Part shown: positions 1 to 64,000 of the stretch, in pieces
How positions within the stretch are numbered: position 1 is the first letter of the stretch
Layout: the number at the start of each line of letters is the position of its first letter
Origin: Bacteroidales bacterium
Lineage (GTDB): Bacteria > Bacteroidota > Bacteroidia > Bacteroidales > UBA932
Assembly: GCA_017634595.1 (NCBI GenBank)
Contig: JAGBNC010000006.1
Location: forward strand, 1 to 64,000
Length of the DNA: 64,000 bases
Direction of reading: 5' to 3'
Notes under the pieces: model-generated
Told to the model about the DNA's origin: nothing
The model's database searches: none
Seen by the model: only the letters and a program-made list of their open reading frames with translations
Program-made: the position numbers and the translations under genes

Positions 1-360
1 GGGCTCCGGCTCGGGCTCGGGTGTGGGCGCCGGCTCAGGTGCGGGCGCCGGCTTTTCCTTACGCTCGAATGTGGTTGACTTGATGGTCAACTCCTGTTCC
101 TCCTCTTCTTCCTCTTGACGGGACAGCCTGCGGTTGGTCTTCTCAAGTATTTCCTTCACCTTGATATCAACCTGCTGTGCCTGTTCCAAGGCCTCTTTGT
201 CCTTTCCGAACTGCTTGTGGAGGTCGGGCAGACATTCGTCCGACACCTTGGCGTTCGGATTCTCTTCAACCTCGAAGCCCTTCTTCTTGAGGAACTCTAC
301 GAGGTCGCTGAGACCGATGTTGAATTGCTTTAAAAGTTTATTTATTCTGATATCTGCCAT
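1..360 (-). CDS. infB: Translation initiation factor IF-2, N-terminal part (cut by window edge)
   Basis: This is the first ~120 residues of a protein that continues beyond position 1. The N-terminus (MADIRINKLLKQFNIGL) forms the small helical IF2 N-terminal subdomain. It is followed by a charged Glu/Gln-rich linker and then a Pro-Ala-Glu repeat, as in the long variable N-terminal region of IF-2. The GTPase domain lies outside the window. IF-2 places initiator tRNA on the 30S subunit. The ATG overlaps the nusA stop as TAATG, so the two are probably translationally coupled in the conserved rimP-nusA-infB operon. Identity rests on this N-terminus plus gene order. Confidence 0.9.
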   Translation of the reverse strand, partial: MADIRINKLLKQFNIGLSDLVEFLKKKGFEVEENPNAKVSDECLPDLHKQFGKDKEALEQAQQVDIKVKEILEKTNRRLSRQEEEEEEQELTIKSTTFERKEKPAPAPEPAPTPEPEPEP

Positions 361-1628
361 TAGTCTTCAAATTCTGCTTTAAGTATCCGGAGTACATCTT
401 CCACAGTCTCGTCGTCGAGGTCAGCACGCTTGGCAATGTCCTCGGGATCGATAGCAAGAACGCTCTTGGCCGTGTCGCATCCGATGCTCTTAAGCTTGTC
501 GATGACCCAGCCGTCGATTTCGTTGTCAAATTCGTCAAGAAGCACATCCTCCTCGCCGTCCTCGGCTTCAGCTTTGGAAAGCTCTCTCCAGACCTCGATC
601 TCGCGGCCTATGAGTTTGCCGGCCAGCAACACGTTCACGCCGCCGCGACCGATACCTTTCTTGACCTCATCGGGGAGCATATACACTTTAACCTTGTCTT
701 CAGGGCTCTTGCCCATGTCGATGCTGGACACCATACCGGGAGAAAGGGCCCTCTGGATCATCAGTGAAGGATTGGAGGACCAAGGAATGACATCGATGTT
801 TTCATTCCTGAGCTCGCGGACGATACCAAGAATCCTGCTGCCCTTGACACCAATGCAGGCTCCGATGGGGTCAACACGGTCGTCATAAGACTCGACTGCC
901 ACTTTGGCGCGGTCGCCGGGAACGCGGACCACTTTCTTGACGGTGATAAGTCCGTCGGCTATCTCAGGCACTTCCTGTTCGAAGAGGCGCTCCAGGAACT
1001 CGTCGCTGGTACGGCTCAAGGTGATGTAGGGAGTGGTATTGTTGCGCATCTCAACGCTCTTGATGATGGCACGCACCGACTCGCTCTTCTTGAAGTGCTC
1101 ACCGGGGATCTGCTCCGACTTGGGGATGTGGAGTTCATTGCCGTCCTCATCGAGGATGAGCACTTCCTTGCTCCAGGTCTGATAGACCTCGCCAACGAAG
1201 ATCTCGCCCACTTTCTCGGAGTACTTCTTGTACACATTCGCCTTCTCGATGTCCATGATGCGGCCCTGAAGGTTCTGACGTATGTTCAGGATACCACGGC
1301 GGCCGAAGGATGACAGGGGGAACAATTTGGCGTAGGAATCGCCTACCTCGTAGTCATCGTCTCCGCTGGCCTCGCGCACCTGTTCCAGGGTCATCTCGGC
1401 ATTGGGGTTTTCCACCTCTTCCACGATCTCGAAGTTCTGATAGATCTCGCAGGTTCCCTTGTCGACGTTGACGATCACGTCAAAATTGTCGGAACTGCCG
1501 AAAGTTTTGGCGATCTGGGTCAGGAATACGTCCTTGAGCACGCCCATCATGACTGAGCGGTCGATGTTCTTTTCCTCTTTGAAGTCCTTGAAAGCGTCAA
1601 TGAGGGTAATCACTTTTTCTTTTTCCAT
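360..1628 (-). CDS. nusA: Transcription termination/antitermination protein NusA
   Basis: A 422-residue NusA of normal Bacteroidetes length. The N-terminal RNA-polymerase-binding domain (about 1-125) is followed by an S1 domain (about 130-200, VGEIFVGEVYQTWSKEVLI), two KH domains (GACIGVKGSRILGIVRELRNE and the later KKGIGRGGVNVLLAGKLIG) and a C-terminal helix-hairpin-helix-like segment with acidic residues. It modulates RNA polymerase pausing, rho-dependent and intrinsic termination, and antitermination. Its ATG overlaps the upstream rimP-like stop (TAATG) and its stop overlaps the infB ATG in the same way, giving a tightly coupled operon. Confidence 0.96.
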   Translation of the reverse strand: MEKEKVITLIDAFKDFKEEKNIDRSVMMGVLKDVFLTQIAKTFGSSDNFDVIVNVDKGTCEIYQNFEIVEEVENPNAEMTLEQVREASGDDDYEVGDSYAKLFPLSSFGRRGILNIRQNLQGRIMDIEKANVYKKYSEKVGEIFVGEVYQTWSKEVLILDEDGNELHIPKSEQIPGEHFKKSESVRAIIKSVEMRNNTTPYITLSRTSDEFLERLFEQEVPEIADGLITVKKVVRVPGDRAKVAVESYDDRVDPIGACIGVKGSRILGIVRELRNENIDVIPWSSNPSLMIQRALSPGMVSSIDMGKSPEDKVKVYMLPDEVKKGIGRGGVNVLLAGKLIGREIEVWRELSKAEAEDGEEDVLLDEFDNEIDGWVIDKLKSIGCDTAKSVLAIDPEDIAKRADLDDETVEDVLRILKAEFED

Positions 1629-1900
1629 TATTCTTGTATCGTTTTCAATATTTCATCTGCCTCTTCGGCGCCGATGCCGAGCGAGCCCACAGTGAGGGCA
1701 TAATCTTCGACGTTGCGGTCAAATGCAGCCAGTACAGCCCTGTGCACGTACTCACAGTCTTCAAGATCCACAGAGCCGGACTCCTTGTCCAGGGTCACTT
1801 CAAACACATTGTCGTCATCGTTAAAGTCAACGGCGACGACCTGGCAGCCGCGCTCTTGCGCAGCCTTCAGCACTACTTTGTCAAATTCTTCTCTAAGCAT
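1628..1900 (-). CDS. rimP: RimP-like ribosome maturation factor, C-terminal domain missing
   Basis: Only 90 residues, against about 150 for typical RimP. The whole frame matches the RimP N-terminal alpha/beta domain: an initial helix, VVAVDFNDDDNVFEVTLD, then SVDLEDCEYVHRAVLAAFD and YALTVGSLGIG, which aligns with the usual YELEVSSPGLDRPL segment. It then ends where the SH3-like C-terminal domain should begin. The stop overlaps the nusA ATG (TAATG), so the shortening looks clean rather than a recent frameshift. Position upstream of nusA is the conserved rimP locus. RimP acts in 30S maturation near S12; whether the single-domain form still does is unknown. Confidence 0.8.
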   Translation of the reverse strand: MLREEFDKVVLKAAQERGCQVVAVDFNDDDNVFEVTLDKESGSVDLEDCEYVHRAVLAAFDRNVEDYALTVGSLGIGAEEADEILKTIQE

Positions 1901-1955
1901 ACGGTTCCGGATAACAAAAATAGAAGCCCTTCGGCCTCTATCTTCAACACAGTTG

Positions 1956-1987
1956 CAAATATAGCAATTCTATCGGGAAAGACCAAA
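1956..1987 (-). promoter_or_regulatory. Probable promoter of the rimP-nusA-infB operon
   Basis: Read on the minus strand, TATATTTG (1956-1963) fits the Bacteroidetes -7 box TAnnTTTG. TTTG (1984-1987) lies 20 nt upstream and fits the -33 box. Transcription would start about 50 nt before the rimP-like ATG. Confidence 0.55.
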
Positions 1988-2065
1988 TTTTTCAGAGGCG
2001 GATGCTACTTCGCGGGCCATAAAACATGGGAAAAGGCCCGTAAAGCAGCATCCGCCTCTGAAAAA
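1988..2065. repeat. Long inverted repeat between rimP and pnuC
   Basis: TTTTTCAGAGGCGGATGCT (1988-2006) is the exact reverse complement of 2047-2065, giving a 19-bp perfect stem. An inner stem pairs CGGGCC (2013-2018) with GGCCCG (2035-2040). The palindrome starts with T and ends with A on both strands, so it lacks the trailing U-run of an intrinsic terminator. It lies between divergent genes, just upstream of a possible pnuC -7 box (TATATTTG, 2070-2077). Operator, small RNA or mobile palindrome are all possible. Confidence 0.8.
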
Positions 2066-2081
2066 TGATTATATTTGCCTC

Positions 2082-2819
2082 GTGGATAACAAGACATTCA
2101 ACAAGTACTTCTCCGCGTTCATCCTGATAGGGATGACGATTGTCACAATAACCGCTACAGCTCTCAAATTCGGGCCTGCCGATCCCAGGGCCCGCTGGCT
2201 GCTGATCTTAGCAGCATTTGGTTCGCTAATGGGAGTGGCCGCCACAGTAGCATCGGCCAGCGGCAGGATCATCACGTTCCTGTTCGGACTTCTGGATGTC
2301 AGTATCTACGGAGCTATGTGCCTGATCAACTGGAAGAACGGCAGTTCCGGCCTTGGCAACGCCGTGTTGCATTTCCTATACTTCGTGCCCATGCAGTTCG
2401 TGGGTTTCTTCCAGTGGAAACGGAGGGGGCAGGACATAGAGGGGAGCGTTAAAGCACGTCGGCTCAGTGGCAAGCAGCGGGCGCTGGCGTGTCTGGTTTT
2501 CCTTGCCGGCTCTGTGGTCGCTTACTTCATCATCGCCCGCTTTGACAAATCCGCCGCCGACACTTTCATCAAAACAGCCGTAATCCTGGACGTTCTCCCG
2601 CTGATGTGCAACATAATTGGCCAGGCCCTGATGAGCACGGCGTATATGGAACAATGGATATTCTGGATAGGAGTAAATGTATTCTCCATCAGCATGTGGG
2701 CAGTCACCCTGCACAGTGCTCCCGACTCCTCGTACGCCCTGATTTATATCATCAAGTACTCCTTCTACCTGCTCAACTCCATCAACGGCCTACGCAACTG
2801 GCTGAGGCTAAGCCGGTAA
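2082..2819 (+). CDS. pnuC: PnuC-family vitamin/nucleoside transporter
   Basis: A 245-residue membrane protein with about seven or eight hydrophobic segments. The segment GAMCLINWKNGSSGLGNAVL followed by FLYFVPMQFVGFFQWKRRGQ matches the PnuC core. PnuC proteins carry nicotinamide riboside or, in other subfamilies, thiamine or riboflavin by facilitated diffusion; the substrate here cannot be read from sequence, and no TPP or FMN riboswitch is visible upstream. The first in-frame start is GTG at 2082, only a few bases after a TATATTTG box, so the message may be nearly leaderless. An alternative start is the ATG beginning MTIVTIT (2133). It is the only gene of its operon. Confidence 0.85.
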   Translation: MDNKTFNKYFSAFILIGMTIVTITATALKFGPADPRARWLLILAAFGSLMGVAATVASASGRIITFLFGLLDVSIYGAMCLINWKNGSSGLGNAVLHFLYFVPMQFVGFFQWKRRGQDIEGSVKARRLSGKQRALACLVFLAGSVVAYFIIARFDKSAADTFIKTAVILDVLPLMCNIIGQALMSTAYMEQWIFWIGVNVFSISMWAVTLHSAPDSSYALIYIIKYSFYLLNSINGLRNWLRLSR

Positions 2820-2825
2820 CGAGCA

Positions 2826-3340
2826 CTAGAAGGCCACGCTCAAATGCGCCCCTATACTCGGCAGAATGCTCGGGCCGAAGAAGATGTTCGTTTTGCCTTT
2901 ACCCAAACGCAGCGACACTCCCGGCTGCCAGCTGAAATACCAGCCTAAATCACCCGGCTGAGGGACTTTATCGGAGTCCTGGTCACTGTCCGAAGCCAGA
3001 ACACATGTTCCGCCCAAGCACAAATCGTTGTATAAAGAGAAACGGCTATTCTTACCCAATGGCAAATAATAGCGATGATACAAAACAGACCAAGCAAGTA
3101 ATTATCAGCAGGCACAGCATCATAATATACAAGCCCGTATCCGGCCCCCAGTCCCAGAACATTTCTTTCCCCAAGCCTCACACCTGCAGTCAAATTGATT
3201 GAGCCTGTATATATCTGACCTACTGCCCTAGCGCTAAACTCAAGACGCCCCGAATAGCTATCAACCGACTCCTTCTCCTGAGCCGACAATGCGGGACTAA
3301 TCAGCAATAGGCAAAAAACAAACACGTAAGAGTATTTCAT
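2826..3340 (-). pseudogene. Frameshifted outer-membrane beta-barrel protein
   Basis: Two overlapping frames read as one protein of about 171 residues. The first half starts MKYSYVFVFCLLLISPALSA (signal peptide) and continues through GQIYTGSINLTAGVRLGERN to ADNYLLGLF. The second half, in the -1 frame, reads LYHRYYLPLGKNSRFSLYND and ends PSIGAHLSVAF, a typical terminal beta strand with C-terminal Phe. Adding one base to the four-base homopolymer at 3082-3085 would join them as GLFLYHRYYLPLG. This is either a recent single-base deletion or a sequencing error. Function unknown; small surface barrels of this kind are common in Bacteroidales. Confidence 0.75.
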
Positions 3341-3728
3341 ATCTTCAGTTGTTAGGACACTTGTGTCCAATTAAAAAGGTAAGTAAGTACAAATAGAAGT
3401 TGATGAGCTACGTCACATCCGAAGTAGAGCGGGATAATTCGAGCCAACAGCAAGTACTCACTGCCAACTACCTAGTAGTTGAGTCTGGACTTTTGTCTGA
3501 TGACAAAGTAAGAGATACTGCTCTACGCAAGAGTAAAGCATAATATATTAAAAAAACAAGTAAATAGGTATTTTTTTTGATAATACTTTTCCTTGCCTGC
3601 TACTGCAGGTCTTTGTTTCAAAAAGCATGTGGGCGGTCACCCTGCTGGGGCCGCCCGGCGGACAGGAAAAGGGTGAAAAGCTGTCCGAATGGCAGGGCAC
3701 TATCCCCTGGATGGGGAACAGGATTCAC
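3341..3728. other. Gene-free interval with no convincing coding sequence
   Basis: About 390 bp between the pseudogene start and the WbqC-like gene. The left part is AT-rich and probably holds the pseudogene promoter. The right part turns GC-rich and contains a 22-bp match with one mismatch (3625-3646) to an internal piece of pnuC (2692-2713). No tRNA, clear terminator or conserved frame was seen. Confidence 0.5.
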
Positions 3729-4319
3729 TCAAAACGCTTGGAGACAACCAAGACTTTCGGGGCCCTCGTTGAACAACAGATCCATCACCGACAAACCGTC
3801 CACAAAGCCGAAGCGCTCACGAAAGACTTGCCAATAGGGGCGGACCTGAACAGGACAGGGGCGTTTGGGGCTGAGGGCGTTGCGCCAGTCGTCCGGAATG
3901 TCTGCCACATAATCAACCGTGGGAAGTATCTGGGGGGCGATGCCTATCTTGCGGCAGAAGAACTCGATAAGGTCCATGTTCATATCCCACAGGAACTCCC
4001 GCTTGCGTTCCAGGATGGAGAAGAGCTCGTCACGGTAGTATTCGAAGAATGGAGAACTGTAGTAGGCACTGTCAATGGCATAGCAGTTCTGATGCAGCCA
4101 TGGAGTGCTCCAATCCACACGGATGCGCGTAATCAGCCGTTCCCCGTCGTGAAGCACAGGCACCCTGAGATCCATGGGGCCGTTGGCAGTAAGGATACGG
4201 CACCGGTTACGCCAGGTCTGCTTGCAGTAGCTCTCGCATGCCTCAATATACACTGTCGGACTCTTCGCCAGCAAAGCAAAGAATCCGACAGGAGGAAACC
4301 AGGCGGTAGAAACAGTCAC
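3729..4319 (-). CDS. WbqC-like family protein
   Basis: A 196-residue protein with the pattern of the WbqC-like family: N-terminal STAWFPPVGFFALLAKSPTVYIEACESYCKQTWRNRCRIL, a central STPWLHQNCYAIDSAYYSSPFFEYYRDEL block and a C-terminal region ending with DLLFNEGPES. The family is found next to O-antigen and lipid A genes, but its reaction is not established. The start is GTG overlapping the lpxA stop as TAGTG, making it the last gene of the lipid A operon by translational coupling. This placement supports a role in envelope glycolipid assembly, which remains an inference. Confidence 0.8.
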   Translation of the reverse strand: MTVSTAWFPPVGFFALLAKSPTVYIEACESYCKQTWRNRCRILTANGPMDLRVPVLHDGERLITRIRVDWSTPWLHQNCYAIDSAYYSSPFFEYYRDELFSILERKREFLWDMNMDLIEFFCRKIGIAPQILPTVDYVADIPDDWRNALSPKRPCPVQVRPYWQVFRERFGFVDGLSVMDLLFNEGPESLGCLQAF

Positions 4320-5131
4320 TACTCTACCCCACCCTTATCGTGTGCATCTCCGGCACGCACGATACCACGCTTCGAGCTTTCTATGAAGCTCAGGATGGTG
4401 TCGCGCTCAACCGAGGGAGGGAAGCCCTCACGGACGCGCGAAAGTGCATCGGAGAAATTATATCCCTGATAATAAAGCACGTCGTAGATATCTTTGATCG
4501 TGCGGATAGTATCGGACTCGAATCCCCTGCGCCTAAGGCCCACCAGATTAACACCGGCGTAGCAGATAGGAACGCGGCCGCAGATGGAATACGGCGGGAT
4601 ATCTTTGTTGACGGCAGTGCCGCCACCCACCATGGCATGGGTACCGATCTTGGAGAACTGGTGCACCTTGGTGCCGCCTCCGATTATGGCCCAGTCATCG
4701 ACGTCTGTCTCGCCGGCAATGCCGACAAAACTCACAAGGATGCAGTGGTTGCCCACGCGGCAGTCATGAGCCACGTGCACGTATGACATTATGAGAGTAT
4801 CGCTGCCGATACGGGTCACGCCCTTGCCGCTGGCCTTGGTGCCGCGGTTGATGGTGGCGCACTCGCGGATATTCACCCTGTCACCTATCTCTACCCAAGT
4901 CACTTCGCCGTCGAACTTCAAGTCCTGCGGGATGGCGCCGACGACCGCTCCGGGGAACACATTGCAGTCACGTCCCATCTTGACATAGGAGAAAATAGTA
5001 GCATGAGGGAGTATCTTAGTGCCTTCACCTATTTCTACATTGTCGTCTATATAAGCATAAGGGCCAACTTCCACATTGTCCGCAAGACGTGCTCCGGGGT
5101 GAACAGTGGCCAAAGGATGAATAATTGCCAT
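4319..5131 (-). CDS. lpxA: Acyl-[ACP]-UDP-N-acetylglucosamine O-acyltransferase
   Basis: A 270-residue left-handed beta-helix enzyme that adds the first 3-hydroxyacyl chain to UDP-GlcNAc in lipid A synthesis, in the cytoplasm. Hexapeptide repeats run from residue 1 to about 190 (IHPLATVHPGARLADNVEVG, and later VRIGSDTLIMSYVHVAHDCRVG). His122 in VAHDC corresponds to the catalytic base. The C-terminal helical domain includes GLRRRGFESDTIRTIKDIY. Length and motifs fit LpxA rather than LpxD. It starts 4 bp after lpxC and its stop is fused to the WbqC-like GTG start, so it is in the middle of the operon. Confidence 0.96.
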   Translation of the reverse strand: MAIIHPLATVHPGARLADNVEVGPYAYIDDNVEIGEGTKILPHATIFSYVKMGRDCNVFPGAVVGAIPQDLKFDGEVTWVEIGDRVNIRECATINRGTKASGKGVTRIGSDTLIMSYVHVAHDCRVGNHCILVSFVGIAGETDVDDWAIIGGGTKVHQFSKIGTHAMVGGGTAVNKDIPPYSICGRVPICYAGVNLVGLRRRGFESDTIRTIKDIYDVLYYQGYNFSDALSRVREGFPPSVERDTILSFIESSKRGIVRAGDAHDKGGVE

Positions 5132-5135
5132 ATGA

Positions 5136-6035
5136 TTAGATGTTACTTAGTACTTCTTTTGCTGCCAAGGTATTGAGGGCATGCCCGGGCTTGAAAGCCT
5201 CCACGCGGGCCTTAAGGAATCCACCGCAGAGACGCAGGTCACCAAGCAGGTCAAGCAGTTTGTGCCTGGCGCACTCGTCGGCGAAACGGAGACCGGGATC
5301 GCACAGGTAACCCTGAGACGGCATATCCTTCACAGTCTTGCCAAGGACACGCGCCATAAGACGTGCCTGCCACCTCCTGACCGGCTTCTCCACAACTACT
5401 ATCGCATTCCCAAGGTCACCGCCTCTGGCAAGGCCGAGGCAGAGCAAAGGCAGCACCTCATGGAAAAAGCAGAAGGTGCGGCACGGTGCGATGTCGGTGC
5501 CATAATCCGAGTCCCCGCTGTAGCGTACGGTCTGCACACCAATGACTTTGGAGTTGAAATCTATGGTAAGTTCGACGGAAGGGACGAGCGACGGCACCAA
5601 CTTGATCCAGGCACCGCTCTTTTCGTTATGGACTATCAATTCATGAGGAATCTCAATCCATTTGCGCGGTGCTTCCAGCTCCTGAAGACCGTCAGGGGCA
5701 ATAGCATTGAAATAAGGAGCTGCGCTGCCGTCAAGAATAGGCATCTCGCAGTTGTCGATATCAATAAAGGCATTGTCCACCCCAAGACCGGTCATAGCAG
5801 AGAGCAGGTGCTCTACAGTGCCGACCTTGGCGCGGCCCCGGGCAAGTATGGTACTGCGTCTGGTCTTTCCGACGTATGTAGCAAGAGCCGGAATACGCAC
5901 TCCACCCAGATCGGTACGGATAAATACGAGCCCCGTATCAACGGGAGCGGGGCGCAGAACCACCCGGGAAAATTTTCCAGAGTGCAAGCCTTTACCTTCG
6001 AATATATATTCTTTTTTAAGAGTCTGCTGATTCAT
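5136..6035 (-). CDS. lpxC: UDP-3-O-acyl-N-acetylglucosamine deacetylase, stand-alone
   Basis: A 299-residue zinc deacetylase that commits UDP-3-O-acyl-GlcNAc to lipid A synthesis. Zinc ligands fit His76 (TVEHLLSA), His258 and Asp262 (ARHKLLDLLGDL); His285 in FKPGHALN matches the catalytic histidine. Many Bacteroidetes carry LpxC fused to the dehydratase FabZ in about 460 residues, but this frame stops right after the LpxC domain, and FabZ is not elsewhere in the window. It is 4 bp ahead of lpxA and 36 bp after the aldehyde dehydrogenase gene on the same strand. Confidence 0.95.
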   Translation of the reverse strand: MNQQTLKKEYIFEGKGLHSGKFSRVVLRPAPVDTGLVFIRTDLGGVRIPALATYVGKTRRSTILARGRAKVGTVEHLLSAMTGLGVDNAFIDIDNCEMPILDGSAAPYFNAIAPDGLQELEAPRKWIEIPHELIVHNEKSGAWIKLVPSLVPSVELTIDFNSKVIGVQTVRYSGDSDYGTDIAPCRTFCFFHEVLPLLCLGLARGGDLGNAIVVVEKPVRRWQARLMARVLGKTVKDMPSQGYLCDPGLRFADECARHKLLDLLGDLRLCGGFLKARVEAFKPGHALNTLAAKEVLSNI

Positions 6036-6071
6036 TATTGCGGCAAAGATAGGGATAATTTCCCGATTTGC

Positions 6072-7457
6072 CTAATGCAGCATCATTTTGACCAGTTTGA
6101 ACATCCCATAAGGCATGTATCGGAATTTCAAATCGAGACCGGTCGGCGTGCACAGCACTGAACGCTCATGCGAGAAAGCAAGGAAACTGCGTTCGCTGTG
6201 ATAGCTTCCCATGCCCGAATTGCCTACGCCTCCGAAAGGAATCTTGCTGTTGGCAATATGCATTATAACATCGTTGATGCAGGCACCGCCGGAAGTCGTC
6301 TTGGACAAAATGTCCCAGCCGTCCGACTTCTTGCCGAAATAATAAAACGCCAACGGCTTCTCACGGGAAGTGACAAAACGCACAACCTCAGAGCGGTCCT
6401 TGAATGTCAGTATAGGGAAAATAGGACCGAATATTTCTTCTTGCATGACCGGTGCGTCAAGGCTGACCTTGTCCAAAAGGGTCGGTTCGAACCAGCGGGT
6501 GGCAGGATCGGAGCGGCCGCCCGCCAAGACCTCTCCGTCTTTCAGATAGCCCTGCAGGCGCTCGAAGGCCCGGTCGCGGACTATATGCACGTAGTGCTTG
6601 GCGGATTCTGTACCATCGGGATACAGGGCTTCAAGTTCTGTCTTGAAAGCAGACACGAATTCATCCTTGATATCTTCATGCAGGAAAAGATAATCAGGAG
6701 CTATGCAGGTCTGGCCGCTGTTCAGGCACTTGCCCCAGACAATGCGGCGCGCCGCAATCCTCAGATCAGCATCCTTATCCACTATGCAGGGACTCTTACC
6801 TCCCAGTTCCAGCACCAGCGGAGTAAGGTATCTGGACTGGGCCTCCATGACCTTGCGTCCGAGCGCCGGGCTGCCTGTGAAGAACACAAGGTCAAAGCGC
6901 CGCGAGAACAAATCGGCATTGACATCGCGGTTGCCCTGTACCACAGCCACATACTCCTCGGGGAAAGTATCCTTGATCATCCGTTCCAGGACGGAGGACA
7001 CTTCAGGCACATAGGGGGAAGGTTTGAGAATGGCTGTACAACCGGCGGAAATAGCACCCACGAGCGGGCTGAGAAGCAGTTGCACCGGATAGTTCCAGGG
7101 CGACACAATGAGCGTGCAGCCGAGAGGCTCCCGGATGATGTAACTCGACGACGGCATGCCCGTCATGGGAGTAGGACGCCTGCGTCTGCGTGCCCAGCGC
7201 CCGACATGCTTCAGAGCATCGGAAATCTCGCCGTACACCAGACCGATCTCAGTCATATACGCCTCCTCGTAGGATTTGTGAAGGTCGGACCAGAGTGCAT
7301 CGCAAAGGGGTTTTTCCCACTTCTGAATGCCGGCGCGCAAGGCCCTGAGCTGCTGCTTGCGAAAACCAATATCGCGGGTCGTGCCTCCTGCATAAAAGAG
7401 TCGCTGTGCCGATACCAATGCCTCAATTTTGGCTGCGGGTGTGTTGTCAATTGCCAT
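6072..7457 (-). CDS. Aldehyde dehydrogenase (fatty aldehyde/ALDH3-like)
   Basis: A 461-residue NAD(P)-dependent aldehyde dehydrogenase. It shows the cofactor-site segment SPWNYP (about 119-124), FFTGSPALG (192-200), the general base Glu217 in LELGGKSP, the catalytic Cys251 in NSGQTC, and the late EEIFGPIFPI motif. The short length, about 460 residues against 490-500 for soluble ALDHs, and the hydrophobic-basic C-terminus (FKLVKMMLH) resemble the ALDH3 fatty aldehyde group. It starts 4 bp after a short-chain dehydrogenase, suggesting consecutive alcohol-to-aldehyde-to-acid oxidation or the reverse. The pair is embedded between lpxD and lpxC. Substrate unknown. Confidence 0.9.
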   Translation of the reverse strand: MAIDNTPAAKIEALVSAQRLFYAGGTTRDIGFRKQQLRALRAGIQKWEKPLCDALWSDLHKSYEEAYMTEIGLVYGEISDALKHVGRWARRRRRPTPMTGMPSSSYIIREPLGCTLIVSPWNYPVQLLLSPLVGAISAGCTAILKPSPYVPEVSSVLERMIKDTFPEEYVAVVQGNRDVNADLFSRRFDLVFFTGSPALGRKVMEAQSRYLTPLVLELGGKSPCIVDKDADLRIAARRIVWGKCLNSGQTCIAPDYLFLHEDIKDEFVSAFKTELEALYPDGTESAKHYVHIVRDRAFERLQGYLKDGEVLAGGRSDPATRWFEPTLLDKVSLDAPVMQEEIFGPIFPILTFKDRSEVVRFVTSREKPLAFYYFGKKSDGWDILSKTTSGGACINDVIMHIANSKIPFGGVGNSGMGSYHSERSFLAFSHERSVLCTPTGLDLKFRYMPYGMFKLVKMMLH

Positions 7458-7461
7458 ATTA

Positions 7462-8268
7462 CTATTTCTTTCTTCCTGTAAAACTATCCATTACCGTGTA
7501 AAGCCCGCACACATCTCCGAATATGGGGTCGAACAATGCTCCCGGGAGAAGGCCCTGCATAAGGCGTATAAAATGCTCCGAGAAAGGAATTCCCTTGTAG
7601 CGTTTGTTTTTCTCTATGGCGCGCAGAGTCTTACGGGCCACAACTTCCGGATCGAGTATCTTGAAGAAAGACTTGATGCCGTCAAACATGCCGGTATTGA
7701 TGAAATAAGGGGCTATGGTCGTAAGGCGCACAGGGCTCTTGGTGCGGTGAAGCTCCAGCCACAGCGACTCCGACCAGCCTATTGCAGCCCACTTGCTCGA
7801 TGTATAAAGGGCCATTTTGGGCAGGGCGAGCATGCCGGCAGACGAAGTGATGTTGCAGATGTGGCCTCTGCCTGCCGCCTGCATGTCTTTAAGCACACGG
7901 AGAGTCACGAACATGGCGCCCTTAGTATTGATATCGAAGGTACGGTCTATATCAGTATCGGTCTGCTCAGAGAACAACTTATTGTTGGTAATGATACCTG
8001 CGCAGTTGATTAGTATGTCAACGTGGCCGCAAGCCTCTTTGGTGGCCGCCCAAGCGGCATCAACGGAAGCAGGCGATGAAATATCAGCCTTGAAGCCGTC
8101 CACTTTGCCGAGGGCTTTGAATTCGGCCACGACGCTGCCGATAGCAGACTCGTTTATGTCCCAGATAATCAGATGAGCGGCACCCTTCTCCAGGGCCATC
8201 CTTCCCATGATTTTGCCTATACCGGAACATCCTCCGGTAATGAGCACAACAGATCCAACAATTTTCAT
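7462..8268 (-). CDS. Short-chain dehydrogenase/reductase, RDH10/DHRS3-like
   Basis: A 268-residue classical SDR. The cofactor motif TGGCSGIG (11-18), Asp37 after the second strand (WDIN, pointing to NAD rather than NADP), NCAG (88-91), Ser142/143 and the catalytic Tyr155/Lys159 pair (YTSSK) are all present. The C-terminal part (YFINTGMFDGIK...LRAIEKNKR) resembles the SDR16C group that acts on retinol-like and long-chain alcohols. It is followed by an aldehyde dehydrogenase 4 bp later and lies downstream of lpxD, so a lipid substrate is plausible but unproven. Confidence 0.88.
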   Translation of the reverse strand: MKIVGSVVLITGGCSGIGKIMGRMALEKGAAHLIIWDINESAIGSVVAEFKALGKVDGFKADISSPASVDAAWAATKEACGHVDILINCAGIITNNKLFSEQTDTDIDRTFDINTKGAMFVTLRVLKDMQAAGRGHICNITSSAGMLALPKMALYTSSKWAAIGWSESLWLELHRTKSPVRLTTIAPYFINTGMFDGIKSFFKILDPEVVARKTLRAIEKNKRYKGIPFSEHFIRLMQGLLPGALFDPIFGDVCGLYTVMDSFTGRKK

Positions 8269-8351
8269 ACTGCAAAAATACGACTGCGAGCATGAAAATC
8301 AAACTGCATTCACCACAAAAAGCGCTTAGTTCGCCACTTATTCCGCCACTG

Positions 8352-9341
8352 TTACTCCTCGCCGGCCTGCTTGAACTTAGCGTATGCCTTGAGATACGTC
8401 TTGTGGGCAATTCCAGGGTTGCCGTAGAAGGTCAGCCCTGACTTGCGCACGTTCCCGATTATCGCGGTCTTGGCACAGACAAGAGTATTGTCGGCGATAG
8501 TAATATGGCCCGTCACGCCCACCTGACCTCCGAGTATGCAGCCTTCTCCAATCTTGGTAGAACCGGCAATACCGCACTGGGCAGCCATGGCCGTATTCTT
8601 CCCCACCACAACATTGTGGGCAATCTGGCAAAGATTGTCGATGCGCACACCATCTGCAATGATTGTGGATTCCATGGGCGCCTTGTCGATGGTAGTATTG
8701 GAACCGATTTCCACATCGTTGCCGATGATAACGTTGCCCATGTGCTCAATCTTCTCCCAGCTGCCGTCAGGCTGGCGGGAATTGCCGAAGCCGTCGTCAC
8801 CTATGACACAGCCGGCGTGGAGTATGACCCTGTCGCCTATCACCATGCCCGGGAAGATGTGTACTCCTTGATAGATAATGCAATCCTTGCCTATCACCGT
8901 ACCTTCGCCTATGGTCACGTTGTCGTAGATCTTGGTCCTGTCGCCTACGCGGCAATGCTTGCCTATCACCACAAAGTTACCCACCCACACCTGCTTGCCG
9001 AGCTTGGCGCTCCAAGCCACTTTGCTGAGCAGGCTCCTGTGGCGGCGGTGCTTGCGCTTATGGGCCGTAACCACCTTAAGGAGCTGTGCCACAGCGGAAT
9101 AAGCATCGGGCACGCGCACCATGGTAGCAGCTACCGGCTGCTTGGGCACAAAATCAGAATTTACCAGCAAGACCGAAGCCTTGCTGGTATATACATATTG
9201 TTCGTATTTAGGATTCGCAAAGAAACAGAGTTGCCCCGGCTTCCCGTGTTCTATTTTTGCGAAAGAAGTGACCACGGCTCCCGGGTCGCCCTCGACGGTA
9301 CCGCCAAGGGCGGCCGCGAGTTCTTTTGCTGTCATCTCCAT
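8352..9341 (-). CDS. lpxD: UDP-3-O-(3-hydroxyacyl)glucosamine N-acyltransferase
   Basis: A 329-residue enzyme adding the second, N-linked acyl chain in lipid A synthesis. The N-terminal uridine-binding domain (about 1-105, GQLCFFANPKYEQYVYTSKA) is followed by a hexapeptide beta-helix (about 108-300) in which His242 in IAHNVVVG is the expected catalytic base. The C-terminal tail is short and helical. The start is 1 bp downstream of the OMPP1-family gene stop. It heads the Lpx genes of the operon, with the SDR/ALDH pair between it and lpxC. Confidence 0.96.
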   Translation of the reverse strand: MEMTAKELAAALGGTVEGDPGAVVTSFAKIEHGKPGQLCFFANPKYEQYVYTSKASVLLVNSDFVPKQPVAATMVRVPDAYSAVAQLLKVVTAHKRKHRRHRSLLSKVAWSAKLGKQVWVGNFVVIGKHCRVGDRTKIYDNVTIGEGTVIGKDCIIYQGVHIFPGMVIGDRVILHAGCVIGDDGFGNSRQPDGSWEKIEHMGNVIIGNDVEIGSNTTIDKAPMESTIIADGVRIDNLCQIAHNVVVGKNTAMAAQCGIAGSTKIGEGCILGGQVGVTGHITIADNTLVCAKTAIIGNVRKSGLTFYGNPGIAHKTYLKAYAKFKQAGEE

Positions 9342-9342
9342 A

Positions 9343-11037
9343 TTAGAATCTCCAACCCAATGTCAACACAACATCAAACACATTTCGCTCAATGCGCTCA
9401 AGCGGAGCGCCTACATTAAGCAGCTTGCCACTGGCATCGGTAGCTGCATAAGCACCGTAATAATAAGGTGAATAGTAAGATACCGGGTATGCTGTCATGC
9501 GTGCAGCCACATCGGCGAAGAAAGAACCGTTGGAAGAGTAACCGGCACCCAGCGACACTGCATGAGTAGTGTTGCTGAAATAATGTGAAGTCTGGAGCTT
9601 CTGCTTGAAGGAATAGGAATTCCCCAAGAACTGCACGGTCTCGGCGGTAACCCTGTCGCCGTTCTCGTCGAGCCAGTACTTCTCTGGATCAGTAATCATA
9701 GAATAACCGGCCCTGAGTGCGAAGAAAGGCAGGGGCTTGACCTCCACACCCACGCGTACCGAATGTGACAAGCCGCAGAAGGTCCTGTTGACAAGGTTGG
9801 TCCCGGCCCAGGCATCCTCATAGAAATATCCGCCCTCCTCGTCGCTGTACTTCATGACACTGTAGTCATTGAGCTCATAATCAATGCTGAACAGGCCGAC
9901 TCCGGGAAGAGTATAGGCGATTCCGGCATCTACCACATAGGGAGAGCGGAGCTGATAGTTCGCCTCTCCTACTGATGAATTTGCACTTCCGTCAAACCTC
10001 GAATCGGCATACTTTGAAGAGGCTCCGTACACCCAACGCTCAGATATGCCGTACATTGTAGGGGTCTGGATAGCTGCGCCAATCCGCAGATGCTCGGTAG
10101 GCAGGGCTATGAATCCGAACTTGGCATAGAAACCTGTTGCGTTGGTGTTGAGGGTATAAGAATTAGATGAGTTCAAATAATTGGTACTCACCTTATTATT
10201 ATTCTTGTCAAAGAAAACCACTGGGAACTGTGCGGGCTCCACGGCCGACTCCGAGAACACTTCCTGACGGCGGTACTTGAGTGTAGGGAAACCCAGGTTG
10301 AAGCCGAAATAGAAGTTATCCTGCACATTGAATGCAAGGTTGAAGGCTATGTCGGTCTTGCTCCCGAAGGTGTTGTAAACCGCAGTCTGGTCCAGCGCTC
10401 CGGGGACATAATGCACAGTCTCCTCGGGATTCAGCCTTTCGTTGGAACCAACGTACATATTGGAACCTACCGGGCCATATTCGCCGAACTGGTTGGCCGC
10501 GTATCCCGCATACAAGTCACGGGGCAGGTCGCCCCAGGCAGTGCCGCGAGCACCGGCAGCAAGGCTTCCGAGGAAAGAAGTGGAGGAATTGTCCCCGCGG
10601 CCGGTAGAGTAATTCAGGTACGTATTCGTGGTGTTGGCCACGAATCCGGCAGTAATGTTGCTGACCCAGCTGCCAGGATCTGAGTAGAACTTGAGTGTAA
10701 GTCCTATATTGGGCAGGTTGAACTTGGTGTGCGGAGTTTTGATAGTACTGCCGAATGCCTGAGATCCGTCGGGTGAATAAGAAGCGCCCGTGGATGAGAA
10801 AAGCAATCCGGGAGTAATAGTGAACTGTCCATATGTTCCCACGGCAGAACCAGCCGGGTTGATATTGACTGAGCCAAGGTCCCCGCCAAGGGCGGTCATG
10901 GCGTTGCCAAGGCCGATGGAACGTGCGGTGCCGTAGTAGTTGTTACGGCTGAGCATCTCGGCATAGTATGTATCTTGTGCACCGGCGACAACGGAAAAGC
11001 ATGCCGCCACAAAAACTGTAATGAATATCCGTTTCAT
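9343..11037 (-). CDS. OMPP1/FadL/TodX-like outer-membrane transport protein
   Basis: A 564-residue protein with a signal peptide (MKRIFITVFVAACFSVVAGAQ) and the opening of the OMPP1 family: NYYGTARSIGLGNAMTALGGDLGSVNINPAG. Alternating aromatic beta strands run to a terminal strand ending GWRF. Family members form long-chain fatty acid or hydrophobic compound channels, though many Bacteroidetes paralogues have unknown cargo. It is the first gene of the run toward lpxD, SDR, ALDH, lpxC and lpxA, 1 bp from lpxD, which ties a lipid channel to lipid A assembly genes. Confidence 0.85.
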   Translation of the reverse strand: MKRIFITVFVAACFSVVAGAQDTYYAEMLSRNNYYGTARSIGLGNAMTALGGDLGSVNINPAGSAVGTYGQFTITPGLLFSSTGASYSPDGSQAFGSTIKTPHTKFNLPNIGLTLKFYSDPGSWVSNITAGFVANTTNTYLNYSTGRGDNSSTSFLGSLAAGARGTAWGDLPRDLYAGYAANQFGEYGPVGSNMYVGSNERLNPEETVHYVPGALDQTAVYNTFGSKTDIAFNLAFNVQDNFYFGFNLGFPTLKYRRQEVFSESAVEPAQFPVVFFDKNNNKVSTNYLNSSNSYTLNTNATGFYAKFGFIALPTEHLRIGAAIQTPTMYGISERWVYGASSKYADSRFDGSANSSVGEANYQLRSPYVVDAGIAYTLPGVGLFSIDYELNDYSVMKYSDEEGGYFYEDAWAGTNLVNRTFCGLSHSVRVGVEVKPLPFFALRAGYSMITDPEKYWLDENGDRVTAETVQFLGNSYSFKQKLQTSHYFSNTTHAVSLGAGYSSNGSFFADVAARMTAYPVSYYSPYYYGAYAATDASGKLLNVGAPLERIERNVFDVVLTLGWRF

Positions 11038-11065
11038 AATGCAAAAGTTTTAATAGTCAAGAACT

Positions 11066-11917
11066 TTACCTACGGCCGCCGCCACCGCCGCCGCTGCCGC
11101 CGGAGTAGCCGCCACCGCCGCCACCTCCAGAATAGCCGCCGCCTGAGCTGCCGCCACCCGAATAGCTGCTGCCGCCGGAATAGCTGCTGCCGCTTGAGTA
11201 ACTGCTGCGCGAAGACGAATTGCTGTAAGATGAAGAACTGCGTGAATTGCCATAGCTGCTGCCGGAACGCCTGTAGCCGGGAGATGATGACGAAGAACGC
11301 ACGCCGGCAGAAGATGAAGATCTGCTTATGCTCCTTGCACCAGATCCGGTGGACATGCTGCCCGACCTGCGGTGATTATTGCCTCCGGTAAGGTAATTGC
11401 CGGGATAGGCATAACCCTGACTGTACGAAGGACGGTAGTGTCCGGAGTATCCATGATGGTAAGGATAACCGTAGTGCCCGTAGCCCCACCAAGGATCCCA
11501 GTAAGGGTCCCAGAAAGGATCGCCCCAAGGCCCCCATGCATAATTCCTGTATCCCCAGTAAGAGCTGAAGCCCCAATAAGGGCCGTACCCCCAGTAGGGG
11601 CTGTAACCCCAATAAGGACTGTAGCCCCAGTAAGGACTATAGCCCCAATAAGGGCTGTAGTAGTTGTAGTATGGGCTGTTGTAATTATAGCCATACCCAT
11701 AGTCGTCACGGCCGTTCTGTTTGACTTTCAAACTGTCGGCGGCGATGTTCCGGGCTGCCATATCTCGGAAATCCTCCTCGGAATACAGTTCTACCGGCGG
11801 CTGGGGCCGATAATAGATCCCGTCAGGGAAACGCTGCTCCGAGGCATATTGAGCGGCAGTCCCGCAAGATGCCAGCACAAATAATGTGGGCAATAAAATA
11901 ATCAGGCTCCGTTTCAT
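11066..11917 (-). CDS. Repeat-rich surface lipoprotein (Tyr-Trp-Gly and Ser-Gly rich)
   Basis: A 283-residue lipoprotein with a signal ending LFVLASC (Cys18). Residues 70-130 are a Tyr/Trp/Gly/Pro block containing six SPYWGY-type hexapeptides (88-123). The last ~100 residues are Ser-rich then Gly-rich, ending in GGGGGGRR. The start is chosen at ATG 11917 because AGGAGG precedes it and the lipobox follows; a longer frame upstream has no such support. Function unknown; low-complexity Gly/Tyr proteins of this type are often surface or matrix components. It lies 28 bp upstream of the OMPP1-like gene on the same strand. Confidence 0.75.
11549..11656 (-). repeat. Six-copy 18-bp tandem repeat inside the lipoprotein gene
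   Basis: Six in-frame units encode SPYWGY (four times), GPYWGF and SSYWGY. The multiple-of-three unit would let copy number change without breaking the frame. Confidence 0.85.
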
Positions 11918-11944
11918 TATGTTACCTCCTTTAATAAAAGTTTG

Positions 11945-11952
11945 TATCTTTG
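11945..11952 (+). promoter_or_regulatory. Possible -7 box of the proS promoter
   Basis: TATCTTTG matches the Bacteroidetes -7 consensus TAnnTTTG and is followed by GC. No good TTTG -33 box is found 19-21 nt upstream. It would leave a leader of about 85 nt before the proS ATG. Confidence 0.4.
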
Positions 11953-12040
11953 CATCGCAACATTCGTGCCGAGGCACGGCTTGAAGTCCATGCTCGTACG
12001 GATATTGTTTACGATACAAAATTGGCAAAAAAAACTAAAT

Positions 12041-13519
12041 ATGGCAAAAGAGGTTACAAAACGATCGGAAAATTATTCGCAATGGTACAACGACCTGGCA
12101 CTTAAAGCTGACTTGGCAGAGCAGTCCGCAGTCCGCGGGTGCATGGTCATAAAGCCCTATGGCTACGCTATTTGGGAGAAGATGCAGTCCTTGATGGATG
12201 CCCGTTTCAAGAAGACCGGGGTGCAGAACGCCTACTTCCCTCTCTTCATCCCCAAATCGTTCTTCAGCCGCGAGGCGGAACACGTGGCCGGATTTGCCAA
12301 GGAGTGCGCAGTGGTAACTCATCACCGCCTGATGAATGCCCCAGACGGCAGCGGCGTGGTGGTCGATCCTTCCGCCAAGCTTGAGGAAGAATTGATTGTA
12401 CGTCCAACTTCGGAGACCATAATCTGGAATACATACAAGAACTGGATCACTTCATGGAGAGACCTTCCCCTGCTGTGCAACCAGTGGTGCAACGTAGTAC
12501 GTTGGGAGATGCGTACGAGGCTGTTCCTCCGTACCGCCGAATTCCTGTGGCAGGAAGGGCACACCGCCCACGCTACCGCTGAGGAAGCCCAGGCCAAGGC
12601 CGAGGAGATGGTGCATGTGTACGCCGACTTCGCGCGCAACGTCATGGCGCTGCCGGTGATCGTGGGCCACAAGAGCCCCAACGAGCGTTTTGCAGGCGCC
12701 ATCGATACCCTTACCATTGAAGCCATGATGCAGGACGGCAAGGCTCTGCAGGCCGGAACCTCCCATTTCCTCGGTCAGAACTTCGCCAAGAGTTTCGACG
12801 TGCAGTTCACCAACAAAGAGGGCAAGCAAGAATACGTATGGGCTACTTCCTGGGGCGTAAGCACCCGTCTGATGGGTGCTCTCATCATGGCCCACGGCGA
12901 CGACAACGGCCTTGTGCTGCCCCCTGCACTTGCACCTATCCAGGTGGTCATGGTACCTATTTACCGTACCGACGAGGAACTCTCCGCCGTGATGGCAGAA
13001 TTCGACAAGATTAAATCCGGTCTCGAAGAACTCGGCGTAAGCGTGAAGATCGACTCCCGCGACACCCTGCGTCCGGGCTTCAAATTTGCAGAATGGGAGC
13101 TGAAGGGCGTACCTGTACGTCTTGCCATGGGAGCGCGCGACCTTGCCGCCGGCACTGTGGAAGTGGCCCGCCGCGACACTCTCACCAAGGAGACAATGCA
13201 GCTCGAAGGCATCGAGGCCCATATCAAACAACTCCTGGACGACATCCAGCAGAACATTTACAACAAGGCTCTGGCATTCCGAGAGGCCAACGTAGAGAAG
13301 TGTGACGACTGGGAGGAGTTCAAGGTTAAGATCCAGCAGGGCAAGTTCCTGCTCTGCCACTGGGACGGGACCACCGAGACCGAACAGGCCATCAAAGACG
13401 CTACCAAAGCGACCATCCGCTGCATCCCCGTGGACAGTTTTGTATGCAAAGAAGAAGGCAAGGACATCTTCTCCGGCAAGCCTTCGCACGAAAGAGTAGT
13501 ATTCGCAATTTCCTATTGA
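12041..13519 (+). CDS. proS: Prolyl-tRNA synthetase, archaeal/eukaryotic type
   Basis: A 492-residue class II synthetase. Motif 2 region [20 protein letters not shown] continues to [10 protein letters not shown] and [19 protein letters not shown], and the anticodon-binding domain begins near [11 protein letters not shown]. The editing insertion of the long bacterial ProRS is absent, and there is a C-terminal zinc-domain-like extension ([24 protein letters not shown]), as in the short eukaryote-like ProRS of Bacteroidetes. The start [18 protein letters not shown] is preferred over a longer frame starting at 11942. It charges tRNA-Pro; a tRNA-Pro gene lies at 45123. Confidence 0.96.
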
Positions 13520-13520
13520 T

Positions 13521-14516
13521 ATGAAGAGACTTACCATAATTGCAGGACTGCTTGTCCTGAGCGCCTGGGGCTATGCCCAGGACGATGCACAGAAGGCCGC
13601 CGCTGAAGCTGCTGCCGCGCTTGTGGGGACACCCAAGGAAGAGGCTCCCGCCGCTAAGCCAAAGTACTGGAAGAGTTCATCCGTTTTCGATCTCGGACTC
13701 AACCAGACCTCGCTCACCAACTGGGCGGCCGGCGGTTTCAATACCGTCACTCTCAGTGCCGGCGTGGACGCCAAGGCTTCATACGCCAAGGAGCTCCTCA
13801 GCTGGAACAACCGTCTTCAGCTCCAGTATGGTTTCATCTGGTCGCAGGACAAGGCCAATGTGCTCCAGAAGAGCAACGACCGCATCTACCTGGAGAGCAA
13901 GCTGGCATACAAGACCGGCAAGGACAGCAAGTGGAACTATACCGCCAGCTACGACTTCCGCTCCCAGTTCACCAACACTTACAGCAAGTATGTTGAGAAA
14001 GAGAGTGGTTCGGGGCAGTGGGAGGCTACGAACCTCAAATCCGGTTTCATTGCACCTGCCTACAACAACATTGCACTCGGTATGGAGTGGAAGCCCAACG
14101 AATGGTTTGACGTCAACATCTCCCCTCTCACCGGAAGTCTCACCATCTGCAACATCCCCGAGCTTCGCAAAGGTTATGGTATGCAGCTGATTGACGGCAC
14201 AGAGAATGAGTACCGCAACATGCTGTTCCAGTTCGGTGCATCAGTCAAGGCCAACGCCAAGTTCGCGCTGAACGACGTGTTCACTTATGAGACCCAGCTG
14301 GTACTATTTACCGATTATCTCAACCGCCCCTTCCTGCAGAACAGGGTCAACTGGGACAACAAGATCAGCTGGCAGATTGCCAAGTTCTTCAAGATCGGTT
14401 TCAACACCTGGCTGATTTATGATCCTATCGTCGAGATAGACGGAGTGGTGAGCAAGGTGCAGTTCAAGGATTTCCTGGCATTCAACTTCACTTACACCCT
14501 CGGCGGCAAGAAATGA
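13521..14516 (+). CDS. DUF3078 outer-membrane protein
   Basis: A 331-residue protein with a signal peptide (MKRLTIIAGLLVLSAWGYAQ), an Ala/Lys-rich linker (21-50), and a beta-barrel domain whose opening YWKSSSVFDLGLNQTSLTNWAAGGFNTVTLSAG is characteristic of DUF3078. It ends in alternating strands with KDFLAFNFTYTLGGKK. The function of the family is not known. It begins 2 bp after proS and its stop overlaps the tilS ATG (ATGA), so the three genes form one unit. Confidence 0.85.
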   Translation: MKRLTIIAGLLVLSAWGYAQDDAQKAAAEAAAALVGTPKEEAPAAKPKYWKSSSVFDLGLNQTSLTNWAAGGFNTVTLSAGVDAKASYAKELLSWNNRLQLQYGFIWSQDKANVLQKSNDRIYLESKLAYKTGKDSKWNYTASYDFRSQFTNTYSKYVEKESGSGQWEATNLKSGFIAPAYNNIALGMEWKPNEWFDVNISPLTGSLTICNIPELRKGYGMQLIDGTENEYRNMLFQFGASVKANAKFALNDVFTYETQLVLFTDYLNRPFLQNRVNWDNKISWQIAKFFKIGFNTWLIYDPIVEIDGVVSKVQFKDFLAFNFTYTLGGKK

Positions 14517-15547
14517 AAGTGCTTCTTGCAGTAAGCGGCGGCATAGATTCCATGTATATGCTGCACAGGGCCCCCGAGCTTTTCCCGGGGGCTTCTTTTG
14601 CCGTCGCCCACTGCAATTTCAGCCTGCGTGGAGCTGAATCGGATGGAGATGAAGCGTTCGTCAGGAGTGAGTGCGCCAGGCTCGGGATAGAGTGCCTGGT
14701 GCGCCGGTTCGACACTGCCGTATATGCGGAAGGCCATGGCGTATCTATAGAGATGGCCGCCCGCGAGCTTCGTTACCGGTGGTTCAAAGAATTGTGCGAG
14801 AAAGGCGGCTTTGACGCTCTGGCCACGGCCCACAATGCCAACGACAATGCCGAGACCATGATACTTAACCTGCTGCGCGGCACGGGCACCAAAGGGCTCC
14901 GGGGTATTCCTGGCGGCTTCACCGGAGACAGTCTCTCCCGGGAGCCTTCGTCCCACCACCCCTCCGGCGTGGTCCCCCCGCTGCAGCCGCGGGCGGCTAT
15001 ACTCCCGGGAGAGACTGTTCCCGGTGAAGCCATCATGCTGCTGCGGCCCCTGCTCGGAACCGGCAGGGATGATATACGGCGATGGATGAAAGCCCATGGC
15101 CACAGCTGGCGCGAAGACAGCACCAATAAAGAAAATGATGCCCGGCGGAACAAAATACGGAATCAGGTATTCCCCGTCTTCAAGGAGATTAATCCGTCAT
15201 TCATAAAGACTCTCGGCGAAGACATGGCAAGGATACGCCAGACGGACGACATTGCAGAAGATTACTTCCGCCAGGCCTACGGAGCAATTGTTAAACAAAA
15301 GGACAACACGCTTGAGATAAGCGTCGTTCCCCTGATAGGTCTCAAGCACTGGCGCTATGTCCTATGGCGCATCCTCGAAGGCTGCAGCTTCAGTTCCGAG
15401 ACCTTTTCCAAACTCTGCGCCCTGCTGGAGCGTTACAGTTCAGAGCCTCGCGGCACCGTCACCCTCAGCGGAAAGACCTTCCAGTCCCCTACCTACAACC
15501 TCAAAGGCCGTAGAAAACTGCTCGTCCTCGCAAAACGAGAGCAATAA
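14513..15547 (+). CDS. tilS: tRNA(Ile)-lysidine synthetase with palindromic insert
   Basis: A 344-residue ATP-dependent enzyme that converts C34 of tRNA-Ile(CAU) to lysidine. The PP-loop SGGIDS is at 8-13, followed by HCNFSLRGAESDGDEAFVR and the core ATAHNANDNAETMILNLLRGTG. Normally GLRGIP leads directly into the LLRPLLG segment; here residues 135-173 are a 39-residue insert (GFTGDSLSRE ... LPGETVPGEA) encoded by a 117-bp palindromic element. The C-terminal recognition domain resumes with RDDIRRWMKAHGHSWREDSTN and runs to the end, so the gene appears intact. Translation is coupled to the preceding gene (ATGA). Confidence 0.93.
   Translation: MKVLLAVSGGIDSMYMLHRAPELFPGASFAVAHCNFSLRGAESDGDEAFVRSECARLGIECLVRRFDTAVYAEGHGVSIEMAARELRYRWFKELCEKGGFDALATAHNANDNAETMILNLLRGTGTKGLRGIPGGFTGDSLSREPSSHHPSGVVPPLQPRAAILPGETVPGEAIMLLRPLLGTGRDDIRRWMKAHGHSWREDSTNKENDARRNKIRNQVFPVFKEINPSFIKTLGEDMARIRQTDDIAEDYFRQAYGAIVKQKDNTLEISVVPLIGLKHWRYVLWRILEGCSFSSETFSKLCALLERYSSEPRGTVTLSGKTFQSPTYNLKGRRKLLVLAKREQ
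14915..15031. repeat. 117-bp in-frame palindromic element within tilS
   Basis: Arms of 30 bp (14915-14944 and 15002-15031) are inverted copies with two mismatches, around a 57-bp GC-rich centre. The element is exactly 39 codons, starts at a codon boundary and is free of stops on both strands. Because of symmetry the opposite strand encodes a closely similar peptide (GFTGNSLSRE ... LPGETVSGEA). It sits at a surface loop position of TilS between conserved blocks. This resembles in principle the Rickettsia palindromic elements, with no sequence relation claimed. Confidence 0.85.
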
Positions 15548-15639
15548 TACTTATGATACTTCTTTTGCTATTGGAGATGCAACATTTGACTAGTAAAAAG
15601 CATCTACCAATTATGAAGTATTTTTAATGTACTATTGTT

Positions 15640-16185
15640 ATGAATCGTTTTGGAATTATAAAGACAAGTATTGTAATACTTTGCTTAAGCTCTGTTTTGT
15701 GCTCTTGTGATTACGAGGCCTACCGTTTTGAGAAATTCTCCCGGGAGTCATTGGCTAATTCAGTATGGAGCGCAGGTGAATCAAATTGCGACTGTACAAT
15801 TGACGGAGAAAGTGTAAAACATGCAAGATTTGAAGTGCTGCAAGGTAATGACGGGGATCATGTCAGACTCTCACTTTCCATCTTAGATACTGACAAGCCG
15901 TTTTGTTTCCCCGCTGCAGGAGAGTGGGTACTCTCCGCGCAGGACATAGCACTGAGTGGAGCCATTTATGACGTTTCCTTTGGGCAGAGTACTTCCCTGA
16001 ATTTTGCGGACCGCAGCGGGTCTGCTGAATCCTATAGCGAAAACGCCAAGGTGTCGGGTAACTTAAAGAACCTCACATTCACCAAGTTCTCTCCTTCGCC
16101 CATTATTGTCGGAGACATCAGCTATGAATGGACAAAGGACAGCAAGGCGCACAAAATACTTGTCAGCCTGAAAGACCCAAGGTAG
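15640..16185 (+). CDS. Lipoprotein of unknown function
   Basis: A 181-residue protein with a lipoprotein signal (VILCLSSVLCSC, Cys23), then a small beta-rich domain (about 45-178). I recognise no family. Two segments have paired strands typical of a beta sandwich (ARFEVLQGNDGDHVRLSLSI; ISYEWTKDSKAHKILVSLKD). It lies 92 bp after tilS, in a more AT-rich stretch than its neighbours, and converges with the M49 peptidase gene. Probably a single-gene unit. Confidence 0.65.
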   Translation: MNRFGIIKTSIVILCLSSVLCSCDYEAYRFEKFSRESLANSVWSAGESNCDCTIDGESVKHARFEVLQGNDGDHVRLSLSILDTDKPFCFPAAGEWVLSAQDIALSGAIYDVSFGQSTSLNFADRSGSAESYSENAKVSGNLKNLTFTKFSPSPIIVGDISYEWTKDSKAHKILVSLKDPR

Positions 16186-16206
16186 GGCTACACTGGGATA
16201 TAACAG

Positions 16207-18189
16207 CTACAACACGCCGTATTTACGGCCATAGTCGAGCATCTGCCCAAGGTAGTCGTCGGTGTAGCGGATCTCGTAATCGGTGATCACGCCACCTTTC
16301 TCGACAGGGACTATTTCGGGATTGATGAAGCCTCCATAAGGTTTGAGATCCAGCGCGGCATAACGCTCCTTCACTTCGCGGTGAAGTGCCGGATCGATAT
16401 TGACGGCATACGTCTCGACCAGCGCCTTGCCAGCGGCATAATCGCCCTCGGACTTGATACGCTGGATCTCTGCCAGGAGCCTTCCGAACAATCCGCGGAG
16501 AGCCTCATAATCAGTCACGACGAAGTAAGTCTTGCCGTCACGCACCCGCTTTTCGATGGCACCGCCGCCATTGTCAAAACACCACTCGGCTATCAGCTTA
16601 CGGTCCTGCATATGGGCCTCAGTATTGGGACGCCCTAGCTCTACGCGGTTGAACTGAACCATCAGGCCATTGCGAATAAAGGCATCGTATTCAGCCTTGT
16701 AGGCCTCTGCATCGGGCATAATACCCAGTTCGACAAGCTTAGGGTCGGCAGAATAATAGAGCCCGAACAAATCGGCACGTGCTTCCTCCAGAGTAGACGA
16801 AAACTCTCCCATGGCCGTGCTCGACACCCCCTTGAGCAACTGCCCGGAGCCATGTCCCAGACACTCGTGGAGGTCGGTATGAATCTCGGAGGCATAGGAG
16901 CCGTATTTTTTGGAACGTGCTATTTCTGCCTCGTCCCATGCAAACTCGTTGAGCACACTGCGCGGCGACTCGTCTGCCGAGAAATCGTAGGCATGGGAAA
17001 TATTGGCAATGGTCACGCTCTTGGAGCCGTAGTCGCGGCGTATCCAGTCGGCATTGGGCAGGTTGATGCCTATAGGGGTGGAAGGATATGAATCCCCTGC
17101 CAGGCATACAGCATTGATAACCTTGGCGCTTATACCCTTCACCTTAGCCTTCTTGAAACGCGGGTCAACGGGAGAATTGTCCTCAAACCACTGGGCATTG
17201 GCGCTAAGTATGGCGGAACGCTCCGAAGCCTTGGCATCCTTGATATTAACATGTCCTTCCCATGACCCTTTGCGCCCCAGAGGGTCGTTATAATCCTCGA
17301 CGAAACCATTCACGAAGTCAACAGTGCCAAGCGTATCCCTCACCCACTCAATATTGAATTCATCCCACTTGCGCAGGTCGCCAGTCTTGTAATACTCTAT
17401 CAGCAAGCCAAGAGCATTCTTCTGGATGTCATTCTCAGCAACTTTGCGGGCCAGTTCCAGCTCGGCGCATATCTTTTCGATAGCGGGGCCGTAGATTCCA
17501 CCCACCTTCCATGGCTTCTCTACTATCTGTCCGTCTTCCTTGACCACTTTCGTATTGAGACCGTAAGATACCGGACGGTGATCGGCAGGATCCTCTATTG
17601 AAGCATAATACGCCTCTACCTCGTCCCGTGTCACGCCATCGTAGAAATTGACTGAAGATAGCTCTACAATATCTCCCTCGGAAGCAGTACTCCGGCGCTG
17701 CGGGCATATATCGGGCTTATATGCATAATCCAGCAAGAAATCAGCCTCAGAAGAACGCCCGACTGCATCCAGAAGCTTAGCAAAATAAGACCGCTCGCAA
17801 GCGGGGAAAAACTTGTCCTCGGCATAATGATGATGGATGCCGTTGCTGAAGAAAAGCCTCTTGGCGTATTCGGTAAAAGCTTCGAACTCACTGCATTTGC
17901 GGTCGCCGGCATAATTCTCCAGAACATCCTCTACAGCATGCCTGAGCGGCAGGTTATACTGGCAGTTCTGGTCCCACAAAATATCACGTCCCCACTTTGC
18001 AGCCTCTGCCAAGTGGTATGCGTACTCTTTCTGCTGAAGGCTGAGTTCGTCCCAGCCGGGCACCTGATAACGGATAACTTTTACATCAGCGAACTGATCT
18101 ACCGTGTATTTAAAATTGGGGTCTTTCTGGCCGCACCCCGCCACCAACACAGCGGCCGAAACATACATTGTCATTTTCAGAAACTTCAT
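16207..18189 (-). CDS. M49-family dipeptidyl peptidase III-like lipoprotein
   Basis: A 660-residue metallopeptidase with a lipobox (VLVAGC, Cys19). The zinc motif HEXXGH appears as HECLGH (441-446), followed by the family's second motif EEARAD (468-473), which supplies the third ligand. M49 enzymes remove dipeptides from the N-terminus of peptides; a lipoprotein signal places this one in the periplasm or at the surface. Length is in the range of bacterial DPP III. The start overlaps the murI stop (ATGA), so it is co-translated with murI, hinting at peptide or cell-wall turnover. Confidence 0.9.
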   Translation of the reverse strand: MKFLKMTMYVSAAVLVAGCGQKDPNFKYTVDQFADVKVIRYQVPGWDELSLQQKEYAYHLAEAAKWGRDILWDQNCQYNLPLRHAVEDVLENYAGDRKCSEFEAFTEYAKRLFFSNGIHHHYAEDKFFPACERSYFAKLLDAVGRSSEADFLLDYAYKPDICPQRRSTASEGDIVELSSVNFYDGVTRDEVEAYYASIEDPADHRPVSYGLNTKVVKEDGQIVEKPWKVGGIYGPAIEKICAELELARKVAENDIQKNALGLLIEYYKTGDLRKWDEFNIEWVRDTLGTVDFVNGFVEDYNDPLGRKGSWEGHVNIKDAKASERSAILSANAQWFEDNSPVDPRFKKAKVKGISAKVINAVCLAGDSYPSTPIGINLPNADWIRRDYGSKSVTIANISHAYDFSADESPRSVLNEFAWDEAEIARSKKYGSYASEIHTDLHECLGHGSGQLLKGVSSTAMGEFSSTLEEARADLFGLYYSADPKLVELGIMPDAEAYKAEYDAFIRNGLMVQFNRVELGRPNTEAHMQDRKLIAEWCFDNGGGAIEKRVRDGKTYFVVTDYEALRGLFGRLLAEIQRIKSEGDYAAGKALVETYAVNIDPALHREVKERYAALDLKPYGGFINPEIVPVEKGGVITDYEIRYTDDYLGQMLDYGRKYGVL

Positions 18190-18932
18190 ATCAAAGTAAA
18201 CAGTTTTTTCAAGGTTGTATCATCTCCGGAAGCAAGCAGTTCTACCCCGGGATCAGGGTCAGACAAAGATACTCCGCCTGCTGTCAGCACATCCCGGAGC
18301 CTCCGGGCCACAGCAGGGGCAGGATCAATGAAACTCACTCCAGAAGGAGCAATGCGCTGCATAAGAGGCAGCAAGAAAGGATAGTGAGTACAGCCGAGCA
18401 CTATGGTATCGGCCCCGGCGTCGAGCAGAGGCTCAAGGCTGGCCCTCACCACCGACTCAGCATGTGGCCCGTCCAGTTCGAGGCCCTCCACAAGCTCCAC
18501 AAAGCCGCGCCCCACCTGCTCCTCTATCTTTATGTTTCCTCCGTACTTTCCTCTGGTATTCAAATATTTGGGAGCACGGAGAGTCCCGGCGGTGGCCAGC
18601 ACCCCTATTACCCCCGACTTAGTGCCGGTGGCAGCAGGTTTCACGGCAGGCTCCATACCAACGAAAGGAATATCATACTCAGCCCTCAGAGTGGATATTG
18701 CCGCGGCGGTTGCTGTATTGCAGGCCACCACCACGGCGCTTGCGCCCTTGGAGAGCAGCATATCGCTTATCGCACGGCTACGGTCGATTATGTACTGCGC
18801 CGTCTTCTCTCCGTAAGGGCAATGGGCATTGTCGGAGTAATAAATAAAACGTTCATCAGGGAGAATCTTACGAATCTCCCTGAGAACTGAAAGTCCGCCC
18901 GAACCCGAGTCGAATATTCCGATGCGCGCCAT
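18186..18932 (-). CDS. murI: Glutamate racemase
   Basis: A 248-residue cofactor-independent racemase that makes D-glutamate for peptidoglycan. The two catalytic cysteines are Cys71 (VACNTATAAA) and Cys181 (GCTHYPFL); the N-terminal signature IGIFDSGSGGLSVL and the DNAHCPYG segment are present. Upstream is the DUF6515 gene (3 bp), downstream the overlapping M49 gene, then across the next genes namZ and an AmpG-like permease, so the neighbourhood concerns cell-wall metabolism. Confidence 0.95.
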   Translation of the reverse strand: MARIGIFDSGSGGLSVLREIRKILPDERFIYYSDNAHCPYGEKTAQYIIDRSRAISDMLLSKGASAVVVACNTATAAAISTLRAEYDIPFVGMEPAVKPAATGTKSGVIGVLATAGTLRAPKYLNTRGKYGGNIKIEEQVGRGFVELVEGLELDGPHAESVVRASLEPLLDAGADTIVLGCTHYPFLLPLMQRIAPSGVSFIDPAPAVARRLRDVLTAGGVSLSDPDPGVELLASGDDTTLKKLFTLI

Positions 18933-18935
18933 CCG

Positions 18936-20246
18936 TTATGAAATCAACTGGCCGAGTACCTCAAAGCAGGCTGTGCCCTCGGCGCTTATTGTCATACGGT
19001 ACACTGTATCATCAACTTTGTAATAAGTATTGCCATTGAGTTCGATAACTTCGAAATCTTCGGGCAACCGGTCAACTATTGCGCCTGCGGGAGGGACTAT
19101 GACAGTGTACTGTCCGTCCGCGCCCTTGGTGTAGAACACTCCGTCGTTGTAGAAGTACTCCATTCCGGCATCGGCGTAGCTCTGTACCAGTCCGAGAGAC
19201 TGTGCTAGCGAGCTGGAAGCCGCGGCCATCTTGGCATTCATGGCGATGGTCTGGTTCTGCTGTGCAATCAGGGCATTGTTGGCAGCGATAGTGCTGTTCT
19301 GTGCCTGGATCGTACGGGCGTTGTCATTGATCGTATTATAGTAATACAAATTGTCAAAGTAGTAAGCAAAACGGCATGCTGTATAGACGGCATCGGCGAG
19401 AGGTGTGAAGATGTAGCCGAAAGGAGGACGGCACACCCAGTATCTGCCGGAATAATACCTGTACCAGATATTGTCGTAGTAGTAATAGTCACGTCCCCAG
19501 AAGTGGCGGAGCTCATAGTGAGGCGGAGGTGCGGGGAGATAGTGACCGTAGTGGTGATGCCCGACCATGTGGAAGTGAGCCGGAGTGCCTCTAAGGGCCA
19601 TAGGCTCGTGATGATGCATCATGGGACGGCCGGGCCTGGGATTGACGTGGATACGTCCTGCACCAGGTGCTACACCGGGATGATGCCCGGGTGCGGGCCT
19701 GACAGCTCCGCGATGCCGGGGTGCTGAATTACCCTCAGCATATACGCGGCCCGAAGGACGGCCGCCATAGACCGCTGCGCCGGAGCTCACGCGGGCGCCG
19801 GAACTTACGCGGGCGCCATGATCACGTATGTCGCCGAAGTGGCTGCTGCCATTATGGCTGCTGCCGGAAGAACGGCTTACCGCGCCACCCGACGGACGGG
19901 AATTAAAGGACCCGCCGTTCATGTGGCTGCCCCTCGAAGACAGGCTGCTGCCGCCGGAAGAACGGCTGTAGCTAGAACTGCCGCCGATATGGCTGCCGCC
20001 GGAGTGACGGCTAGGGCTTGAGCTGCTGCTGATATGGCTGCCGCCGGAGTGACGGCTTGACGAACCTGAAGAGAAACTCGAAGAACTACGCGATGGCGAA
20101 GAGCTACCGCGGCTAGTATATGAAGAGCCGCCGCTATGCGAAGGAGATCCGCTGCGGCGAGACTGGCCACAAACCTGGGCACCGGGAAGGAAAGCGAAGA
20201 TGGCGGCTGCCGTCATCATTGCTGCAAATCTTGTCAAGTGTTTCAT
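18936..20246 (-). CDS. DUF6515-like secreted protein with Ser/Gly/His-rich repeats
   Basis: A 436-residue protein with a signal peptide (MMTAAAIFAFLPGAQVCG). Residues 30-150 are Ser-Gly-His repeats (RHSGGSHI and related units). A basic Pro/His/Gly block follows (about 170-240), then a Tyr-rich domain (YYYYDNIWYRYYSGRYWVCR, PPFGYIFTPLADAVY) and a Gln/Asn helix containing NDNARTIQAQNSTIAANNALIAQQ in two parts. The C-terminal domain resembles DUF6515 proteins, whose function is unknown. It is 3 bp upstream of murI and 12 bp downstream of namZ on the same strand. Confidence 0.72.
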   Translation of the reverse strand: MKHLTRFAAMMTAAAIFAFLPGAQVCGQSRRSGSPSHSGGSSYTSRGSSSPSRSSSSFSSGSSSRHSGGSHISSSSSPSRHSGGSHIGGSSSYSRSSGGSSLSSRGSHMNGGSFNSRPSGGAVSRSSGSSHNGSSHFGDIRDHGARVSSGARVSSGAAVYGGRPSGRVYAEGNSAPRHRGAVRPAPGHHPGVAPGAGRIHVNPRPGRPMMHHHEPMALRGTPAHFHMVGHHHYGHYLPAPPPHYELRHFWGRDYYYYDNIWYRYYSGRYWVCRPPFGYIFTPLADAVYTACRFAYYFDNLYYYNTINDNARTIQAQNSTIAANNALIAQQNQTIAMNAKMAAASSSLAQSLGLVQSYADAGMEYFYNDGVFYTKGADGQYTVIVPPAGAIVDRLPEDFEVIELNGNTYYKVDDTVYRMTISAEGTACFEVLGQLIS

Positions 20247-20258
20247 AAGGCAGTGGTT

Positions 20259-21512
20259 TTAATTGTAAATCCAATATTTCTTCGCTAAGGACCTGAAGGC
20301 CGGGATGTCTGCGTTCCAATATGGAAGGATATCGTCAACCTTGAATCGCTTGCTGAATTCCTTACTGACAAAATCCGTTCCACAAACTTTGTTAAACATT
20401 CCGACACGTCCTTCCGACAGCTCAAAAGGATTCTTTTTATACAATTCATACACTGCCTGCATCACATAGAACTGTATCAGCGTAAGCGGAGCCGCCTCAT
20501 AATCGGTAAAATAATACTGCACCCCGTGAATGAGTTTTTTGGCCGAGCTCCCGTAGAACGGAGTGTAGTGGACCGTACGCCACGCCACTCCAGGCACCTG
20601 GTAGCTCTCCAGCCTCGCCTTGAGTGCGTCGGCGTCAATCCATTCAGCGGCGAAGGCGTCAAACGGGATGGTATAGCCAATGCCTATATTCAAATAATTG
20701 TTGAACTCTCCCACCAGACCGGCACAAGGGTAGCAAATGGCGCTGCGCGGGTAAGGGATATTCGGCGACGGCATTACCCAGGGCAGACCCGTCTGCTCGT
20801 AGGTCATGCTGCGCTCCCAGCCCTCCATGGGCACCACTGTAAGCATACATTTGAGCGGCAGCTGGTCTCCCTTCTGACCGCAGTTGAGCCCTTCTTCATT
20901 GATCAGCACCGCCAACTCGCCCACGGTGAGCCCGTAGATATACGGGATACGGTACTGACTCACGTAAGAATAGAAGCCCTTACGGACCAGATTGCCTTCC
21001 ATCTTGAGGCCTCCGAGCGGGTTCGGACGGTCGAGGACCATCACTTGTATGCCGAGCGCAGCACAAGTCCTCATGGCCAGTCCAAGACAACTTATGAAAG
21101 TATAAGACCGGGAGCCCACATCCTGTATGTCGTACACCAGGACATCGATTCCCTTCATCATCTCAGGCGTAGCCTGACGCGTAGCTCCATAGAGCGAATA
21201 CACAGGCAGTCCGGTCGATTCGTCCTTGCCCGATTCCACCTTGCCGCCGGCCCAAATATCACCGCGCACACCGTGCTCGGGCGCATACAAGGCCACAAGA
21301 TTGACATTCTCACGGAGAATATCGATAGTTGAACGCATCTGAGAGTCAACACCGCTGGGATTGGTCAACAGCCCTACACGCTTTCCCTTCAGCCCCTCGA
21401 AGCCGCGGTCGCGAAGCACTTCGATGCCCGGTTTGACACGCGCAAAGCCGCAGACGCTTATTGTAAGCGCCGCCGCACAAAGAAAGTAACGAAGAAGGTT
21501 GCGAGACAACAT
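20259..21512 (-). CDS. namZ: Exo-beta-N-acetylmuramidase NamZ family (DUF1343)
   Basis: A 417-residue protein with a signal peptide (LLRYFLCAAALTISVCGFA). Family blocks include GKRVGLLTNPSGVD, ALYAPEHGVRGD, VYDIQDVGSRSYTFISCLG, VMVLDRPNPLGG and the downstream FNNYLNIGIGYTIPFDAF. NamZ enzymes release MurNAc from the non-reducing end of peptidoglycan fragments. The ATG at 21512 is chosen because it directly precedes the signal peptide; a longer frame upstream overlaps the permease gene. The 55-bp overlap with the AmpG-like gene supports one transcript for peptidoglycan fragment recovery. Confidence 0.9.
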   Translation of the reverse strand: MLSRNLLRYFLCAAALTISVCGFARVKPGIEVLRDRGFEGLKGKRVGLLTNPSGVDSQMRSTIDILRENVNLVALYAPEHGVRGDIWAGGKVESGKDESTGLPVYSLYGATRQATPEMMKGIDVLVYDIQDVGSRSYTFISCLGLAMRTCAALGIQVMVLDRPNPLGGLKMEGNLVRKGFYSYVSQYRIPYIYGLTVGELAVLINEEGLNCGQKGDQLPLKCMLTVVPMEGWERSMTYEQTGLPWVMPSPNIPYPRSAICYPCAGLVGEFNNYLNIGIGYTIPFDAFAAEWIDADALKARLESYQVPGVAWRTVHYTPFYGSSAKKLIHGVQYYFTDYEAAPLTLIQFYVMQAVYELYKKNPFELSEGRVGMFNKVCGTDFVSKEFSKRFKVDDILPYWNADIPAFRSLAKKYWIYN

Positions 21513-22717
21513 AGCATTACGAGTATAAAGAATCCTATATATCCCAGAGCTTCTTGCAAGTATCCGGCCACAAGCCCCGGGAGCAACATAGATAGCGCCA
21601 TAAACGCAGTGCAGATGGCGTAGTGAGAGGTTTTGAGCGGGCCCTCGGAGAAGTGCATCATGTAAAGCATGTAAGCCGAGAAGCCGAAGCCGTATCCAAA
21701 CTGGTCGAGTACGACACAGATGCCGACGACCCAGATGTTGGAAGGCTGGAAGATACTCATGAAAAGATAGACCGAGCACGGAAGGGCAAGCGACAAGGCC
21801 ATGGGCCACAGGCACTTGCGCAATCCACTACGCGCCACAGCCAGACCGCCCAGGATGCCACCGGCCAGCAATGCTATCACCCCGAAAGTCCCGTACACGA
21901 TCCCATACATATCGGTATCAAGTCCGAGGCCTCCAATCTCCACCGGATCACGGAAGAAGGGGAACAGCATCTTTACTGAAAAAGCTTCTGGAAGACGGTA
22001 CAAGAGCATGAAGGCAATTGCAAGCCATACCCCTTTCTTGCGGAAAAATGAGCTGAAGGCAGAACCGAATTCACGGGCTACGTCGGCGGCGCTGCGTACT
22101 TCCCCGGCACTGCGGTCATCGGCAGGGCGAGGCAGGATAAACGCATGGTACAGAGCCAAGAGGAGCAATATAGCAGCGGAGACCAGCATGGTGACCGACC
22201 AAGCCGCAGGTATGTCGCCCATACGCTTTTCGAGTACGCCCGCCATAACCACCAGCACGCCCTGCCCGAACACCGAAGCTATACGGTAGAAAGTGCTTCT
22301 GATGCCCACGAAAGCCGACTGGCGCTTCTCGTCAAGGGCTAGCATGTAGAATCCGTCCGCCGCTATGTCATGGGTGGCTGAAGCGAATGCTGCGATGATG
22401 AACAGGATAAGGGTCACGGTGAATGTGGTCATACGCACCGATGCAGCCACCAGCCCTATTGCCGCCAGCATTATAAACTGCATGGTGACTATCCACCAGC
22501 GCTTGCTGCGAAATATGTCCACGAAAGGGCTCCACAGGGGTTTTATCACCCAGGGGATGCTAATGAGACTTGTGAGCAAGGCCAGAGTGCCGTTGTCCAT
22601 ACCCATATCCTTGAACATTATCAAGGATATAGTGTTCACGATGAAGTAAGGGATGCCCTCCACAAAATATAACGTAGGCACCCACAGCCAAGGAGTTTTG
22701 CTAAGCGATTTCTGCAC
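21458..22717 (-). CDS. AmpG-like MFS permease
   Basis: A ~419-residue 12-segment transporter. The start resembles AmpG proteins of Bacteroides: PWLWVPTLYFVEGIPYFIVNTIS, then DNGTLALLTSLISIPWVIKPLWSPFVDIF and the central ASATHDIAADGFYMLAL. AmpG carries muropeptides (GlcNAc-anhydroMurNAc peptides) into the cytoplasm. The start is uncertain: no ATG is well placed, and GTG at 22717, eight residues before the conserved PWLW, fits homologue length and overlaps the preceding stop by 17 bp. Being next to namZ and murI supports peptidoglycan recycling. Confidence 0.85.
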   Translation of the reverse strand: MQKSLSKTPWLWVPTLYFVEGIPYFIVNTISLIMFKDMGMDNGTLALLTSLISIPWVIKPLWSPFVDIFRSKRWWIVTMQFIMLAAIGLVAASVRMTTFTVTLILFIIAAFASATHDIAADGFYMLALDEKRQSAFVGIRSTFYRIASVFGQGVLVVMAGVLEKRMGDIPAAWSVTMLVSAAILLLLALYHAFILPRPADDRSAGEVRSAADVAREFGSAFSSFFRKKGVWLAIAFMLLYRLPEAFSVKMLFPFFRDPVEIGGLGLDTDMYGIVYGTFGVIALLAGGILGGLAVARSGLRKCLWPMALSLALPCSVYLFMSIFQPSNIWVVGICVVLDQFGYGFGFSAYMLYMMHFSEGPLKTSHYAICTAFMALSMLLPGLVAGYLQEALGYIGFFILVMLCCLATFFVTFFVRRRLQ

Positions 22718-24797
22718 CTCTGTAGTAATATTCAAGAATCTGTCTATAATCGAAGCCCTTCTCCGCCATGACGGCGGCACCTATCTGGCAAAGCCCTACG
22801 CCATGCCCCCAGCCGCGCCCTTTCAGCACGAACTTGCCATCTTCCCGGCTGACCGTGAAGTTGGAGCTCTTAAGATGGGAGGAGCTGAGAGCACGCCTGA
22901 TAGCGAGTTCCTTTCCAATGACGCGGGAAGCCTTGCTGCCGGTGATTCTCAGGCTCTTGATCCTCCCGGAAGGACCGCGCTCGAGCGCTTCAAGCGACTC
23001 GATGCGGCCAAAATCGGTCCCCGTACGTTCCCGCAGGATATCTGACAGTTCTTCAGGGGAATAGCGTTGTTCCCATTCGTAAAAATCACTGGTCTCAAGA
23101 TCGTAGTCGTTAAGGACTTTGGCCAGCAATGCCTTGTCCGAGCAGTTGCAGTACGGGTCTTCGATGCTCTGGAGATAAGGGTAGTCGCGGTCTTCCCAGC
23201 ATGTGCTGAAGATCTCCGTACGTCCTCCGCAGCACTTTGAGAAGCGGGTGTCGCATATGCGTCCGCCGTACCGCAGCACTTGCCCCCAGGTCTGGTCTAT
23301 CGCCTTGCGCACCGTCTCCCCTACCGCCAGCGTAAGTCCCTGGTAGCGCTGGCAATGGTCGTCAGCACATACATCGTAATTGCTATGGGGCACCGCCGAT
23401 TCCGCCTTGTCCGGCTCGCGCCTGTCCTGCATCCGGGCGAGGGCCCAGCTGCGGGATATGACGGCATGTGCCTTGAGGAATTCCAGCGAGGCACCGGCGC
23501 TCATCTCGGATGATATGACGCTCAGCAGATAGTCTTCCAGCCCGAGCCTGTTGATAGCGGTCACATTGTCCCCTTCGGCGATGAATTTGAGCGAGCCCGC
23601 AAATTTCTGGTTCTGAGTACGTTGCCAATGGAAATCGATGCCGATTGGCACATTTCGCAGTATGAATGTGGGCTCAGCGAACAAGGTCGAACGCGTGATG
23701 GAGTCGAAGTACAGTTCGTCGTACAACGTGCCGTTGTAATTGATGCGTCCATCCTTGACGCTCACCTGCTGCGGGCCGGCACCGTCGGAAATGATTTCGA
23801 ACTCTATCAACGGGGCAGACAAGATTCCGACTTCGATATCGGGCTGACGGCGCGTAAGGCGGAAATGAATCATCTTCTCATCTTCCTCGCTGATGCTGAC
23901 TTCGGAGAGCATTTCTTCCAGCTGCTCCGGGGTGGCTTTCTCAAAGTCTTCCAACTTTGGAGCCACGAACACGCCGGCCATTTCGGCTGCGCCAGGGCCA
24001 ATGGTAAGATGGTCGGGGCCGTCAGTATAATAGTGATGCGAGCGTAACTCACTGCGCATCACCACCATAAGCCTATATTCCTTATCCGCATCCCTATACC
24101 AGGCGTAGAGGTTGAAACGAGGTTCAAGTCCCGGGTCCTGCACTGGGCAACAATCCAGGAATTGATAGAACAACTTGGCTAATGATTTGGTAGTCAGCGC
24201 CTTTATGCAATAGACCCCACGGGTGAAACGGGGGAAATGATAAAGCTTGGCATCCTTTACCTCGGAGAGGGAATCGCCCGGCTTGTCAAGGAAGCGGTCC
24301 ACTTCTATCTCAAGGGGCAGAGACTTGCGCGGAATGGCTTGGAAATGAAGGTGATCCGGGGCGGAGGCGCCGCTCTTGGGACCGTTGTAATAAACAGTAT
24401 AACCCTGATAATTCCAAGCAAAATCGAGCATGTCCGGGAGGTGGTGCCAAATGGCCTGAGGCAGGTGCTGGGCACGGGCTATCACCAGATGCTTCTGGAA
24501 TATGGGATACGGGTTGACTTGGATATTGTATTTGCGCCCCTTCCTGCCTTCGAATTTCAAATGGAACTGCTCGGGGGGCCTGTTTTCAACGCACAGGAAG
24601 CAGGGCCGGGCAGCCAGGGCAGCCTCATCGGTATTTGCAGTGCTGGATGCTATTCTCTCGGGGTTGAACTGTATCTTGGCCTGCAAGCCGCCCACGGTCA
24701 CGGAGCGGATCTGCATTGATTTCAGCGCGCGGAAATTGGCTGCGGCCAGAGGCCACACCGACAACTGATCTTGAATGAATTTATTCAGTACATCCAT
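22701..24797 (-). CDS. DUF4922-SpoIID/LytB fusion protein
   Basis: A 698-residue two-part protein. The N-terminal ~300 residues are DUF4922, HIT/GalT-related, with PCFLCVENRP (66-75) and the nucleotide-phosphate motif DHLHFQ (148-153). The C-terminal ~300 residues are a SpoIID/LytB domain: AINRLGLEDYLLSVISSEM, AHAVISRSWAL, CDTRFSKCCGG and a final GRGWGHGVGLCQIGA. SpoIID-type domains cut glycan strands or activate amidases. No signal peptide is visible, which is odd for the SpoIID half. The fusion is seen in Bacteroidetes, but its biochemistry is not established. It overlaps the AmpG-like gene. Confidence 0.88.
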   Translation of the reverse strand: MDVLNKFIQDQLSVWPLAAANFRALKSMQIRSVTVGGLQAKIQFNPERIASSTANTDEAALAARPCFLCVENRPPEQFHLKFEGRKGRKYNIQVNPYPIFQKHLVIARAQHLPQAIWHHLPDMLDFAWNYQGYTVYYNGPKSGASAPDHLHFQAIPRKSLPLEIEVDRFLDKPGDSLSEVKDAKLYHFPRFTRGVYCIKALTTKSLAKLFYQFLDCCPVQDPGLEPRFNLYAWYRDADKEYRLMVVMRSELRSHHYYTDGPDHLTIGPGAAEMAGVFVAPKLEDFEKATPEQLEEMLSEVSISEEDEKMIHFRLTRRQPDIEVGILSAPLIEFEIISDGAGPQQVSVKDGRINYNGTLYDELYFDSITRSTLFAEPTFILRNVPIGIDFHWQRTQNQKFAGSLKFIAEGDNVTAINRLGLEDYLLSVISSEMSAGASLEFLKAHAVISRSWALARMQDRREPDKAESAVPHSNYDVCADDHCQRYQGLTLAVGETVRKAIDQTWGQVLRYGGRICDTRFSKCCGGRTEIFSTCWEDRDYPYLQSIEDPYCNCSDKALLAKVLNDYDLETSDFYEWEQRYSPEELSDILRERTGTDFGRIESLEALERGPSGRIKSLRITGSKASRVIGKELAIRRALSSSHLKSSNFTVSREDGKFVLKGRGWGHGVGLCQIGAAVMAEKGFDYRQILEYYYRGAEIA

Positions 24798-24798
24798 C

Positions 24799-25359
24799 TC
24801 ACAAAAGTGCTAACAAAGCCTGTTTTATCTTGGGGAACTCGTACTCGAAGTTAGGTGTCAGGATGCCTTTGCCGAAAGCATTTTCCAACTCTGAGATAGG
24901 CCACCAACGTCCTTCACACACCTCTTCGCCGTCAGGCTTGAGCTCAAAATTGCCCACAGTACCGAAAGTGTTAACGAGTTCCTTTTCGGTTGGCGACTCG
25001 TACAGATAAGTGGCCAGAAGTACCGGGTTGAAATCGTAGAAGCCCAGCTCCTCGCCAGCTTCGCGGAAAAGAGCCTCCCGAAGATACTCGCCGTAGGTGA
25101 TATGTCCGCCTACGGCAGTGTCCCAATACAGGGGGAGGAGGGTTTTGGTCGCTGAACGGCGCTGTAGATAAATCTGGCCGAAACGATCGATGATATGCAG
25201 ATGCACTACTGGGTGCAGCAGTTTGGTGCCTGAGTGGCAGGAGTTTCTGGAAGCGCGCCCGATCACGGTACCGGTGGGCTCCACTACAGGGAGCATCTCC
25301 CGGGTGCCCTTGTCTTTCGACGCAAGAGGGGCAATACTAACGGGGTAAACTAAGTCCAT
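24799..25359 (-). CDS. Nudix hydrolase
   Basis: Up to 186 residues. The Nudix box GX5EX7REUXEEXGU is complete: GGHITYGEYLREALF followed by REAGEELGF. The preceding SGTKLLHPVVHLHI and TAVGG context is typical of a Bacteroidales Nudix group related to isopentenyl-diphosphate isomerase-like or ADP-sugar hydrolases; the substrate cannot be assigned. The start is uncertain: ATG 25359 overlaps the preceding gene by 23 bp, while ATG 25296 (MLPVVEPTG) matches the usual family start. It is 1 bp upstream of the DUF4922-SpoIID gene. Confidence 0.88.
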   Translation of the reverse strand: MDLVYPVSIAPLASKDKGTREMLPVVEPTGTVIGRASRNSCHSGTKLLHPVVHLHIIDRFGQIYLQRRSATKTLLPLYWDTAVGGHITYGEYLREALFREAGEELGFYDFNPVLLATYLYESPTEKELVNTFGTVGNFELKPDGEEVCEGRWWPISELENAFGKGILTPNFEYEFPKIKQALLALL

Positions 25360-26122
25360 CTTCAGGGTAATTGATTATGGCAAGTTCTTCCTGGTTGTAA
25401 AGCAGGCGGTCGGTGGAACCGGGTGCGAGGCGGGATACCAGCACGAATGCAAGGAGCAATGCGAAGGCCGCGCCCACGGCGCCCAACGCCCAGCCAAGTG
25501 CCCTGCGGCGCGGCCTGGCAGGGTGCTGCGGAGCAGCCGGCTGTGCTGCGGCGGGCTGCTGTGCGGCCGGTTGTATTGCCGCCGGCTGAGGTTCGGGGGC
25601 CGGTTGCTGTGCTGCGGCGGGTTGAGGTGTGGCAGCAGGATTCTGTGCGGCTGCAGACCGCTGTGCAAGTGCGGCCGGAATGTCCGGCAGAGCAACATAG
25701 TCATGAGACTTAAGCGACACCGGCCCCAGCCCACAAGCATCGGGAGAAATATCCAAATCCTCGTCAGCAACAAAGAAAAAATGATTCTCCCTTGTAGCCC
25801 TCAAGCGCCCCAGACCCGGGAAATCAACCGATTTCTCACTCCGGAGAGTCTCCCCCAAGTCTTTAAGGAAAGCCACAATAATCGCTTCCGCCTTGTCCCG
25901 CTCAAGAGAATTACTGCCGGCATAAAGCCCGGCAAGGAGACCATCATTAGTCTCCTTCCCAGTAAAAGACAAGCGCCTGTAAGGCGGGTTAATCGTATAT
26001 CCACGGTCCGAAAAAGAAGCAGGCATATCTTCAGCCACAAAGGTACCAAGCCCAGGAAGAGACAGTGTATCATGCTGAAGGATAAGCTCCTTAATCATTC
26101 CGGACAAAAAATCCACATCCAT
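25337..26122 (-). CDS. HU/CCDC81-like domain protein with membrane anchor
   Basis: About 261 residues. Two HU-like units are visible, each with the loop signature LPGLGTF (about 22-28) and FPGLGRL (about 101-107); a long Pro/Ala/Gln-rich spacer (about 155-210) then leads to one transmembrane helix (ALGWALGAVGAAFALLLAFVLV). Relatives in Bacteroidetes usually end in a SPOR peptidoglycan-binding domain; here only about 27 residues follow the helix. The ATG at 26122 is chosen because a good promoter lies just upstream (26130-26161), leaving the earlier ATG at 26158 outside the transcript. A role linking chromosome or envelope is only a guess. Confidence 0.7.
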   Translation of the reverse strand: MDVDFLSGMIKELILQHDTLSLPGLGTFVAEDMPASFSDRGYTINPPYRRLSFTGKETNDGLLAGLYAGSNSLERDKAEAIIVAFLKDLGETLRSEKSVDFPGLGRLRATRENHFFFVADEDLDISPDACGLGPVSLKSHDYVALPDIPAALAQRSAAAQNPAATPQPAAAQQPAPEPQPAAIQPAAQQPAAAQPAAPQHPARPRRRALGWALGAVGAAFALLLAFVLVSRLAPGSTDRLLYNQEELAIINYPEDGLSLPR

Positions 26123-26129
26123 AACAAGG

Positions 26130-26161
26130 CAAATGTAACAATAATCCTCGATACCCACAAA
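26130..26161 (-). promoter_or_regulatory. Promoter of the HU-like/Nudix/DUF4922 operon
   Basis: On the minus strand TACATTTG (26130-26137) is a -7 box and TTTG (26158-26161) a -33 box with a 20-nt spacer. The predicted start of transcription is only a few bases before the ATG at 26122, so the message is nearly leaderless. Confidence 0.6.
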
Positions 26162-26181
26162 TCAAAAAAACGCAAAAAAAA

Positions 26182-26212
26182 TTTGCATTTCCAAAAAAAC
26201 AAAGTAACTTTG
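26182..26212 (+). promoter_or_regulatory. Promoter of tRNA-Asn
   Basis: TTTG (26182-26185), a 19-nt spacer and TAACTTTG (26205-26212) fit the Bacteroidetes consensus. The tRNA begins about 32 nt downstream. Confidence 0.7.
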
Positions 26213-26243
26213 CAATCCCGTTAGCAATAACAGGACAAAACAT

Positions 26244-26317
26244 TCCTCCTTAGCTCAGTTGGTTAGAGCACCTGACTGTTAATCAGGGGGTCCTGGGTTC
26301 AAGTCCCCGAGGGGGAG
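26244..26317 (+). tRNA. tRNA-Asn(GTT)
   Basis: A 74-nt cloverleaf. The acceptor arm pairs TCCTCCT with AGGGGGA, including one G-U pair; the D-arm is TAGCTCAGTTGGTTAGAGCA; the anticodon loop is CTGTTAA with GTT; the T-loop is TTCAAGT. The discriminator is G. CCA is not encoded. Confidence 0.95.
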
Positions 26318-26324
26318 CTCCTCA

Positions 26325-26367
26325 AAATCAAGCACTTACAGCAACGTAGGTGCTTGATTTGCTTTTG
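26325..26367 (+). terminator. Terminator-like hairpin after tRNA-Asn
   Basis: A 15-bp stem with one mismatch (26325-26339 with 26346-26360), a 6-nt loop, then GCTTTTG. It would end the tRNA transcript, though the U-run is short. Confidence 0.6.
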
Positions 26368-26402
26368 TAGCACTACCTCCGTCCCGCCACCCTTTCTCCC
26401 GG

Positions 26403-26575
26403 TCCTCAAAAGGGGCCGAAAACGAGGACGGATTGACAAAAAGCATCCGGCCTCCTCAAAAGGGGCCGAAAACGAGGACGAATTGGCGAAAAACCGCTGG
26501 CCGTCCTCACCAGGGGCCGAAAACGAGGACGGATTGGTGAAAAACCGCAGGCTGTCCTCACCAGAGGCCGGTCGG
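26403..26575. repeat. 50/51-bp tandem repeat, three copies and a partial fourth
   Basis: Units begin at 26403, 26453, 26504 and 26555. Each carries GTCCTC or a variant at its start and GAGGAC about 22 nt later, forming a small hairpin around GGGGCCGAAAAC. The 51-bp unit equals 17 codons and both strands stay open across it (for example GAENEDELAKNRWPSS on the plus strand), but no start, signal or family supports a protein. The rest of the gene-free interval 26368-26765 shows nothing else clear. Confidence 0.8.
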
Positions 26576-26765
26576 AAGGCTCCAGCGGGAGAAATCACAG
26601 GCTTTTTCCTCCCGAAGCTCCATCGGAGGATACACGTGATAGCGGGCCAACCTGGACTGGAACCGAAAACAGGTCCGAAGCCGTAGGCAAAGCCAGAATC
26701 AAACACGGGACCAGAGCCCTTCCGCCCCCGGATAGAAAGCAGCTCGAGTCAAACCGCCTCGCAGA

Positions 26766-28472
26766 TCAAACACTTTCCGTCAAGGAACGGGTGATCCGGT
26801 CGCAGGTGTAAGTCTTGGTCTCGCTGCTGCCGGGGAACTTAGCTTTGGCTACGACTCTCCAGCCACTGAGTTCAGAGGCCGGGCGGTCCAGCTTGATGTA
26901 CCACCAGTTTTCAGAGCTGTCCCAGTGGTATTTCCAGCTCGTCCTAATACCGGCAATATTGTCGTTGGCGAGGTGGCTGTGGGCGCAGTAGTCATAGATA
27001 CGCTTATTGGCAAAGGTCATCTTGTGAGACTCCCCGCCATGCTCCAGCGTGACTTCCCAGTCCTCATCGCCGTCATAGATATGGGCGAGGAGGAAATTCC
27101 CGCCGGCAAAAAGGGACTCCTTTTCCCAGGCATACTGGTGCGACCAGTCAGTAGGCCGGTCATAGACATCGTTGGAATCGTAAAGACGCATATGGTCTTC
27201 GGCATCATGCACGCAAATATGCTCCCAGCTGGAAAAATCGTTTCCATTGACATGGTAGATGTAGAACGCGGCAGGAGAGCTGTCAGGACTATATATTGAG
27301 TACCAGAAATTGCCCATCGGGACGCCGTGGATGCGTTCCATGACAGGATTGCCATTCTGGGCCTTGACCTTACTATATTTGTATGTCTCGCATATATGAG
27401 CATGGCCGGAGAAGATATAGGCGCTGTGAAAAGCGGACATCTGAGCCACCAGCTCATCCCTGTGCGGGATATCGGTAAAGCCCCGGACGTGGCAGTGCTG
27501 ACATACGACGATCATCTTTGACGCCTTGTTCCCTACGAAAGACAAGTCCTTCTCCAACCATTTCCAGACATCATCCGAGAGGCCGCTCCGACCCTGGCCG
27601 GAAAGGGCGCTGCCCGCACTTGTGGGTGCCTTCTGCGAAATGTAATTGTCAAGAACAACGAAATGAACCGCACCAACATTGAAGGAATAGCAGGTAGGCC
27701 CGAAAGCCCCGGAGTAATTCAGGGCAGTCCCGAGATCGAAACCATCTGTCCCTGACTGGGAAGCGTCGCCCATACGGGCATTGTGGTCATGATTTCCGAT
27801 GACGGTGAAGAAAGGAAGGTGGCGCCCATTTCCGCAATCGGCACTTCCGAGAGCACTTTTAGCGTAGCCGTATGTCTCAGGATCCTTGGCGTTGTTGATG
27901 ATGTCGCCGAGGCTTATGCCGAACGACGGCCCCGCAGGGGCATTGTCCTTGAAATACTGCCCTATCCGTGCCATGGCCCCGCTCTTGAACTGAGCGGCTG
28001 TCGCAGCATCCCGTATGTGGATATCCCCCAGGACAGCGAAGGAGAAAGCGGTGGAAGCTCCTCCCAACTTCTTAAGGGTGAAATCATTACGTATATCGGA
28101 GGCCGACGGGTCGATTCTCCGGTAGAAGGACGGAAGGTGGGATGTAGCGTCCTGTTCTATCGCATAACCGGCAGGAAGGCTATAATAGACATGTGTCGCA
28201 CGCTTATCCGCCTTGGTCTGATAGACTCCGTTATCGTCGGTACGGACATAACGGTAGCCGTCCGATACGGGGACATTCCTCACTGGGTGACCCTCGTCGT
28301 CGAGAATCACGCCATAGAGATTGTGTCCGTCCATAATCTTAGTCCCGTTGAGCATCCTGTCATCAGTCACCTCTCCAGGGTCCCCCGGCTCTGTCTCAGG
28401 ATCCAAAACTTTCTTTGAAGCGCATGCTGCAACGATACCGGCCAGCAAGCTAAGAAAAAAGCGTCTGTTCAT
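26766..28472 (-). CDS. Calcineurin-like phosphoesterase lipoprotein (MetallophosN/C type)
   Basis: A 568-residue protein with a lipoprotein-like signal (LLAGIVAAC, Cys17). A small beta-sandwich MetallophosN domain (about 48-125, NLYGVILDDEGHPVRNVPVS) precedes the metallophosphatase core with GDIHIRD, GDIINN, GNHDHN and SGHAHI metal-binding motifs, then a MetallophosC domain (about 430-565). It likely hydrolyses a phosphate ester or diester outside the cytoplasm; the substrate is unknown. A paralogue of the same architecture lies at 41968-43680. It is a single gene following the repeat interval. Confidence 0.88.
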   Translation of the reverse strand: MNRRFFLSLLAGIVAACASKKVLDPETEPGDPGEVTDDRMLNGTKIMDGHNLYGVILDDEGHPVRNVPVSDGYRYVRTDDNGVYQTKADKRATHVYYSLPAGYAIEQDATSHLPSFYRRIDPSASDIRNDFTLKKLGGASTAFSFAVLGDIHIRDAATAAQFKSGAMARIGQYFKDNAPAGPSFGISLGDIINNAKDPETYGYAKSALGSADCGNGRHLPFFTVIGNHDHNARMGDASQSGTDGFDLGTALNYSGAFGPTCYSFNVGAVHFVVLDNYISQKAPTSAGSALSGQGRSGLSDDVWKWLEKDLSFVGNKASKMIVVCQHCHVRGFTDIPHRDELVAQMSAFHSAYIFSGHAHICETYKYSKVKAQNGNPVMERIHGVPMGNFWYSIYSPDSSPAAFYIYHVNGNDFSSWEHICVHDAEDHMRLYDSNDVYDRPTDWSHQYAWEKESLFAGGNFLLAHIYDGDEDWEVTLEHGGESHKMTFANKRIYDYCAHSHLANDNIAGIRTSWKYHWDSSENWWYIKLDRPASELSGWRVVAKAKFPGSSETKTYTCDRITRSLTESV

Positions 28473-28546
28473 ATACTAGTGTTCATAGTTTCATGCCCAA
28501 TGATACGATATTTTGCAAAGAAAAGCAAGAATCAGGGTAAAAGAAA

Positions 28547-28586
28547 CCGCCCGACCCAGCCGGATAACAGGCAGAAGGACGGGCGG
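28547..28586 (-). terminator. Terminator of the GDPD-MFS-AKR-OMP transcript
   Basis: Read on the minus strand: CCGCCCG (28580-28586), loop, CGGGCGG (28547-28553), then TTTCTTTTAC. It lies about 30 bp past the stop of the small beta-barrel gene. Confidence 0.65.
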
Positions 28587-28616
28587 AAAAAGCCAGCGCG
28601 GCTGGAAACCAGTCGC

Positions 28617-29087
28617 CTAGAAGTTATAATACAAGCCGGTGGAGATGCTGTTGTCGAGGCCGACCTTGAAAACATTGCCGGAGTTGTAGGCCAAAGCTCC
28701 CACATGAGCGACCAGGGACAGCCTAGGGTCCAGAGGTATGCTCAGTCCGGGATAAACACCTATTTCCCAAACAGCATCAATATTCTTGGTCTTACTGAAC
28801 GAGAAAGCACCGTCAGCAAAAATGGAGACCTTTCCGATATTCAGGAAAGTATAACGGGCATAGGGGGCAAAGCCGATGGTGTTGCCTCCAGTAAAAGCAG
28901 ACAATGTCAGTTCTGCACCAACGGCAAACTTGTCGTTAAGAACATAACCGACTTCAGGACTAACAGAAAAAACACTAGTCTTAGAATTTCCATTGCTGGA
29001 AAAGCCAATACTTCCTCCGGCATAGAACTGGGCGTGTGCCGCAGTGGCCATCATAATGGCGAACAATACAATAAATAACTTTTTCAT
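28617..29087 (-). CDS. Small outer-membrane beta-barrel protein
   Basis: A 156-residue protein with a signal peptide (MKKLFIVLFAIMMATAAHAQ) and about eight alternating beta strands, beginning FYAGGSIGFSSNG and ending ISTGLYYNF, a typical terminal strand with Phe. It belongs to the broad OmpW/OmpX-like small barrel group; no specific role can be read. It lies 5 bp downstream of the aldo/keto reductase gene on the same strand but has no obvious functional tie to it. Confidence 0.82.
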   Translation of the reverse strand: MKKLFIVLFAIMMATAAHAQFYAGGSIGFSSNGNSKTSVFSVSPEVGYVLNDKFAVGAELTLSAFTGGNTIGFAPYARYTFLNIGKVSIFADGAFSFSKTKNIDAVWEIGVYPGLSIPLDPRLSLVAHVGALAYNSGNVFKVGLDNSISTGLYYNF

Positions 29088-29092
29088 AACTA

Positions 29093-29923
29093 TTATAAAA
29101 AATTACAGTTGTCAGGATTGTAACAACGACCTCCAACGTAACCGAGGGAGGATATAGAAGCAAGTTCCTCATCGCTAAGCTTCAGCTCGGCAGCTTTGAG
29201 ATTATCAGCTATACGCGACGGCGTGACGCTTTTGCAAAGAGGAATCACTCCGCAGGCAAGTACCCATGAGAGTACCACCTGAGCGGGAGAACAAGAGTGA
29301 GCGGAAGCAATCCCGGCGATTACAGGGTGTCCGAGAGCCTCGCCTTTGATAAGCGGCGCCCAGGCCTCCACCACTATCCCCCGCTGTGCACAGAATTCAA
29401 GGCAGTCACGCTGCATCCAGCCCGGATGGAACTCGATCTGATCTACCATAGGGACTATCTCCGCCGACTCCAGCAGCGCCGTCAGATGCCTCGGCATATA
29501 ATTGCTCACTCCGATAGCTTTCACGCGTCCTTCACGGTAAAGCCTTTCGAGTGCACGCCAGCTGTCTGCGTTAAGCTTACGCCAATCATCCCAATAGAAG
29601 GGCGACGCCGGCCAATGAATAAGGTACAAATCAATATAATCCAGTCCCAGAGCTTCCTGAGAACGGTCAAAAGCACGCAGGGCTGAATCATAACCACGGT
29701 CGGCGTTCCAGAGTTTGGTGGTCACAAATATCTCACTACGCGGAATGCCGGACGCTCGCACGGCCCGTCCGACCTCCACCTCATTGCGATAGAACGCAGC
29801 AGTATCTACATGCCTCCAGCCACTTTGCAGCGCACAGAGTACCGATGCCTCCGTATCTTCCGGAGCCATCTTGTAGGTGCCGAAACCCATGTCGGGAATG
29901 GTTATTCCGTTGGTAAGTCTCAT
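29093..29923 (-). CDS. Aldo/keto reductase
   Basis: A 276-residue NADPH-dependent carbonyl reductase of the AKR5-like bacterial group. The catalytic tetrad fits Asp40, Tyr45, Lys70 and His103 (HVDTAAFYRNE, TTKLWN, LIHWP). The cofactor loop near the C-terminus reads IPLCKSVTPSRIADN, where KSVTPSR corresponds to the NADPH phosphate clamp. Its stop-start overlap with the MFS gene (4 bp) puts it in the GDPD-permease operon, where it might reduce glyceraldehyde or dihydroxyacetone-like products; this is inference. Confidence 0.92.
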   Translation of the reverse strand: MRLTNGITIPDMGFGTYKMAPEDTEASVLCALQSGWRHVDTAAFYRNEVEVGRAVRASGIPRSEIFVTTKLWNADRGYDSALRAFDRSQEALGLDYIDLYLIHWPASPFYWDDWRKLNADSWRALERLYREGRVKAIGVSNYMPRHLTALLESAEIVPMVDQIEFHPGWMQRDCLEFCAQRGIVVEAWAPLIKGEALGHPVIAGIASAHSCSPAQVVLSWVLACGVIPLCKSVTPSRIADNLKAAELKLSDEELASISSLGYVGGRCYNPDNCNFL

Positions 29924-31293
29924 ATCTGCTGTTGTTTACGTTTCCAATTAAGAATAGGAAGAAGAAAAGATATCACCGCCGAGCCAAACCAGAACCAGCT
30001 GACGTAGGTGAAGTCATGCACCCCGTCAACCATGTGATTGTCAAGCAGAAGGCCGGTGACTACATTCTGAAGTCCGGCGGCGGCATAAGAAGCAATGCCC
30101 ACTATGCCGAGGGCCGCTCCGGAAGCCTTGCGAGGCACCAGATCTACTGCCATCAGGCCGCCCAGGAAACTGATGAGCACGCCGATAGCAATCCCGAACA
30201 GGACCATGGCAAGAATATTGACCCATTTGGCAGGGCCGCCGAAAAGGAAAAGGGCCAGCGCTATGGCCTCAAGCAGACCGGCCACAAAAGCCGGATACTT
30301 GCGGTCGCCCTTGAAGAGCACATCCGAGAGCCATCCAGACACCACAGTGCCTATGATTCCGAAAATAGGATTGACGCCGATAATGGCTGCAGCTCCGGCC
30401 AAGTCATAGCCCTTAGCTTCCTGCAAGAAGATTGTGCCCCACTCATTGATGGCATAACGGCTCATATACATAAACGCGCTGGAGAGGGCCAGAATCCACA
30501 CTCCGGGATTCTTAATGACCGCTTTCTGCATCTGCCGGGTCTCATGGCGCTGGGCAGGCTGGGCATCTTTTTCCGGGGTTTTCTCTCCGGACAGCACCTC
30601 AATGGGCGGGAGCCCCTTGCTGTCGGGAGTATCGTGGAAAAGCAGCAGGACCAGAAGCACCCCGAGCGCGCCTGCAAGTGCAGCTCCGAAGAAGCCCCAT
30701 TTCCAGCCGAACTGGGCCACTATGGCCCCGACGAATATGAACGAAAGTCCCTCGCCGATATTATGCGAAGAACTGAAGATGCCATAATAAGTGCCTCTGA
30801 TTTTGAGAGGAAACCACCTGGACAAGGATACTATGGCAGCCGGCGCTCCCATCGACTGTGCCCATCCGTTGACCGCCCAGAACACGCAGAAACACAGGAA
30901 CAGCGCACCATTGGCAATGCTTCCTTCGAGTGCCCTGACTCCCAGGACGCCCATAATGAAATTCATAGCGGCAGACAGAATTATACCCGTCGCCATGAAA
31001 CGCTTGAGATTGGCCCCGTCGGCAAGGAATCCGTTGACCAGTTTGCCCACAGCATAGGTCCAGTACAGGCAAGCCCCTATAATACCCAGCTGAGTGGCAT
31101 TGAGCAGCCCTGCATCAATAATAGGCTGCTTCATTACCCCCATGGACAGCCGGCATACATAGTAGAGGGCATACCCCAAAGTGGCGGCAATGAAAGTGCG
31201 TAACCTCAGGCTCTTGTACCTGCGGTCCACTTTGTCCGGAGCCACCTTATCTACCGAAGGTGGACTTATGCTGTAAAACTTAAGAAAATCCAT
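29920..31293 (-). CDS. OPA-family MFS permease (GlpT/UhpT-like)
   Basis: A 457-residue 12-segment transporter. The N-terminal RLRTFIAATLGYALYYVCRLSMGVMKQPII is the typical organophosphate:phosphate antiporter opening, in which the YxxR arginine binds substrate phosphate. The central loop is charged (LSGEKTPEKDAQPAQRHETRQ). It starts 6 bp after a glycerophosphodiester phosphodiesterase gene, so glycerol-3-phosphate is the most likely substrate, exchanged for phosphate. The protein is not close enough by eye to say GlpT with certainty. Confidence 0.88.
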   Translation of the reverse strand: MDFLKFYSISPPSVDKVAPDKVDRRYKSLRLRTFIAATLGYALYYVCRLSMGVMKQPIIDAGLLNATQLGIIGACLYWTYAVGKLVNGFLADGANLKRFMATGIILSAAMNFIMGVLGVRALEGSIANGALFLCFCVFWAVNGWAQSMGAPAAIVSLSRWFPLKIRGTYYGIFSSSHNIGEGLSFIFVGAIVAQFGWKWGFFGAALAGALGVLLVLLLFHDTPDSKGLPPIEVLSGEKTPEKDAQPAQRHETRQMQKAVIKNPGVWILALSSAFMYMSRYAINEWGTIFLQEAKGYDLAGAAAIIGVNPIFGIIGTVVSGWLSDVLFKGDRKYPAFVAGLLEAIALALFLFGGPAKWVNILAMVLFGIAIGVLISFLGGLMAVDLVPRKASGAALGIVGIASYAAAGLQNVVTGLLLDNHMVDGVHDFTYVSWFWFGSAVISFLLPILNWKRKQQQI

Positions 31294-31299
31294 CCTTGA

Positions 31300-32268
31300 C
31301 TAAAGAGTGTGCCGGCCCTGCTTGGTGAGCCAGTTGATAAGAAATTCAGGACGGTCAGTCTGGATCATGGACACGCCCTTGTCGAGATACTGCTGATACA
31401 CATCGCCCGGATCCTCAGCCATATAGGCGGCATCGTCATCGTTGCCATAACCGCCACACAGCGACGCCCAGATGGTATTGACCCATATCTTCGATCCCTG
31501 GTCAAGAATCTTGCGGCAGGCATCGTCGAAGGCGCCGTCATCGTTGGTCTGCCAGCACACCTCGTACGCCAGCGGCACCACCCCCTGCTCAAGGTAAGAA
31601 TTGAACAGAGCGATACCGGCAGGACGCTGGATGTCCACGATAGGCATATACATCATATTGTGCTCGTAGGCGGCCTCATGTGCAGCAACCACCTCGATAG
31701 GCTTCTTACCTTTGATAAGTATCTGGTCTGTCACGCCGAGTTCCTCGGTCAGAGCCAGCACCTGGTCGTAGAACTCATAACCTTGGTCAACATTCACGCA
31801 GATACGGTCCTTGCAGCACTCCAGCGCCTCGCGGAGAGTGGGCATGCGAAGTGTGTCGATGGCTATATTGTGAGCCCTCTTGAGGCTCAGCTTCTTGATC
31901 TCGGCAAGGGTGAGATCGCTGACCCTCGCGCTCTTGCCCGGCTCGCCCTTGAATACACTGCTGAAGTTGGTGCAGCGGGTCACGGTACCGTCGTGGCTGA
32001 GCACCAGCACTGAGTCTTTGGTCATCTTGAGGTCGAGTTCCATGATGTCGGCACCCATGCGGATGATGCTTTCGATGGCAGGGATAGAATTCTCCGGGAA
32101 ATTGCGCCAGTCCCCGCGGTGGCAGGTCACCACCACATACTTTGAATGCGGATCATGGATCTGGGCGGCGATAGCCTCGGCTCGATTGGCATACTTAGGC
32201 GCACTGCCGGTACAAGACACTAAAACGGCAGCGAACAAAGACAGAACAAGAAATGAATAATTCCTCAT
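31300..32268 (-). CDS. Glycerophosphodiester phosphodiesterase lipoprotein
   Basis: A 322-residue GDPD-family enzyme with a lipobox (LVSC, Cys19). Catalytic and metal residues match His50 (TCHRGDWRNFPENS), Glu77/Asp79 (MELDLKMTKD) and His92 (LSHDGTVTR). It cleaves deacylated phospholipids to glycerol-3-phosphate and an alcohol, probably at the periplasmic face. The next genes encode an OPA permease and an aldo/keto reductase, together forming an uptake route. A divergent promoter region separates it from the acid phosphatase gene. Confidence 0.93.
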   Translation of the reverse strand: MRNYSFLVLSLFAAVLVSCTGSAPKYANRAEAIAAQIHDPHSKYVVVTCHRGDWRNFPENSIPAIESIIRMGADIMELDLKMTKDSVLVLSHDGTVTRCTNFSSVFKGEPGKSARVSDLTLAEIKKLSLKRAHNIAIDTLRMPTLREALECCKDRICVNVDQGYEFYDQVLALTEELGVTDQILIKGKKPIEVVAAHEAAYEHNMMYMPIVDIQRPAGIALFNSYLEQGVVPLAYEVCWQTNDDGAFDDACRKILDQGSKIWVNTIWASLCGGYGNDDDAAYMAEDPGDVYQQYLDKGVSMIQTDRPEFLINWLTKQGRHTL

Positions 32269-32285
32269 AATAACTCAAGATTAGA

Positions 32286-32317
32286 TTGCAAAGGTACTGT
32301 TTTTTTTGATACATTTG
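32286..32317 (+). promoter_or_regulatory. Divergent promoter region between GDPD and acid phosphatase genes
   Basis: Plus strand: TTG (32286-32288) and TACATTTG (32310-32317) precede the ATG at 32321 so closely that the message would be leaderless or nearly so. Minus strand: TACCTTTG (32289-32296) fits a -7 box for the GDPD operon, with a weak -33 box. The two elements overlap. Confidence 0.5.
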
Positions 32318-32320
32318 TAC

Positions 32321-33625
32321 ATGGCTAAAAATGTACTGTCACGCACGTTTGTCATCGCTGCAGCGATGCTTATCCTGGGATCATGTTCCCCCCGTGTTTT
32401 TGAAAAATCACTTTCCGGCAGCCGGGACGGCTATAGACTTACCCAAGTAGTGGCTTTCAGCCGTCACAACATACGCACGCCCCTTACCGGCTCGGGCTCC
32501 ATAACCGACAGCCTCACCCCGAACAAAGGCCTGTGGTACAATTGGGAAGTCCCCGCAGGAGAGCTGTCGCTCAAGGGAGGGACCGTAGAGACGCTGATGG
32601 GACAGTATTTCCGGATATGGCTGGAAGACAGCGGACTCATCCCCCACAACTGGCAGCCGTCCAGGCGCGAAGCCCGCTTCTACTCCAATTCGCTGCAGCG
32701 CACGGTAGCTACGGCACGTTATTTTGCCTCCGGCATGGTACCGGTTGCAGATGTAGGCATAGAGTACCACCCGCACAAGCGGGACCGGGTATTCCTGCCA
32801 CTGCTGAGCACTGATTCAGAGGCATTCAAGCAGGAAGCGGCAAAGGAGCTTAATGAGCGTCTCTCCACTCTGGGCGACAGTCTGGCATGCGGGTTCGCTA
32901 CGATAGAAAGGGTTCTCGATTTCGACAAGTCACCATGGTTTGCAGCGCACGGCAGGCACTTGCAGACGGAGCCGGTACCGGTCAGGTATGTCAAGGGCAA
33001 GGAGCCCCGCATGGGAGGGTCGCTCAAGACGGCCACAAGCGCCAGCGATGCACTCGTACTGCAGTACTATGAAAGCGGAGACCCAATAGCTTCCGCTTTC
33101 GGCAAAGACCTCAGCATCAGCGAGTGGGAGAGCATATCAGGCATTAAAGACATGTATGTGGAGCTGCTGTTCTCCCTGCCCGTCGTGGGCCTAAACACAG
33201 CGGTAAAGATGCTCGAAGAAGTCCGCAAGGAATTCTCGGCAAATGGCCGGAAATTCAGCTTTCTCTGCGGGCACGACTCCAGCATAATAAGCATCATGAC
33301 AGCCCTCGGAGCATACACTCAGGGCAGCCTTGACGCTATCGAGAAGCGTGCGCCGCTGGGAGGCAAACTGGTATTTGAGAAATATACAAGGGATGGTGCC
33401 GACTATGCCCGTTTGAGGCTCATATATCCCTCCGGGGAGCAATTGCTGGATCCCGGCACTTTGAACTACGCCAACCCGCCCAAGAGCCGCACCGTGATGT
33501 TGAAAGGTCTCAAAGCCAATTCAGACGGCTATTACTCCTGGAACGAGGTAGTCGCACGTATCAATGAAGCCATCAAAGCCGGGAAGCAGGCCGGAAGCGG
33601 CCAGCTTCCGGCATACCTGCCTTGA
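32321..33625 (+). CDS. Histidine acid phosphatase-family lipoprotein
   Basis: A 434-residue protein with a lipobox (LILGSC, Cys22). The phosphohistidine motif RHxxRxP appears as SRHNIRTP (about 47-54) and the C-terminal HD pair is in FLCGHDSSI. These two motifs define branch 2 histidine phosphatases, which include phytases and multiple inositol polyphosphate phosphatases; related surface enzymes in Bacteroides act on phytate, but substrate is not shown here. ATG 32321 is preferred over the ATG at 32306, which lies inside the promoter. It converges on the repeated terminator region. Confidence 0.88.
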   Translation: MAKNVLSRTFVIAAAMLILGSCSPRVFEKSLSGSRDGYRLTQVVAFSRHNIRTPLTGSGSITDSLTPNKGLWYNWEVPAGELSLKGGTVETLMGQYFRIWLEDSGLIPHNWQPSRREARFYSNSLQRTVATARYFASGMVPVADVGIEYHPHKRDRVFLPLLSTDSEAFKQEAAKELNERLSTLGDSLACGFATIERVLDFDKSPWFAAHGRHLQTEPVPVRYVKGKEPRMGGSLKTATSASDALVLQYYESGDPIASAFGKDLSISEWESISGIKDMYVELLFSLPVVGLNTAVKMLEEVRKEFSANGRKFSFLCGHDSSIISIMTALGAYTQGSLDAIEKRAPLGGKLVFEKYTRDGADYARLRLIYPSGEQLLDPGTLNYANPPKSRTVMLKGLKANSDGYYSWNEVVARINEAIKAGKQAGSGQLPAYLP

Positions 33626-33627
33626 CT

Positions 33628-33725
33628 GGTCTGTGGCAACAACAAAACCGGCCCCACACAAGAAGGGGCCGGTTAAAGGAAGAAATGCCTGAAGGAACAG
33701 CTTTAGGAAGCCGTCACCTCCACCC
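33628..33725. repeat. 98-bp direct repeat, copy 1
   Basis: Matches copy 2 (34585-34682) at 94 of 98 positions with a fixed offset of 957 bp. It contains a hairpin (33646-33655 with 33665-33674) and a displaced copy of the last codons and stop of the GH31 gene (33701-33725, minus strand). Confidence 0.85.
33646..33674 (-). terminator. Terminator hairpin in repeat copy 1
   Basis: AACCGGCCCC pairs with GGGGCCGGTT over 10 bp; on the minus strand the stem is followed by TTGTTGTTG. It would end the lipoprotein gene from the right and perhaps the phosphatase gene from the left. Confidence 0.65.
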
Positions 33726-33750
33726 TATGGCTGTATTCTGACGGGGTCAT

Positions 33751-34377
33751 TTATAAATTTTTTCTATAGTAGTTATAATCAATAATCCCAGAGAACTTAT
33801 TCCCGAAAGAATCCTCTATTTTGACCTCGCACAGTGGCATGGGTCTTCTTAAGTAGTCGCTTTTCAACTCTATAGAAAGTCCATCATTATCTATCCTAAT
33901 ACTATCTTCCACCCGTGCCGGATAACAGTCCATGAGCATTACATCGCCATATTGAATATTATCCAATGGAAGCTTAACAAATTCTTCTTTATAACTATAA
34001 CGAAGCATCAGAACATCATTCATTGATGAGCCTGCAGGGTGGTCTTTATCATAATCCTCCAGCGTTACCACATCTATTTTTGTAATACGCCAATCAATCA
34101 GAGACCAATTCTGATACATCATCTTATGATAATATCCTCTTTTAGGAAACCAACCTTTGATCGCTAAAGTGGAATCCAAGTCGCTGTAGAATTCTCGGCT
34201 TAAAAAGTCAAAAGAAGGATCATATTCTAGTTCCGGTATTACATGGCTAGTGCATGAAATCGACTTTACCTTATATATTCTGTAACACTCATCGTTACGA
34301 TACTCTTCCTTGTAGTGCTTACAGGATGAGACCACGGAAGCAATGAGTAGAATGGCAAATAAAACTCTGTTTCTCAT
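33751..34377 (-). CDS. AT-rich lipoprotein of unknown function
   Basis: A 208-residue protein with a lipobox (LLIASVVSSC, Cys19). No family recognised. Composition is clearly more AT-rich than the neighbouring genes, and codons such as ATA, TTA and AAA are frequent. The gene is bracketed by the 98-bp direct repeat whose second copy is the native 3' end of the GH31 gene, so it looks like an inserted segment. ATG 34377 is chosen for the signal peptide; the frame is open further upstream without support. Confidence 0.65.
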   Translation of the reverse strand: MRNRVLFAILLIASVVSSCKHYKEEYRNDECYRIYKVKSISCTSHVIPELEYDPSFDFLSREFYSDLDSTLAIKGWFPKRGYYHKMMYQNWSLIDWRITKIDVVTLEDYDKDHPAGSSMNDVLMLRYSYKEEFVKLPLDNIQYGDVMLMDCYPARVEDSIRIDNDGLSIELKSDYLRRPMPLCEVKIEDSFGNKFSGIIDYNYYRKNL

Positions 34378-34584
34378 AATAAAATCATTAATGTTAGTAT
34401 TCTTTAAAAATTCACACAAAGATGAGGCAGACAATATTATTCTGCAACTTTTTGTTGGTGAACCTGACATATTTCATGGTGAACACGACATTTTGGGGGT
34501 TGAAGCTTTCGCGCCCGGTGTTCCAGGGGTGTAAAGAACCCTGCTCTCACCGGCCCAGACAGAAGCACCGATGCGAGCAGTGTC

Positions 34585-34682
34585 GGTCTATGGCTACAAC
34601 AAAACCGGCCCCACACAAGAAGGGGCCGGTTAAAGGAAGAAATGTCTGAAGGAACTGCTTTAGGAAGCCGTCACCTCCACCC
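34585..34682. repeat. 98-bp direct repeat, copy 2 (native GH31 3' end)
   Basis: The right copy spans the last codons and stop of the GH31 gene and its terminator. Four mismatches separate it from copy 1 at 33628-33725. Confidence 0.85.
34603..34631 (-). terminator. Terminator of the GH31 gene
   Basis: The same 10-bp stem as in copy 1 (34603-34612 with 34622-34631) lies 29 bp after the GH31 stop and is followed on the minus strand by a T-rich stretch. Confidence 0.7.
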
Positions 34683-37065
34683 GCAGAGCCTCCGAGGCCG
34701 GAGATTCAGGAAGGGTAATCACTGTTCGGCCTCCCCCGGTACACACGGCAGCGGCATCCAGCAGCTTACCGTTCACCAGGACCTGACGAGGAGCCTTGTC
34801 CACGCCCTCCAGCACAATACTCAGGCGGCGGCTCTCCGGAGCCCCGTTCCAAGTCCCCTGACGGGCGCCGATTACCAAGGTCATGCGGCCGCCCCGAATG
34901 CTCTTCTCAATAACGGTAGTGGCAAATTCAGTCCCGTATGCCTGCGAGATGCCGTCATCCTCGTAATGGACTATCTTGCAAGGGGCCTTGCCAGGAACCA
35001 CCAGCAGGCGCAGGGCGTTAGTAGGCTCCTGCAGATTGAGGATGCCCTCCGGAGCCAAGGGAATGACAGCGCCAGCCTTTACGAACCAAGGGTTCTGCTC
35101 CAAGGAGAAGCGGAGCGAATGCACTTTACCTCCTTTGAGGAGCCGTCCGTGCGCGCAGTCGTACCATTCGCCCTTGGGCAGCCACACGCTCCGCGGGGCC
35201 GTACCGTCAGCACCCACCGGCTCAGTGACAGCAGTAGCAATGATATTGTCGCCGAAGAAGTATTCTTCGTTCCAGTCATAAGCCTCTGCAAGCTCGGGAT
35301 AATAGTAGTACAGGGGGCGGCAAATCGACACGCCGGTCTGAGTGGCCTGGTGCGCCGCATCGTAGATGTACGGACTGAGGGCGTAGCGCAGGTCGATAGC
35401 TGCCTTAAGGTACTCATAATGATCGGGATACTCCCAGATACGGCAGTCCAGGTTGGCGCTCTGGGTGGAATGTGTCTTGAAGATGGGAGTGAACACGCCG
35501 AACTGCATCCAGCGGGTGTAGAGTTCGGGGTTACGTGGCTGTTGCTTTTCCTTGTGCTGCATGTGCCCTCCAATATCATGGCCCCAGTAGCCGTAGCCAA
35601 CGTTGGAAGCCGTAGCGGTGAAATATGGCAGGAACTTCAGCACTGACCATTCTTCGTAAGTGTCGCCCGAGAATCCCAGCTGATAACGGTGACTGCCCAG
35701 ACCGCCCCAGCGGTGGTAGATCAAAGGACGAGGGGCATGGAGACCTTGTGAACGGGTCTGGCGTAGCTTGTCGTTCCAGAAGCTATAGTTGCACCAGAAT
35801 GTATTGGAAAGGTCCTTCACGTAGCGGCTCTCGCGCCACTGCTGCCAATCCAGCCACCAGAAGTCAACTCCCTGGCGTTCAAGCGGATGGATGACAGAAT
35901 TGAAGTATGCGTCGGCCCAGGCCTGCTGGTCGAGGCGGAAAGGCACAGGGGCTCTCCAGCCAGGGCGTCCTGCAGCTTCCTTGGTACCGGCAAACTTATA
36001 GCCTCCCTCGGGATAGATATATCCTTTGGGACCATCGTAATCATCTGTCCGCGACAGATAGTCTTCCACGAAGCGTCCGTAGCAATCCTCGTAGGGCCTG
36101 ATGCCCGAAGCGGGGTGCAGGTTAAGTGCGGTTTTGAATCCTTTCTTATGGAGTTCGCCCAGAAGCCCCTCGGGGTCGGGTATGAGGTCACGATTCCAGG
36201 TATAGCCTGTCCAGCCACGCCTCTGGTCGAATTCGTCACGCCCGGCGCGCTTGTTCAGATCTTTCCAGGTCTCATGCCAGTCCATGTCGATGATGAATAC
36301 GTCGGCAGGAATACCGCGGCTGCGCATGTCGTCGGCGAGTTGCAGTATCTCCTCGTCGGTATATATCCAATAACGGCTCCACCAATATCCGAACACATAT
36401 TTCGGAGGCAGGGGGATATTTCCGGCGACCTTTGTAAAGTCATGCAGGGCAGCAAGATAGTCATGTCCGTAAGCGAATATATACCAGTCAAGGCGGTCGC
36501 CTTCGGGCCTTTCACACACCCACTCGCCCCAGTCGGAAGAGTCCTCCTGCAGCAAGTGCCGGGCGCTCTCATCCACCAAAGCCCAGCCGTCACGCGAAAG
36601 GATGCCGTTTTCAAGCTCCTTCTCCGTGTGGCTCAGACGGTCCCAGCCATCGCATCCGTCAAGGGTACGGGTAGTACCTTTGAGGTTGCCGGAAGGGGCG
36701 TCGCCAGGATGCCAGGTAACTTGTTTCCCGTTGAGCAAGAAACGGACGCTCAAGTTGTCGGGGCCGAACTTGCCTCCCTTGTACGTAAGCGTAAGCTTGT
36801 TAGTGGTGATAGTAAACACATCGCCCTGCGTCTTTGTCTTGAATGACGGCACAGGGAGTTTGCGGTTGACAATAGCAAGACTTGCCCTATCTTCAAACAG
36901 TCCGTTTTCCGACCATTCCATACGTATCATACGGTCGGTAAGAACGGTGAACCGGGCCTTGCCGCAGATAACTGTGGCCTCAGGATCCGCTTTGGGAGTT
37001 TGTGCATTTACGGTAAACGCGGCAACGGCGGCCGCCAAAAGAAGCATGAGCTTTTTCATCGGCAA
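34660..37065 (-). CDS. GH31 alpha-glucosidase-type glycoside hydrolase
   Basis: An 801-residue secreted enzyme with signal peptide (LMLLLAAAVAAFTVNAQ). After an N-terminal beta-sandwich comes the GH31 barrel: VFGYWWSRYWIYTDEEI, DVFIIDMDWHETWKD, the nucleophile Asp406 in WWLDWQQW and the acid/base Asp468 in FSGDTYEEW, then GHDIGGHM. The C-terminal beta domains follow the barrel. GH31 enzymes cleave alpha-linked glucosides or xylosides; the exact linkage cannot be read. No susC/susD pair is adjacent, so it is not part of a visible polysaccharide locus. Confidence 0.93.
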   Translation of the reverse strand: MPMKKLMLLLAAAVAAFTVNAQTPKADPEATVICGKARFTVLTDRMIRMEWSENGLFEDRASLAIVNRKLPVPSFKTKTQGDVFTITTNKLTLTYKGGKFGPDNLSVRFLLNGKQVTWHPGDAPSGNLKGTTRTLDGCDGWDRLSHTEKELENGILSRDGWALVDESARHLLQEDSSDWGEWVCERPEGDRLDWYIFAYGHDYLAALHDFTKVAGNIPLPPKYVFGYWWSRYWIYTDEEILQLADDMRSRGIPADVFIIDMDWHETWKDLNKRAGRDEFDQRRGWTGYTWNRDLIPDPEGLLGELHKKGFKTALNLHPASGIRPYEDCYGRFVEDYLSRTDDYDGPKGYIYPEGGYKFAGTKEAAGRPGWRAPVPFRLDQQAWADAYFNSVIHPLERQGVDFWWLDWQQWRESRYVKDLSNTFWCNYSFWNDKLRQTRSQGLHAPRPLIYHRWGGLGSHRYQLGFSGDTYEEWSVLKFLPYFTATASNVGYGYWGHDIGGHMQHKEKQQPRNPELYTRWMQFGVFTPIFKTHSTQSANLDCRIWEYPDHYEYLKAAIDLRYALSPYIYDAAHQATQTGVSICRPLYYYYPELAEAYDWNEEYFFGDNIIATAVTEPVGADGTAPRSVWLPKGEWYDCAHGRLLKGGKVHSLRFSLEQNPWFVKAGAVIPLAPEGILNLQEPTNALRLLVVPGKAPCKIVHYEDDGISQAYGTEFATTVIEKSIRGGRMTLVIGARQGTWNGAPESRRLSIVLEGVDKAPRQVLVNGKLLDAAAVCTGGGRTVITLPESPASEALRVEVTAS

Positions 37066-37102
37066 TTAGTTTTGACAAAAATAACAAAAAAACGGCTAAT
37101 TG

Positions 37103-39556
37103 CTACAGGTAGCGGCCGGTGATGCTGGAAGGATTGGCGGCAATCTCAGCCGGAGCTCCTACAGCCACGATACGGCCACCCTGCACTCCCCCGCCGGGCC
37201 CCATGTCCACCACGTAATCGGCACTGCGGATTACGTCCAGATCATGCTCGATAACAATGACCGTAGCGCCGTTGCTTATAAGATGCCGAAACACTCCGAG
37301 CAGTGTCTGTACATCAAGAGGATGCAGGCCTATCGTAGGCTCGTCGAACACAAACACGGTATCCTCCTGCCCGCGTCCCATTTCACTCGCGAGCTTAAGC
37401 CGCTGAGCCTCACCTCCCGACAGACTCGGGGTAGCCTCGCCCAGAGTAAGGTATCCCAAGCCCAGGTCGTGAAGCACCTGAAGCCTGCTGCGTACAAGCT
37501 GCAGGTCAGAGCAAGCCTCCAGAGCCTCGTCAACGCTCATCTCCATCAACTCGGGAAGCGACTTTCCGTCGGCGCGGCGGATATCGAAGGCCTGGCGGGC
37601 GTAGCGCGAACCATGGCAGTCAGGGCACGGAATATCTACGTCGGGAAGGAACTGGACGTCCAGGCTGATACTGCCGGTGCCGTCGCACACAGGGCAGCGC
37701 AGTTTGCCTGTATTGTATGAAAAGTCCCCTGCCTTCCAGCCACCGGCACGGGCAGCTTCGGTACGGGCATAGACCTTGCGGAGTTCATCGTGAATACCGG
37801 CATAAGTAGCTACAGTAGAACGGACGTTGATGCCGATAGGAGTGGCGTCGATTAGCTTAATATGGCGTATGCCTGGAGCATCGACGGACAACACATGCCC
37901 GGGGAGCCTCTTCCCTTCCGACCAGGCATCGACACCCGGTACAAGACTCTCCAGCACCATGGTAGTCTTACCTGAGCCGGACACGCCGGTAACGGCAGTC
38001 AGCCGGCCCTTGGGGAAACTGACATCAAGCGGCTGCACAGTATGTATCCGCGAAGTGCGCATGCTGATGGCCCCCGCACTGAAAAGTTCGGCGGCACGCC
38101 CCTTCAAGCGAGACTTCCCGCTGAGGAACGGCGCGATACGCGATGCTGGGTTGTCCCGCAAGCTGGCGGGTGTGCCCTGGGCAATGACACAGCCGCCCTT
38201 GGCGCCAGCCTCCGGGCCAAGTTCGATAATCCAGTCCGAATGCGACAGCACCTGTGTGTCATGATCTACCAGCACAACAGTGTTGCCGTCAGCCACCAGA
38301 TCGTCCATCACGCCCGTAAGTCCTTCAAGATTGGAAGGATGCAGACCGATGGAAGGTTCATCCAGCACATACAGTACGCCGGTGGTGCGGTTGCGCACGG
38401 CCCTGGCCAGCTGCACCCTCTGGCGCTCGCCCGTACTGAGGGTGGAGGCTGCGCGGTCGAGCGAAAGATAGCTCAAGCCAAGGTCCACCAGACGCCGGGC
38501 TGTGTCATTGAACGACTCGCAGATGCGTTCGGCCATGGGCCGCATGGGCTCCGGGAGCGATGCCGGCACTCCCGCCACCCACTCAATGAGTTCTGACAGA
38601 GTCATCTTGCAGGCGTCGGCAAGGTTGATTCCGCGCAATAGCGGGGCCCTCGCAGCCTCGGACAGCCGTGAGCCGCCGCAGTCGGGACAGACGTCATCGC
38701 GCAGGAACTTCTCCACCCGCTTCATGCCACTCTCGTCTTTGACCTTGGACAATGCATTCTGCACCGAATACACCGCACTGTAGTACGTAAAATCCATCTC
38801 GGCAAAGCCGTTGGTCTTCTCGTTCTTGTAGATAATATGCCGCTTCTCGGCCGGCCCGTGGTACACTATTTCCTTCTCCTGGGGAGTCAGGTCACGGAAC
38901 GGCACGTCGGTGCGAACGCCCATATCGCGTGCAATATCCTTCATCAGAGACCACATAAGCGAGCCCCATGGAGCTACAGCCCCTTGGTCGATGGTAAGCG
39001 AATCGTCAGGTACAAGGGTTGACTCATCCACAGTACGCACGACGCCTGTGCCGGAGCAGGTGCGGCAGGCCCCCTCGCTATTGAAAGCAAGCTGTTCGGC
39101 GCCGGGCGCATACACCCTCTCCCCGCACACGGGGCAAAAAATCGGCTGTTCGGCAGCCACATCCAGAGTGGGCTCAAGATAGTGGCCGTTGGGGCAGCGG
39201 TGCGAAGCCAGACGCGAGAACATGAGCCTCAGGCTGTTGAGCAGTTCGGACATAGTGCCGAAAGTGCTGCGTATGCCTGGCACGCCAGGCCTCTGGTGGA
39301 GAGCCAGCGCGGCGGGGACATAGCGCACATCGTCAACCATTGCCCTTGACGCCTGAGTCATGCGGCGGCGGGTATAGGTCGAAAGTGATTCCAGATAGCG
39401 CCTGGACCCCTCGGCGTACAATACGCCCAAGGCAAGGGAAGACTTTCCGGAGCCGGAGACTCCCGCAATCCCCACTATTTTGCCCAGCGGGATATCTACA
39501 TCTATGTTCTTAAGGTTGTGGGCCTTGGCCCCGCGTACTTCAATATTGTTCGGCAT
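37103..39556 (-). CDS. UvrA-like ABC ATPase (UvrA2/drug-resistance type)
   Basis: An 817-residue tandem ABC protein. Two Walker A motifs (GVSGSGKSS at 32-40, and GVSGSGKTTM near 515), two signature motifs (LSTGERQRVQLA and LSGGEAQRLKLA) and two CxxC zinc pairs (CPVCGERV with CRTCSGTG; CPVCDGTG with CPDCHGSRY) are visible. It is about 120 residues shorter than canonical UvrA (about 940), and the region around the first module is reduced as in UvrA2 or excinuclease-like resistance proteins. Whether it works in repair or antibiotic tolerance is not decided by sequence. It is monocistronic. Confidence 0.88.
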   Translation of the reverse strand: MPNNIEVRGAKAHNLKNIDVDIPLGKIVGIAGVSGSGKSSLALGVLYAEGSRRYLESLSTYTRRRMTQASRAMVDDVRYVPAALALHQRPGVPGIRSTFGTMSELLNSLRLMFSRLASHRCPNGHYLEPTLDVAAEQPIFCPVCGERVYAPGAEQLAFNSEGACRTCSGTGVVRTVDESTLVPDDSLTIDQGAVAPWGSLMWSLMKDIARDMGVRTDVPFRDLTPQEKEIVYHGPAEKRHIIYKNEKTNGFAEMDFTYYSAVYSVQNALSKVKDESGMKRVEKFLRDDVCPDCGGSRLSEAARAPLLRGINLADACKMTLSELIEWVAGVPASLPEPMRPMAERICESFNDTARRLVDLGLSYLSLDRAASTLSTGERQRVQLARAVRNRTTGVLYVLDEPSIGLHPSNLEGLTGVMDDLVADGNTVVLVDHDTQVLSHSDWIIELGPEAGAKGGCVIAQGTPASLRDNPASRIAPFLSGKSRLKGRAAELFSAGAISMRTSRIHTVQPLDVSFPKGRLTAVTGVSGSGKTTMVLESLVPGVDAWSEGKRLPGHVLSVDAPGIRHIKLIDATPIGINVRSTVATYAGIHDELRKVYARTEAARAGGWKAGDFSYNTGKLRCPVCDGTGSISLDVQFLPDVDIPCPDCHGSRYARQAFDIRRADGKSLPELMEMSVDEALEACSDLQLVRSRLQVLHDLGLGYLTLGEATPSLSGGEAQRLKLASEMGRGQEDTVFVFDEPTIGLHPLDVQTLLGVFRHLISNGATVIVIEHDLDVIRSADYVVDMGPGGGVQGGRIVAVGAPAEIAANPSSITGRYL

Positions 39557-39573
39557 CAGGTTACATGCGTTTC

Positions 39574-41412
39574 CTACCTGTCCTCAGCCTGATGACCGGT
39601 ACGGTCCACCTGATGGTAGAACTGAGTGTATGGCACGTCGGTGCGGCCTGCGCCCTTCTTCATGAGGGCCACGAGGTCGGCAAAGTTGGTCTTGTAGATG
39701 TCACGCGGAAGGAGCTTCTTGTCCACACACACGCTTGCCGCAAGGCCTACCACCTCGCCCATCATGGCGCAGGTACGCATCACGCGCACGCTGCCCAGGG
39801 CCACGTGGGTCACGCTGATGTCGCGGCCCGCCATGAACATGTTGGGTATGTCGGCGCTGTACAGGCAGCGGTAAGGTATTGCATACGGGTCGATGGGGAC
39901 AAGCTTACCTATGCTCATCCATTCCTCGCCGGGATATTTGCCTGCGTTGCGGGGATCAGGATAGTGCTGGTCGATGCGCCATGTAGTGGTGCAGGTGCCG
40001 TCCTCGTAAGGGATGGGGCGGGTAAGGTCCTGCTCGCGCAAGATAAGGTCGCCCACGATACGGCGGCTCTCCCTCTTGCCGCTCACATGACTGACCCAGG
40101 TAAGGTGGGTACACTCCCAGTCTTCCTTCTTGGCCAGACGGTTCTTGCAGTAAGAGAAAGTGCTGTAGGCCACGTACATACCGTAGTCGCGTATCTTCTC
40201 AGCGTCAGCTATCTGGTCGTCATTCATGCCCACTTCCCAGTACCAGTTGGCACGGTGCACAGGCTCCACTGTCTCTTCGTCAAGTTTAAGACCCCAGTCG
40301 AGGCTGTCGGGGAAGGAGCATGGAGTGTTCCAGTCTTCGCAGTACCATTCGATACTGACGCCCATGGTGTAGCCATCGGCCTTCTCGGGAGCCAGGCTCT
40401 CTCCGAACTCGCTTCGGGCCTCGCGTCCCATCATGGTGCGGGCGCCGGCAAGCACGGCAAGGTGGGCGTCACCGGTGCAGTCGGAGAACACGTAGCCGCT
40501 CACGCGGATGCGGTTCTGGCGCGTGGCTTCCACAGCCTCTACTGCCGCGATTTTGCCGTCACGCATCTCCACTTTATCTACAGTATAGCCTGCGAACAGT
40601 GTGATGTTCGGCTCGGCTGCAATCACATCCCACTTTTTCCAGTCTTGATAGTGGTGGGCGCCGCGGGCGTTGCCGATCCGATCGGGACCGATCTCGTTAA
40701 GTATGTATCCCAGAGAAGGATAAGGTGCCATATTAATCTGGCCTCCAAGGCCTACGCGTACTTCGGACGAGTTATTGCCGCCAAGGATGTAGCGGTCCTG
40801 CAGAAGTGCCACCTTGCTGCCGTTGCGGGCTGCGGCGATTGCGGCACAGAGGCCGGACATGCCGGCGCCTACTATTACGAAATCGAAACTGCCTTTGTCT
40901 TCTACGGGAGAAGGAAGGAGCTCGGCACGGAGTGTCTTGTAGTCCTCCAGGCTGTCGCCGGGAGCCTCAGATGTGGTGGTGAGCAGGATTGCGTCGCAGC
41001 GGCCGTCCAGACCGGTCTGGTCGTGAAGAGCAAGCTCATGCTCTCCCGCATTCAGGAAATATGTTCCTCCTTTCTGCCAGTACCATGCGGCACGCTCGGC
41101 ACGCGTTTCGCCGGAGCAGCCTATTCCGAATTCTGCATCGTCCGGAGCTCCGTCAATCTTGACCTGGAATAAGCCCGGAGTCTTGCCTTCGCTCCAGAAC
41201 GCCGTCCAGTTCTTGGTACGCACCCACAGGGTATAGTTACCGCCGACGGGGATCTTTATGCGGGTTGTAGCATCTTTCTTAAGAGGCTCACCAATACCGT
41301 GGGCAAGCAGATAGCTGGAACCCATCTGAAGTACAAATTGTTGTTCAACTGTCCAGCCGCCAAGGTCTTCAAATGTGGTGGCGAGGACCATAAGGGAATT
41401 AGATCTGTCCAT
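39574..41412 (-). CDS. FAD-dependent oxidoreductase with N-terminal beta domain
   Basis: A 612-residue protein. The first ~150 residues are a beta-sandwich like those in golvesin or carbohydrate-binding accessory domains (GNYTLWVRTKNWTAFW, GTYFLNAGEHELALHD). The FAD domain begins near residue 180 with FDFVIVGAGMSGLCAAIAAA, then ILGGNNSSEVRVGLGGQIN, VFSDCTGDAHLAVLAGA and a final MFMAGRDISVTHVALGSVRV. This matches the FAD-dependent oxidoreductase family of PF12831 type common in sugar-degradation loci. No clear signal peptide is seen. Substrate unknown. Its ATG overlaps the preceding DUF456 stop. Confidence 0.82.
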   Translation of the reverse strand: MDRSNSLMVLATTFEDLGGWTVEQQFVLQMGSSYLLAHGIGEPLKKDATTRIKIPVGGNYTLWVRTKNWTAFWSEGKTPGLFQVKIDGAPDDAEFGIGCSGETRAERAAWYWQKGGTYFLNAGEHELALHDQTGLDGRCDAILLTTTSEAPGDSLEDYKTLRAELLPSPVEDKGSFDFVIVGAGMSGLCAAIAAARNGSKVALLQDRYILGGNNSSEVRVGLGGQINMAPYPSLGYILNEIGPDRIGNARGAHHYQDWKKWDVIAAEPNITLFAGYTVDKVEMRDGKIAAVEAVEATRQNRIRVSGYVFSDCTGDAHLAVLAGARTMMGREARSEFGESLAPEKADGYTMGVSIEWYCEDWNTPCSFPDSLDWGLKLDEETVEPVHRANWYWEVGMNDDQIADAEKIRDYGMYVAYSTFSYCKNRLAKKEDWECTHLTWVSHVSGKRESRRIVGDLILREQDLTRPIPYEDGTCTTTWRIDQHYPDPRNAGKYPGEEWMSIGKLVPIDPYAIPYRCLYSADIPNMFMAGRDISVTHVALGSVRVMRTCAMMGEVVGLAASVCVDKKLLPRDIYKTNFADLVALMKKGAGRTDVPYTQFYHQVDRTGHQAEDR

Positions 41413-41903
41413 TATAGAAAAGCATATTTAATTATCAGCCAAGCCATGACGCCGGACACGGCGAGTTTGAGACCGGTTCCGAGCATAAAGCCCAGGAAAG
41501 CCCCGGCGCCGGCCTTGAAGGCGGGCCACATGCCCTTGTTGTTGACCACAAGTTCGCCGAGGAATGCGCCTAGAAGTGAGCCGAGGATGATGCCCACGGG
41601 AGGCACCAGCATACCCACTATCAAGCCCACTATAGCACCTGTCGAGGCAGCCTTGTGGCCGCCGGTCATGGTAGTTGTTTTTATAGGGATTACATAATCC
41701 AAGATGCTCACGACTACAGTTACTGCGAGCCATATCAGAAGGGTGGCGAGAGTCATAGGCTCAGGCTTGTCCCCCACTTTGTCAGCAAAATAAACCAGCA
41801 GCATGCCCAACCAACTGAGAGGCGGTCCGGGGAGCCCCGGCACTACGCTGCCGACTATGCCGACAATCGCGAAGATAATCGCAAAAACTATCAGTGCAAT
41901 CAT
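41412..41903 (-). CDS. DUF456 membrane protein
   Basis: A 163-residue membrane protein with about four hydrophobic segments and Gly/Pro-rich helices (IVGIVGSVVPGLPGPPLSWL, GAIVGLIVGMLVPPVGIILG, LGAFLGELVVNNKGMWPAFK), the pattern of DUF456. Function is not known. The stop overlaps the start of the FAD oxidoreductase gene, indicating a two-gene operon, although no functional link is evident. Confidence 0.88.
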   Translation of the reverse strand: MIALIVFAIIFAIVGIVGSVVPGLPGPPLSWLGMLLVYFADKVGDKPEPMTLATLLIWLAVTVVVSILDYVIPIKTTTMTGGHKAASTGAIVGLIVGMLVPPVGIILGSLLGAFLGELVVNNKGMWPAFKAGAGAFLGFMLGTGLKLAVSGVMAWLIIKYAFL

Positions 41904-41927
41904 ACCGCGAAATTAGCAATAATTTCG

Positions 41928-41935
41928 TACATTTG
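41928..41935 (+). promoter_or_regulatory. Possible -7 box for the second phosphoesterase operon
   Basis: TACATTTG matches TAnnTTTG and lies 33 bp before the ATG at 41968. A matching TTTG box is not clear. Confidence 0.4.
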
Positions 41936-41967
41936 TAAGATAAGATTGGTACTTTTATTATTGTCGC

Positions 41968-43680
41968 ATGAAAAGAATCTTCTCAATCCTGCTCTTGTGC
42001 ATAATCCTTATTCCGGCCAACGCCGCAGGGCCACGTCTCCCCAAGGGGACTACCGTATGGGGCCAGGTGCTTAAGGACGGCGCTCCCATGCAAGGAGTCG
42101 TGATATCCGACGGTGCCGAAATCACTACTACAAACAAAAAGGGCTTCTACTTCCTCAAATCGGCAAAAAAAGAGGGAAGCGTGTTCGTAAGCATCCCCTC
42201 CTGCACGGAAGTGGAGACAACCAACGGCATGCCACGTTTCTGGCAGAGGCTGGAAGCACCTGAGGCTCAAGCCGAGAGGCACGACTTCACGCTGAACTCG
42301 GTAGATAACACCAACTACACGCTGATAGCCATATCTGACGTGCACCTCGCCAACCTGTTCGACGACGTACGCCAGTTCAACGAGACCTTTATGCCCCGCT
42401 TCAGGGAGGAAGTTGAGAAAGCCCGCGCCAGAGGCCCGGTGTACTGTCTCAACGGCGGCGACAGCTCCTACGACCGATATTGGTACGAATACGGCTACTC
42501 CATAGAGTGCTTCCCCAAGACACTTGAAGACTGCAAGTTCCCTGTGCCCATGTTCCATGTGATGGGCAACCACGACAACGACGGGGGCACCTCCCTCGAG
42601 GGCGACGTGGACTTCAACGCCGCCGAGCGCTACCGCCGTACCATGGGACCCACCCATTACTCATTCAACCTTGGCAACACCCATTACATAGTACTTGACA
42701 ACATTGTGTACCTCAACAGCGAAGGGCGCATCGACTCTTACGAGGGCATCACCGGCAAGCGCGACCACGAGCACTACTTCACCGAAGACCAGCTGGAGTG
42801 GATGAAGAAGGACCTGGCCACCGTGCAGGACAAGACGGCTCCGCTGGTTGTGGCATTCCATGCTCCGATGATGCGCTACAAGCAGGGCCTGACGGGCAAG
42901 CCCATAGAGACAAAGATGCTTCGCAAAGGATACGACTCCGAGCAGATGTTCAGAGACTTCACCGCCATGTTCAGGGAGTTTGCGGACGTGCATTTCATAT
43001 CGGGGCACAGCCACAAGAACATGTTGTGCTACGGTAGCGACGACACATCCAAGTTCCCCGACATTGCCAACATCACCGAACACAACATCTCCGGAGTATG
43101 CGGCTGCTGGTGGCAACCCGCTGCCCACTGCGGACTTACTCTCGGACCCGACGGTGCCCCTGCGGGCTTCGAGGTATTCCCTTTCAGGGGCAAGAATATG
43201 GAATGGTACTTCGTGTCGGAGGATGACGGTGCCGGGCAGCAGTTCCGCGTGTTCGACCTCAACTCCGTCCGCGAGTATTACCGCACCGACGGAGCAGTGC
43301 AGGCCATGCTCAAGCATTACAAGAACCGTACTCGCTTCGACCAGGTAGAAGACAACCTGCTGCTTATCAACGTGTGGGCCTGGGAAAGTAAATGGAAGAT
43401 AAGCGTCACAGAGAACGGGCGCGAACTCCCTGTTAAGCACGCCAAATATGAGAATCCGCAGTTCACTATCGACTACCACCTGCCCAAGGCGGCATGGGAC
43501 GACAATGCCAAGACCCGCTGGCCTAAGAAGTACGACACCCCAGATCCGCACCCGCATTACTTCTTGGTGAAGGCGTCATCACCCTCCAGCACGGTCACAG
43601 TCAAGGTGACTGACACATTCGGGAATGAATACACACAAGTGGTAGAGCGACCCAAGCCATTCGGGAAGCTCATGAGATAA
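41968..43680 (+). CDS. Secreted calcineurin-like phosphoesterase (MetallophosN/C type)
   Basis: A 570-residue paralogue of the protein at 26766-28472. A signal peptide (MKRIFSILLLCIILIPANAA) is followed by MetallophosN (VWGQVLKDGAPMQGVVISDG), the catalytic core with SDVHLAN, NGGDSSYD, MGNHDND and SGHSHKN, and MetallophosC (about 400-560). Unlike its paralogue it has no lipobox, so it is probably periplasmic or exported. The 318-residue gene follows 6 bp later, implying a shared task. Substrate unknown. Confidence 0.9.
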   Translation: MKRIFSILLLCIILIPANAAGPRLPKGTTVWGQVLKDGAPMQGVVISDGAEITTTNKKGFYFLKSAKKEGSVFVSIPSCTEVETTNGMPRFWQRLEAPEAQAERHDFTLNSVDNTNYTLIAISDVHLANLFDDVRQFNETFMPRFREEVEKARARGPVYCLNGGDSSYDRYWYEYGYSIECFPKTLEDCKFPVPMFHVMGNHDNDGGTSLEGDVDFNAAERYRRTMGPTHYSFNLGNTHYIVLDNIVYLNSEGRIDSYEGITGKRDHEHYFTEDQLEWMKKDLATVQDKTAPLVVAFHAPMMRYKQGLTGKPIETKMLRKGYDSEQMFRDFTAMFREFADVHFISGHSHKNMLCYGSDDTSKFPDIANITEHNISGVCGCWWQPAAHCGLTLGPDGAPAGFEVFPFRGKNMEWYFVSEDDGAGQQFRVFDLNSVREYYRTDGAVQAMLKHYKNRTRFDQVEDNLLLINVWAWESKWKISVTENGRELPVKHAKYENPQFTIDYHLPKAAWDDNAKTRWPKKYDTPDPHPHYFLVKASSPSSTVTVKVTDTFGNEYTQVVERPKPFGKLMR

Positions 43681-43686
43681 CAGAAT

Positions 43687-44643
43687 ATGAAGAAATTAAT
43701 TGTAGGTATCACAGCCCTCATGCTATGCAGCACAGCATGGGCCCAGAGCTTCGGCGGGCTGCAGATGAATCCGGAATGCTCGGAGTTTATCGTTAAGCAG
43801 GGACGCGGACGCGCCCAGCAGGGGATGGAGATGTACAAACGCTTCATCTTCAGCCTCGAAGACGGCGGGCACGTCAACGTATATGACTTCAAGAAAGCTG
43901 ACGGAGTGCCGATTGCAGGCTTCGAGCTCGCCTCCTCCGGCAAGGACAACCATGCCAACAACGCCGAGTTCGGCATTGAGAAGAAGCGCGGCGCCTCGTT
44001 CCCGCTACTGTATATTTCCAACGGCAAGGTGGGGAGCGACATTGAATGGACCTGCTTCGTAGAGAGCATCAAACGTTGCGGAAAGACATTCAGCAGCGAG
44101 CTGGTGCAGACCATCAAGCTTGACATAAGCGGCTTTGCGGCAAAAGGTTACGAGCCTATCTTCGGAGCCCCGAGCTGGCTCATTGACCGCGAGCGCAAGG
44201 CCTTGTGGGTATTCTCAGCCCATCAGCGCACAACTCGGGCGGTGACACTCCGTGCCGAGGACAATTTTTACATTGCTTACCAGTTCCGTATTCCCGCTCT
44301 GTCGGAGGGTCCGGAGGTGACGCTGACGGTAGAAGACCTTGTAAAGCAGGTGATATTCCCCTATGATGTGTGGTTCACACAGGCTGGATGTATGTACGAC
44401 GGCAAGATTTTCTACTGCTACGGCGTGGGCAAGATCGACCCCGTGGGAAGGCCTTCACGCATAAGGGTTTACGATACCGACACGGGCTCGATAATGGCAC
44501 GTTACAGTCTTGACGAGGAGATTCCTTACGAGATGGAGGACCTGGTGATTCGCGACGGATGGATATATGTCAATACCAACACCAGCCCCAAGCGCGGCCA
44601 GGGCGATCCCATCATCTATAAGCTCGCAATGCCCAAGCCATAA
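43687..44643 (+). CDS. Secreted protein of unknown function
   Basis: A 318-residue protein with a signal peptide (MKKLIVGITALMLCSTAWAQ). Repeated short beta segments (YKRFIFSLEDGGHVNVYDF, DGKIFYCYGVG, RIRVYDTDTGSIMARYSL, DGWIYVNTNTSP) suggest a beta-propeller-like fold, possibly related to cell-surface sugar or protein binding propellers. I cannot name a family. It is directly downstream of the phosphoesterase gene (6 bp), so it is probably co-expressed and may assist it. Confidence 0.7.
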   Translation: MKKLIVGITALMLCSTAWAQSFGGLQMNPECSEFIVKQGRGRAQQGMEMYKRFIFSLEDGGHVNVYDFKKADGVPIAGFELASSGKDNHANNAEFGIEKKRGASFPLLYISNGKVGSDIEWTCFVESIKRCGKTFSSELVQTIKLDISGFAAKGYEPIFGAPSWLIDRERKALWVFSAHQRTTRAVTLRAEDNFYIAYQFRIPALSEGPEVTLTVEDLVKQVIFPYDVWFTQAGCMYDGKIFYCYGVGKIDPVGRPSRIRVYDTDTGSIMARYSLDEEIPYEMEDLVIRDGWIYVNTNTSPKRGQGDPIIYKLAMPKP

Positions 44644-44660
44644 ATACAAAGCCAAAAAAG

Positions 44661-44692
44661 TTTTGTAGAATCAAAATAAATTTCTACCTTTG
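44661..44692 (+). promoter_or_regulatory. Promoter of tRNA-Glu and rpsT
   Basis: TTTTG (44661-44665), a 19-nt spacer and TACCTTTG (44685-44692) fit the Bacteroidetes consensus closely. Confidence 0.72.
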
Positions 44693-44729
44693 CAGTCCCT
44701 ATTCCGCAACAACGGATAGGTAAGTGTCT

Positions 44730-44801
44730 GGTGGGTTCGTATAACGGCTAGTACTCAAGATTTTCATTCTTGCAATAGGAGTTCGATTCTCCTACCCACT
44801 A
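44730..44801 (+). tRNA. tRNA-Glu(TTC)
   Basis: A 72-nt cloverleaf. The acceptor arm pairs GGTGGGT with ACCCACT (with a terminal G-U); the anticodon stem-loop CAAGA-TTTTCAT-TCTTG contains TTC; the T-arm is AGGAG-TTCGATT-CTCCT. Discriminator A. CCA is not encoded. Confidence 0.92.
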
Positions 44802-44823
44802 CAAAATATTAAAAATAAAGACA

Positions 44824-45078
44824 ATGGCAAATACAGCTTCAGCTAAGAAAGCCGATCGCCAAAGCGAAAGGCATCGCCTGCATAACAGATATTATGCACG
44901 CACTACACGTAATGCTATCCGCGACATTCGCAACACCACCGACAAGGCCGAGGCAGAAAAGAACGCCCCCAAGGTGTACGCGATGATCGACAAGCTTGCA
45001 AAGATCGGAGTCATCCACAAGAACAAGGCTTCCAATCTTAAGAGCGGGATTCAGGTTTACATCAACAAACTTTCATAG
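44824..45078 (+). CDS. rpsT: 30S ribosomal protein S20
   Basis: An 84-residue basic helical protein that binds 16S rRNA. The sequence MANTASAKKADRQSERHRLH followed by NRYYARTTRNAIRDIR and the closing HKNKASNLKSGIQVYINKL matches S20 of Bacteroidetes. It is transcribed from the tRNA-Glu promoter and closed by a strong terminator. Confidence 0.96.
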   Translation: MANTASAKKADRQSERHRLHNRYYARTTRNAIRDIRNTTDKAEAEKNAPKVYAMIDKLAKIGVIHKNKASNLKSGIQVYINKLS

Positions 45079-45084
45079 TTTCTT

Positions 45085-45113
45085 AAGACGCGTTCCCGAC
45101 GCGTCTTATTTTT
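45085..45113 (+). terminator. Terminator of rpsT
   Basis: AAGACGCGT pairs with ACGCGTCTT around a 5-nt loop, then ATTTTT. A classic intrinsic terminator. Confidence 0.88.
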
Positions 45114-45122
45114 CGGATCACA

Positions 45123-45196
45123 CGGGATGTAGCGCAGTTGGCTAGCGCACCACGTTCGGGACGTGGGGGTCGTCCGTTCGAGTCGGATCATCCCGA
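45123..45196 (+). tRNA. tRNA-Pro(CGG), probable phage integration site
   Basis: A 74-nt cloverleaf. The acceptor arm pairs CGGGATG with CATCCCG; the anticodon loop TTCGGGA carries CGG; the T-loop is TTCGAGT. Discriminator A. A tyrosine recombinase gene begins 127 bp downstream in the same orientation, so the tRNA 3' end is the likely attachment site (one of the two att sites). The other copy is outside the window. Confidence 0.9.
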
Positions 45197-45202
45197 CAGA
45201 TT

Positions 45203-45242
45203 TCCGGTAACTCGTTGAAAAACTTCGAATTACCGGATTTTT
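45203..45242 (+). terminator. Terminator after tRNA-Pro
   Basis: TCCGGTAACTCG (45203-45214) pairs with CGAATTACCGGA (45226-45237) with one mismatch, followed by TTTTT. An in-frame TTG at 45215 inside this hairpin is therefore unlikely to be the integrase start. Confidence 0.75.
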
Positions 45243-45322
45243 CATACACAAAGCGGGACAGTACCGCGACAACTTTTTCTTCTTTGTATGACACCCTGCG
45301 GGAGTTGTGCAAAGAAAAAAAA

Positions 45323-46471
45323 ATGATTTTTACTCCAGCTCCGTTTTTTGATTATTCACCCCCGAAGTTGACCGAAGGGAAAATCTGGTACATCTCTTAT
45401 TACGTCCGTGACCCGGCATCGGGCAAAATGAAGCGGTTCCGCATCAAGGTCAACCGGATACAGAACAAGTTACAGCGCCGCAAGTTGGCGAAGCAGATTA
45501 TGTCGGCCCTTGAGAATAGATTGTCCCTCGGATGGAGCCCGTTTCTTGATTCCGTTGCAGCAAAATCGTCCGATCGTCTCTCCGATGCATTGGACGCATT
45601 CCTGAAGGCTAAGCGAAAAGAAATGGAGTTGCAGTCATTCAGGAGTTATCAATCATTCCTTCGCATCTTCAGTCAATGGGTTGAAGAGCGGAAAATTCAT
45701 CTCGTCTGCTCATTCACCAAAGCGCACGCACGGGAATACCTTGATTATATTGACGAAAGGGAGGGGGTATCAGCCCGTACATACAACAACTATCTTTCTT
45801 TCCAAAACGCGCTGTGGGAATGGCTCAAAGAGAAAGGGTACGCGGCTGAGAATGTTTTTCGGGACTTCAAGAAAAAGCCAAAGCGGCTCATGCAGAAAAA
45901 GCGGAGGTTATTTTCGCCGGAAGAACTGTCGGCGCTGTTCAGCTTTCTCCGCCAAGACAATCCGGAGTACCTCGCGGCGGTCGTGCTTTGCTTATGTTGT
46001 TTCATCAGGCCCAAAGAGATAGCCCTGTTGAAGTGCTCAGACTTGAATTTAGACAACCAAGTCGTGCATATTCGCCCAGAGATCGCCAAGAACGACAAAG
46101 AGTCATGGAGAACTATTCCCGATGAAGCGCTGCCGATTTTAGGCCGGCTCGAACTATCGCGGCCGGAGTTTTATGTCTTCGGGAAGAATCGCGGCAAGCT
46201 TCGTGATTTCAGGCCCGCTGCGAATCCATGCTCTGAAAAGAAATTCGCGGATTACTGGGATACTGTGGTAAGGCCCGCCTGCAAATTCGGTAAGGACCTG
46301 CAGTTCTACTCCCTCAAAGATACCGGAATTACGAACGCGCTTGAAGTAGGAGTCCCCATCAACCAGGTACAGCAGCAGGCGGACCATTCAAGCGTAGCCA
46401 TGACTGCCATTTATGTCGGGCATAAGGCAAAGGCGAGCGATGAGCTGCGCAGGATTCATATAGAAAAATAA
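45323..46471 (+). CDS. int: Phage tyrosine recombinase (integrase)
   Basis: A 382-residue integrase. An SAM-like core-binding domain (about 80-180) precedes the catalytic domain. Catalytic residues fit Arg229 (CFIRPKEIALL), His355 (ADHSS) and nucleophile Tyr364 (TAIYVGH). The usual HxxR of box II is replaced by YSLKDTGIT, leaving Lys332 where Arg is common; similar variants occur in Bacteroidetes phages. The ATG at 45323 is chosen because the upstream extension would start in a terminator; an A-rich AAAGAAAA leader precedes it. It catalyses recombination at tRNA-Pro. Confidence 0.88.
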   Translation: MIFTPAPFFDYSPPKLTEGKIWYISYYVRDPASGKMKRFRIKVNRIQNKLQRRKLAKQIMSALENRLSLGWSPFLDSVAAKSSDRLSDALDAFLKAKRKEMELQSFRSYQSFLRIFSQWVEERKIHLVCSFTKAHAREYLDYIDEREGVSARTYNNYLSFQNALWEWLKEKGYAAENVFRDFKKKPKRLMQKKRRLFSPEELSALFSFLRQDNPEYLAAVVLCLCCFIRPKEIALLKCSDLNLDNQVVHIRPEIAKNDKESWRTIPDEALPILGRLELSRPEFYVFGKNRGKLRDFRPAANPCSEKKFADYWDTVVRPACKFGKDLQFYSLKDTGITNALEVGVPINQVQQQADHSSVAMTAIYVGHKAKASDELRRIHIEK

Positions 46472-46475
46472 AAAA

Positions 46476-46499
46476 CCGGGGCGCTTCGCAGCGGCCCGG
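46476..46499. terminator. Terminator between integrase and the late genes
   Basis: CCGGGGCGCT and AGCGGCCCGG form a GC-rich hairpin (imperfect) around TTCGC, preceded by an A-run. It separates the two converging transcripts; a second small palindrome (CCAATC/GATTGG) follows at about 46512-46527. Confidence 0.6.
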
Positions 46500-46528
46500 G
46501 GATTACTAAACCCAATCTTTAGATTGGC

Positions 46529-47065
46529 TTAGAAGTTCAGTCCTATCGTGACTCCGATGCCGGCATAGGGTTGCCAGCCAGCCGGGGTAAAACCGTATCC
46601 GACCTGCGGTCCGATAGTAACCGACCACCATTTGTGCGCCGGTGCCGGCGGCTCCGGATGCTTTATCTCAATGCTCTTGAGAACTGGGCGGAATCCTTGC
46701 ACTACGGCTTTATAGTATTCGCCTTCGAAAAGCTGCTCTACGATCGGGATGGCCACCAGGGCGGAATCCTTGAAAACCTGGAGACCGGCACTATCTTCGG
46801 GGCTGTTTTGCGTTTCAAGTGCAGAATCCTCAGGTAGATTCCCTTTACCGGGTATTTTTATGGGTAAAGGGATTGTCGGCAACCAGACGGTATCGCGTCG
46901 GACGGCCACAGGAGGGGTGGAAGTACAGATTGAATCGGCTGCGGCTTGGCCGTGCGGTGGCATAGTGCCCATGCTGGCCGTTTTCCACGCCATGATGAAC
47001 GCGCACAGGGCTCCCAGCAGGAATCCTGTGAAGACAAGCGCGGCCGTTGAGAAGAAGTCTTTCAT
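46529..47065 (-). CDS. DUF6808-like phage membrane protein
   Basis: About 178 residues. One transmembrane helix (FFSTAALVFTGFLLGALCAFIMAW) is followed by a Pro/Asp-rich region with RRDTVWLPTIPLP and a C-terminal beta hairpin WWSVTIGPQVGYGFTPAGWQPYAGIGVTIGLNF, the DUF6808 pattern. Such proteins sit in the lysis region of Bacteroidales prophages and could be spanin-like. ATG 47065 is chosen over 47131, as the latter's extra 22 residues overlap the endolysin gene. Function unproven. Confidence 0.65.
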   Translation of the reverse strand: MKDFFSTAALVFTGFLLGALCAFIMAWKTASMGTMPPHGQAAADSICTSTPPVAVRRDTVWLPTIPLPIKIPGKGNLPEDSALETQNSPEDSAGLQVFKDSALVAIPIVEQLFEGEYYKAVVQGFRPVLKSIEIKHPEPPAPAHKWWSVTIGPQVGYGFTPAGWQPYAGIGVTIGLNF

Positions 47066-47499
47066 ACGTTCATACTCTTTATCTCCCCTCTCTGCGAGCC
47101 GGTCGAGGAGTAGATTCCGATATGCACCCATTCGTCTTTGCCTGAACGCTCAAGAATGCATTGGTCGAAGCGCGCACCGGAGCTCTTCAGCCAGCGGACC
47201 ACAAACGCCTTGAATCCGGCCATGTCTTTTGCCTGGAGATCGGCGGCATCCCCTCTGAGATGAGCCGAGTTTGCCACTCCCTTTACAGCCTTGTTCAAGG
47301 CCGGGGACCGGTACCCGGACGTGACGGTGATAGGTTTGCCATAAGCGGCGCGGAGCGGGTCAAGAATCTGGCCCGTAAGGGTGGCCAGGTGTTCGACCAC
47401 CTCGAAAGATGGAGTGTTGTCGATGCCGAGCTCGGATGCCTTGCGGCTTTTCAGGAACTCCGCCAAGGTGAAATACTTAAAAGTTCTGTTCTGGTCCAT
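47062..47499 (-). CDS. Phage endolysin, peptidase M15 family
   Basis: A 145-residue D-Ala-D-Ala carboxypeptidase-like enzyme. The zinc ligands match His80 and Asp87 (SAHLRGDAADLQ) and His126 (EWVHIGI); the surrounding ITVTSGYRSPALNKAV motif is typical. It cleaves peptidoglycan peptide stems for host lysis. ATG 47499 (MDQNRTFKYF) is chosen; a longer frame would overlap the holin-like gene more. The stop overlaps the start of the DUF6808-like gene (4 bp). Confidence 0.9.
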   Translation of the reverse strand: MDQNRTFKYFTLAEFLKSRKASELGIDNTPSFEVVEHLATLTGQILDPLRAAYGKPITVTSGYRSPALNKAVKGVANSAHLRGDAADLQAKDMAGFKAFVVRWLKSSGARFDQCILERSGKDEWVHIGIYSSTGSQRGEIKSMNV

Positions 47500-47788
47500 T
47501 GTCCGGTTGGCTTTGTGTGGGCGTTTCAGGTTCATATTGTTGGCTGCCGTCATCTTTGTTGCCCTGATGGCGTTCCGCTATTGTCAGGTAGGTCTTGCGA
47601 TTATAGTAGTCGAATCCAAGGCACGCGCCGGCAAAGGAAAGGATTTCGCCGAAGGCGCCGAGGACCGAGCCGTGTATTTCGCCTGTAGGGTTGACTATAA
47701 ATGCAGCCGTAAGCATGGCGCATCCGAATATCACAAGGATGACAGCGAACCAAAACTGTTTTGTGGAAGGGGCGTTCAAGGTTTTCAT
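47477..47788 (-). CDS. Putative holin-like small membrane protein
   Basis: A 103-residue protein with two hydrophobic segments (FWFAVILVIFGCAMLTAAFI and an amphipathic GSVLGAFGEILSFAGACLGF) and a hydrophilic Gln/Pro-rich C-terminus (YEPETPTQSQPDNGPEQNF). It overlaps the endolysin gene by 23 bp. Small two-segment proteins beside an endolysin are often holins; no family is recognised. ATG 47788 is chosen; an upstream GTG at 47815 is possible. Confidence 0.6.
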   Translation of the reverse strand: MKTLNAPSTKQFWFAVILVIFGCAMLTAAFIVNPTGEIHGSVLGAFGEILSFAGACLGFDYYNRKTYLTIAERHQGNKDDGSQQYEPETPTQSQPDNGPEQNF

Positions 47789-47819
47789 AGTCGTATTTTT
47801 GTCCAAATATAGCACCCTG

Positions 47820-48047
47820 TTACGGGTTATTCTTAGGACACAATTCGGCTATATACGAGGCAATTCGCTTGAATGTATAAACCATTGGCTTCCACGCGAA
47901 GACGAACAGTATAACCAGAAGCAGCCACACTGGCCATGCTTTCGCCCGGATAGAAATGACAAGGCAGCTGATGAGTCCCAGGGCCAGGGCGACGGCAAGG
48001 AGTACTCCTCCGATTGCCGCGAGTATCATTCTAAGCTTCGCTGTCAT
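47820..48047 (-). CDS. Small two-helix membrane protein (phage)
   Basis: A 75-residue protein with two transmembrane helices (IGGVLLAVALALGLISCLV; WPVWLLLVILFVFAW) and short basic flanks. Possibly a holin or antiholin in the lysis group. It lies 31 bp upstream of the holin-like gene and overlaps the preceding coiled-coil gene by 17 bp. No family recognised. Confidence 0.6.
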   Translation of the reverse strand: MTAKLRMILAAIGGVLLAVALALGLISCLVISIRAKAWPVWLLLVILFVFAWKPMVYTFKRIASYIAELCPKNNP

Positions 48048-48288
48048 AGCCGGGTTCTTTTTCAGCTTCTTCAGCAGCGAGGACGGCCATAAGCCGGGAC
48101 TCTACTATTTCAAGGTCGTTGATCAGAGAGTTGGCGAAGTCCCTTTCGGCAGCTTCCTGAGGATACTTGTTGCGGAATACCAGCCCGTCCTTTTCGCATT
48201 TAAGGGCGGCGCTGTCGGATTTTCGACGGATGAAATCGAGGTCAGAGATTCGTTTCTGGACCTTGTTAAGTTGTTCTTGTGTTGTCAT
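48031..48288 (-). CDS. Small coiled-coil phage protein
   Basis: An 85-residue, highly charged helical protein (MTTQEQLNKVQKRISDLDFIRRK and DFANSLINDLEIVESRLMAVLAAEEAEKE in parts). It starts at an ATGA overlap with the end of the reverse transcriptase gene and overlaps the next membrane protein, so it is co-translated with the DGR. Unknown function; an accessory of the lysis group or the retroelement are both conceivable. Confidence 0.6.
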   Translation of the reverse strand: MTTQEQLNKVQKRISDLDFIRRKSDSAALKCEKDGLVFRNKYPQEAAERDFANSLINDLEIVESRLMAVLAAEEAEKEPGYDSEA

Positions 48289-49550
48289 GACGGTATTTGT
48301 TGGTTGATATATCTTCTGAGTTCACGGTTGTGGCGCCGATAATATTCTTTCCGCGTGTAGGCCTTGCGGATTGCGCAGGCCGTATTGTCCGGCTTCAGGC
48401 GTATCATGTCATTCCATGGACCGTGCTGGATGCGGGCTGCTATTTCGGCGCGAAGATCTTCACTCTGGCAGTGGCGGAATATTCCAAGGTATGAGTTTAC
48501 GCAGTCCCGAAAGTGCTCCTTATTCCAGAGCCTCCATCTCTTAGATTTCCCTCTGAATTCATAGTAGCTAAGTTTGCTGGAGAAGTTTCTGATGATGCGC
48601 CGGTCCGGGACAAGGATAATCTCGCTGCCTTTGGTCTTAAGGAAGTATCCGAACATCTTTATGCCATAATACGACGGCTGGCAGTAGAACTTGCCTTCGT
48701 TCATCTCCATGTTGTGCCTGCTTTCTTCCCGGCGAAGGGTAGGCATGACGATACGTAGGAACTGTTGTAGTCGGTCGTGCCGGATAACCGTACGGATATC
48801 ATCGGAATAATGGACGAACCGCGTAAATCCATAGTATCTAAGAATGTTCAAGTATAAGGTTGATACGATATTGCCGGCCATCTGTGAAGGCAGGTTCCCG
48901 ATTGCTACTCCCTGCCACCACGGCAGCTTCTCCATGCGCTTGTAGTCAGGAAGGTCTGCTGCTTCACTGACGGGGCAGATTCGATTGAGGTGTTCAGCCG
49001 GGCAAGACAGATAGAGAATATTCCCAAGCCATATCAGGAAATCGGCCATTTGTGGCTCGAAGTTATCCCTGATTATGGGCTCATAGAGTTTCATAAGCAT
49101 CCTACGATCGAGGTGCAGGAAGAATGACTTCTGGTCAATGGATATGAAGTCGCACGGCACTGTGCCACCTTCGCTTTCCTCTAAGTAGTATTCTATGAAT
49201 TGATCGACGGCCCGGAGTGCTCCGCGTCCGACTCTGCAGGAATAGCTGTTCGGGTCGAGGTGTTTTTCCACATAGGGCCTTACCGTCTCGCACCAGAGCG
49301 TTTGTGGTGTGCGGTCATCGGCATCCGGGGCTATTACTTCGCGCAGCTTCGGATAAAATATCGGGAACCAGGTGTAGTCGGAAGGGATGTAATATCGGCC
49401 GTTGAGTCTCAAACACATTTCCCTTAAATGACGTGGCCCTTGCCTGTTGTACTCCACCATGGAGCACTTGCGTCGTTTGCGGGCTATGGTCTTGCGAAAC
49501 CATCGGTAAATAATGGGAAGCGGTATCAGGGCGCGCATGAACACATCCAT
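48285..49550 (-). CDS. DGR reverse transcriptase
   Basis: About 421 residues from ATG 49550 (MDVFMRAL), preceded by GGAGG; ATG 49538 is an alternative. Core motifs: DFISIDQKSFFLHLD (catalytic Asp139), the DGR signature IGNLPSQ (217-223) in place of the retroviral or group II form, and the catalytic YSDD (248-251). The C-terminal thumb is basic with RHNRELRRYI. In DGRs this error-prone enzyme copies the template RNA, misreading adenines. Upstream the same frame is open through the template repeat to an ATG at 49679, so a longer form cannot be excluded. The stop overlaps the next gene (ATGA). Confidence 0.93.
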   Translation of the reverse strand: MDVFMRALIPLPIIYRWFRKTIARKRRKCSMVEYNRQGPRHLREMCLRLNGRYYIPSDYTWFPIFYPKLREVIAPDADDRTPQTLWCETVRPYVEKHLDPNSYSCRVGRGALRAVDQFIEYYLEESEGGTVPCDFISIDQKSFFLHLDRRMLMKLYEPIIRDNFEPQMADFLIWLGNILYLSCPAEHLNRICPVSEAADLPDYKRMEKLPWWQGVAIGNLPSQMAGNIVSTLYLNILRYYGFTRFVHYSDDIRTVIRHDRLQQFLRIVMPTLRREESRHNMEMNEGKFYCQPSYYGIKMFGYFLKTKGSEIILVPDRRIIRNFSSKLSYYEFRGKSKRWRLWNKEHFRDCVNSYLGIFRHCQSEDLRAEIAARIQHGPWNDMIRLKPDNTACAIRKAYTRKEYYRRHNRELRRYINQQIPS

Positions 49551-49562
49551 CACCTCCGAGGC

Positions 49563-49676
49563 AGAAGCGCGGAACAGCCGGGCGGCATACGCATTGATGC
49601 GGTTGTTGCCGTTGTTCAGGTTGCCATTCGTCCCGTTGAAGATCCAGGCATTGTTGCTGTTCGACTGGAAGGCAAG
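49563..49676 (-). repeat. DGR template repeat (TR)
   Basis: A 114-bp repeat located between avd and the reverse transcriptase, 628 bp from and parallel to the variable repeat. It contains 28 coding-strand adenines, many in AAC/AAT codons (Asn). It differs from the variable repeat at 10 positions (49595, 49598, 49607, 49627, 49628, 49637, 49651, 49652, 49654, 49660), all adenines here. The invariant 3' 30 nt is GC-rich, as expected of an initiation site for mutagenic homing. Confidence 0.95.
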
Positions 49677-49678
49677 CA

Positions 49679-50161
49679 TTACAGGCCCGTTTTTACCGTA
49701 AATGACGGCAGGGCCCCTTCTTCATCGGATTTCTCTCTGTCAACGCTATTGGTTGACAGACTCTGACCCGCTATTTCTTTGCAGTGGCGCGAGTTTAGAA
49801 GTGTATGAACCTGCTCTGATACCTTATCCCATAAATAATCCAGCTGCGCTTTATCCGCATCGCTTATGGCGATTAGAGAATTAGCCACTTCCAGGCAATA
49901 AAGTAGCCGATAAAGCGCATTGTCCGCTTCCCGGAAACAATCTCCTTTTTCCTTCCCGGGAAGCGTGCGTACACCCCTTTCAATCCAAGCGCCGGCATCA
50001 ACGGCCGCTGTCATTATGCGGTCGCCCAAGGTAAACTTATACTTGTTTTTCCTGAGGTTTTCGACCCTGAACGCCACTGCTTCGCCCAAGGCTCTCGCAT
50101 CAATTTCAACCGGCAGGAGGTCCGCCGGTCTATGTGCCGCACGCTTGTATCTTGAGGCCAT
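49679..50161 (-). CDS. avd: DGR accessory variability determinant (Avd)
   Basis: A 160-residue, mostly helical basic protein placed between the target gene and the template repeat, as Avd proteins are. The helices (LGEAVAFRVENLRKNKYKFT, GDRIMTAAVDAGAWIERGVR, READNALYRLLYCLEVANSL, LDYLWDKVSEQVHTLLNSR) fit the four-helix barrel of Avd, which forms a ring that binds the reverse transcriptase and the RNA. The C-terminal 30 residues are a hydrophilic tail. It starts 12 bp after the target stop without a strong ribosome-binding site, and ends in TAATG, shared with the frame through the template repeat. Confidence 0.85.
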   Translation of the reverse strand: MASRYKRAAHRPADLLPVEIDARALGEAVAFRVENLRKNKYKFTLGDRIMTAAVDAGAWIERGVRTLPGKEKGDCFREADNALYRLLYCLEVANSLIAISDADKAQLDYLWDKVSEQVHTLLNSRHCKEIAGQSLSTNSVDREKSDEEGALPSFTVKTGL

Positions 50162-50172
50162 AAAAAGAAAAA

Positions 50173-51513
50173 TTAAAATTCGTTGAATTTAGAAGCGCGG
50201 AACAGCCGGGCGGCATACGCATAGAAGCGGTTGTAGCCGTTGTTCAGGTTGCCAGGCGTCCCGTAGAAGATCCAGGCACAGCTGCTGCTCGACTGGAAGG
50301 CAAGGCGTGTTGTAGTATTGTAGCCTACAGCCGTGCCGCCGGCCGCAACGATGGTCTTGTTGATTGGGTCGAGCTTGCTCTTGAGGATTTGAGTGTAGAG
50401 AAGATACGCTTCGGCCGATCCTCCAAGGTGGGCGGTTCCCGGCTCAAAGCCGGTCTCATAGCCATCAAGGTTCTTTCCCTTTGTGAGGGCTGTATGAAGT
50501 TCCGGGAAATCGTAAGATACTGCACCAAGGTAGTTCTCATGGGAAAGGCTGCCAAGCTTCAACGTTTCTTCATCGCCGAACCAGAACCTTGAGTCCCCGA
50601 GGAATCCCCTTGCGCAAGGGTAATCCGCCTTCAGCAGATTAAATCGTGCCGCAACATAAGCGTTGTAATCACCGTTGAACATCCCGTAAAGCTCCTGATT
50701 GTCCGTCTCGTTGAAGCGGGCCTTTTTCACGGTGTCATTCGTGAGGGCCTGGTTGGTCGCATCTGTGCCACTATTAGTGACATATTCTCGATATATTTCC
50801 GGCTGTACATATCCTGTTCCGGCAAGAGCGCCGTGCCTAAGAATCTGCGTTGTATGGACATCTCCATAGTACTGCGTCTGATATCCTCGGTGGGTCCGCG
50901 TCGCAGTAATACTGCCATTGACTACGGTGATACCCATATTTGCGCTATATCCTCTGATGACACAGCCGATGGAGCTGTCGGACACCTTTGTAGCATTTTT
51001 GATGTAGGACGTGTCGACGGCCGCCACCTGTGCGGCAACTACGGAGATATCATCCCCCGCTTGCCAAGACAGGGTAACGGTCTTGACGTATGAGCCGGCC
51101 GCTGAATAATACTTAAACGTCACTTCGGCGCTGCCGGCTGCTGACGTGTCGAATCCCTCGAGGAGCCACTCATCTCCGGCCGCATATTCCTCAGCAGGCA
51201 GCTGAGCGTTGAGCACCCTTACATGACGGCCGCAAATACTACCGATGTAGGTTTCCTCCCCGTCGAAGTAGCGGTCGGTATCCATGAGGCTCTTCACGAG
51301 CGTTCCACGGCGCACCAGGACGCGGCGGTTCTTCAGCCTGTCGAACCATACAGCATCTCCAGGGAGCGGGTTGCGTGTATCAGTAATTACGTTCACTCCG
51401 TCGAACTGCCCCCGGGTCCCGATGAGGGACACGGAGGACTGGTCGGCTGGACGGTTTGCGGCGTCAGCAAGGTAAATCTGCTGGTCAGCGTATTTCTTGA
51501 TGTAGAATGACAT
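50173..51513 (-). CDS. DGR target protein, variable C-terminal ligand-binding domain
   Basis: A 446-residue phage protein whose codons 404-441 are the variable repeat, ending six residues before the C-terminus. The last ~150 residues (DSRFWFGDEETLKLG, LGGSAEAYLLYTQILK, AWIFYGTPGNLNN, AYAARLFRAS) resemble the C-type-lectin-like fold of DGR targets, where scaffold residues are kept and surface ones vary. Residues 1-250 appear beta-rich and probably attach it to the tail. Compared with the template, eight residues have changed (mostly from Asn: Ser, Ser, Cys, Tyr, Pro, Tyr, Tyr; and Ile to Phe). Likely a receptor-binding tip. It follows a BppU-like fibre gene by 11 bp. Confidence 0.9.
   Translation of the reverse strand: MSFYIKKYADQQIYLADAANRPADQSSVSLIGTRGQFDGVNVITDTRNPLPGDAVWFDRLKNRRVLVRRGTLVKSLMDTDRYFDGEETYIGSICGRHVRVLNAQLPAEEYAAGDEWLLEGFDTSAAGSAEVTFKYYSAAGSYVKTVTLSWQAGDDISVVAAQVAAVDTSYIKNATKVSDSSIGCVIRGYSANMGITVVNGSITATRTHRGYQTQYYGDVHTTQILRHGALAGTGYVQPEIYREYVTNSGTDATNQALTNDTVKKARFNETDNQELYGMFNGDYNAYVAARFNLLKADYPCARGFLGDSRFWFGDEETLKLGSLSHENYLGAVSYDFPELHTALTKGKNLDGYETGFEPGTAHLGGSAEAYLLYTQILKSKLDPINKTIVAAGGTAVGYNTTTRLAFQSSSSCAWIFYGTPGNLNNGYNRFYAYAARLFRASKFNEF
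50191..50304 (-). repeat. DGR variable repeat (VR)
   Basis: A 114-bp copy of the template repeat at the 3' end of the target gene. The 10 substitutions relative to the template (5 to T, 3 to G, 2 to C on the coding strand) all fall on template adenines. The 5' 16 nt and the 3' 30 nt are unchanged. Confidence 0.95.
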
Positions 51514-51524
51514 GATGAAGTATA

Positions 51525-54074
51525 TTAAGAGTTGGTATCAAGTTTCCAGTCAGCAACGGTGAATCCAACGGCCGTGCGGAATACTTTGTTGACGCTGTCA
51601 AAGATGCGCTGCCCTATCTTGGCGGCGATGAAGTCAGGTGCTCCGGCGGCCTGGAGGTTTGCGTTACCCTCGGTGGAGTAGTCATCGAGCTTGTGCCGTA
51701 TCGTCAGGTCATCGACAATGATATTCTCGAAACCGCTTATTATTTTCTCCTCGATGGCGGATATGCGTGCGTTCAATTCTGCTAGAAGCCCTGCCAGGGC
51801 GGAATAGGTGCCGTCAAGGTCGCCGGCGATAAGCGCGCGGAGGCTGTCGGGAATTCCACGGGCATAGCTTATAGTGACGTAAGCTGAACCTGTAACATCA
51901 TCCAGCGTTATGACGCTGAAATCTTCAACGGCAAGTGTCGTGGCGAGGTTGACCGTGCCGGTGGCCACCGTGGCCAGCTCGAACTTCACGTGGTCGGAAG
52001 AAGCTTCTGCGTTCTCGTCGGTATAACTGACTGAAGTGCCGGAGACGGAGAGCCGGGATCCGGAAGAGAAGAATTCGGCTGCTCCGTCCGGAGCCATGGC
52101 CGCGATGGTGGCAGTATGGGTGTAAGTCCCCTCTTCGTTCTGGACGGTAGTCCATGCAGGGAGCGCCATATCCACCTTCCTGGTCCATCTTACTTGCGTG
52201 GCACTGATACGGGCGAAGCTGTCGGCGACGTTTCCGGCTGCGAGCATGATGCCGGTGCTGTGGATGGCACTCAAGACGGCGGAAAGGCTGAGCGCGGATC
52301 CCGCGTCGGAGGGGTCGTCGATTGCGATGTAATCGTCATAACGTCCAGACCATCCGACGTGGGCGCATACGGAGGCGCGGGTGATGCCTGAAACAATCAT
52401 ATATCCAGCCTGCGACGTAGTGAAGAAGCGGTACCCTTCTGCATCGGTATAAGCGCATGCGCTGCCATCGTTAATGCTTGTGGGCACTCCGCTGCTGAGC
52501 GGCTTGAAGCGCACACTGGGCTTAAGGTTTTTGCGGGTTGAATCGGTGAACAGCACTCCGTTGGGAGCGAGCGCTGTGCGGAATACTCCAAACGGAAGGG
52601 CAGGAACCTTGAAGTACCAGCCCGTTCCTATGGCCACGGCGCGGCGAAGGAGGTTGAATCCGTGCGATACCAGACGTGACGCTGAGAAGTCATGGCGGGC
52701 AACTACAGAGACGAGCTGAGCATCAACTCCGGAGTCGATGGATACATTTCCTCCGGTGGTATATACTTCGTCGGTCTGTGTATCCGGCGCATCGGATGCG
52801 CGGCCCTTCCAGGAATCCAGGCTGCCGGCAAAGGCGGGAACGAGATTGCCGCTTTCAAGGTCACTCTTCTTTGCTACATCCCCGGACTCGATGCCCGAGT
52901 CGATGGGATTGCCGTTCGCGTCAAGTTCGGCAATGTGACCTTCTGTTGGATTGAGGGCCTTGCGGGCAAGCTGGCTGATATCCTGATGTTGCTGCAAGGC
53001 GGAGTTTGCTTTCACAAGGGCTGAACGTACAGATTCATCGAGGTCCGTTGCCGGGATTCCGCTGTTCGGTTTCGTGTATTTTGCGGCAATGGCATCGTTG
53101 ATGCCGCCCACAATTCCGGAGAGGGTCTCCGTGTTAGTGATGTTCGCAAGGAATGCCACGATTTCGTTAAACTTGTCGATGGCCGCGGTTGGGTTGTCAC
53201 CTTCGCTGATAACGGATTCCAGGGCGGCCACTTTTCTGTTGAGTTCTCCCAGGTCTTTCGGTTGGAGGGCGGTACCGGCGGCAGCCAGTGCATCTTGTGC
53301 TGCTTTTGCCAGATCTGAAGACGGGATGCCGGAGGCGGGTTTTGCGTATTTCCCGCTCCATGCCTCTTTCTGCGTGTCGGTAACAAGCCGGTGCGTGGTA
53401 TCTTCTGAGAGTTCCGAAAGGGCGGTAGGAACGGCGATATTCACTTTTTTGTTAAGGTCGGGTGCGATGTCGGTGCCATTGCGCTGCACCCCCTCGATGA
53501 CGTTCACCTGGGAGCCTTCAGCGATGCCGGAGAGTTTTTCTTTCTCCACCTGTGTGAAGTCAGCTTCAGAGAGGCCTTTGCCTGCGACTTTATCTACTTT
53601 GCCGCCAAGCAGGTTGTCGGTCTGCTCTTTTGTGTAGAATGTCTCGCGCACCCATGCCTGCCGTGCAATGGTGACGGGGATGGCCTGGTCGGGATAGACT
53701 GCTATCATTGACAGTAGGTCAACGGTCTTGACAGCGATGGCATCGGACGGGACGTGGCGGTCGCGTACTTCGGCCCTGCTCCTCACAAGTCTGAAAGACT
53801 CGGCAGTGTCGATTTCGTACATATTATCCTTGCCGTCATTCTCGATGAGAAGAATGCGGAATACTCCAGGGACGTGCTGGTCTTTACCCTGCCAGGTAAA
53901 CGTGACTACGTTCGCGTTGATACTGGGAGTGATTTCAAGCCGGCGGGTACCGTTTTGCTCGAACACAACCGTGATGTCCTTCCCTGTCATGTCGTAGGGT
54001 TGGGTGGCTCCTCCCGGCAGCTTTTGCTGTATAGTCCAGGAGAAGTCATATGTGTTATGAATAGGCAGATCCAT
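51525..54074 (-). CDS. BppU-like baseplate/tail-fibre protein
   Basis: An 849-residue structural protein. The N-terminal ~105 residues (DFSWTIQQKLPGGATQPYDM, GKDITVVFEQNGTRRLEITP, VPGVFRILLIEND) look like the BppU N-terminal domain that docks fibres to baseplates. Then come repeated fibre units containing KPASGIPSSDLAKAAQDALA, KPNSGIPATDLDESVRSALV and related phrases, and a long beta-rich region. The C-terminus ends with a helix and IIVDDLTIRHKLDDYSTEGN. It is 11 bp upstream of the DGR target, so the two may assemble together. Function inferred from placement and N-terminus. Confidence 0.72.
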   Translation of the reverse strand: MDLPIHNTYDFSWTIQQKLPGGATQPYDMTGKDITVVFEQNGTRRLEITPSINANVVTFTWQGKDQHVPGVFRILLIENDGKDNMYEIDTAESFRLVRSRAEVRDRHVPSDAIAVKTVDLLSMIAVYPDQAIPVTIARQAWVRETFYTKEQTDNLLGGKVDKVAGKGLSEADFTQVEKEKLSGIAEGSQVNVIEGVQRNGTDIAPDLNKKVNIAVPTALSELSEDTTHRLVTDTQKEAWSGKYAKPASGIPSSDLAKAAQDALAAAGTALQPKDLGELNRKVAALESVISEGDNPTAAIDKFNEIVAFLANITNTETLSGIVGGINDAIAAKYTKPNSGIPATDLDESVRSALVKANSALQQHQDISQLARKALNPTEGHIAELDANGNPIDSGIESGDVAKKSDLESGNLVPAFAGSLDSWKGRASDAPDTQTDEVYTTGGNVSIDSGVDAQLVSVVARHDFSASRLVSHGFNLLRRAVAIGTGWYFKVPALPFGVFRTALAPNGVLFTDSTRKNLKPSVRFKPLSSGVPTSINDGSACAYTDAEGYRFFTTSQAGYMIVSGITRASVCAHVGWSGRYDDYIAIDDPSDAGSALSLSAVLSAIHSTGIMLAAGNVADSFARISATQVRWTRKVDMALPAWTTVQNEEGTYTHTATIAAMAPDGAAEFFSSGSRLSVSGTSVSYTDENAEASSDHVKFELATVATGTVNLATTLAVEDFSVITLDDVTGSAYVTISYARGIPDSLRALIAGDLDGTYSALAGLLAELNARISAIEEKIISGFENIIVDDLTIRHKLDDYSTEGNANLQAAGAPDFIAAKIGQRIFDSVNKVFRTAVGFTVADWKLDTNS

Positions 54075-54083
54075 GGGGCTGAA

Positions 54084-54497
54084 TTAGTTTGCGATGATGC
54101 AATCGAGGTTGTTCACGTCCTCGAAGGAAAGGTCGGTGTCGGAGATCGCCTTTATGAGGTCGTCGAGAGATACAGGCGTAATGCCTGCGACCAGTGTCTC
54201 TTCCTGAAGAATCTCGCCCAGCTTCTTGTTAAGGTCGGATTCAGCTTTCAGGAAGTCTTTGTGGTCGTTTACAGGCAATCCGCTTCGCCGGAGTTCGGCC
54301 ACGACATCGATTTCATCCCGGAAGTCTTCCTGGAACTTTTTGATAAGGATATCCCTGTCTTCATCGATGGATTTTGCCTCTTTGCGAAGAATTCGGTAGT
54401 CCGAAATGAGTGAGAACTTGACTTTGTCGTTCTTGATTTTGTTGATTGGGATTTTGGCCAGCGCATTCACGGCGTTGATAATGTCTTTTTTTTTCAT
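54084..54497 (-). CDS. Small helical phage protein of unknown function
   Basis: A 137-residue charged, mostly helical protein (MKKKDIINAVNALAKIPINK, KEAKSIDEDRDILIKKFQED, LDDLIKAISDTDLSFEDVNN). The start overlaps a run of nine A residues (ATGAAAAAAAAA). No family recognised. It lies between two tail proteins with gaps of 6-9 bp; a chaperone or assembly factor for the fibre genes is possible. Confidence 0.6.
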   Translation of the reverse strand: MKKKDIINAVNALAKIPINKIKNDKVKFSLISDYRILRKEAKSIDEDRDILIKKFQEDFRDEIDVVAELRRSGLPVNDHKDFLKAESDLNKKLGEILQEETLVAGITPVSLDDLIKAISDTDLSFEDVNNLDCIIAN

Positions 54498-54503
54498 ATA
54501 CCT

Positions 54504-55793
54504 TTAGTTTTGGGTCGTAAAGAATCGGCTGATAGTCATGTAGCCCGGGTCGGAGGCCACCACCTGCCCGGTCGCAAAATTGAAGTACCGGCTCTTGGTT
54601 CCCCATGTCCACCAAAGCTTCACTTCGAGGTCCGCGAGCTCGGACATGTCGAAATCCGAACCGCCGACGAAATCGCCTGCCGGGACGGATGGCAATTCGA
54701 TAAGGTTGTCTTCGGGGTCCACATAGGCGGTCGCACCGACACTGTCGGACTGCAGCACGACTTCCTCCCTGAACCGGAACGATGCATGTGCCTGCACATA
54801 CACGTCCTCTCCGGTGGCGTTGGTATATGCCACTTTCGGCGTTATGGCGCCGACATACCCGTCCGGTTGCAGCTGCACCTTGAAGAAATACTCATTGCCT
54901 CCTATCGCCCAGCCTGCATTCATCAGCACTGCCCCCATGATGGCGGACACAGTGAAAACCTGGTAGCAGTCCGGGAGGGCGATGAAGTTGTAGTCTTCGC
55001 CCGCCTCCACATCAATGACTCCCGAGGCGTCCACTTCTGCCGGATCTATGTCCGTATATATGAACTGGCAGTAATTGGCCCCGTCCCGCAAGTTGATGGG
55101 GATGAAGACCTCGTCGCTGTCTGAGAACGGGTCCGGATTATCCAGGATGAAGATGCGGTCGGCGCCGGCATTGCGGACCACGCAGGCGAGGTTCATCTGC
55201 CCGGACTCAGCGTCCGGCGCGACGAAGGCCTTCATCCGGGTAATGTCTATCTCTACGTCCGCCGTCGCCCGGATGACGGAGTCCAAGTATCCGTTTACGG
55301 GCTCATCAATGACGGTCCCATGGGAGGCCACGCGGAAGGGGGGCTTTGCGTTGCGGTTGTAGCCGTCGAAGTCAAGCAACCTGAACCATTCGTGGCGGCC
55401 TTGGACGGGGTGGTTCATACCCCTGGGAGGAAGATAATTCCAGGATGCTCCGCCGTTGGATATGATGGCGGACATCAGCGATGCCAGGGCGGCGGCCCCG
55501 CCCCGTTCCGAGATACCCGCTCCTGCTCCGGTGTCGAACCCGTAGTCAACGCCGGCCAGATCCGCGTCTGAAAGGCTGTCGGTTTTGTCCGGGAGACGCA
55601 CGGGCTTATGCTTTGCCCATTTGTTTATCTTTCCTCCGGCATCGACGACCACGCCGTTTCTTACCACGTCGGAATCACCGCACAGCGTGCCGACGTCGAG
55701 CGTTGTGCGCCCCAGGCTCCTTGCCACTTCGAGAACTTCGAGTCCGCTTTCGGGGGCGGCAAATATTATTGCGTAATTCGTTGTGTGTGCCAT
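54504..55793 (-). CDS. Phage structural protein of unknown function
   Basis: A 429-residue protein with a Gly/Asp-rich, beta-strand dominated sequence. Several aromatic motifs (WFRLLDFDGYNRNAKPPFRV, WTWGTKSRYFNFATGQVV) suggest a tail or capsid-decoration role. No known domain recognised. It starts with an N-terminal segment (MAHTTNYAIIFAAPESGLEVLEVAR) that does not look like a signal. It is 2 bp from the 1362-residue fibre gene, in the tail operon. Confidence 0.6.
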   Translation of the reverse strand: MAHTTNYAIIFAAPESGLEVLEVARSLGRTTLDVGTLCGDSDVVRNGVVVDAGGKINKWAKHKPVRLPDKTDSLSDADLAGVDYGFDTGAGAGISERGGAAALASLMSAIISNGGASWNYLPPRGMNHPVQGRHEWFRLLDFDGYNRNAKPPFRVASHGTVIDEPVNGYLDSVIRATADVEIDITRMKAFVAPDAESGQMNLACVVRNAGADRIFILDNPDPFSDSDEVFIPINLRDGANYCQFIYTDIDPAEVDASGVIDVEAGEDYNFIALPDCYQVFTVSAIMGAVLMNAGWAIGGNEYFFKVQLQPDGYVGAITPKVAYTNATGEDVYVQAHASFRFREEVVLQSDSVGATAYVDPEDNLIELPSVPAGDFVGGSDFDMSELADLEVKLWWTWGTKSRYFNFATGQVVASDPGYMTISRFFTTQN

Positions 55794-55795
55794 TT

Positions 55796-58700
55796 CTACC
55801 AGGATGTTGAAAGTGAATAATTGTAAACTGAAGGCGTTGACGAAGAGTTATAAACGCGCAGACGGCGCTTATATGGGCCGTCAAGGTACAGATATGCGTC
55901 ATACACTATCGTCGTGCCTCCGCCATACGATGTCTTGGTACAGCTGACGGTGACGATGGAGAATACCAGCGTTGTGCTTGTATCCTGATACTTGCCTCCC
56001 CCGTTGATGGTGGTGATTTTGCCGGCAACTATTTTCAAAAGGTCGCTTTCTGTGCCGCCGATACTGGCCAGGGTCCCGGAAGAAGCGGATCCTGATGAAG
56101 CTACTGATCCAAGTCCGCTCCACGTGGTAACATAGGGAGGGTTCGTAACGTCGAGAGATGCGGCATGCAGCGTGCCGGTGACAATGTTGTCAGCATCAAT
56201 ATTAGAAAAGTACCCGTCAACCACCCTGACGTCTTCATCGCCGATGTAATTAGCGTAGAGTGTATGGAACCGATAGTCCGGGCTGCCAAGGTCATAGCCT
56301 GACGGGACGTTGGGGGTGATGCTTCCGCCCACCGCGACGGGAAAATCACTGCTGCCGTTGCTGGTGGCGCCGGACGCGACGGCCCCGGCCGCAATCATGT
56401 TCCCGGAGATATAGATGTTGCCGGTGAGTACCCACCTGCTGTTTGCCGAGTCGTATGTGAGGTTAGGATACCCGGTAGCCGTACTGGTAGTGGGCCTTAT
56501 CTTCATGACGAAGATATCCTTCCACATTTGCTCTGAAGAGCCCAGGTCAACGGTATTATGGGTGTACGGTTGAAGGGTGGTGTCCACCTTGATGGCCGAG
56601 TCGTTGATCCTCAGCTTGAGTGATGATCCGGTCGGGTAGAAATCGATATTCTCCCCATATATGCTGGTATGGCTGTTCGTACCCGTGAAGCCATTGCCAA
56701 TGAGCAGAGTTGTATGCACGTTGCCATCACCCCAGGTGCTTTGGTTGTATGCGATGACATTCTTATTCTGGAGCCTCACTCCTTGTGAGAGGGCTGCCCA
56801 TCTCCATTGAACGGATCCTGTACCGAGGTCCAGCGCATTGTTGCTACTTGGCAATAATGAACGATAGCTGTAATTATACGAGGTTCCGAATTCAAAGGCC
56901 TTGGAAGCATTACCGGTGTAAAGCGACAGAGTGGAAGCATTGTCTTTCGCATATATACTTCCGGTGTAAAGAACAGTCGGCCGAGCATATCTTACGTAGA
57001 TATTGTCCCAAAGGTGGTCCGCGTCTCCGAGGTTATATGTAATTGAGGCAGAAGGTACGAGGTCGCGCCAGAGGCTGTCATTGGACCCTCTTGACATATA
57101 CGAGGCACTGAGGCCATTGCTGCTGTACTTCTGCAGGCCTATCTCACTGATGCGCAGAAGGCCGGTGGCCGTGAACCCGGAAAGCTCAATTATGAGTTTC
57201 GTGAGCCTGTAGCCATCGGCGACGGACAGGTTGCCTCCGACCCAGAACGGCCCGGAGCAGGTGTCGGAGATAGTCTTGTACGGAGAACTCTCTTCGGTTA
57301 ACGTCGAATGCGGAGCCCGATAGCATTTGACGGTGATATTGTCTGCCCTCCATGAGTTGGATCCAAAATCGATATACAGATACTCAGAATAGGTGAAGGC
57401 CTCATCGGTAGGGAGTTTGATGGTCAGTGTGATCGTTCCGTTTGTCGATGTGGGGTCGATAAAACAGTAGTCGGGCTTGCCGTTGAACATTGCACTGAGG
57501 TCCGGCGTTCCGGAATAGTCACCGCTTATCGTACATGATCCTCCGCGCTTTGAAAGAAAAGCGATATCATTGCTGAAGAATGGCAGGATGATGGAACCCT
57601 GCTCCGTTCCTACGTTCAGGTACTTGATGACTTCCGTCTCTCCGGAAGCGTTGACGAATACGGGAACTCCGGTATTGCCGCGTGCTGTCTTCTGCAGGGC
57701 GTAGTTATATACGGCGCTGCCGGTAACAAGATAGGAGTTGCCGCTGGCTATGGAGCCTGGTGAAGCCCATGAGGGAGCGCCGCTGCCGGAAGAGCGCAGG
57801 TACTGGCCGCTGCTACCGGCACTCGCAGGCGCATAGAACGATGCCGTGGACGCGCCTTTGTCAGTGCCGTTCAGCGTGACTCTCGTGCCGCCTGCGTAGG
57901 TGGAACATTCTGCAAAGACGCCAGTGCTGCTGACATAGACGGGTTTAGTGGCACTTCCCAAGACATCAACCACGGACTGGAAGGTACTTCCTTTGGTTAA
58001 AGTGAGTTTATGGCCGGAGAGGGATGCTGAGGTGATGGCATTCCCTGTGCCGGAGACGGTCAGGGAGTTCACCCCGTCAGTGATGCCGTATCCTGACAGT
58101 GTATTTGGCTTGCTGTCCAGGGATGCAAAGGTATGCGTGTGGCCATGGAGGGAAACATCCCTGGGCTGATAATCATCCACGGTAAGGAGCTCATGTCCTT
58201 CGTTTGATGAAGTGCCCCAGACCACCGATGAGCCGGCTCCTGATGCGGAGCCGCCGGTACTTATTCCACCCGAGGACACCGAACTGTCGGAGTAGAACGG
58301 CAGCCTGGTATGCAGGTAGCGGACGTTGTTCCGGACGATGACCTCCAGGTCGGCGGTGGCGGAGGCGGCGGTGGACGCAGTGAAGGTAAGCGGGCCGGCG
58401 ACGGCTCCTCCGTTCCAACTGTTGCCCCAGAAGGAGCCTTCGCGCAGAGCCGGGTAAATGCTGTTACCGGCGGAGTCCAGCAGCTGAACGAGGTTATTGG
58501 CTCCCATGGCGCCAAGATAAGGGACGGTATTGCGGTCTGTGAGATGGCGGATTTGCGAAGGGATGCGTGCAGTGACGTCAGATTGTCCGTTGAAGGAGCG
58601 GTCAGGTGCCCCGTCCATGGAACCTATCTGAAGGGTAAGGGTCCTGTTTGCCGGCGCGGGCATGGAAGCCAGCACAGTCTGGGTAATCATGTCGGAGATG

Positions 58701-59884
58701 GCGCCGAGGCTGGCTTTGAACCAGGTGTCGGAGACCGGGGACTGAAGTAGCAGCAGACTGTTGCCTGCCAGGTCGCTGTCCGGGTAATCAGACAGTCGGA
58801 GCGCTAAAAAAAAAATCTCACCCGACGGTGACGGGACCTCGACAGCCGGCAGCGCTGAATCGCTTCGGGTAATGTTCAGCAGCCGGCCGCCTGCCACGAG
58901 CTTGAAAGCAAAGGAGCAGGAATGAAGGTTATTCCGGTCGCTTACCCGCAGGGATGAAGAGTCGATGACGATGGCTTCAGCGCTCCCCTGCATCACCGCC
59001 CACTGATGTTCGGCCGCGACGAGCTCAAAGATCCAGGAGGTCTCCGCCATGGAAGCATAGCCGGTGGTCTGTTCCCATCGGCGTTCTGCTCCGCTGGTGA
59101 TATTTATCCTCTCTTCTCCGTTTTCAGCACTCTCATGCTCGATGTCCGGAGCGAGGCTGCAGGCGCCATGGAATATGTATGTATCAATACCCCCGAGGCT
59201 GTTCACGCAAAGATATACATGTTCGTCTCCCTGCGGCTCGTCGCAGATATAGCGCTGGATGTATGACAGGCGTGAACCGCCGGAAGTCTCCACCCAGACG
59301 TCAACGATGCCGTACAAGTCTGAGGTGTTCTCCCCGGAAAGTCCGAAGAGATAACTGCACATCATGTTGAAAGTCAGTGCGGCCCCACCGTTTCCGGAAG
59401 ACACCTGCACGGTCTTTGTGGTCCCGGACTTAAGGTAGAATTTCGCCTTGACCCTTGCCGCCTGAGTGAAGTAGTAGGTTAAGTATTCGGGCGTGTTCCA
59501 GGTAGTGCGCTTTGTCTGCGGCTGCCAGGTAAGCCAGTTGGCGGCAAGGAATTGCGAGGCGGAGGTGGAGAGGTTGCGGACTCCGGCATTGAACGCACGG
59601 AAAGATGCTATTTGCGCATCGTCGGCCAGTGCCGTAAAGTCAGCAAACATTCCGGTCTGGGAGAAGGCGTTTCCGGCGGGCAAATTAGTCTCCAGATACT
59701 TGGAGACGACATCCTTAACCTGTATTTCCACACGGTTATTGCTGTCTGGATAGTACGTTTCCGAAAGTATGACAGTAGCGCCTTTCTTCAGGGCAAACGC
59801 CACTTCTGAAGAGCTGCTGAGGATGAAGCTCTTCAGGTTGCCGGAAAGGCTGAGGGCGTCAGGTACCTGGATAACGGAAGCCAT
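55796..59884 (-). CDS. Large phage tail-fibre/tail-tip protein
   Basis: A 1362-residue protein. The N-terminal ~400 residues (YYPDSNNRVEIQVKDVVSKY, WQPQTKRTTWNTPEYLTYYF) are a structured head; the rest is long, Ser/Gly/Thr-rich beta repeats typical of fibres, including GHTHTFASLDSKPNTLSGYG, which resembles a motif in Bacteroidales phage fibres. A run of ten A on the plus strand (58806-58815) lies within the frame. Likely forms the distal tail or a side fibre; which receptor is contacted is unknown. Confidence 0.78.
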   Translation of the reverse strand: MASVIQVPDALSLSGNLKSFILSSSSEVAFALKKGATVILSETYYPDSNNRVEIQVKDVVSKYLETNLPAGNAFSQTGMFADFTALADDAQIASFRAFNAGVRNLSTSASQFLAANWLTWQPQTKRTTWNTPEYLTYYFTQAARVKAKFYLKSGTTKTVQVSSGNGGAALTFNMMCSYLFGLSGENTSDLYGIVDVWVETSGGSRLSYIQRYICDEPQGDEHVYLCVNSLGGIDTYIFHGACSLAPDIEHESAENGEERINITSGAERRWEQTTGYASMAETSWIFELVAAEHQWAVMQGSAEAIVIDSSSLRVSDRNNLHSCSFAFKLVAGGRLLNITRSDSALPAVEVPSPSGEIFFLALRLSDYPDSDLAGNSLLLLQSPVSDTWFKASLGAISDMITQTVLASMPAPANRTLTLQIGSMDGAPDRSFNGQSDVTARIPSQIRHLTDRNTVPYLGAMGANNLVQLLDSAGNSIYPALREGSFWGNSWNGGAVAGPLTFTASTAASATADLEVIVRNNVRYLHTRLPFYSDSSVSSGGISTGGSASGAGSSVVWGTSSNEGHELLTVDDYQPRDVSLHGHTHTFASLDSKPNTLSGYGITDGVNSLTVSGTGNAITSASLSGHKLTLTKGSTFQSVVDVLGSATKPVYVSSTGVFAECSTYAGGTRVTLNGTDKGASTASFYAPASAGSSGQYLRSSGSGAPSWASPGSIASGNSYLVTGSAVYNYALQKTARGNTGVPVFVNASGETEVIKYLNVGTEQGSIILPFFSNDIAFLSKRGGSCTISGDYSGTPDLSAMFNGKPDYCFIDPTSTNGTITLTIKLPTDEAFTYSEYLYIDFGSNSWRADNITVKCYRAPHSTLTEESSPYKTISDTCSGPFWVGGNLSVADGYRLTKLIIELSGFTATGLLRISEIGLQKYSSNGLSASYMSRGSNDSLWRDLVPSASITYNLGDADHLWDNIYVRYARPTVLYTGSIYAKDNASTLSLYTGNASKAFEFGTSYNYSYRSLLPSSNNALDLGTGSVQWRWAALSQGVRLQNKNVIAYNQSTWGDGNVHTTLLIGNGFTGTNSHTSIYGENIDFYPTGSSLKLRINDSAIKVDTTLQPYTHNTVDLGSSEQMWKDIFVMKIRPTTSTATGYPNLTYDSANSRWVLTGNIYISGNMIAAGAVASGATSNGSSDFPVAVGGSITPNVPSGYDLGSPDYRFHTLYANYIGDEDVRVVDGYFSNIDADNIVTGTLHAASLDVTNPPYVTTWSGLGSVASSGSASSGTLASIGGTESDLLKIVAGKITTINGGGKYQDTSTTLVFSIVTVSCTKTSYGGGTTIVYDAYLYLDGPYKRRLRVYNSSSTPSVYNYSLSTSW

Positions 59885-59916
59885 AGTGCAAAATTAAGCC
59901 ATGCAGCACGTGGAGA

Positions 59917-62034
59917 TTAGGACACGGCGACGGATATAAAGTTGGTGTTGATGGTGCGTGTTTCGATGACGTCGAAGCGCATGTCGGCCCCCGGCCCATG
60001 AGGATTTGCATTCCACCAGTAGCCGATATTGATGGTGCGCTCGAGGATTGGGGACAGCATACCTGCGTACGTGGGCGCAGGGATGAAGAAGTGTTTTTCT
60101 CCGCGGGAATATTCGTCATCATACACCGCCGCTATAGTGTGTTCGGGGTTTTGCTCCTGCACTTCTGCGACGGCCGTGTCTTTCTCGCTGTCCACGTATT
60201 TCCACTTGTACGATGCCGCCGGGACGGTGGTGGGTGCGTCTTCCTGCCCGTCCACGTAGTCTTTCAGGACGTAGAAGGCGGCAGAAAGGCACCGCACTTT
60301 ACGTCCCACTTCGTATCGGAGGGATACAGGTAGCAGCTTCTGACCGTCGAGCAGTTTCAGGGTGTACATACCGTATGACAGTATATCACCAACAGGAAGG
60401 TCAAACTGACCCTCGACTTTCACCAGATTGTTACGCAGCATCTTGTTGTAGCCGGCAAAGAACCGCTCGTACATCTCCGGAGCGTTGAGAGTGTATTTGC
60501 CGGGTCGCAGGTCCCCGTTGTTATCGTATTTCTGTGTCGTACCATAGAAATAGCGGCCGGAGACTATTGCCGAGAGGGAGCCGCGTCTGTGGTTTGAGCT
60601 GCTGCCTGAAACCGCTTCTGACGAGCCTCCGGTCGAGAAGCTTGTCTGGGTCGCCGTCCTGCCGGCATAGTCAACTATGATGATTTCCTGGTCTTCGTCT
60701 TTGCCGTTCGTAGAACCTTTCAGTCCGGTATTGCGGTGGGAGCGTTCACCGATGTACGGCATCAGGATACAGGCGTAGTCGCCGGCATATACCATCGGCG
60801 GCATGAGGTCTGCGGGCTGCAGCTGCTCTTCTTCCTGGGAATTATGGCGGTCATACCTGAAATAGTTCGTTCCGATGAGCCGCAAGGCTGGATTGCCACT
60901 GACGGAATGAAGATCCGCCTCGATCTCGTAATAACGTCCCGTGGGCCTGTCGAGCGTGATGCCCATCTCTGTGGAATCCTCGTTGACCACTCCGTACTTA
61001 TCCTTCAGCTCTTCGATTGTCTCCGCTGCGGGCGCGGCTCCTTCCAAGGATGTATCCGGGGTTATGACTATGCGGGACGACCTGCTGAACGAATATGCCG
61101 GGTGTCCGAGGACCTTACCCGTCAAGTCGAGGTCAAACGAGCCGGAGAGGATGTCTTCCAGAAGCACGATATCGACGGTGGATTCCGCCGGATGGACGAC
61201 AATCTGGGCGTGGAATTTAGCCCGGAGCCATTCCAGGATATCCTGCACAGTTTTGTTGGGAACGAGGTCCGAGCAGTCGATACGGCCGTTGCAGATGACG
61301 TCGGAGCAGTTATGAAGTAGGAGCAGCGTATTGAGTGCAGACTTCGTGCGGAAGCAGTTCGTTCCGATTGAATATCCGCACAAGGTGAACATGTCTTCCA
61401 GGAAGGCATAAAGCAGGTAGAACGGTGCAATGCCATATCCCTCGGGGACGGATACGCTTTCATCACCTTCAGTGACGATGCGCGGTGAGTGCTTCAGAGG
61501 GAATGTTTCCGGTAACGTTCCGGCGAATGATACCTCCGGTTCGTTGTTTACCTGATATCCTCCGGTCTCGCTGTGGTTAACGGACACAGGTATGAGGCGG
61601 AAGCGGGGGTCGGCGATAGCGCCGGCGTACACGTTGAAGAGATACGCATACCAGGCGGCCGGTGTGTTGTAGGTGGTAAGGACCTGCGTAGCGAAGAGTT
61701 CCTTGAGGTTCGTTTCCTTGTGGTTCGCGTACAGGTCTGAGTCTTCCAGGGCTATGGCGCATGTGATGCCGTCCAGGGACGCGCTCTCCACTACGAGCGT
61801 GCCTTTTTTCTGGAAGGCTCCGGCGGAGAGGATGGCCGGGAAGAGATTTGCAAATCGGGTGTTGCGCGCTATCCTCGTGGGGCGTTCCAATGCAGCCAGG
61901 TCGGCGGGCGTTGCCGGGATGGTGGCTGCTACGGAAGCGGCGCCGTCATCGGAGAAGAATGCGCTGTTCTGTTCTATCTCGAAGCTGAATCCCTCCGGGA
62001 GATTCAGGTCGCCATTGGGGACACGGAGTTTCAT
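59917..62034 (-). CDS. Phage tail-tip protein
   Basis: A 705-residue protein located between tape measure and fibre, the usual place of a tail-tip or distal tail protein. The N-terminus (MKLRVPNGDLNLPEGFSFEI) and long mixed alpha/beta sequence lack recognised motifs; SNHRRGSLSAIVSGRYF and LVKVEGQFDLPVGDILSYGM are examples of strands. The ATG overlaps the tape-measure stop (ATGA), so translation is coupled. Assigned by position. Confidence 0.68.
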   Translation of the reverse strand: MKLRVPNGDLNLPEGFSFEIEQNSAFFSDDGAASVAATIPATPADLAALERPTRIARNTRFANLFPAILSAGAFQKKGTLVVESASLDGITCAIALEDSDLYANHKETNLKELFATQVLTTYNTPAAWYAYLFNVYAGAIADPRFRLIPVSVNHSETGGYQVNNEPEVSFAGTLPETFPLKHSPRIVTEGDESVSVPEGYGIAPFYLLYAFLEDMFTLCGYSIGTNCFRTKSALNTLLLLHNCSDVICNGRIDCSDLVPNKTVQDILEWLRAKFHAQIVVHPAESTVDIVLLEDILSGSFDLDLTGKVLGHPAYSFSRSSRIVITPDTSLEGAAPAAETIEELKDKYGVVNEDSTEMGITLDRPTGRYYEIEADLHSVSGNPALRLIGTNYFRYDRHNSQEEEQLQPADLMPPMVYAGDYACILMPYIGERSHRNTGLKGSTNGKDEDQEIIIVDYAGRTATQTSFSTGGSSEAVSGSSSNHRRGSLSAIVSGRYFYGTTQKYDNNGDLRPGKYTLNAPEMYERFFAGYNKMLRNNLVKVEGQFDLPVGDILSYGMYTLKLLDGQKLLPVSLRYEVGRKVRCLSAAFYVLKDYVDGQEDAPTTVPAASYKWKYVDSEKDTAVAEVQEQNPEHTIAAVYDDEYSRGEKHFFIPAPTYAGMLSPILERTINIGYWWNANPHGPGADMRFDVIETRTINTNFISVAVS

Positions 62035-64000
62035 TTGCCTACGATTTTTTTAATTTCAGCGGCCACTTCCTGCTTGGCCGATGCCTGCGAGAATACCAGA
62101 TATGTCGGGAAAGGGAGCGCCTCTTTCAGTTCCGTGAGCAGTTCATACGTTCGCCGGATCAGTTCCATATCGTGCGAATTATTGGCCCTTTGCGCTGCCT
62201 GGTCCGGGCCGGTATAACCGCCGTCGGCGAACCCGCGTTGCCCAGAATGGTAATTGCCTGAAAGGCGCATACTTTCGAGGGTTGCAAAGGTAATCGGGTT
62301 AGCGCGGACCATGGCGGCCGGCGCGACCCACTCGTTGGCGTGGACGATGCCTACCGGCTGATAGTCATTGGCTCTTTTCTCCGTGAACCCTCCTTCGCTG
62401 TATCCAGTCGGCGTGCGGCTGCCGACGTTGACTGATGACGATGCAGACGACATATCCACCGATGAGTTCATGATGGCGTTGCGCTGCGCCACGATGGTGG
62501 CCACCTGGGCGGCAGTGGTGGCGGCAATGAGCGCGGCGGATACTGCGCCGCCGATAGGCCCAAGTTCCGCGAACCCCTGCATGACTGCGAGGGCGCCGGC
62601 GGCGATGGCCTTGGCTATCTCGATGCCCATGTTGATGTTGGCGTACCGCTTCTGCAGGTCAAGTTTCTTCTGCTCGTAGCCGGCTTCTATCTCTTCGCGT
62701 TTCTCGGCATTGTCCCCGGCCGCCGTCAGTTCGGCCTGCATCTGTGCCTCAAGCCTTGCGGCCTGCGCGTCCTGCAGGGCCTCTGTGAATGATGAGACCT
62801 GATCGACGTATTTCTGTGCCGTCTGGATGCCCTTCGTGTAGGGCTCGGTCATCAGTTCCGCCTGCTTTTTGGCATATCGGCGCACTATCTCCAGCCGTTT
62901 CTTCTGGAAGGCGTCTTCTGTTATGAGGTTGCTGTCAAGAAGCTCCTGGAGGGTGGTCATCTCATCCTCCATTTCCCTCTCCAGCGCAGCCATAGGGTTG
63001 AGCTCTTCGCTTATCTGCTGCGCTTTTTCAAGCAGCTCCGACCATCGCTGGTTGAATTCATCGGAGAGTTCGTCCAGGTACTCGTCTATTTCCTTCTGGA
63101 TATCAGCGTTTGATTCCTCGATCTGCTTGTCGAGCGAGGCATCAAGGCCGGCGGTGATTTTCGCCAGGTCCTGCTTCTGCTTGACGGAAAGGTCGAGCAG
63201 CTGCGCCTGCAGGTCGATGACGGACTGCTTGTGGCGTTCGCCTATGGCGATACGGTCCTTCAGGCTGTTTTCCTGGATGGCCGTGAGCCGGTTCTGGTAT
63301 TCAGTCTCCGAAATCTCGCCGTCGATGTACTGCTGCTTCGCCTGGTTCTGCAGGGCCTTGAAGTGTTCGTCGGACTTCCTGATGTCATCCTGGTAGGCTT
63401 TGTTCCGGGACTGTTGCGCTTCCTGGGCCAGCTGCTTACGCAGGGTGGATGCCTGCCGGTTCGAGCGCTGGGTGGAGCGCTCGTAGTTCACGTCAGCGTC
63501 GGTCATCTTCTTGCGCGCCTGCACATAGTCCGTGACCATCTGGTCGTTGCCCAGTTTGTATTTCTTTATGATGTCGGCCCAATACACTACGGAGCCGTCG
63601 GCGGCAGCTTTGAAGTCATTCAGCGACTGCACCGCTGCATCATACTGCCGTTTGAATTCCTCGTGCCGTTTGCCTGATGTGGATACCATCTTGCCGCCAA
63701 GCCGGTCAACTTCATCCTGCATCGTTTTGTACTGCTCCTGGTATTCCTGGGCCTGGCTGATCAGGGTAAGGTGGGAGTTGTATTCTTTGGTGAAGGATTC
63801 AAGCTCAGCATCTGTCAGTCCCGTCCGTTCCTCCAGGCGTTGCCGGTATGCCTGCATCTCTGCCTCCGCCACGTCCCTGCGGTTCTTGGCAATATCCTGC
63901 TGGATAGCGTCGTATTCTTCCGCGGCTCTTATTCGCTCCTGTGTGGACTTGGTGGAGTCCATCATGATCTTGCGCTGCTTTTCCGCTTCAAGGCTAAGGT
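62031..64000 (-). CDS. Tape measure protein, C-terminal part (cut by window edge)
   Basis: The frame stays open to the window edge, so the first visible ATG (63965) is not the true start. About 650 residues are seen: a very long coiled coil (about 1-450; heptads with Gln, Glu and Lys), then hydrophobic segments typical of tape measures (IAKAIAAGALAVMQGFAELG, GGAVSAALIAATTAAQVATI), and a C-terminal domain with YSEGGFTEKRANDYQPVGIV and HANEWVAPAAMVR. Tape measures set tail length and may act in DNA ejection. Coupled to the tail-tip gene (ATGA). Confidence 0.85.
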   Translation of the reverse strand, partial: LSLEAEKQRKIMMDSTKSTQERIRAAEEYDAIQQDIAKNRRDVAEAEMQAYRQRLEERTGLTDAELESFTKEYNSHLTLISQAQEYQEQYKTMQDEVDRLGGKMVSTSGKRHEEFKRQYDAAVQSLNDFKAAADGSVVYWADIIKKYKLGNDQMVTDYVQARKKMTDADVNYERSTQRSNRQASTLRKQLAQEAQQSRNKAYQDDIRKSDEHFKALQNQAKQQYIDGEISETEYQNRLTAIQENSLKDRIAIGERHKQSVIDLQAQLLDLSVKQKQDLAKITAGLDASLDKQIEESNADIQKEIDEYLDELSDEFNQRWSELLEKAQQISEELNPMAALEREMEDEMTTLQELLDSNLITEDAFQKKRLEIVRRYAKKQAELMTEPYTKGIQTAQKYVDQVSSFTEALQDAQAARLEAQMQAELTAAGDNAEKREEIEAGYEQKKLDLQKRYANINMGIEIAKAIAAGALAVMQGFAELGPIGGAVSAALIAATTAAQVATIVAQRNAIMNSSVDMSSASSSVNVGSRTPTGYSEGGFTEKRANDYQPVGIVHANEWVAPAAMVRANPITFATLESMRLSGNYHSGQRGFADGGYTGPDQAAQRANNSHDMELIRRTYELLTELKEALPFPTYLVFSQASAKQEVAAEIKKIVGK

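Follow-up and report, generated by a model that had tools for sequence, protein, structure and literature searches.

The DNA analysed here, a window of 64,000 nucleotides, carries a genuine diversity-generating retroelement (DGR) in a prophage. We consider it highly probable that this is a two-target system of a temperate phage, in which the message for the reverse transcriptase (RT) probably doubles as the template. In the mechanism we propose, the RT and an Avd-like protein would copy an RNA that contains the template repeat (TR), and the adenines of that RNA would be misread. The two targets would be a 446-aa tail-module protein and a 159-aa protein whose gene sits at the far end of the prophage.

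The cassette and its prophage

The prophage is about 41 kb long and is bordered by an 18-bp tRNA-Pro repeat (Table 1). Its host probably belongs to the Bacteroidales, as one distant hit is a MAG of that order. An earlier sequence-only reading had placed the cassette in an integrated phage, and the integrase (PF00589) and the att-like repeat at tRNA-Pro bear this out. The same reading described a complete DGR at 48285..51513. The cassette is indeed complete, but the system reaches past the window to a second variable repeat (VR2) on contig C2. Both VR1 and VR2 lie within the att-bounded prophage.

Table 1. Coordinates of the DGR and of the prophage features around it
Feature	Position	Strand	Remarks
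att-like 18-bp repeat	45183..45200	.	3' end of tRNA-Pro (45123-45197)
Tyrosine integrase	45215..46471	+	Pfam PF00589, E = 7.2e-15
DGR reverse transcriptase ORF, 464 aa	48285..49679	-	ATG, then TR; phrog_1423 match
Template repeat (TR), 114 nt	49563..49676	-	In frame within 5' end of RT ORF
avd-like accessory gene, 160 aa	49679..50161	-	Place and size fit; Pfam match weak
Target 1, 446 aa, tail-module protein	50173..51513	-	VR1 at C-terminus; kin are targets in other DGR loci
Variable repeat 1 (VR1), 114 nt	50191..50304	-	Codons 404-441 of target 1
Probable tail protein, 849 aa	51525..54074	-	Adjoins target 1 upstream; PHROG tail family, best E = 1.8e-12
VR2	C2:82734-82836		Outside window; end of 159-aa gene, opposite prophage end
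att-like 18-bp repeat, second copy	C2:86281-86298		Outside window

TR and VR1 are direct repeats that differ at 10 positions, every one of them a TR adenine. With 28 adenines among the 114 TR positions, differences confined to adenine have a hypergeometric P of 1.9e-7; this recomputation agrees with the count made beforehand. Eight codons are altered between TR and VR1. Seven of these are Asn in the TR and one is Ile, in keeping with the prior description of mostly Asn codons.

The sequences that follow the variable repeats were also considered. VR1 is followed by an AT-rich 6-bp stem (p = 0.06, z = -0.18), and VR2 by a 5-bp stem (p = 0.296) and a longer fold (z = -3.1). A GC-rich stem of 7-10 bp just after the VR has been shown for phage DGRs (PMC3240598); no stem of this type was found after VR1 or VR2. 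For VR1 and in the other seven clade lineages, a hairpin after the VR did not exceed chance, and it was not retained as a target-site mark.

The RT contains the motifs IGNLPSQ and HYSDD, so both motifs first noted (IGNLPSQ and YSDD) are present. It matches phrog_1423 'Reverse transcriptase' with E = 1.4e-35, and a profile built from alignment A1 matches 8ub7 'Reverse transcriptase' (E = 1.9e-21), which we take to be the BPP-1 DGR enzyme. Pfam RVT_1 gave no match to the window RT at E <= 10, and a match to the NCBIfam group II model is far under its cut-off. The closest RT relatives among viral contigs are 46-47% identical. Judged by its sequence, the enzyme is DGR-like. In the relative L094, a pattern search returned MYPDD as the corresponding motif; this hit was false, and alignment A3 gives HYTDD.

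The avd-like protein has a weak Pfam match of its own, to 23S_rRNA_IVP (E = 0.0085, below cut-off). bAvd (PF22296) is matched by two of eight aligned avd-like relatives (best E = 8.3e-5), and a profile made from these eight matches the solved chain 2gsc (E = 5.8e-5).

Target 1 belongs to a tail module. The neighbouring 849-aa protein matches five PHROG families, two of which are 'tail', and a tape-measure gene lies further upstream. The idea that this protein is a BppU-like fibre was not supported: a Pfam search with it returned nothing at E <= 10. Nor was the C-type-lectin-like fold expected for the target confirmed: sequence matches are weak only, to HbP1 (8q4e; E = 0.036 and 0.0021) and, with the second target, to Lcl_C (E = 0.13). 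No published description of the HbP1 (8q4e) fold was found. Single-sequence searches with target 1 recovered no relatives from viral contigs or phages, and none from 300 genus genomes besides its own; relatives surfaced once targets were picked from the DGR loci of related elements. Target 1 is most likely used for host binding, and we can reasonably infer that its variation would permit receptor switching.

The template repeat in the RT reading frame

The TR had been placed between avd and the RT gene. This is wrong: it lies in frame inside the RT ORF, where it overlaps the ORF end and makes up codons 2-39 of the ORF as listed. The RT ATG overlaps the avd stop (TAATG), and the TR begins right after that ATG. 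Across the nearest RT clade (support 100/99 for the clade that contains the window RT), the TR sits in the RT frame at its 5' end in eight of eight lineages. Since the RT frame opens with the TR, the message for the RT may double as the template, and we think that it probably does. Translation and reverse transcription would then compete for one RNA.

Alternatively, the shared frame may be an open-frame accident, with the RT starting at an ATG beyond the TR and its template supplied by a separate RNA. We consider this plausible, though it falls short of an even chance. Shared descent leaves the TR open in the frame of the VR, and in-frame ATGs that could serve a later start occur 13 and 25 nt past the TR end in the window, 7-25 nt past it in L057, L058 and L073 (outside the clade) and 52-54 nt past it in clade members L007, L094 and L097. 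Between L007 and L097, moreover, the stretch after the TR has no clear codon pattern, with differences of 15/10/15 at codon positions 1/2/3 over 33 codons. The same stretch compared between L094 and L095 shows coding-like changes, however (12/4/16 over 32 codons), and the phase of the TR is conserved in all eight clade lineages. Some of these lineages offer little room for a later start: from the TR end to the point where RT conservation begins, L095 and L096 lack any ATG, GTG or TTG and L006 offers a GTG alone, while L005 has an ATG no more than six codons ahead of the KR motif. In the leader before the TR, L094 and L095 differ little at any codon position (5/3/2 in 15 codons), and L007 and L097 differ at 4/4/4 in 9 codons.

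The remote second target

VR2 is 33 kb from the cassette, or by arithmetic about 8 kb if the prophage is circularised and the distance is taken across its joined att sites. It differs from the TR by eight substitutions, all eight on adenine, and by a one-codon gap. ORFs that resemble transposase genes by eye adjoin the VR2 gene.

A remote second VR is present in eleven related phages or prophages besides the window prophage, and when all 12 are pooled, 175 of 182 substitutions are at adenine. No second VR turned up for L094, L096 or L026 in the stretches of their contigs that were searched. A whole-record search with one TR peptide (22 records) proved insensitive: it missed the main VR of several records, and in L095 and L097 it overlooked second VRs that were found later. 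Exact peptide patterns recovered no relatives of the second target from viral contigs, and a search of phages recovered none either. Of 28 chosen neighbours of second targets, 19 match a Pfam family, and most of those so named act in replication, recombination, DNA methylation or regulation.

Both targets could be virion proteins, the remote gene being a displaced second receptor-binding protein. In favour of this, target 1 and the second-target profile agree at their C-termini (over the last 75 columns of the profile; hhalign probability 97.6), the second target of L097 is near an ORF that resembles terminase by eye, and both targets of the Bacuni phages are likened to a fimbrial tip protein by Hedzet 2021 (PMC8143477). 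We doubt this explanation all the same. The Pfam-named neighbours comprise SSB, RecT, Sak, DnaG-type primase, methylase, VapE-like and other such proteins, with no tail genes among them, and a strongly hydrophobic N-terminus is absent from all six second targets tested.

The recurrence of the remote target in a dozen related phages, mostly amid replication, recombination and regulation genes, suggests that targeted hypermutation also acts inside the infected cell, and the second-target proteins provide a set for testing this. One could envision, as a tentative extension that we would not call probable, a single engine serving two stages: the tail tip in contact with the cell surface, and within the cell a small hypervariable protein, made early, that binds varying host molecules (e.g. 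defence or replication proteins). Such an engine would be self-limiting, because the message of the enzyme would also be the template.

Activity of the system

Of 109 VR positions, 17 differ between clade members L007 and L008, 16 of them at TR adenines; outside the VR there is one difference in 2273 positions, and their TRs are identical. From this comparison, the DGR looks active in a member of the clade. A variable VR beside a constant TR, the pattern proposed at the outset as a check, was seen in clade relatives L007, L008 and L026 but not in the window phage. In the window phage, the adenine-only substitutions in VR1 and VR2 fit recent homing and not drift, and the system may well be active there too.

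In the other seven clade lineages, an adenine difference near the 3' end separates TR (GAT/GAC) from VR (GCT/GTT); the separating adenine is absent from the window TR. It is improbable that the repeats merely record past activity of a system now dead in the window prophage: the one-codon gap of VR2, the 3' end that TR and VRs have in common, which lacks the GAT/GCT difference of the relatives, and the transposase-like ORFs beside the VR2 gene would suit such decay, but the RT, the avd-like gene and both targets retain open reading frames, and the substitutions of both VRs fall exclusively on adenines.

Comparison with known systems

The DGR of Bordetella phage BPP-1 comprises an RT, an Avd-type gene, a TR and a VR at the 3' end of its target. 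The window system shares with it the RT, a probable Avd-type gene, the TR and the adenine-only differences, and in both the target is a tail-module gene that carries the VR at its 3' end. Unlike BPP-1, it has a remote second target and a TR inside the RT frame, and no GC-rich 7-10 bp hairpin was found after VR1 (compare PMC3240598).

There are partial precedents in print for both the TR position and the remote second target: DiGReF group 3 for a TR that overlaps the RT ORF, and Quimbyvirus and the Bacuni phages for a second target. As in DiGReF group 3 (PMC3521204), the window TR overlaps the RT ORF end. The accessible part of that paper does not state whether the TR is translated. The TR and RT RNAs are viewed there as separate; an in-phase TR throughout a whole RT clade calls this view into question.

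According to Benler 2021 (PMC8008677), the phage DGR targets known earlier were structural genes, and a non-structural target was proposed in Quimbyvirus, whose second target sits among methyltransferase and nuclease genes. Unlike that of the window, the Quimbyvirus RT is described there as occupying three overlapping frames.

The Bacuni phages of Bacteroides uniformis resemble the window prophage in having one target beside the RT and one distant from it (Hedzet 2021, PMC8143477). In the Bacuni record MT635598, 16 of 18 substitutions in the distant VR are on adenine, and the distant Bacuni target is near genes for a C5-methyltransferase and DNA polymerase A. The Bacuni RT is 25.5% identical to the window RT. 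Its TR, unlike that of the window, lies in a small ORF of its own, and the open RT frame reaches no more than 3 nt beyond the annotated start on its upstream side.

The template repeat lies inside the reverse transcriptase frame

Three minus-strand ORFs (target 1, avd-like, RT) and a pair of 114-nt repeats were located where the sequence-only reading had placed a one-strand diversity-generating retroelement (DGR). Its claim that every difference between the template repeat (TR) and the variable repeat of target 1 (VR1) falls on a TR adenine also holds (10/10, with 28 adenines in TR; chance 1.9e-7). Eight codons differ, and seven of these are Asn in TR. Our data revise its arrangement: TR is not a separate element between the avd-like gene and RT, as the RT ORF itself opens with ATG-TR, and this ATG overlaps the avd stop. 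A four-member RT profile matches the solved chain 8ub7 (E = 1.9e-21), and Pfam RVT_1 gave no match to the window RT. Relatives of the avd-like protein match bAvd in two of eight cases. An 18-bp repeat pair delimits a prophage of ~41 kb that contains tape-measure and head-protease genes; the gene upstream of target 1 matches tail families.

Features of the prophage and its DGR (positions beyond 64,000 are contig coordinates outside the window)
Feature	Position	Strand	Evidence
18-bp exact repeat, tRNA-Pro 3' end	45183-45200		repeat search
18-bp repeat, second copy	86281-86298		repeat search
Integrase, adjoining 18-bp repeat	45215-46471	+	Pfam
RT ORF	48285-49679	-	ORF; phrog_1423 match, E = 1.4e-35
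TR, 114 nt	49563-49676	-	repeat of VR1
avd-like gene	49679-50161	-	ORF; weak IVP match, E = 0.0085
VR1, 114 nt	50191-50304	-	repeat of TR
Target 1, 446 aa	50173-51513	-	ORF
VR2, third TR copy	82734-82836		TR searched against host genome
Two transposase-like ORFs	83414-84729		

The nearest relatives of the window RT form a clade of eight lineages (support 100/99) in a 58-row tree, from which seven rows, mostly near-copies, had been removed beforehand. In all eight, TR sits in frame within the RT ORF and is preceded by an ATG. In two lineages (L095, L096), the stretch from TR to the conserved RT start lacks any start codon, and translation must therefore traverse at least part of TR there. An ATG does follow TR in L007, L094, L097 and the window, where RT could start past it. 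Over all 61 loci where TR was resolved, near-copies included, TR is in phase with RT in 33 and out of phase in 28; outside the clade, it is in phase in 27 of 55 loci. The active site reads HYTDD or HYSDD in 8/8 clade lineages (alignment A3) versus YVDD in 27 of the 30 RTs outside the clade where the pattern was found, 25 more giving no pattern match. The window RT has IGNLPSQ, compared with IGNLDAQ and IGNLIAQ in related loci L005 and L006.

A second target at the opposite end of the prophage

A 159-aa ORF within the prophage carries VR2 at its end. TR and VR2 differ by 8 substitutions, each at a TR adenine, and VR2 lacks one codon. As a profile, second targets align over their C-terminal part with the C-terminus of target 1 (hhalign probability 97.6), and none of the 6 second targets tested has a strongly hydrophobic N-terminus. 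Nearby are an AAA_33 kinase-like gene, an endonuclease-like gene (phrog_16945), an HTH-like ORF with no Pfam match, and transposase-like ORFs; two of these, presumably IS3-like, separate the VR2 gene from the prophage end. Directly after VR2 (locus L004) is a long AT-rich fold (z = -3.1); beyond it come a GC-rich inverted repeat and a T run, together terminator-like by eye.

Other records were searched with the window TR peptide, with their own TR, or with second-target proteins. Pooled over 12 phages and prophages, 175 of 182 second-VR substitutions are on adenine, counting the locally aligned part only. Place-blind TR-based searches gave six of the 12 (this phage, L005, L006, L008, L095, L097); the other six were found by second-target protein homology, so their position was partly chosen by the search. 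Four true TR-locus pairs (G424, G631, G646, G688) scored 106-156 in alignment, versus 22-58 for eight mismatched controls; three further pairs matched TR itself and were uninformative. The second target of G688 (L159) may be broken, and possibly decaying, as its ORF terminates within the VR and 3/12 substitutions are off adenine.

Second VRs in related loci (L) and genus genomes (G), with neighbours of the second target (Pfam, except as marked)
Record	On adenine	Neighbours
L005	16/17	Lin1244_N
L006	17/19	SSB, Sak, HTH_36
L008	15/15	RecT, AAA_23, DUF2958
L095	15/15	SSB-like, RecT-like (ORFs judged by eye)
L097	17/17	RadC-like, terminase-like ORF (ORFs judged by eye)
G424	17/17	DnaG-type primase
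G440	14/14	SSB, YqaJ, methylase
G446	14/15	DnaG-type primase
G631	19/19	AAA_22, HTH_19
G646	14/14	DnaG-type primase, methylase
G688	9/12	methylase, VapE-like

Within the RT clade, six of eight lineages have a second VR; none was found in the searched parts of the L094, L096 and L026 contigs (19, 28 and 27 kb). A Pfam family was matched by 19 of 28 neighbours, a hand-picked subset within ~5 kb of second targets. We infer from gene order that the second target occupies an early position.

The second-target profile matches 30 of 300 genus genomes, a figure that also takes in hits to main targets, to TRs or to segments of long ORFs. Ten of the 30 are among the 23 genomes with an RT match at 1e-10 and 20 are outside them, which speaks against a strict link to DGRs. 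The best three matches lacking such an RT match, G555, G584 and G552 (L120, L121, L122), could be either orphan targets or members of a more distant DGR.

Relation to known systems and variation among close relatives

The window system is a DGR that unites two partly known features. The DiGReF catalogue includes DGRs with TR overlapping the RT ORF (PMC3521204), and two targets or two VRs are described for Bacuni phages (PMC8143477), Tentaclins (PMC10743442) and Faecalibacterium prophages (PMC11792537). The second target of Quimbyvirus is taken by its authors as non-structural and tied to phage-host conflict (PMC8008677). In the Bacuni record MT635598, genes for a methyltransferase and a DNA polymerase A lie close to the distant target. 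We found no description of both features together in the literature searched, a scope outside which the 2018 DGR survey falls.

Clade members L007, L008 and L026 have an identical TR. Between L007 and L008, the VR differs at 17 of 109 positions, 16 of them at TR adenines, compared with 1 of 2273 outside the VR. The other two pairs show 8 and 16 VR differences (8 and 15 at TR adenines), with 27 and 26 differences outside it. Near its 3' end the window TR has GCT, as do its VRs; TRs of the other seven clade lineages have GAT or GAC, where their VRs have GCT or GTT.
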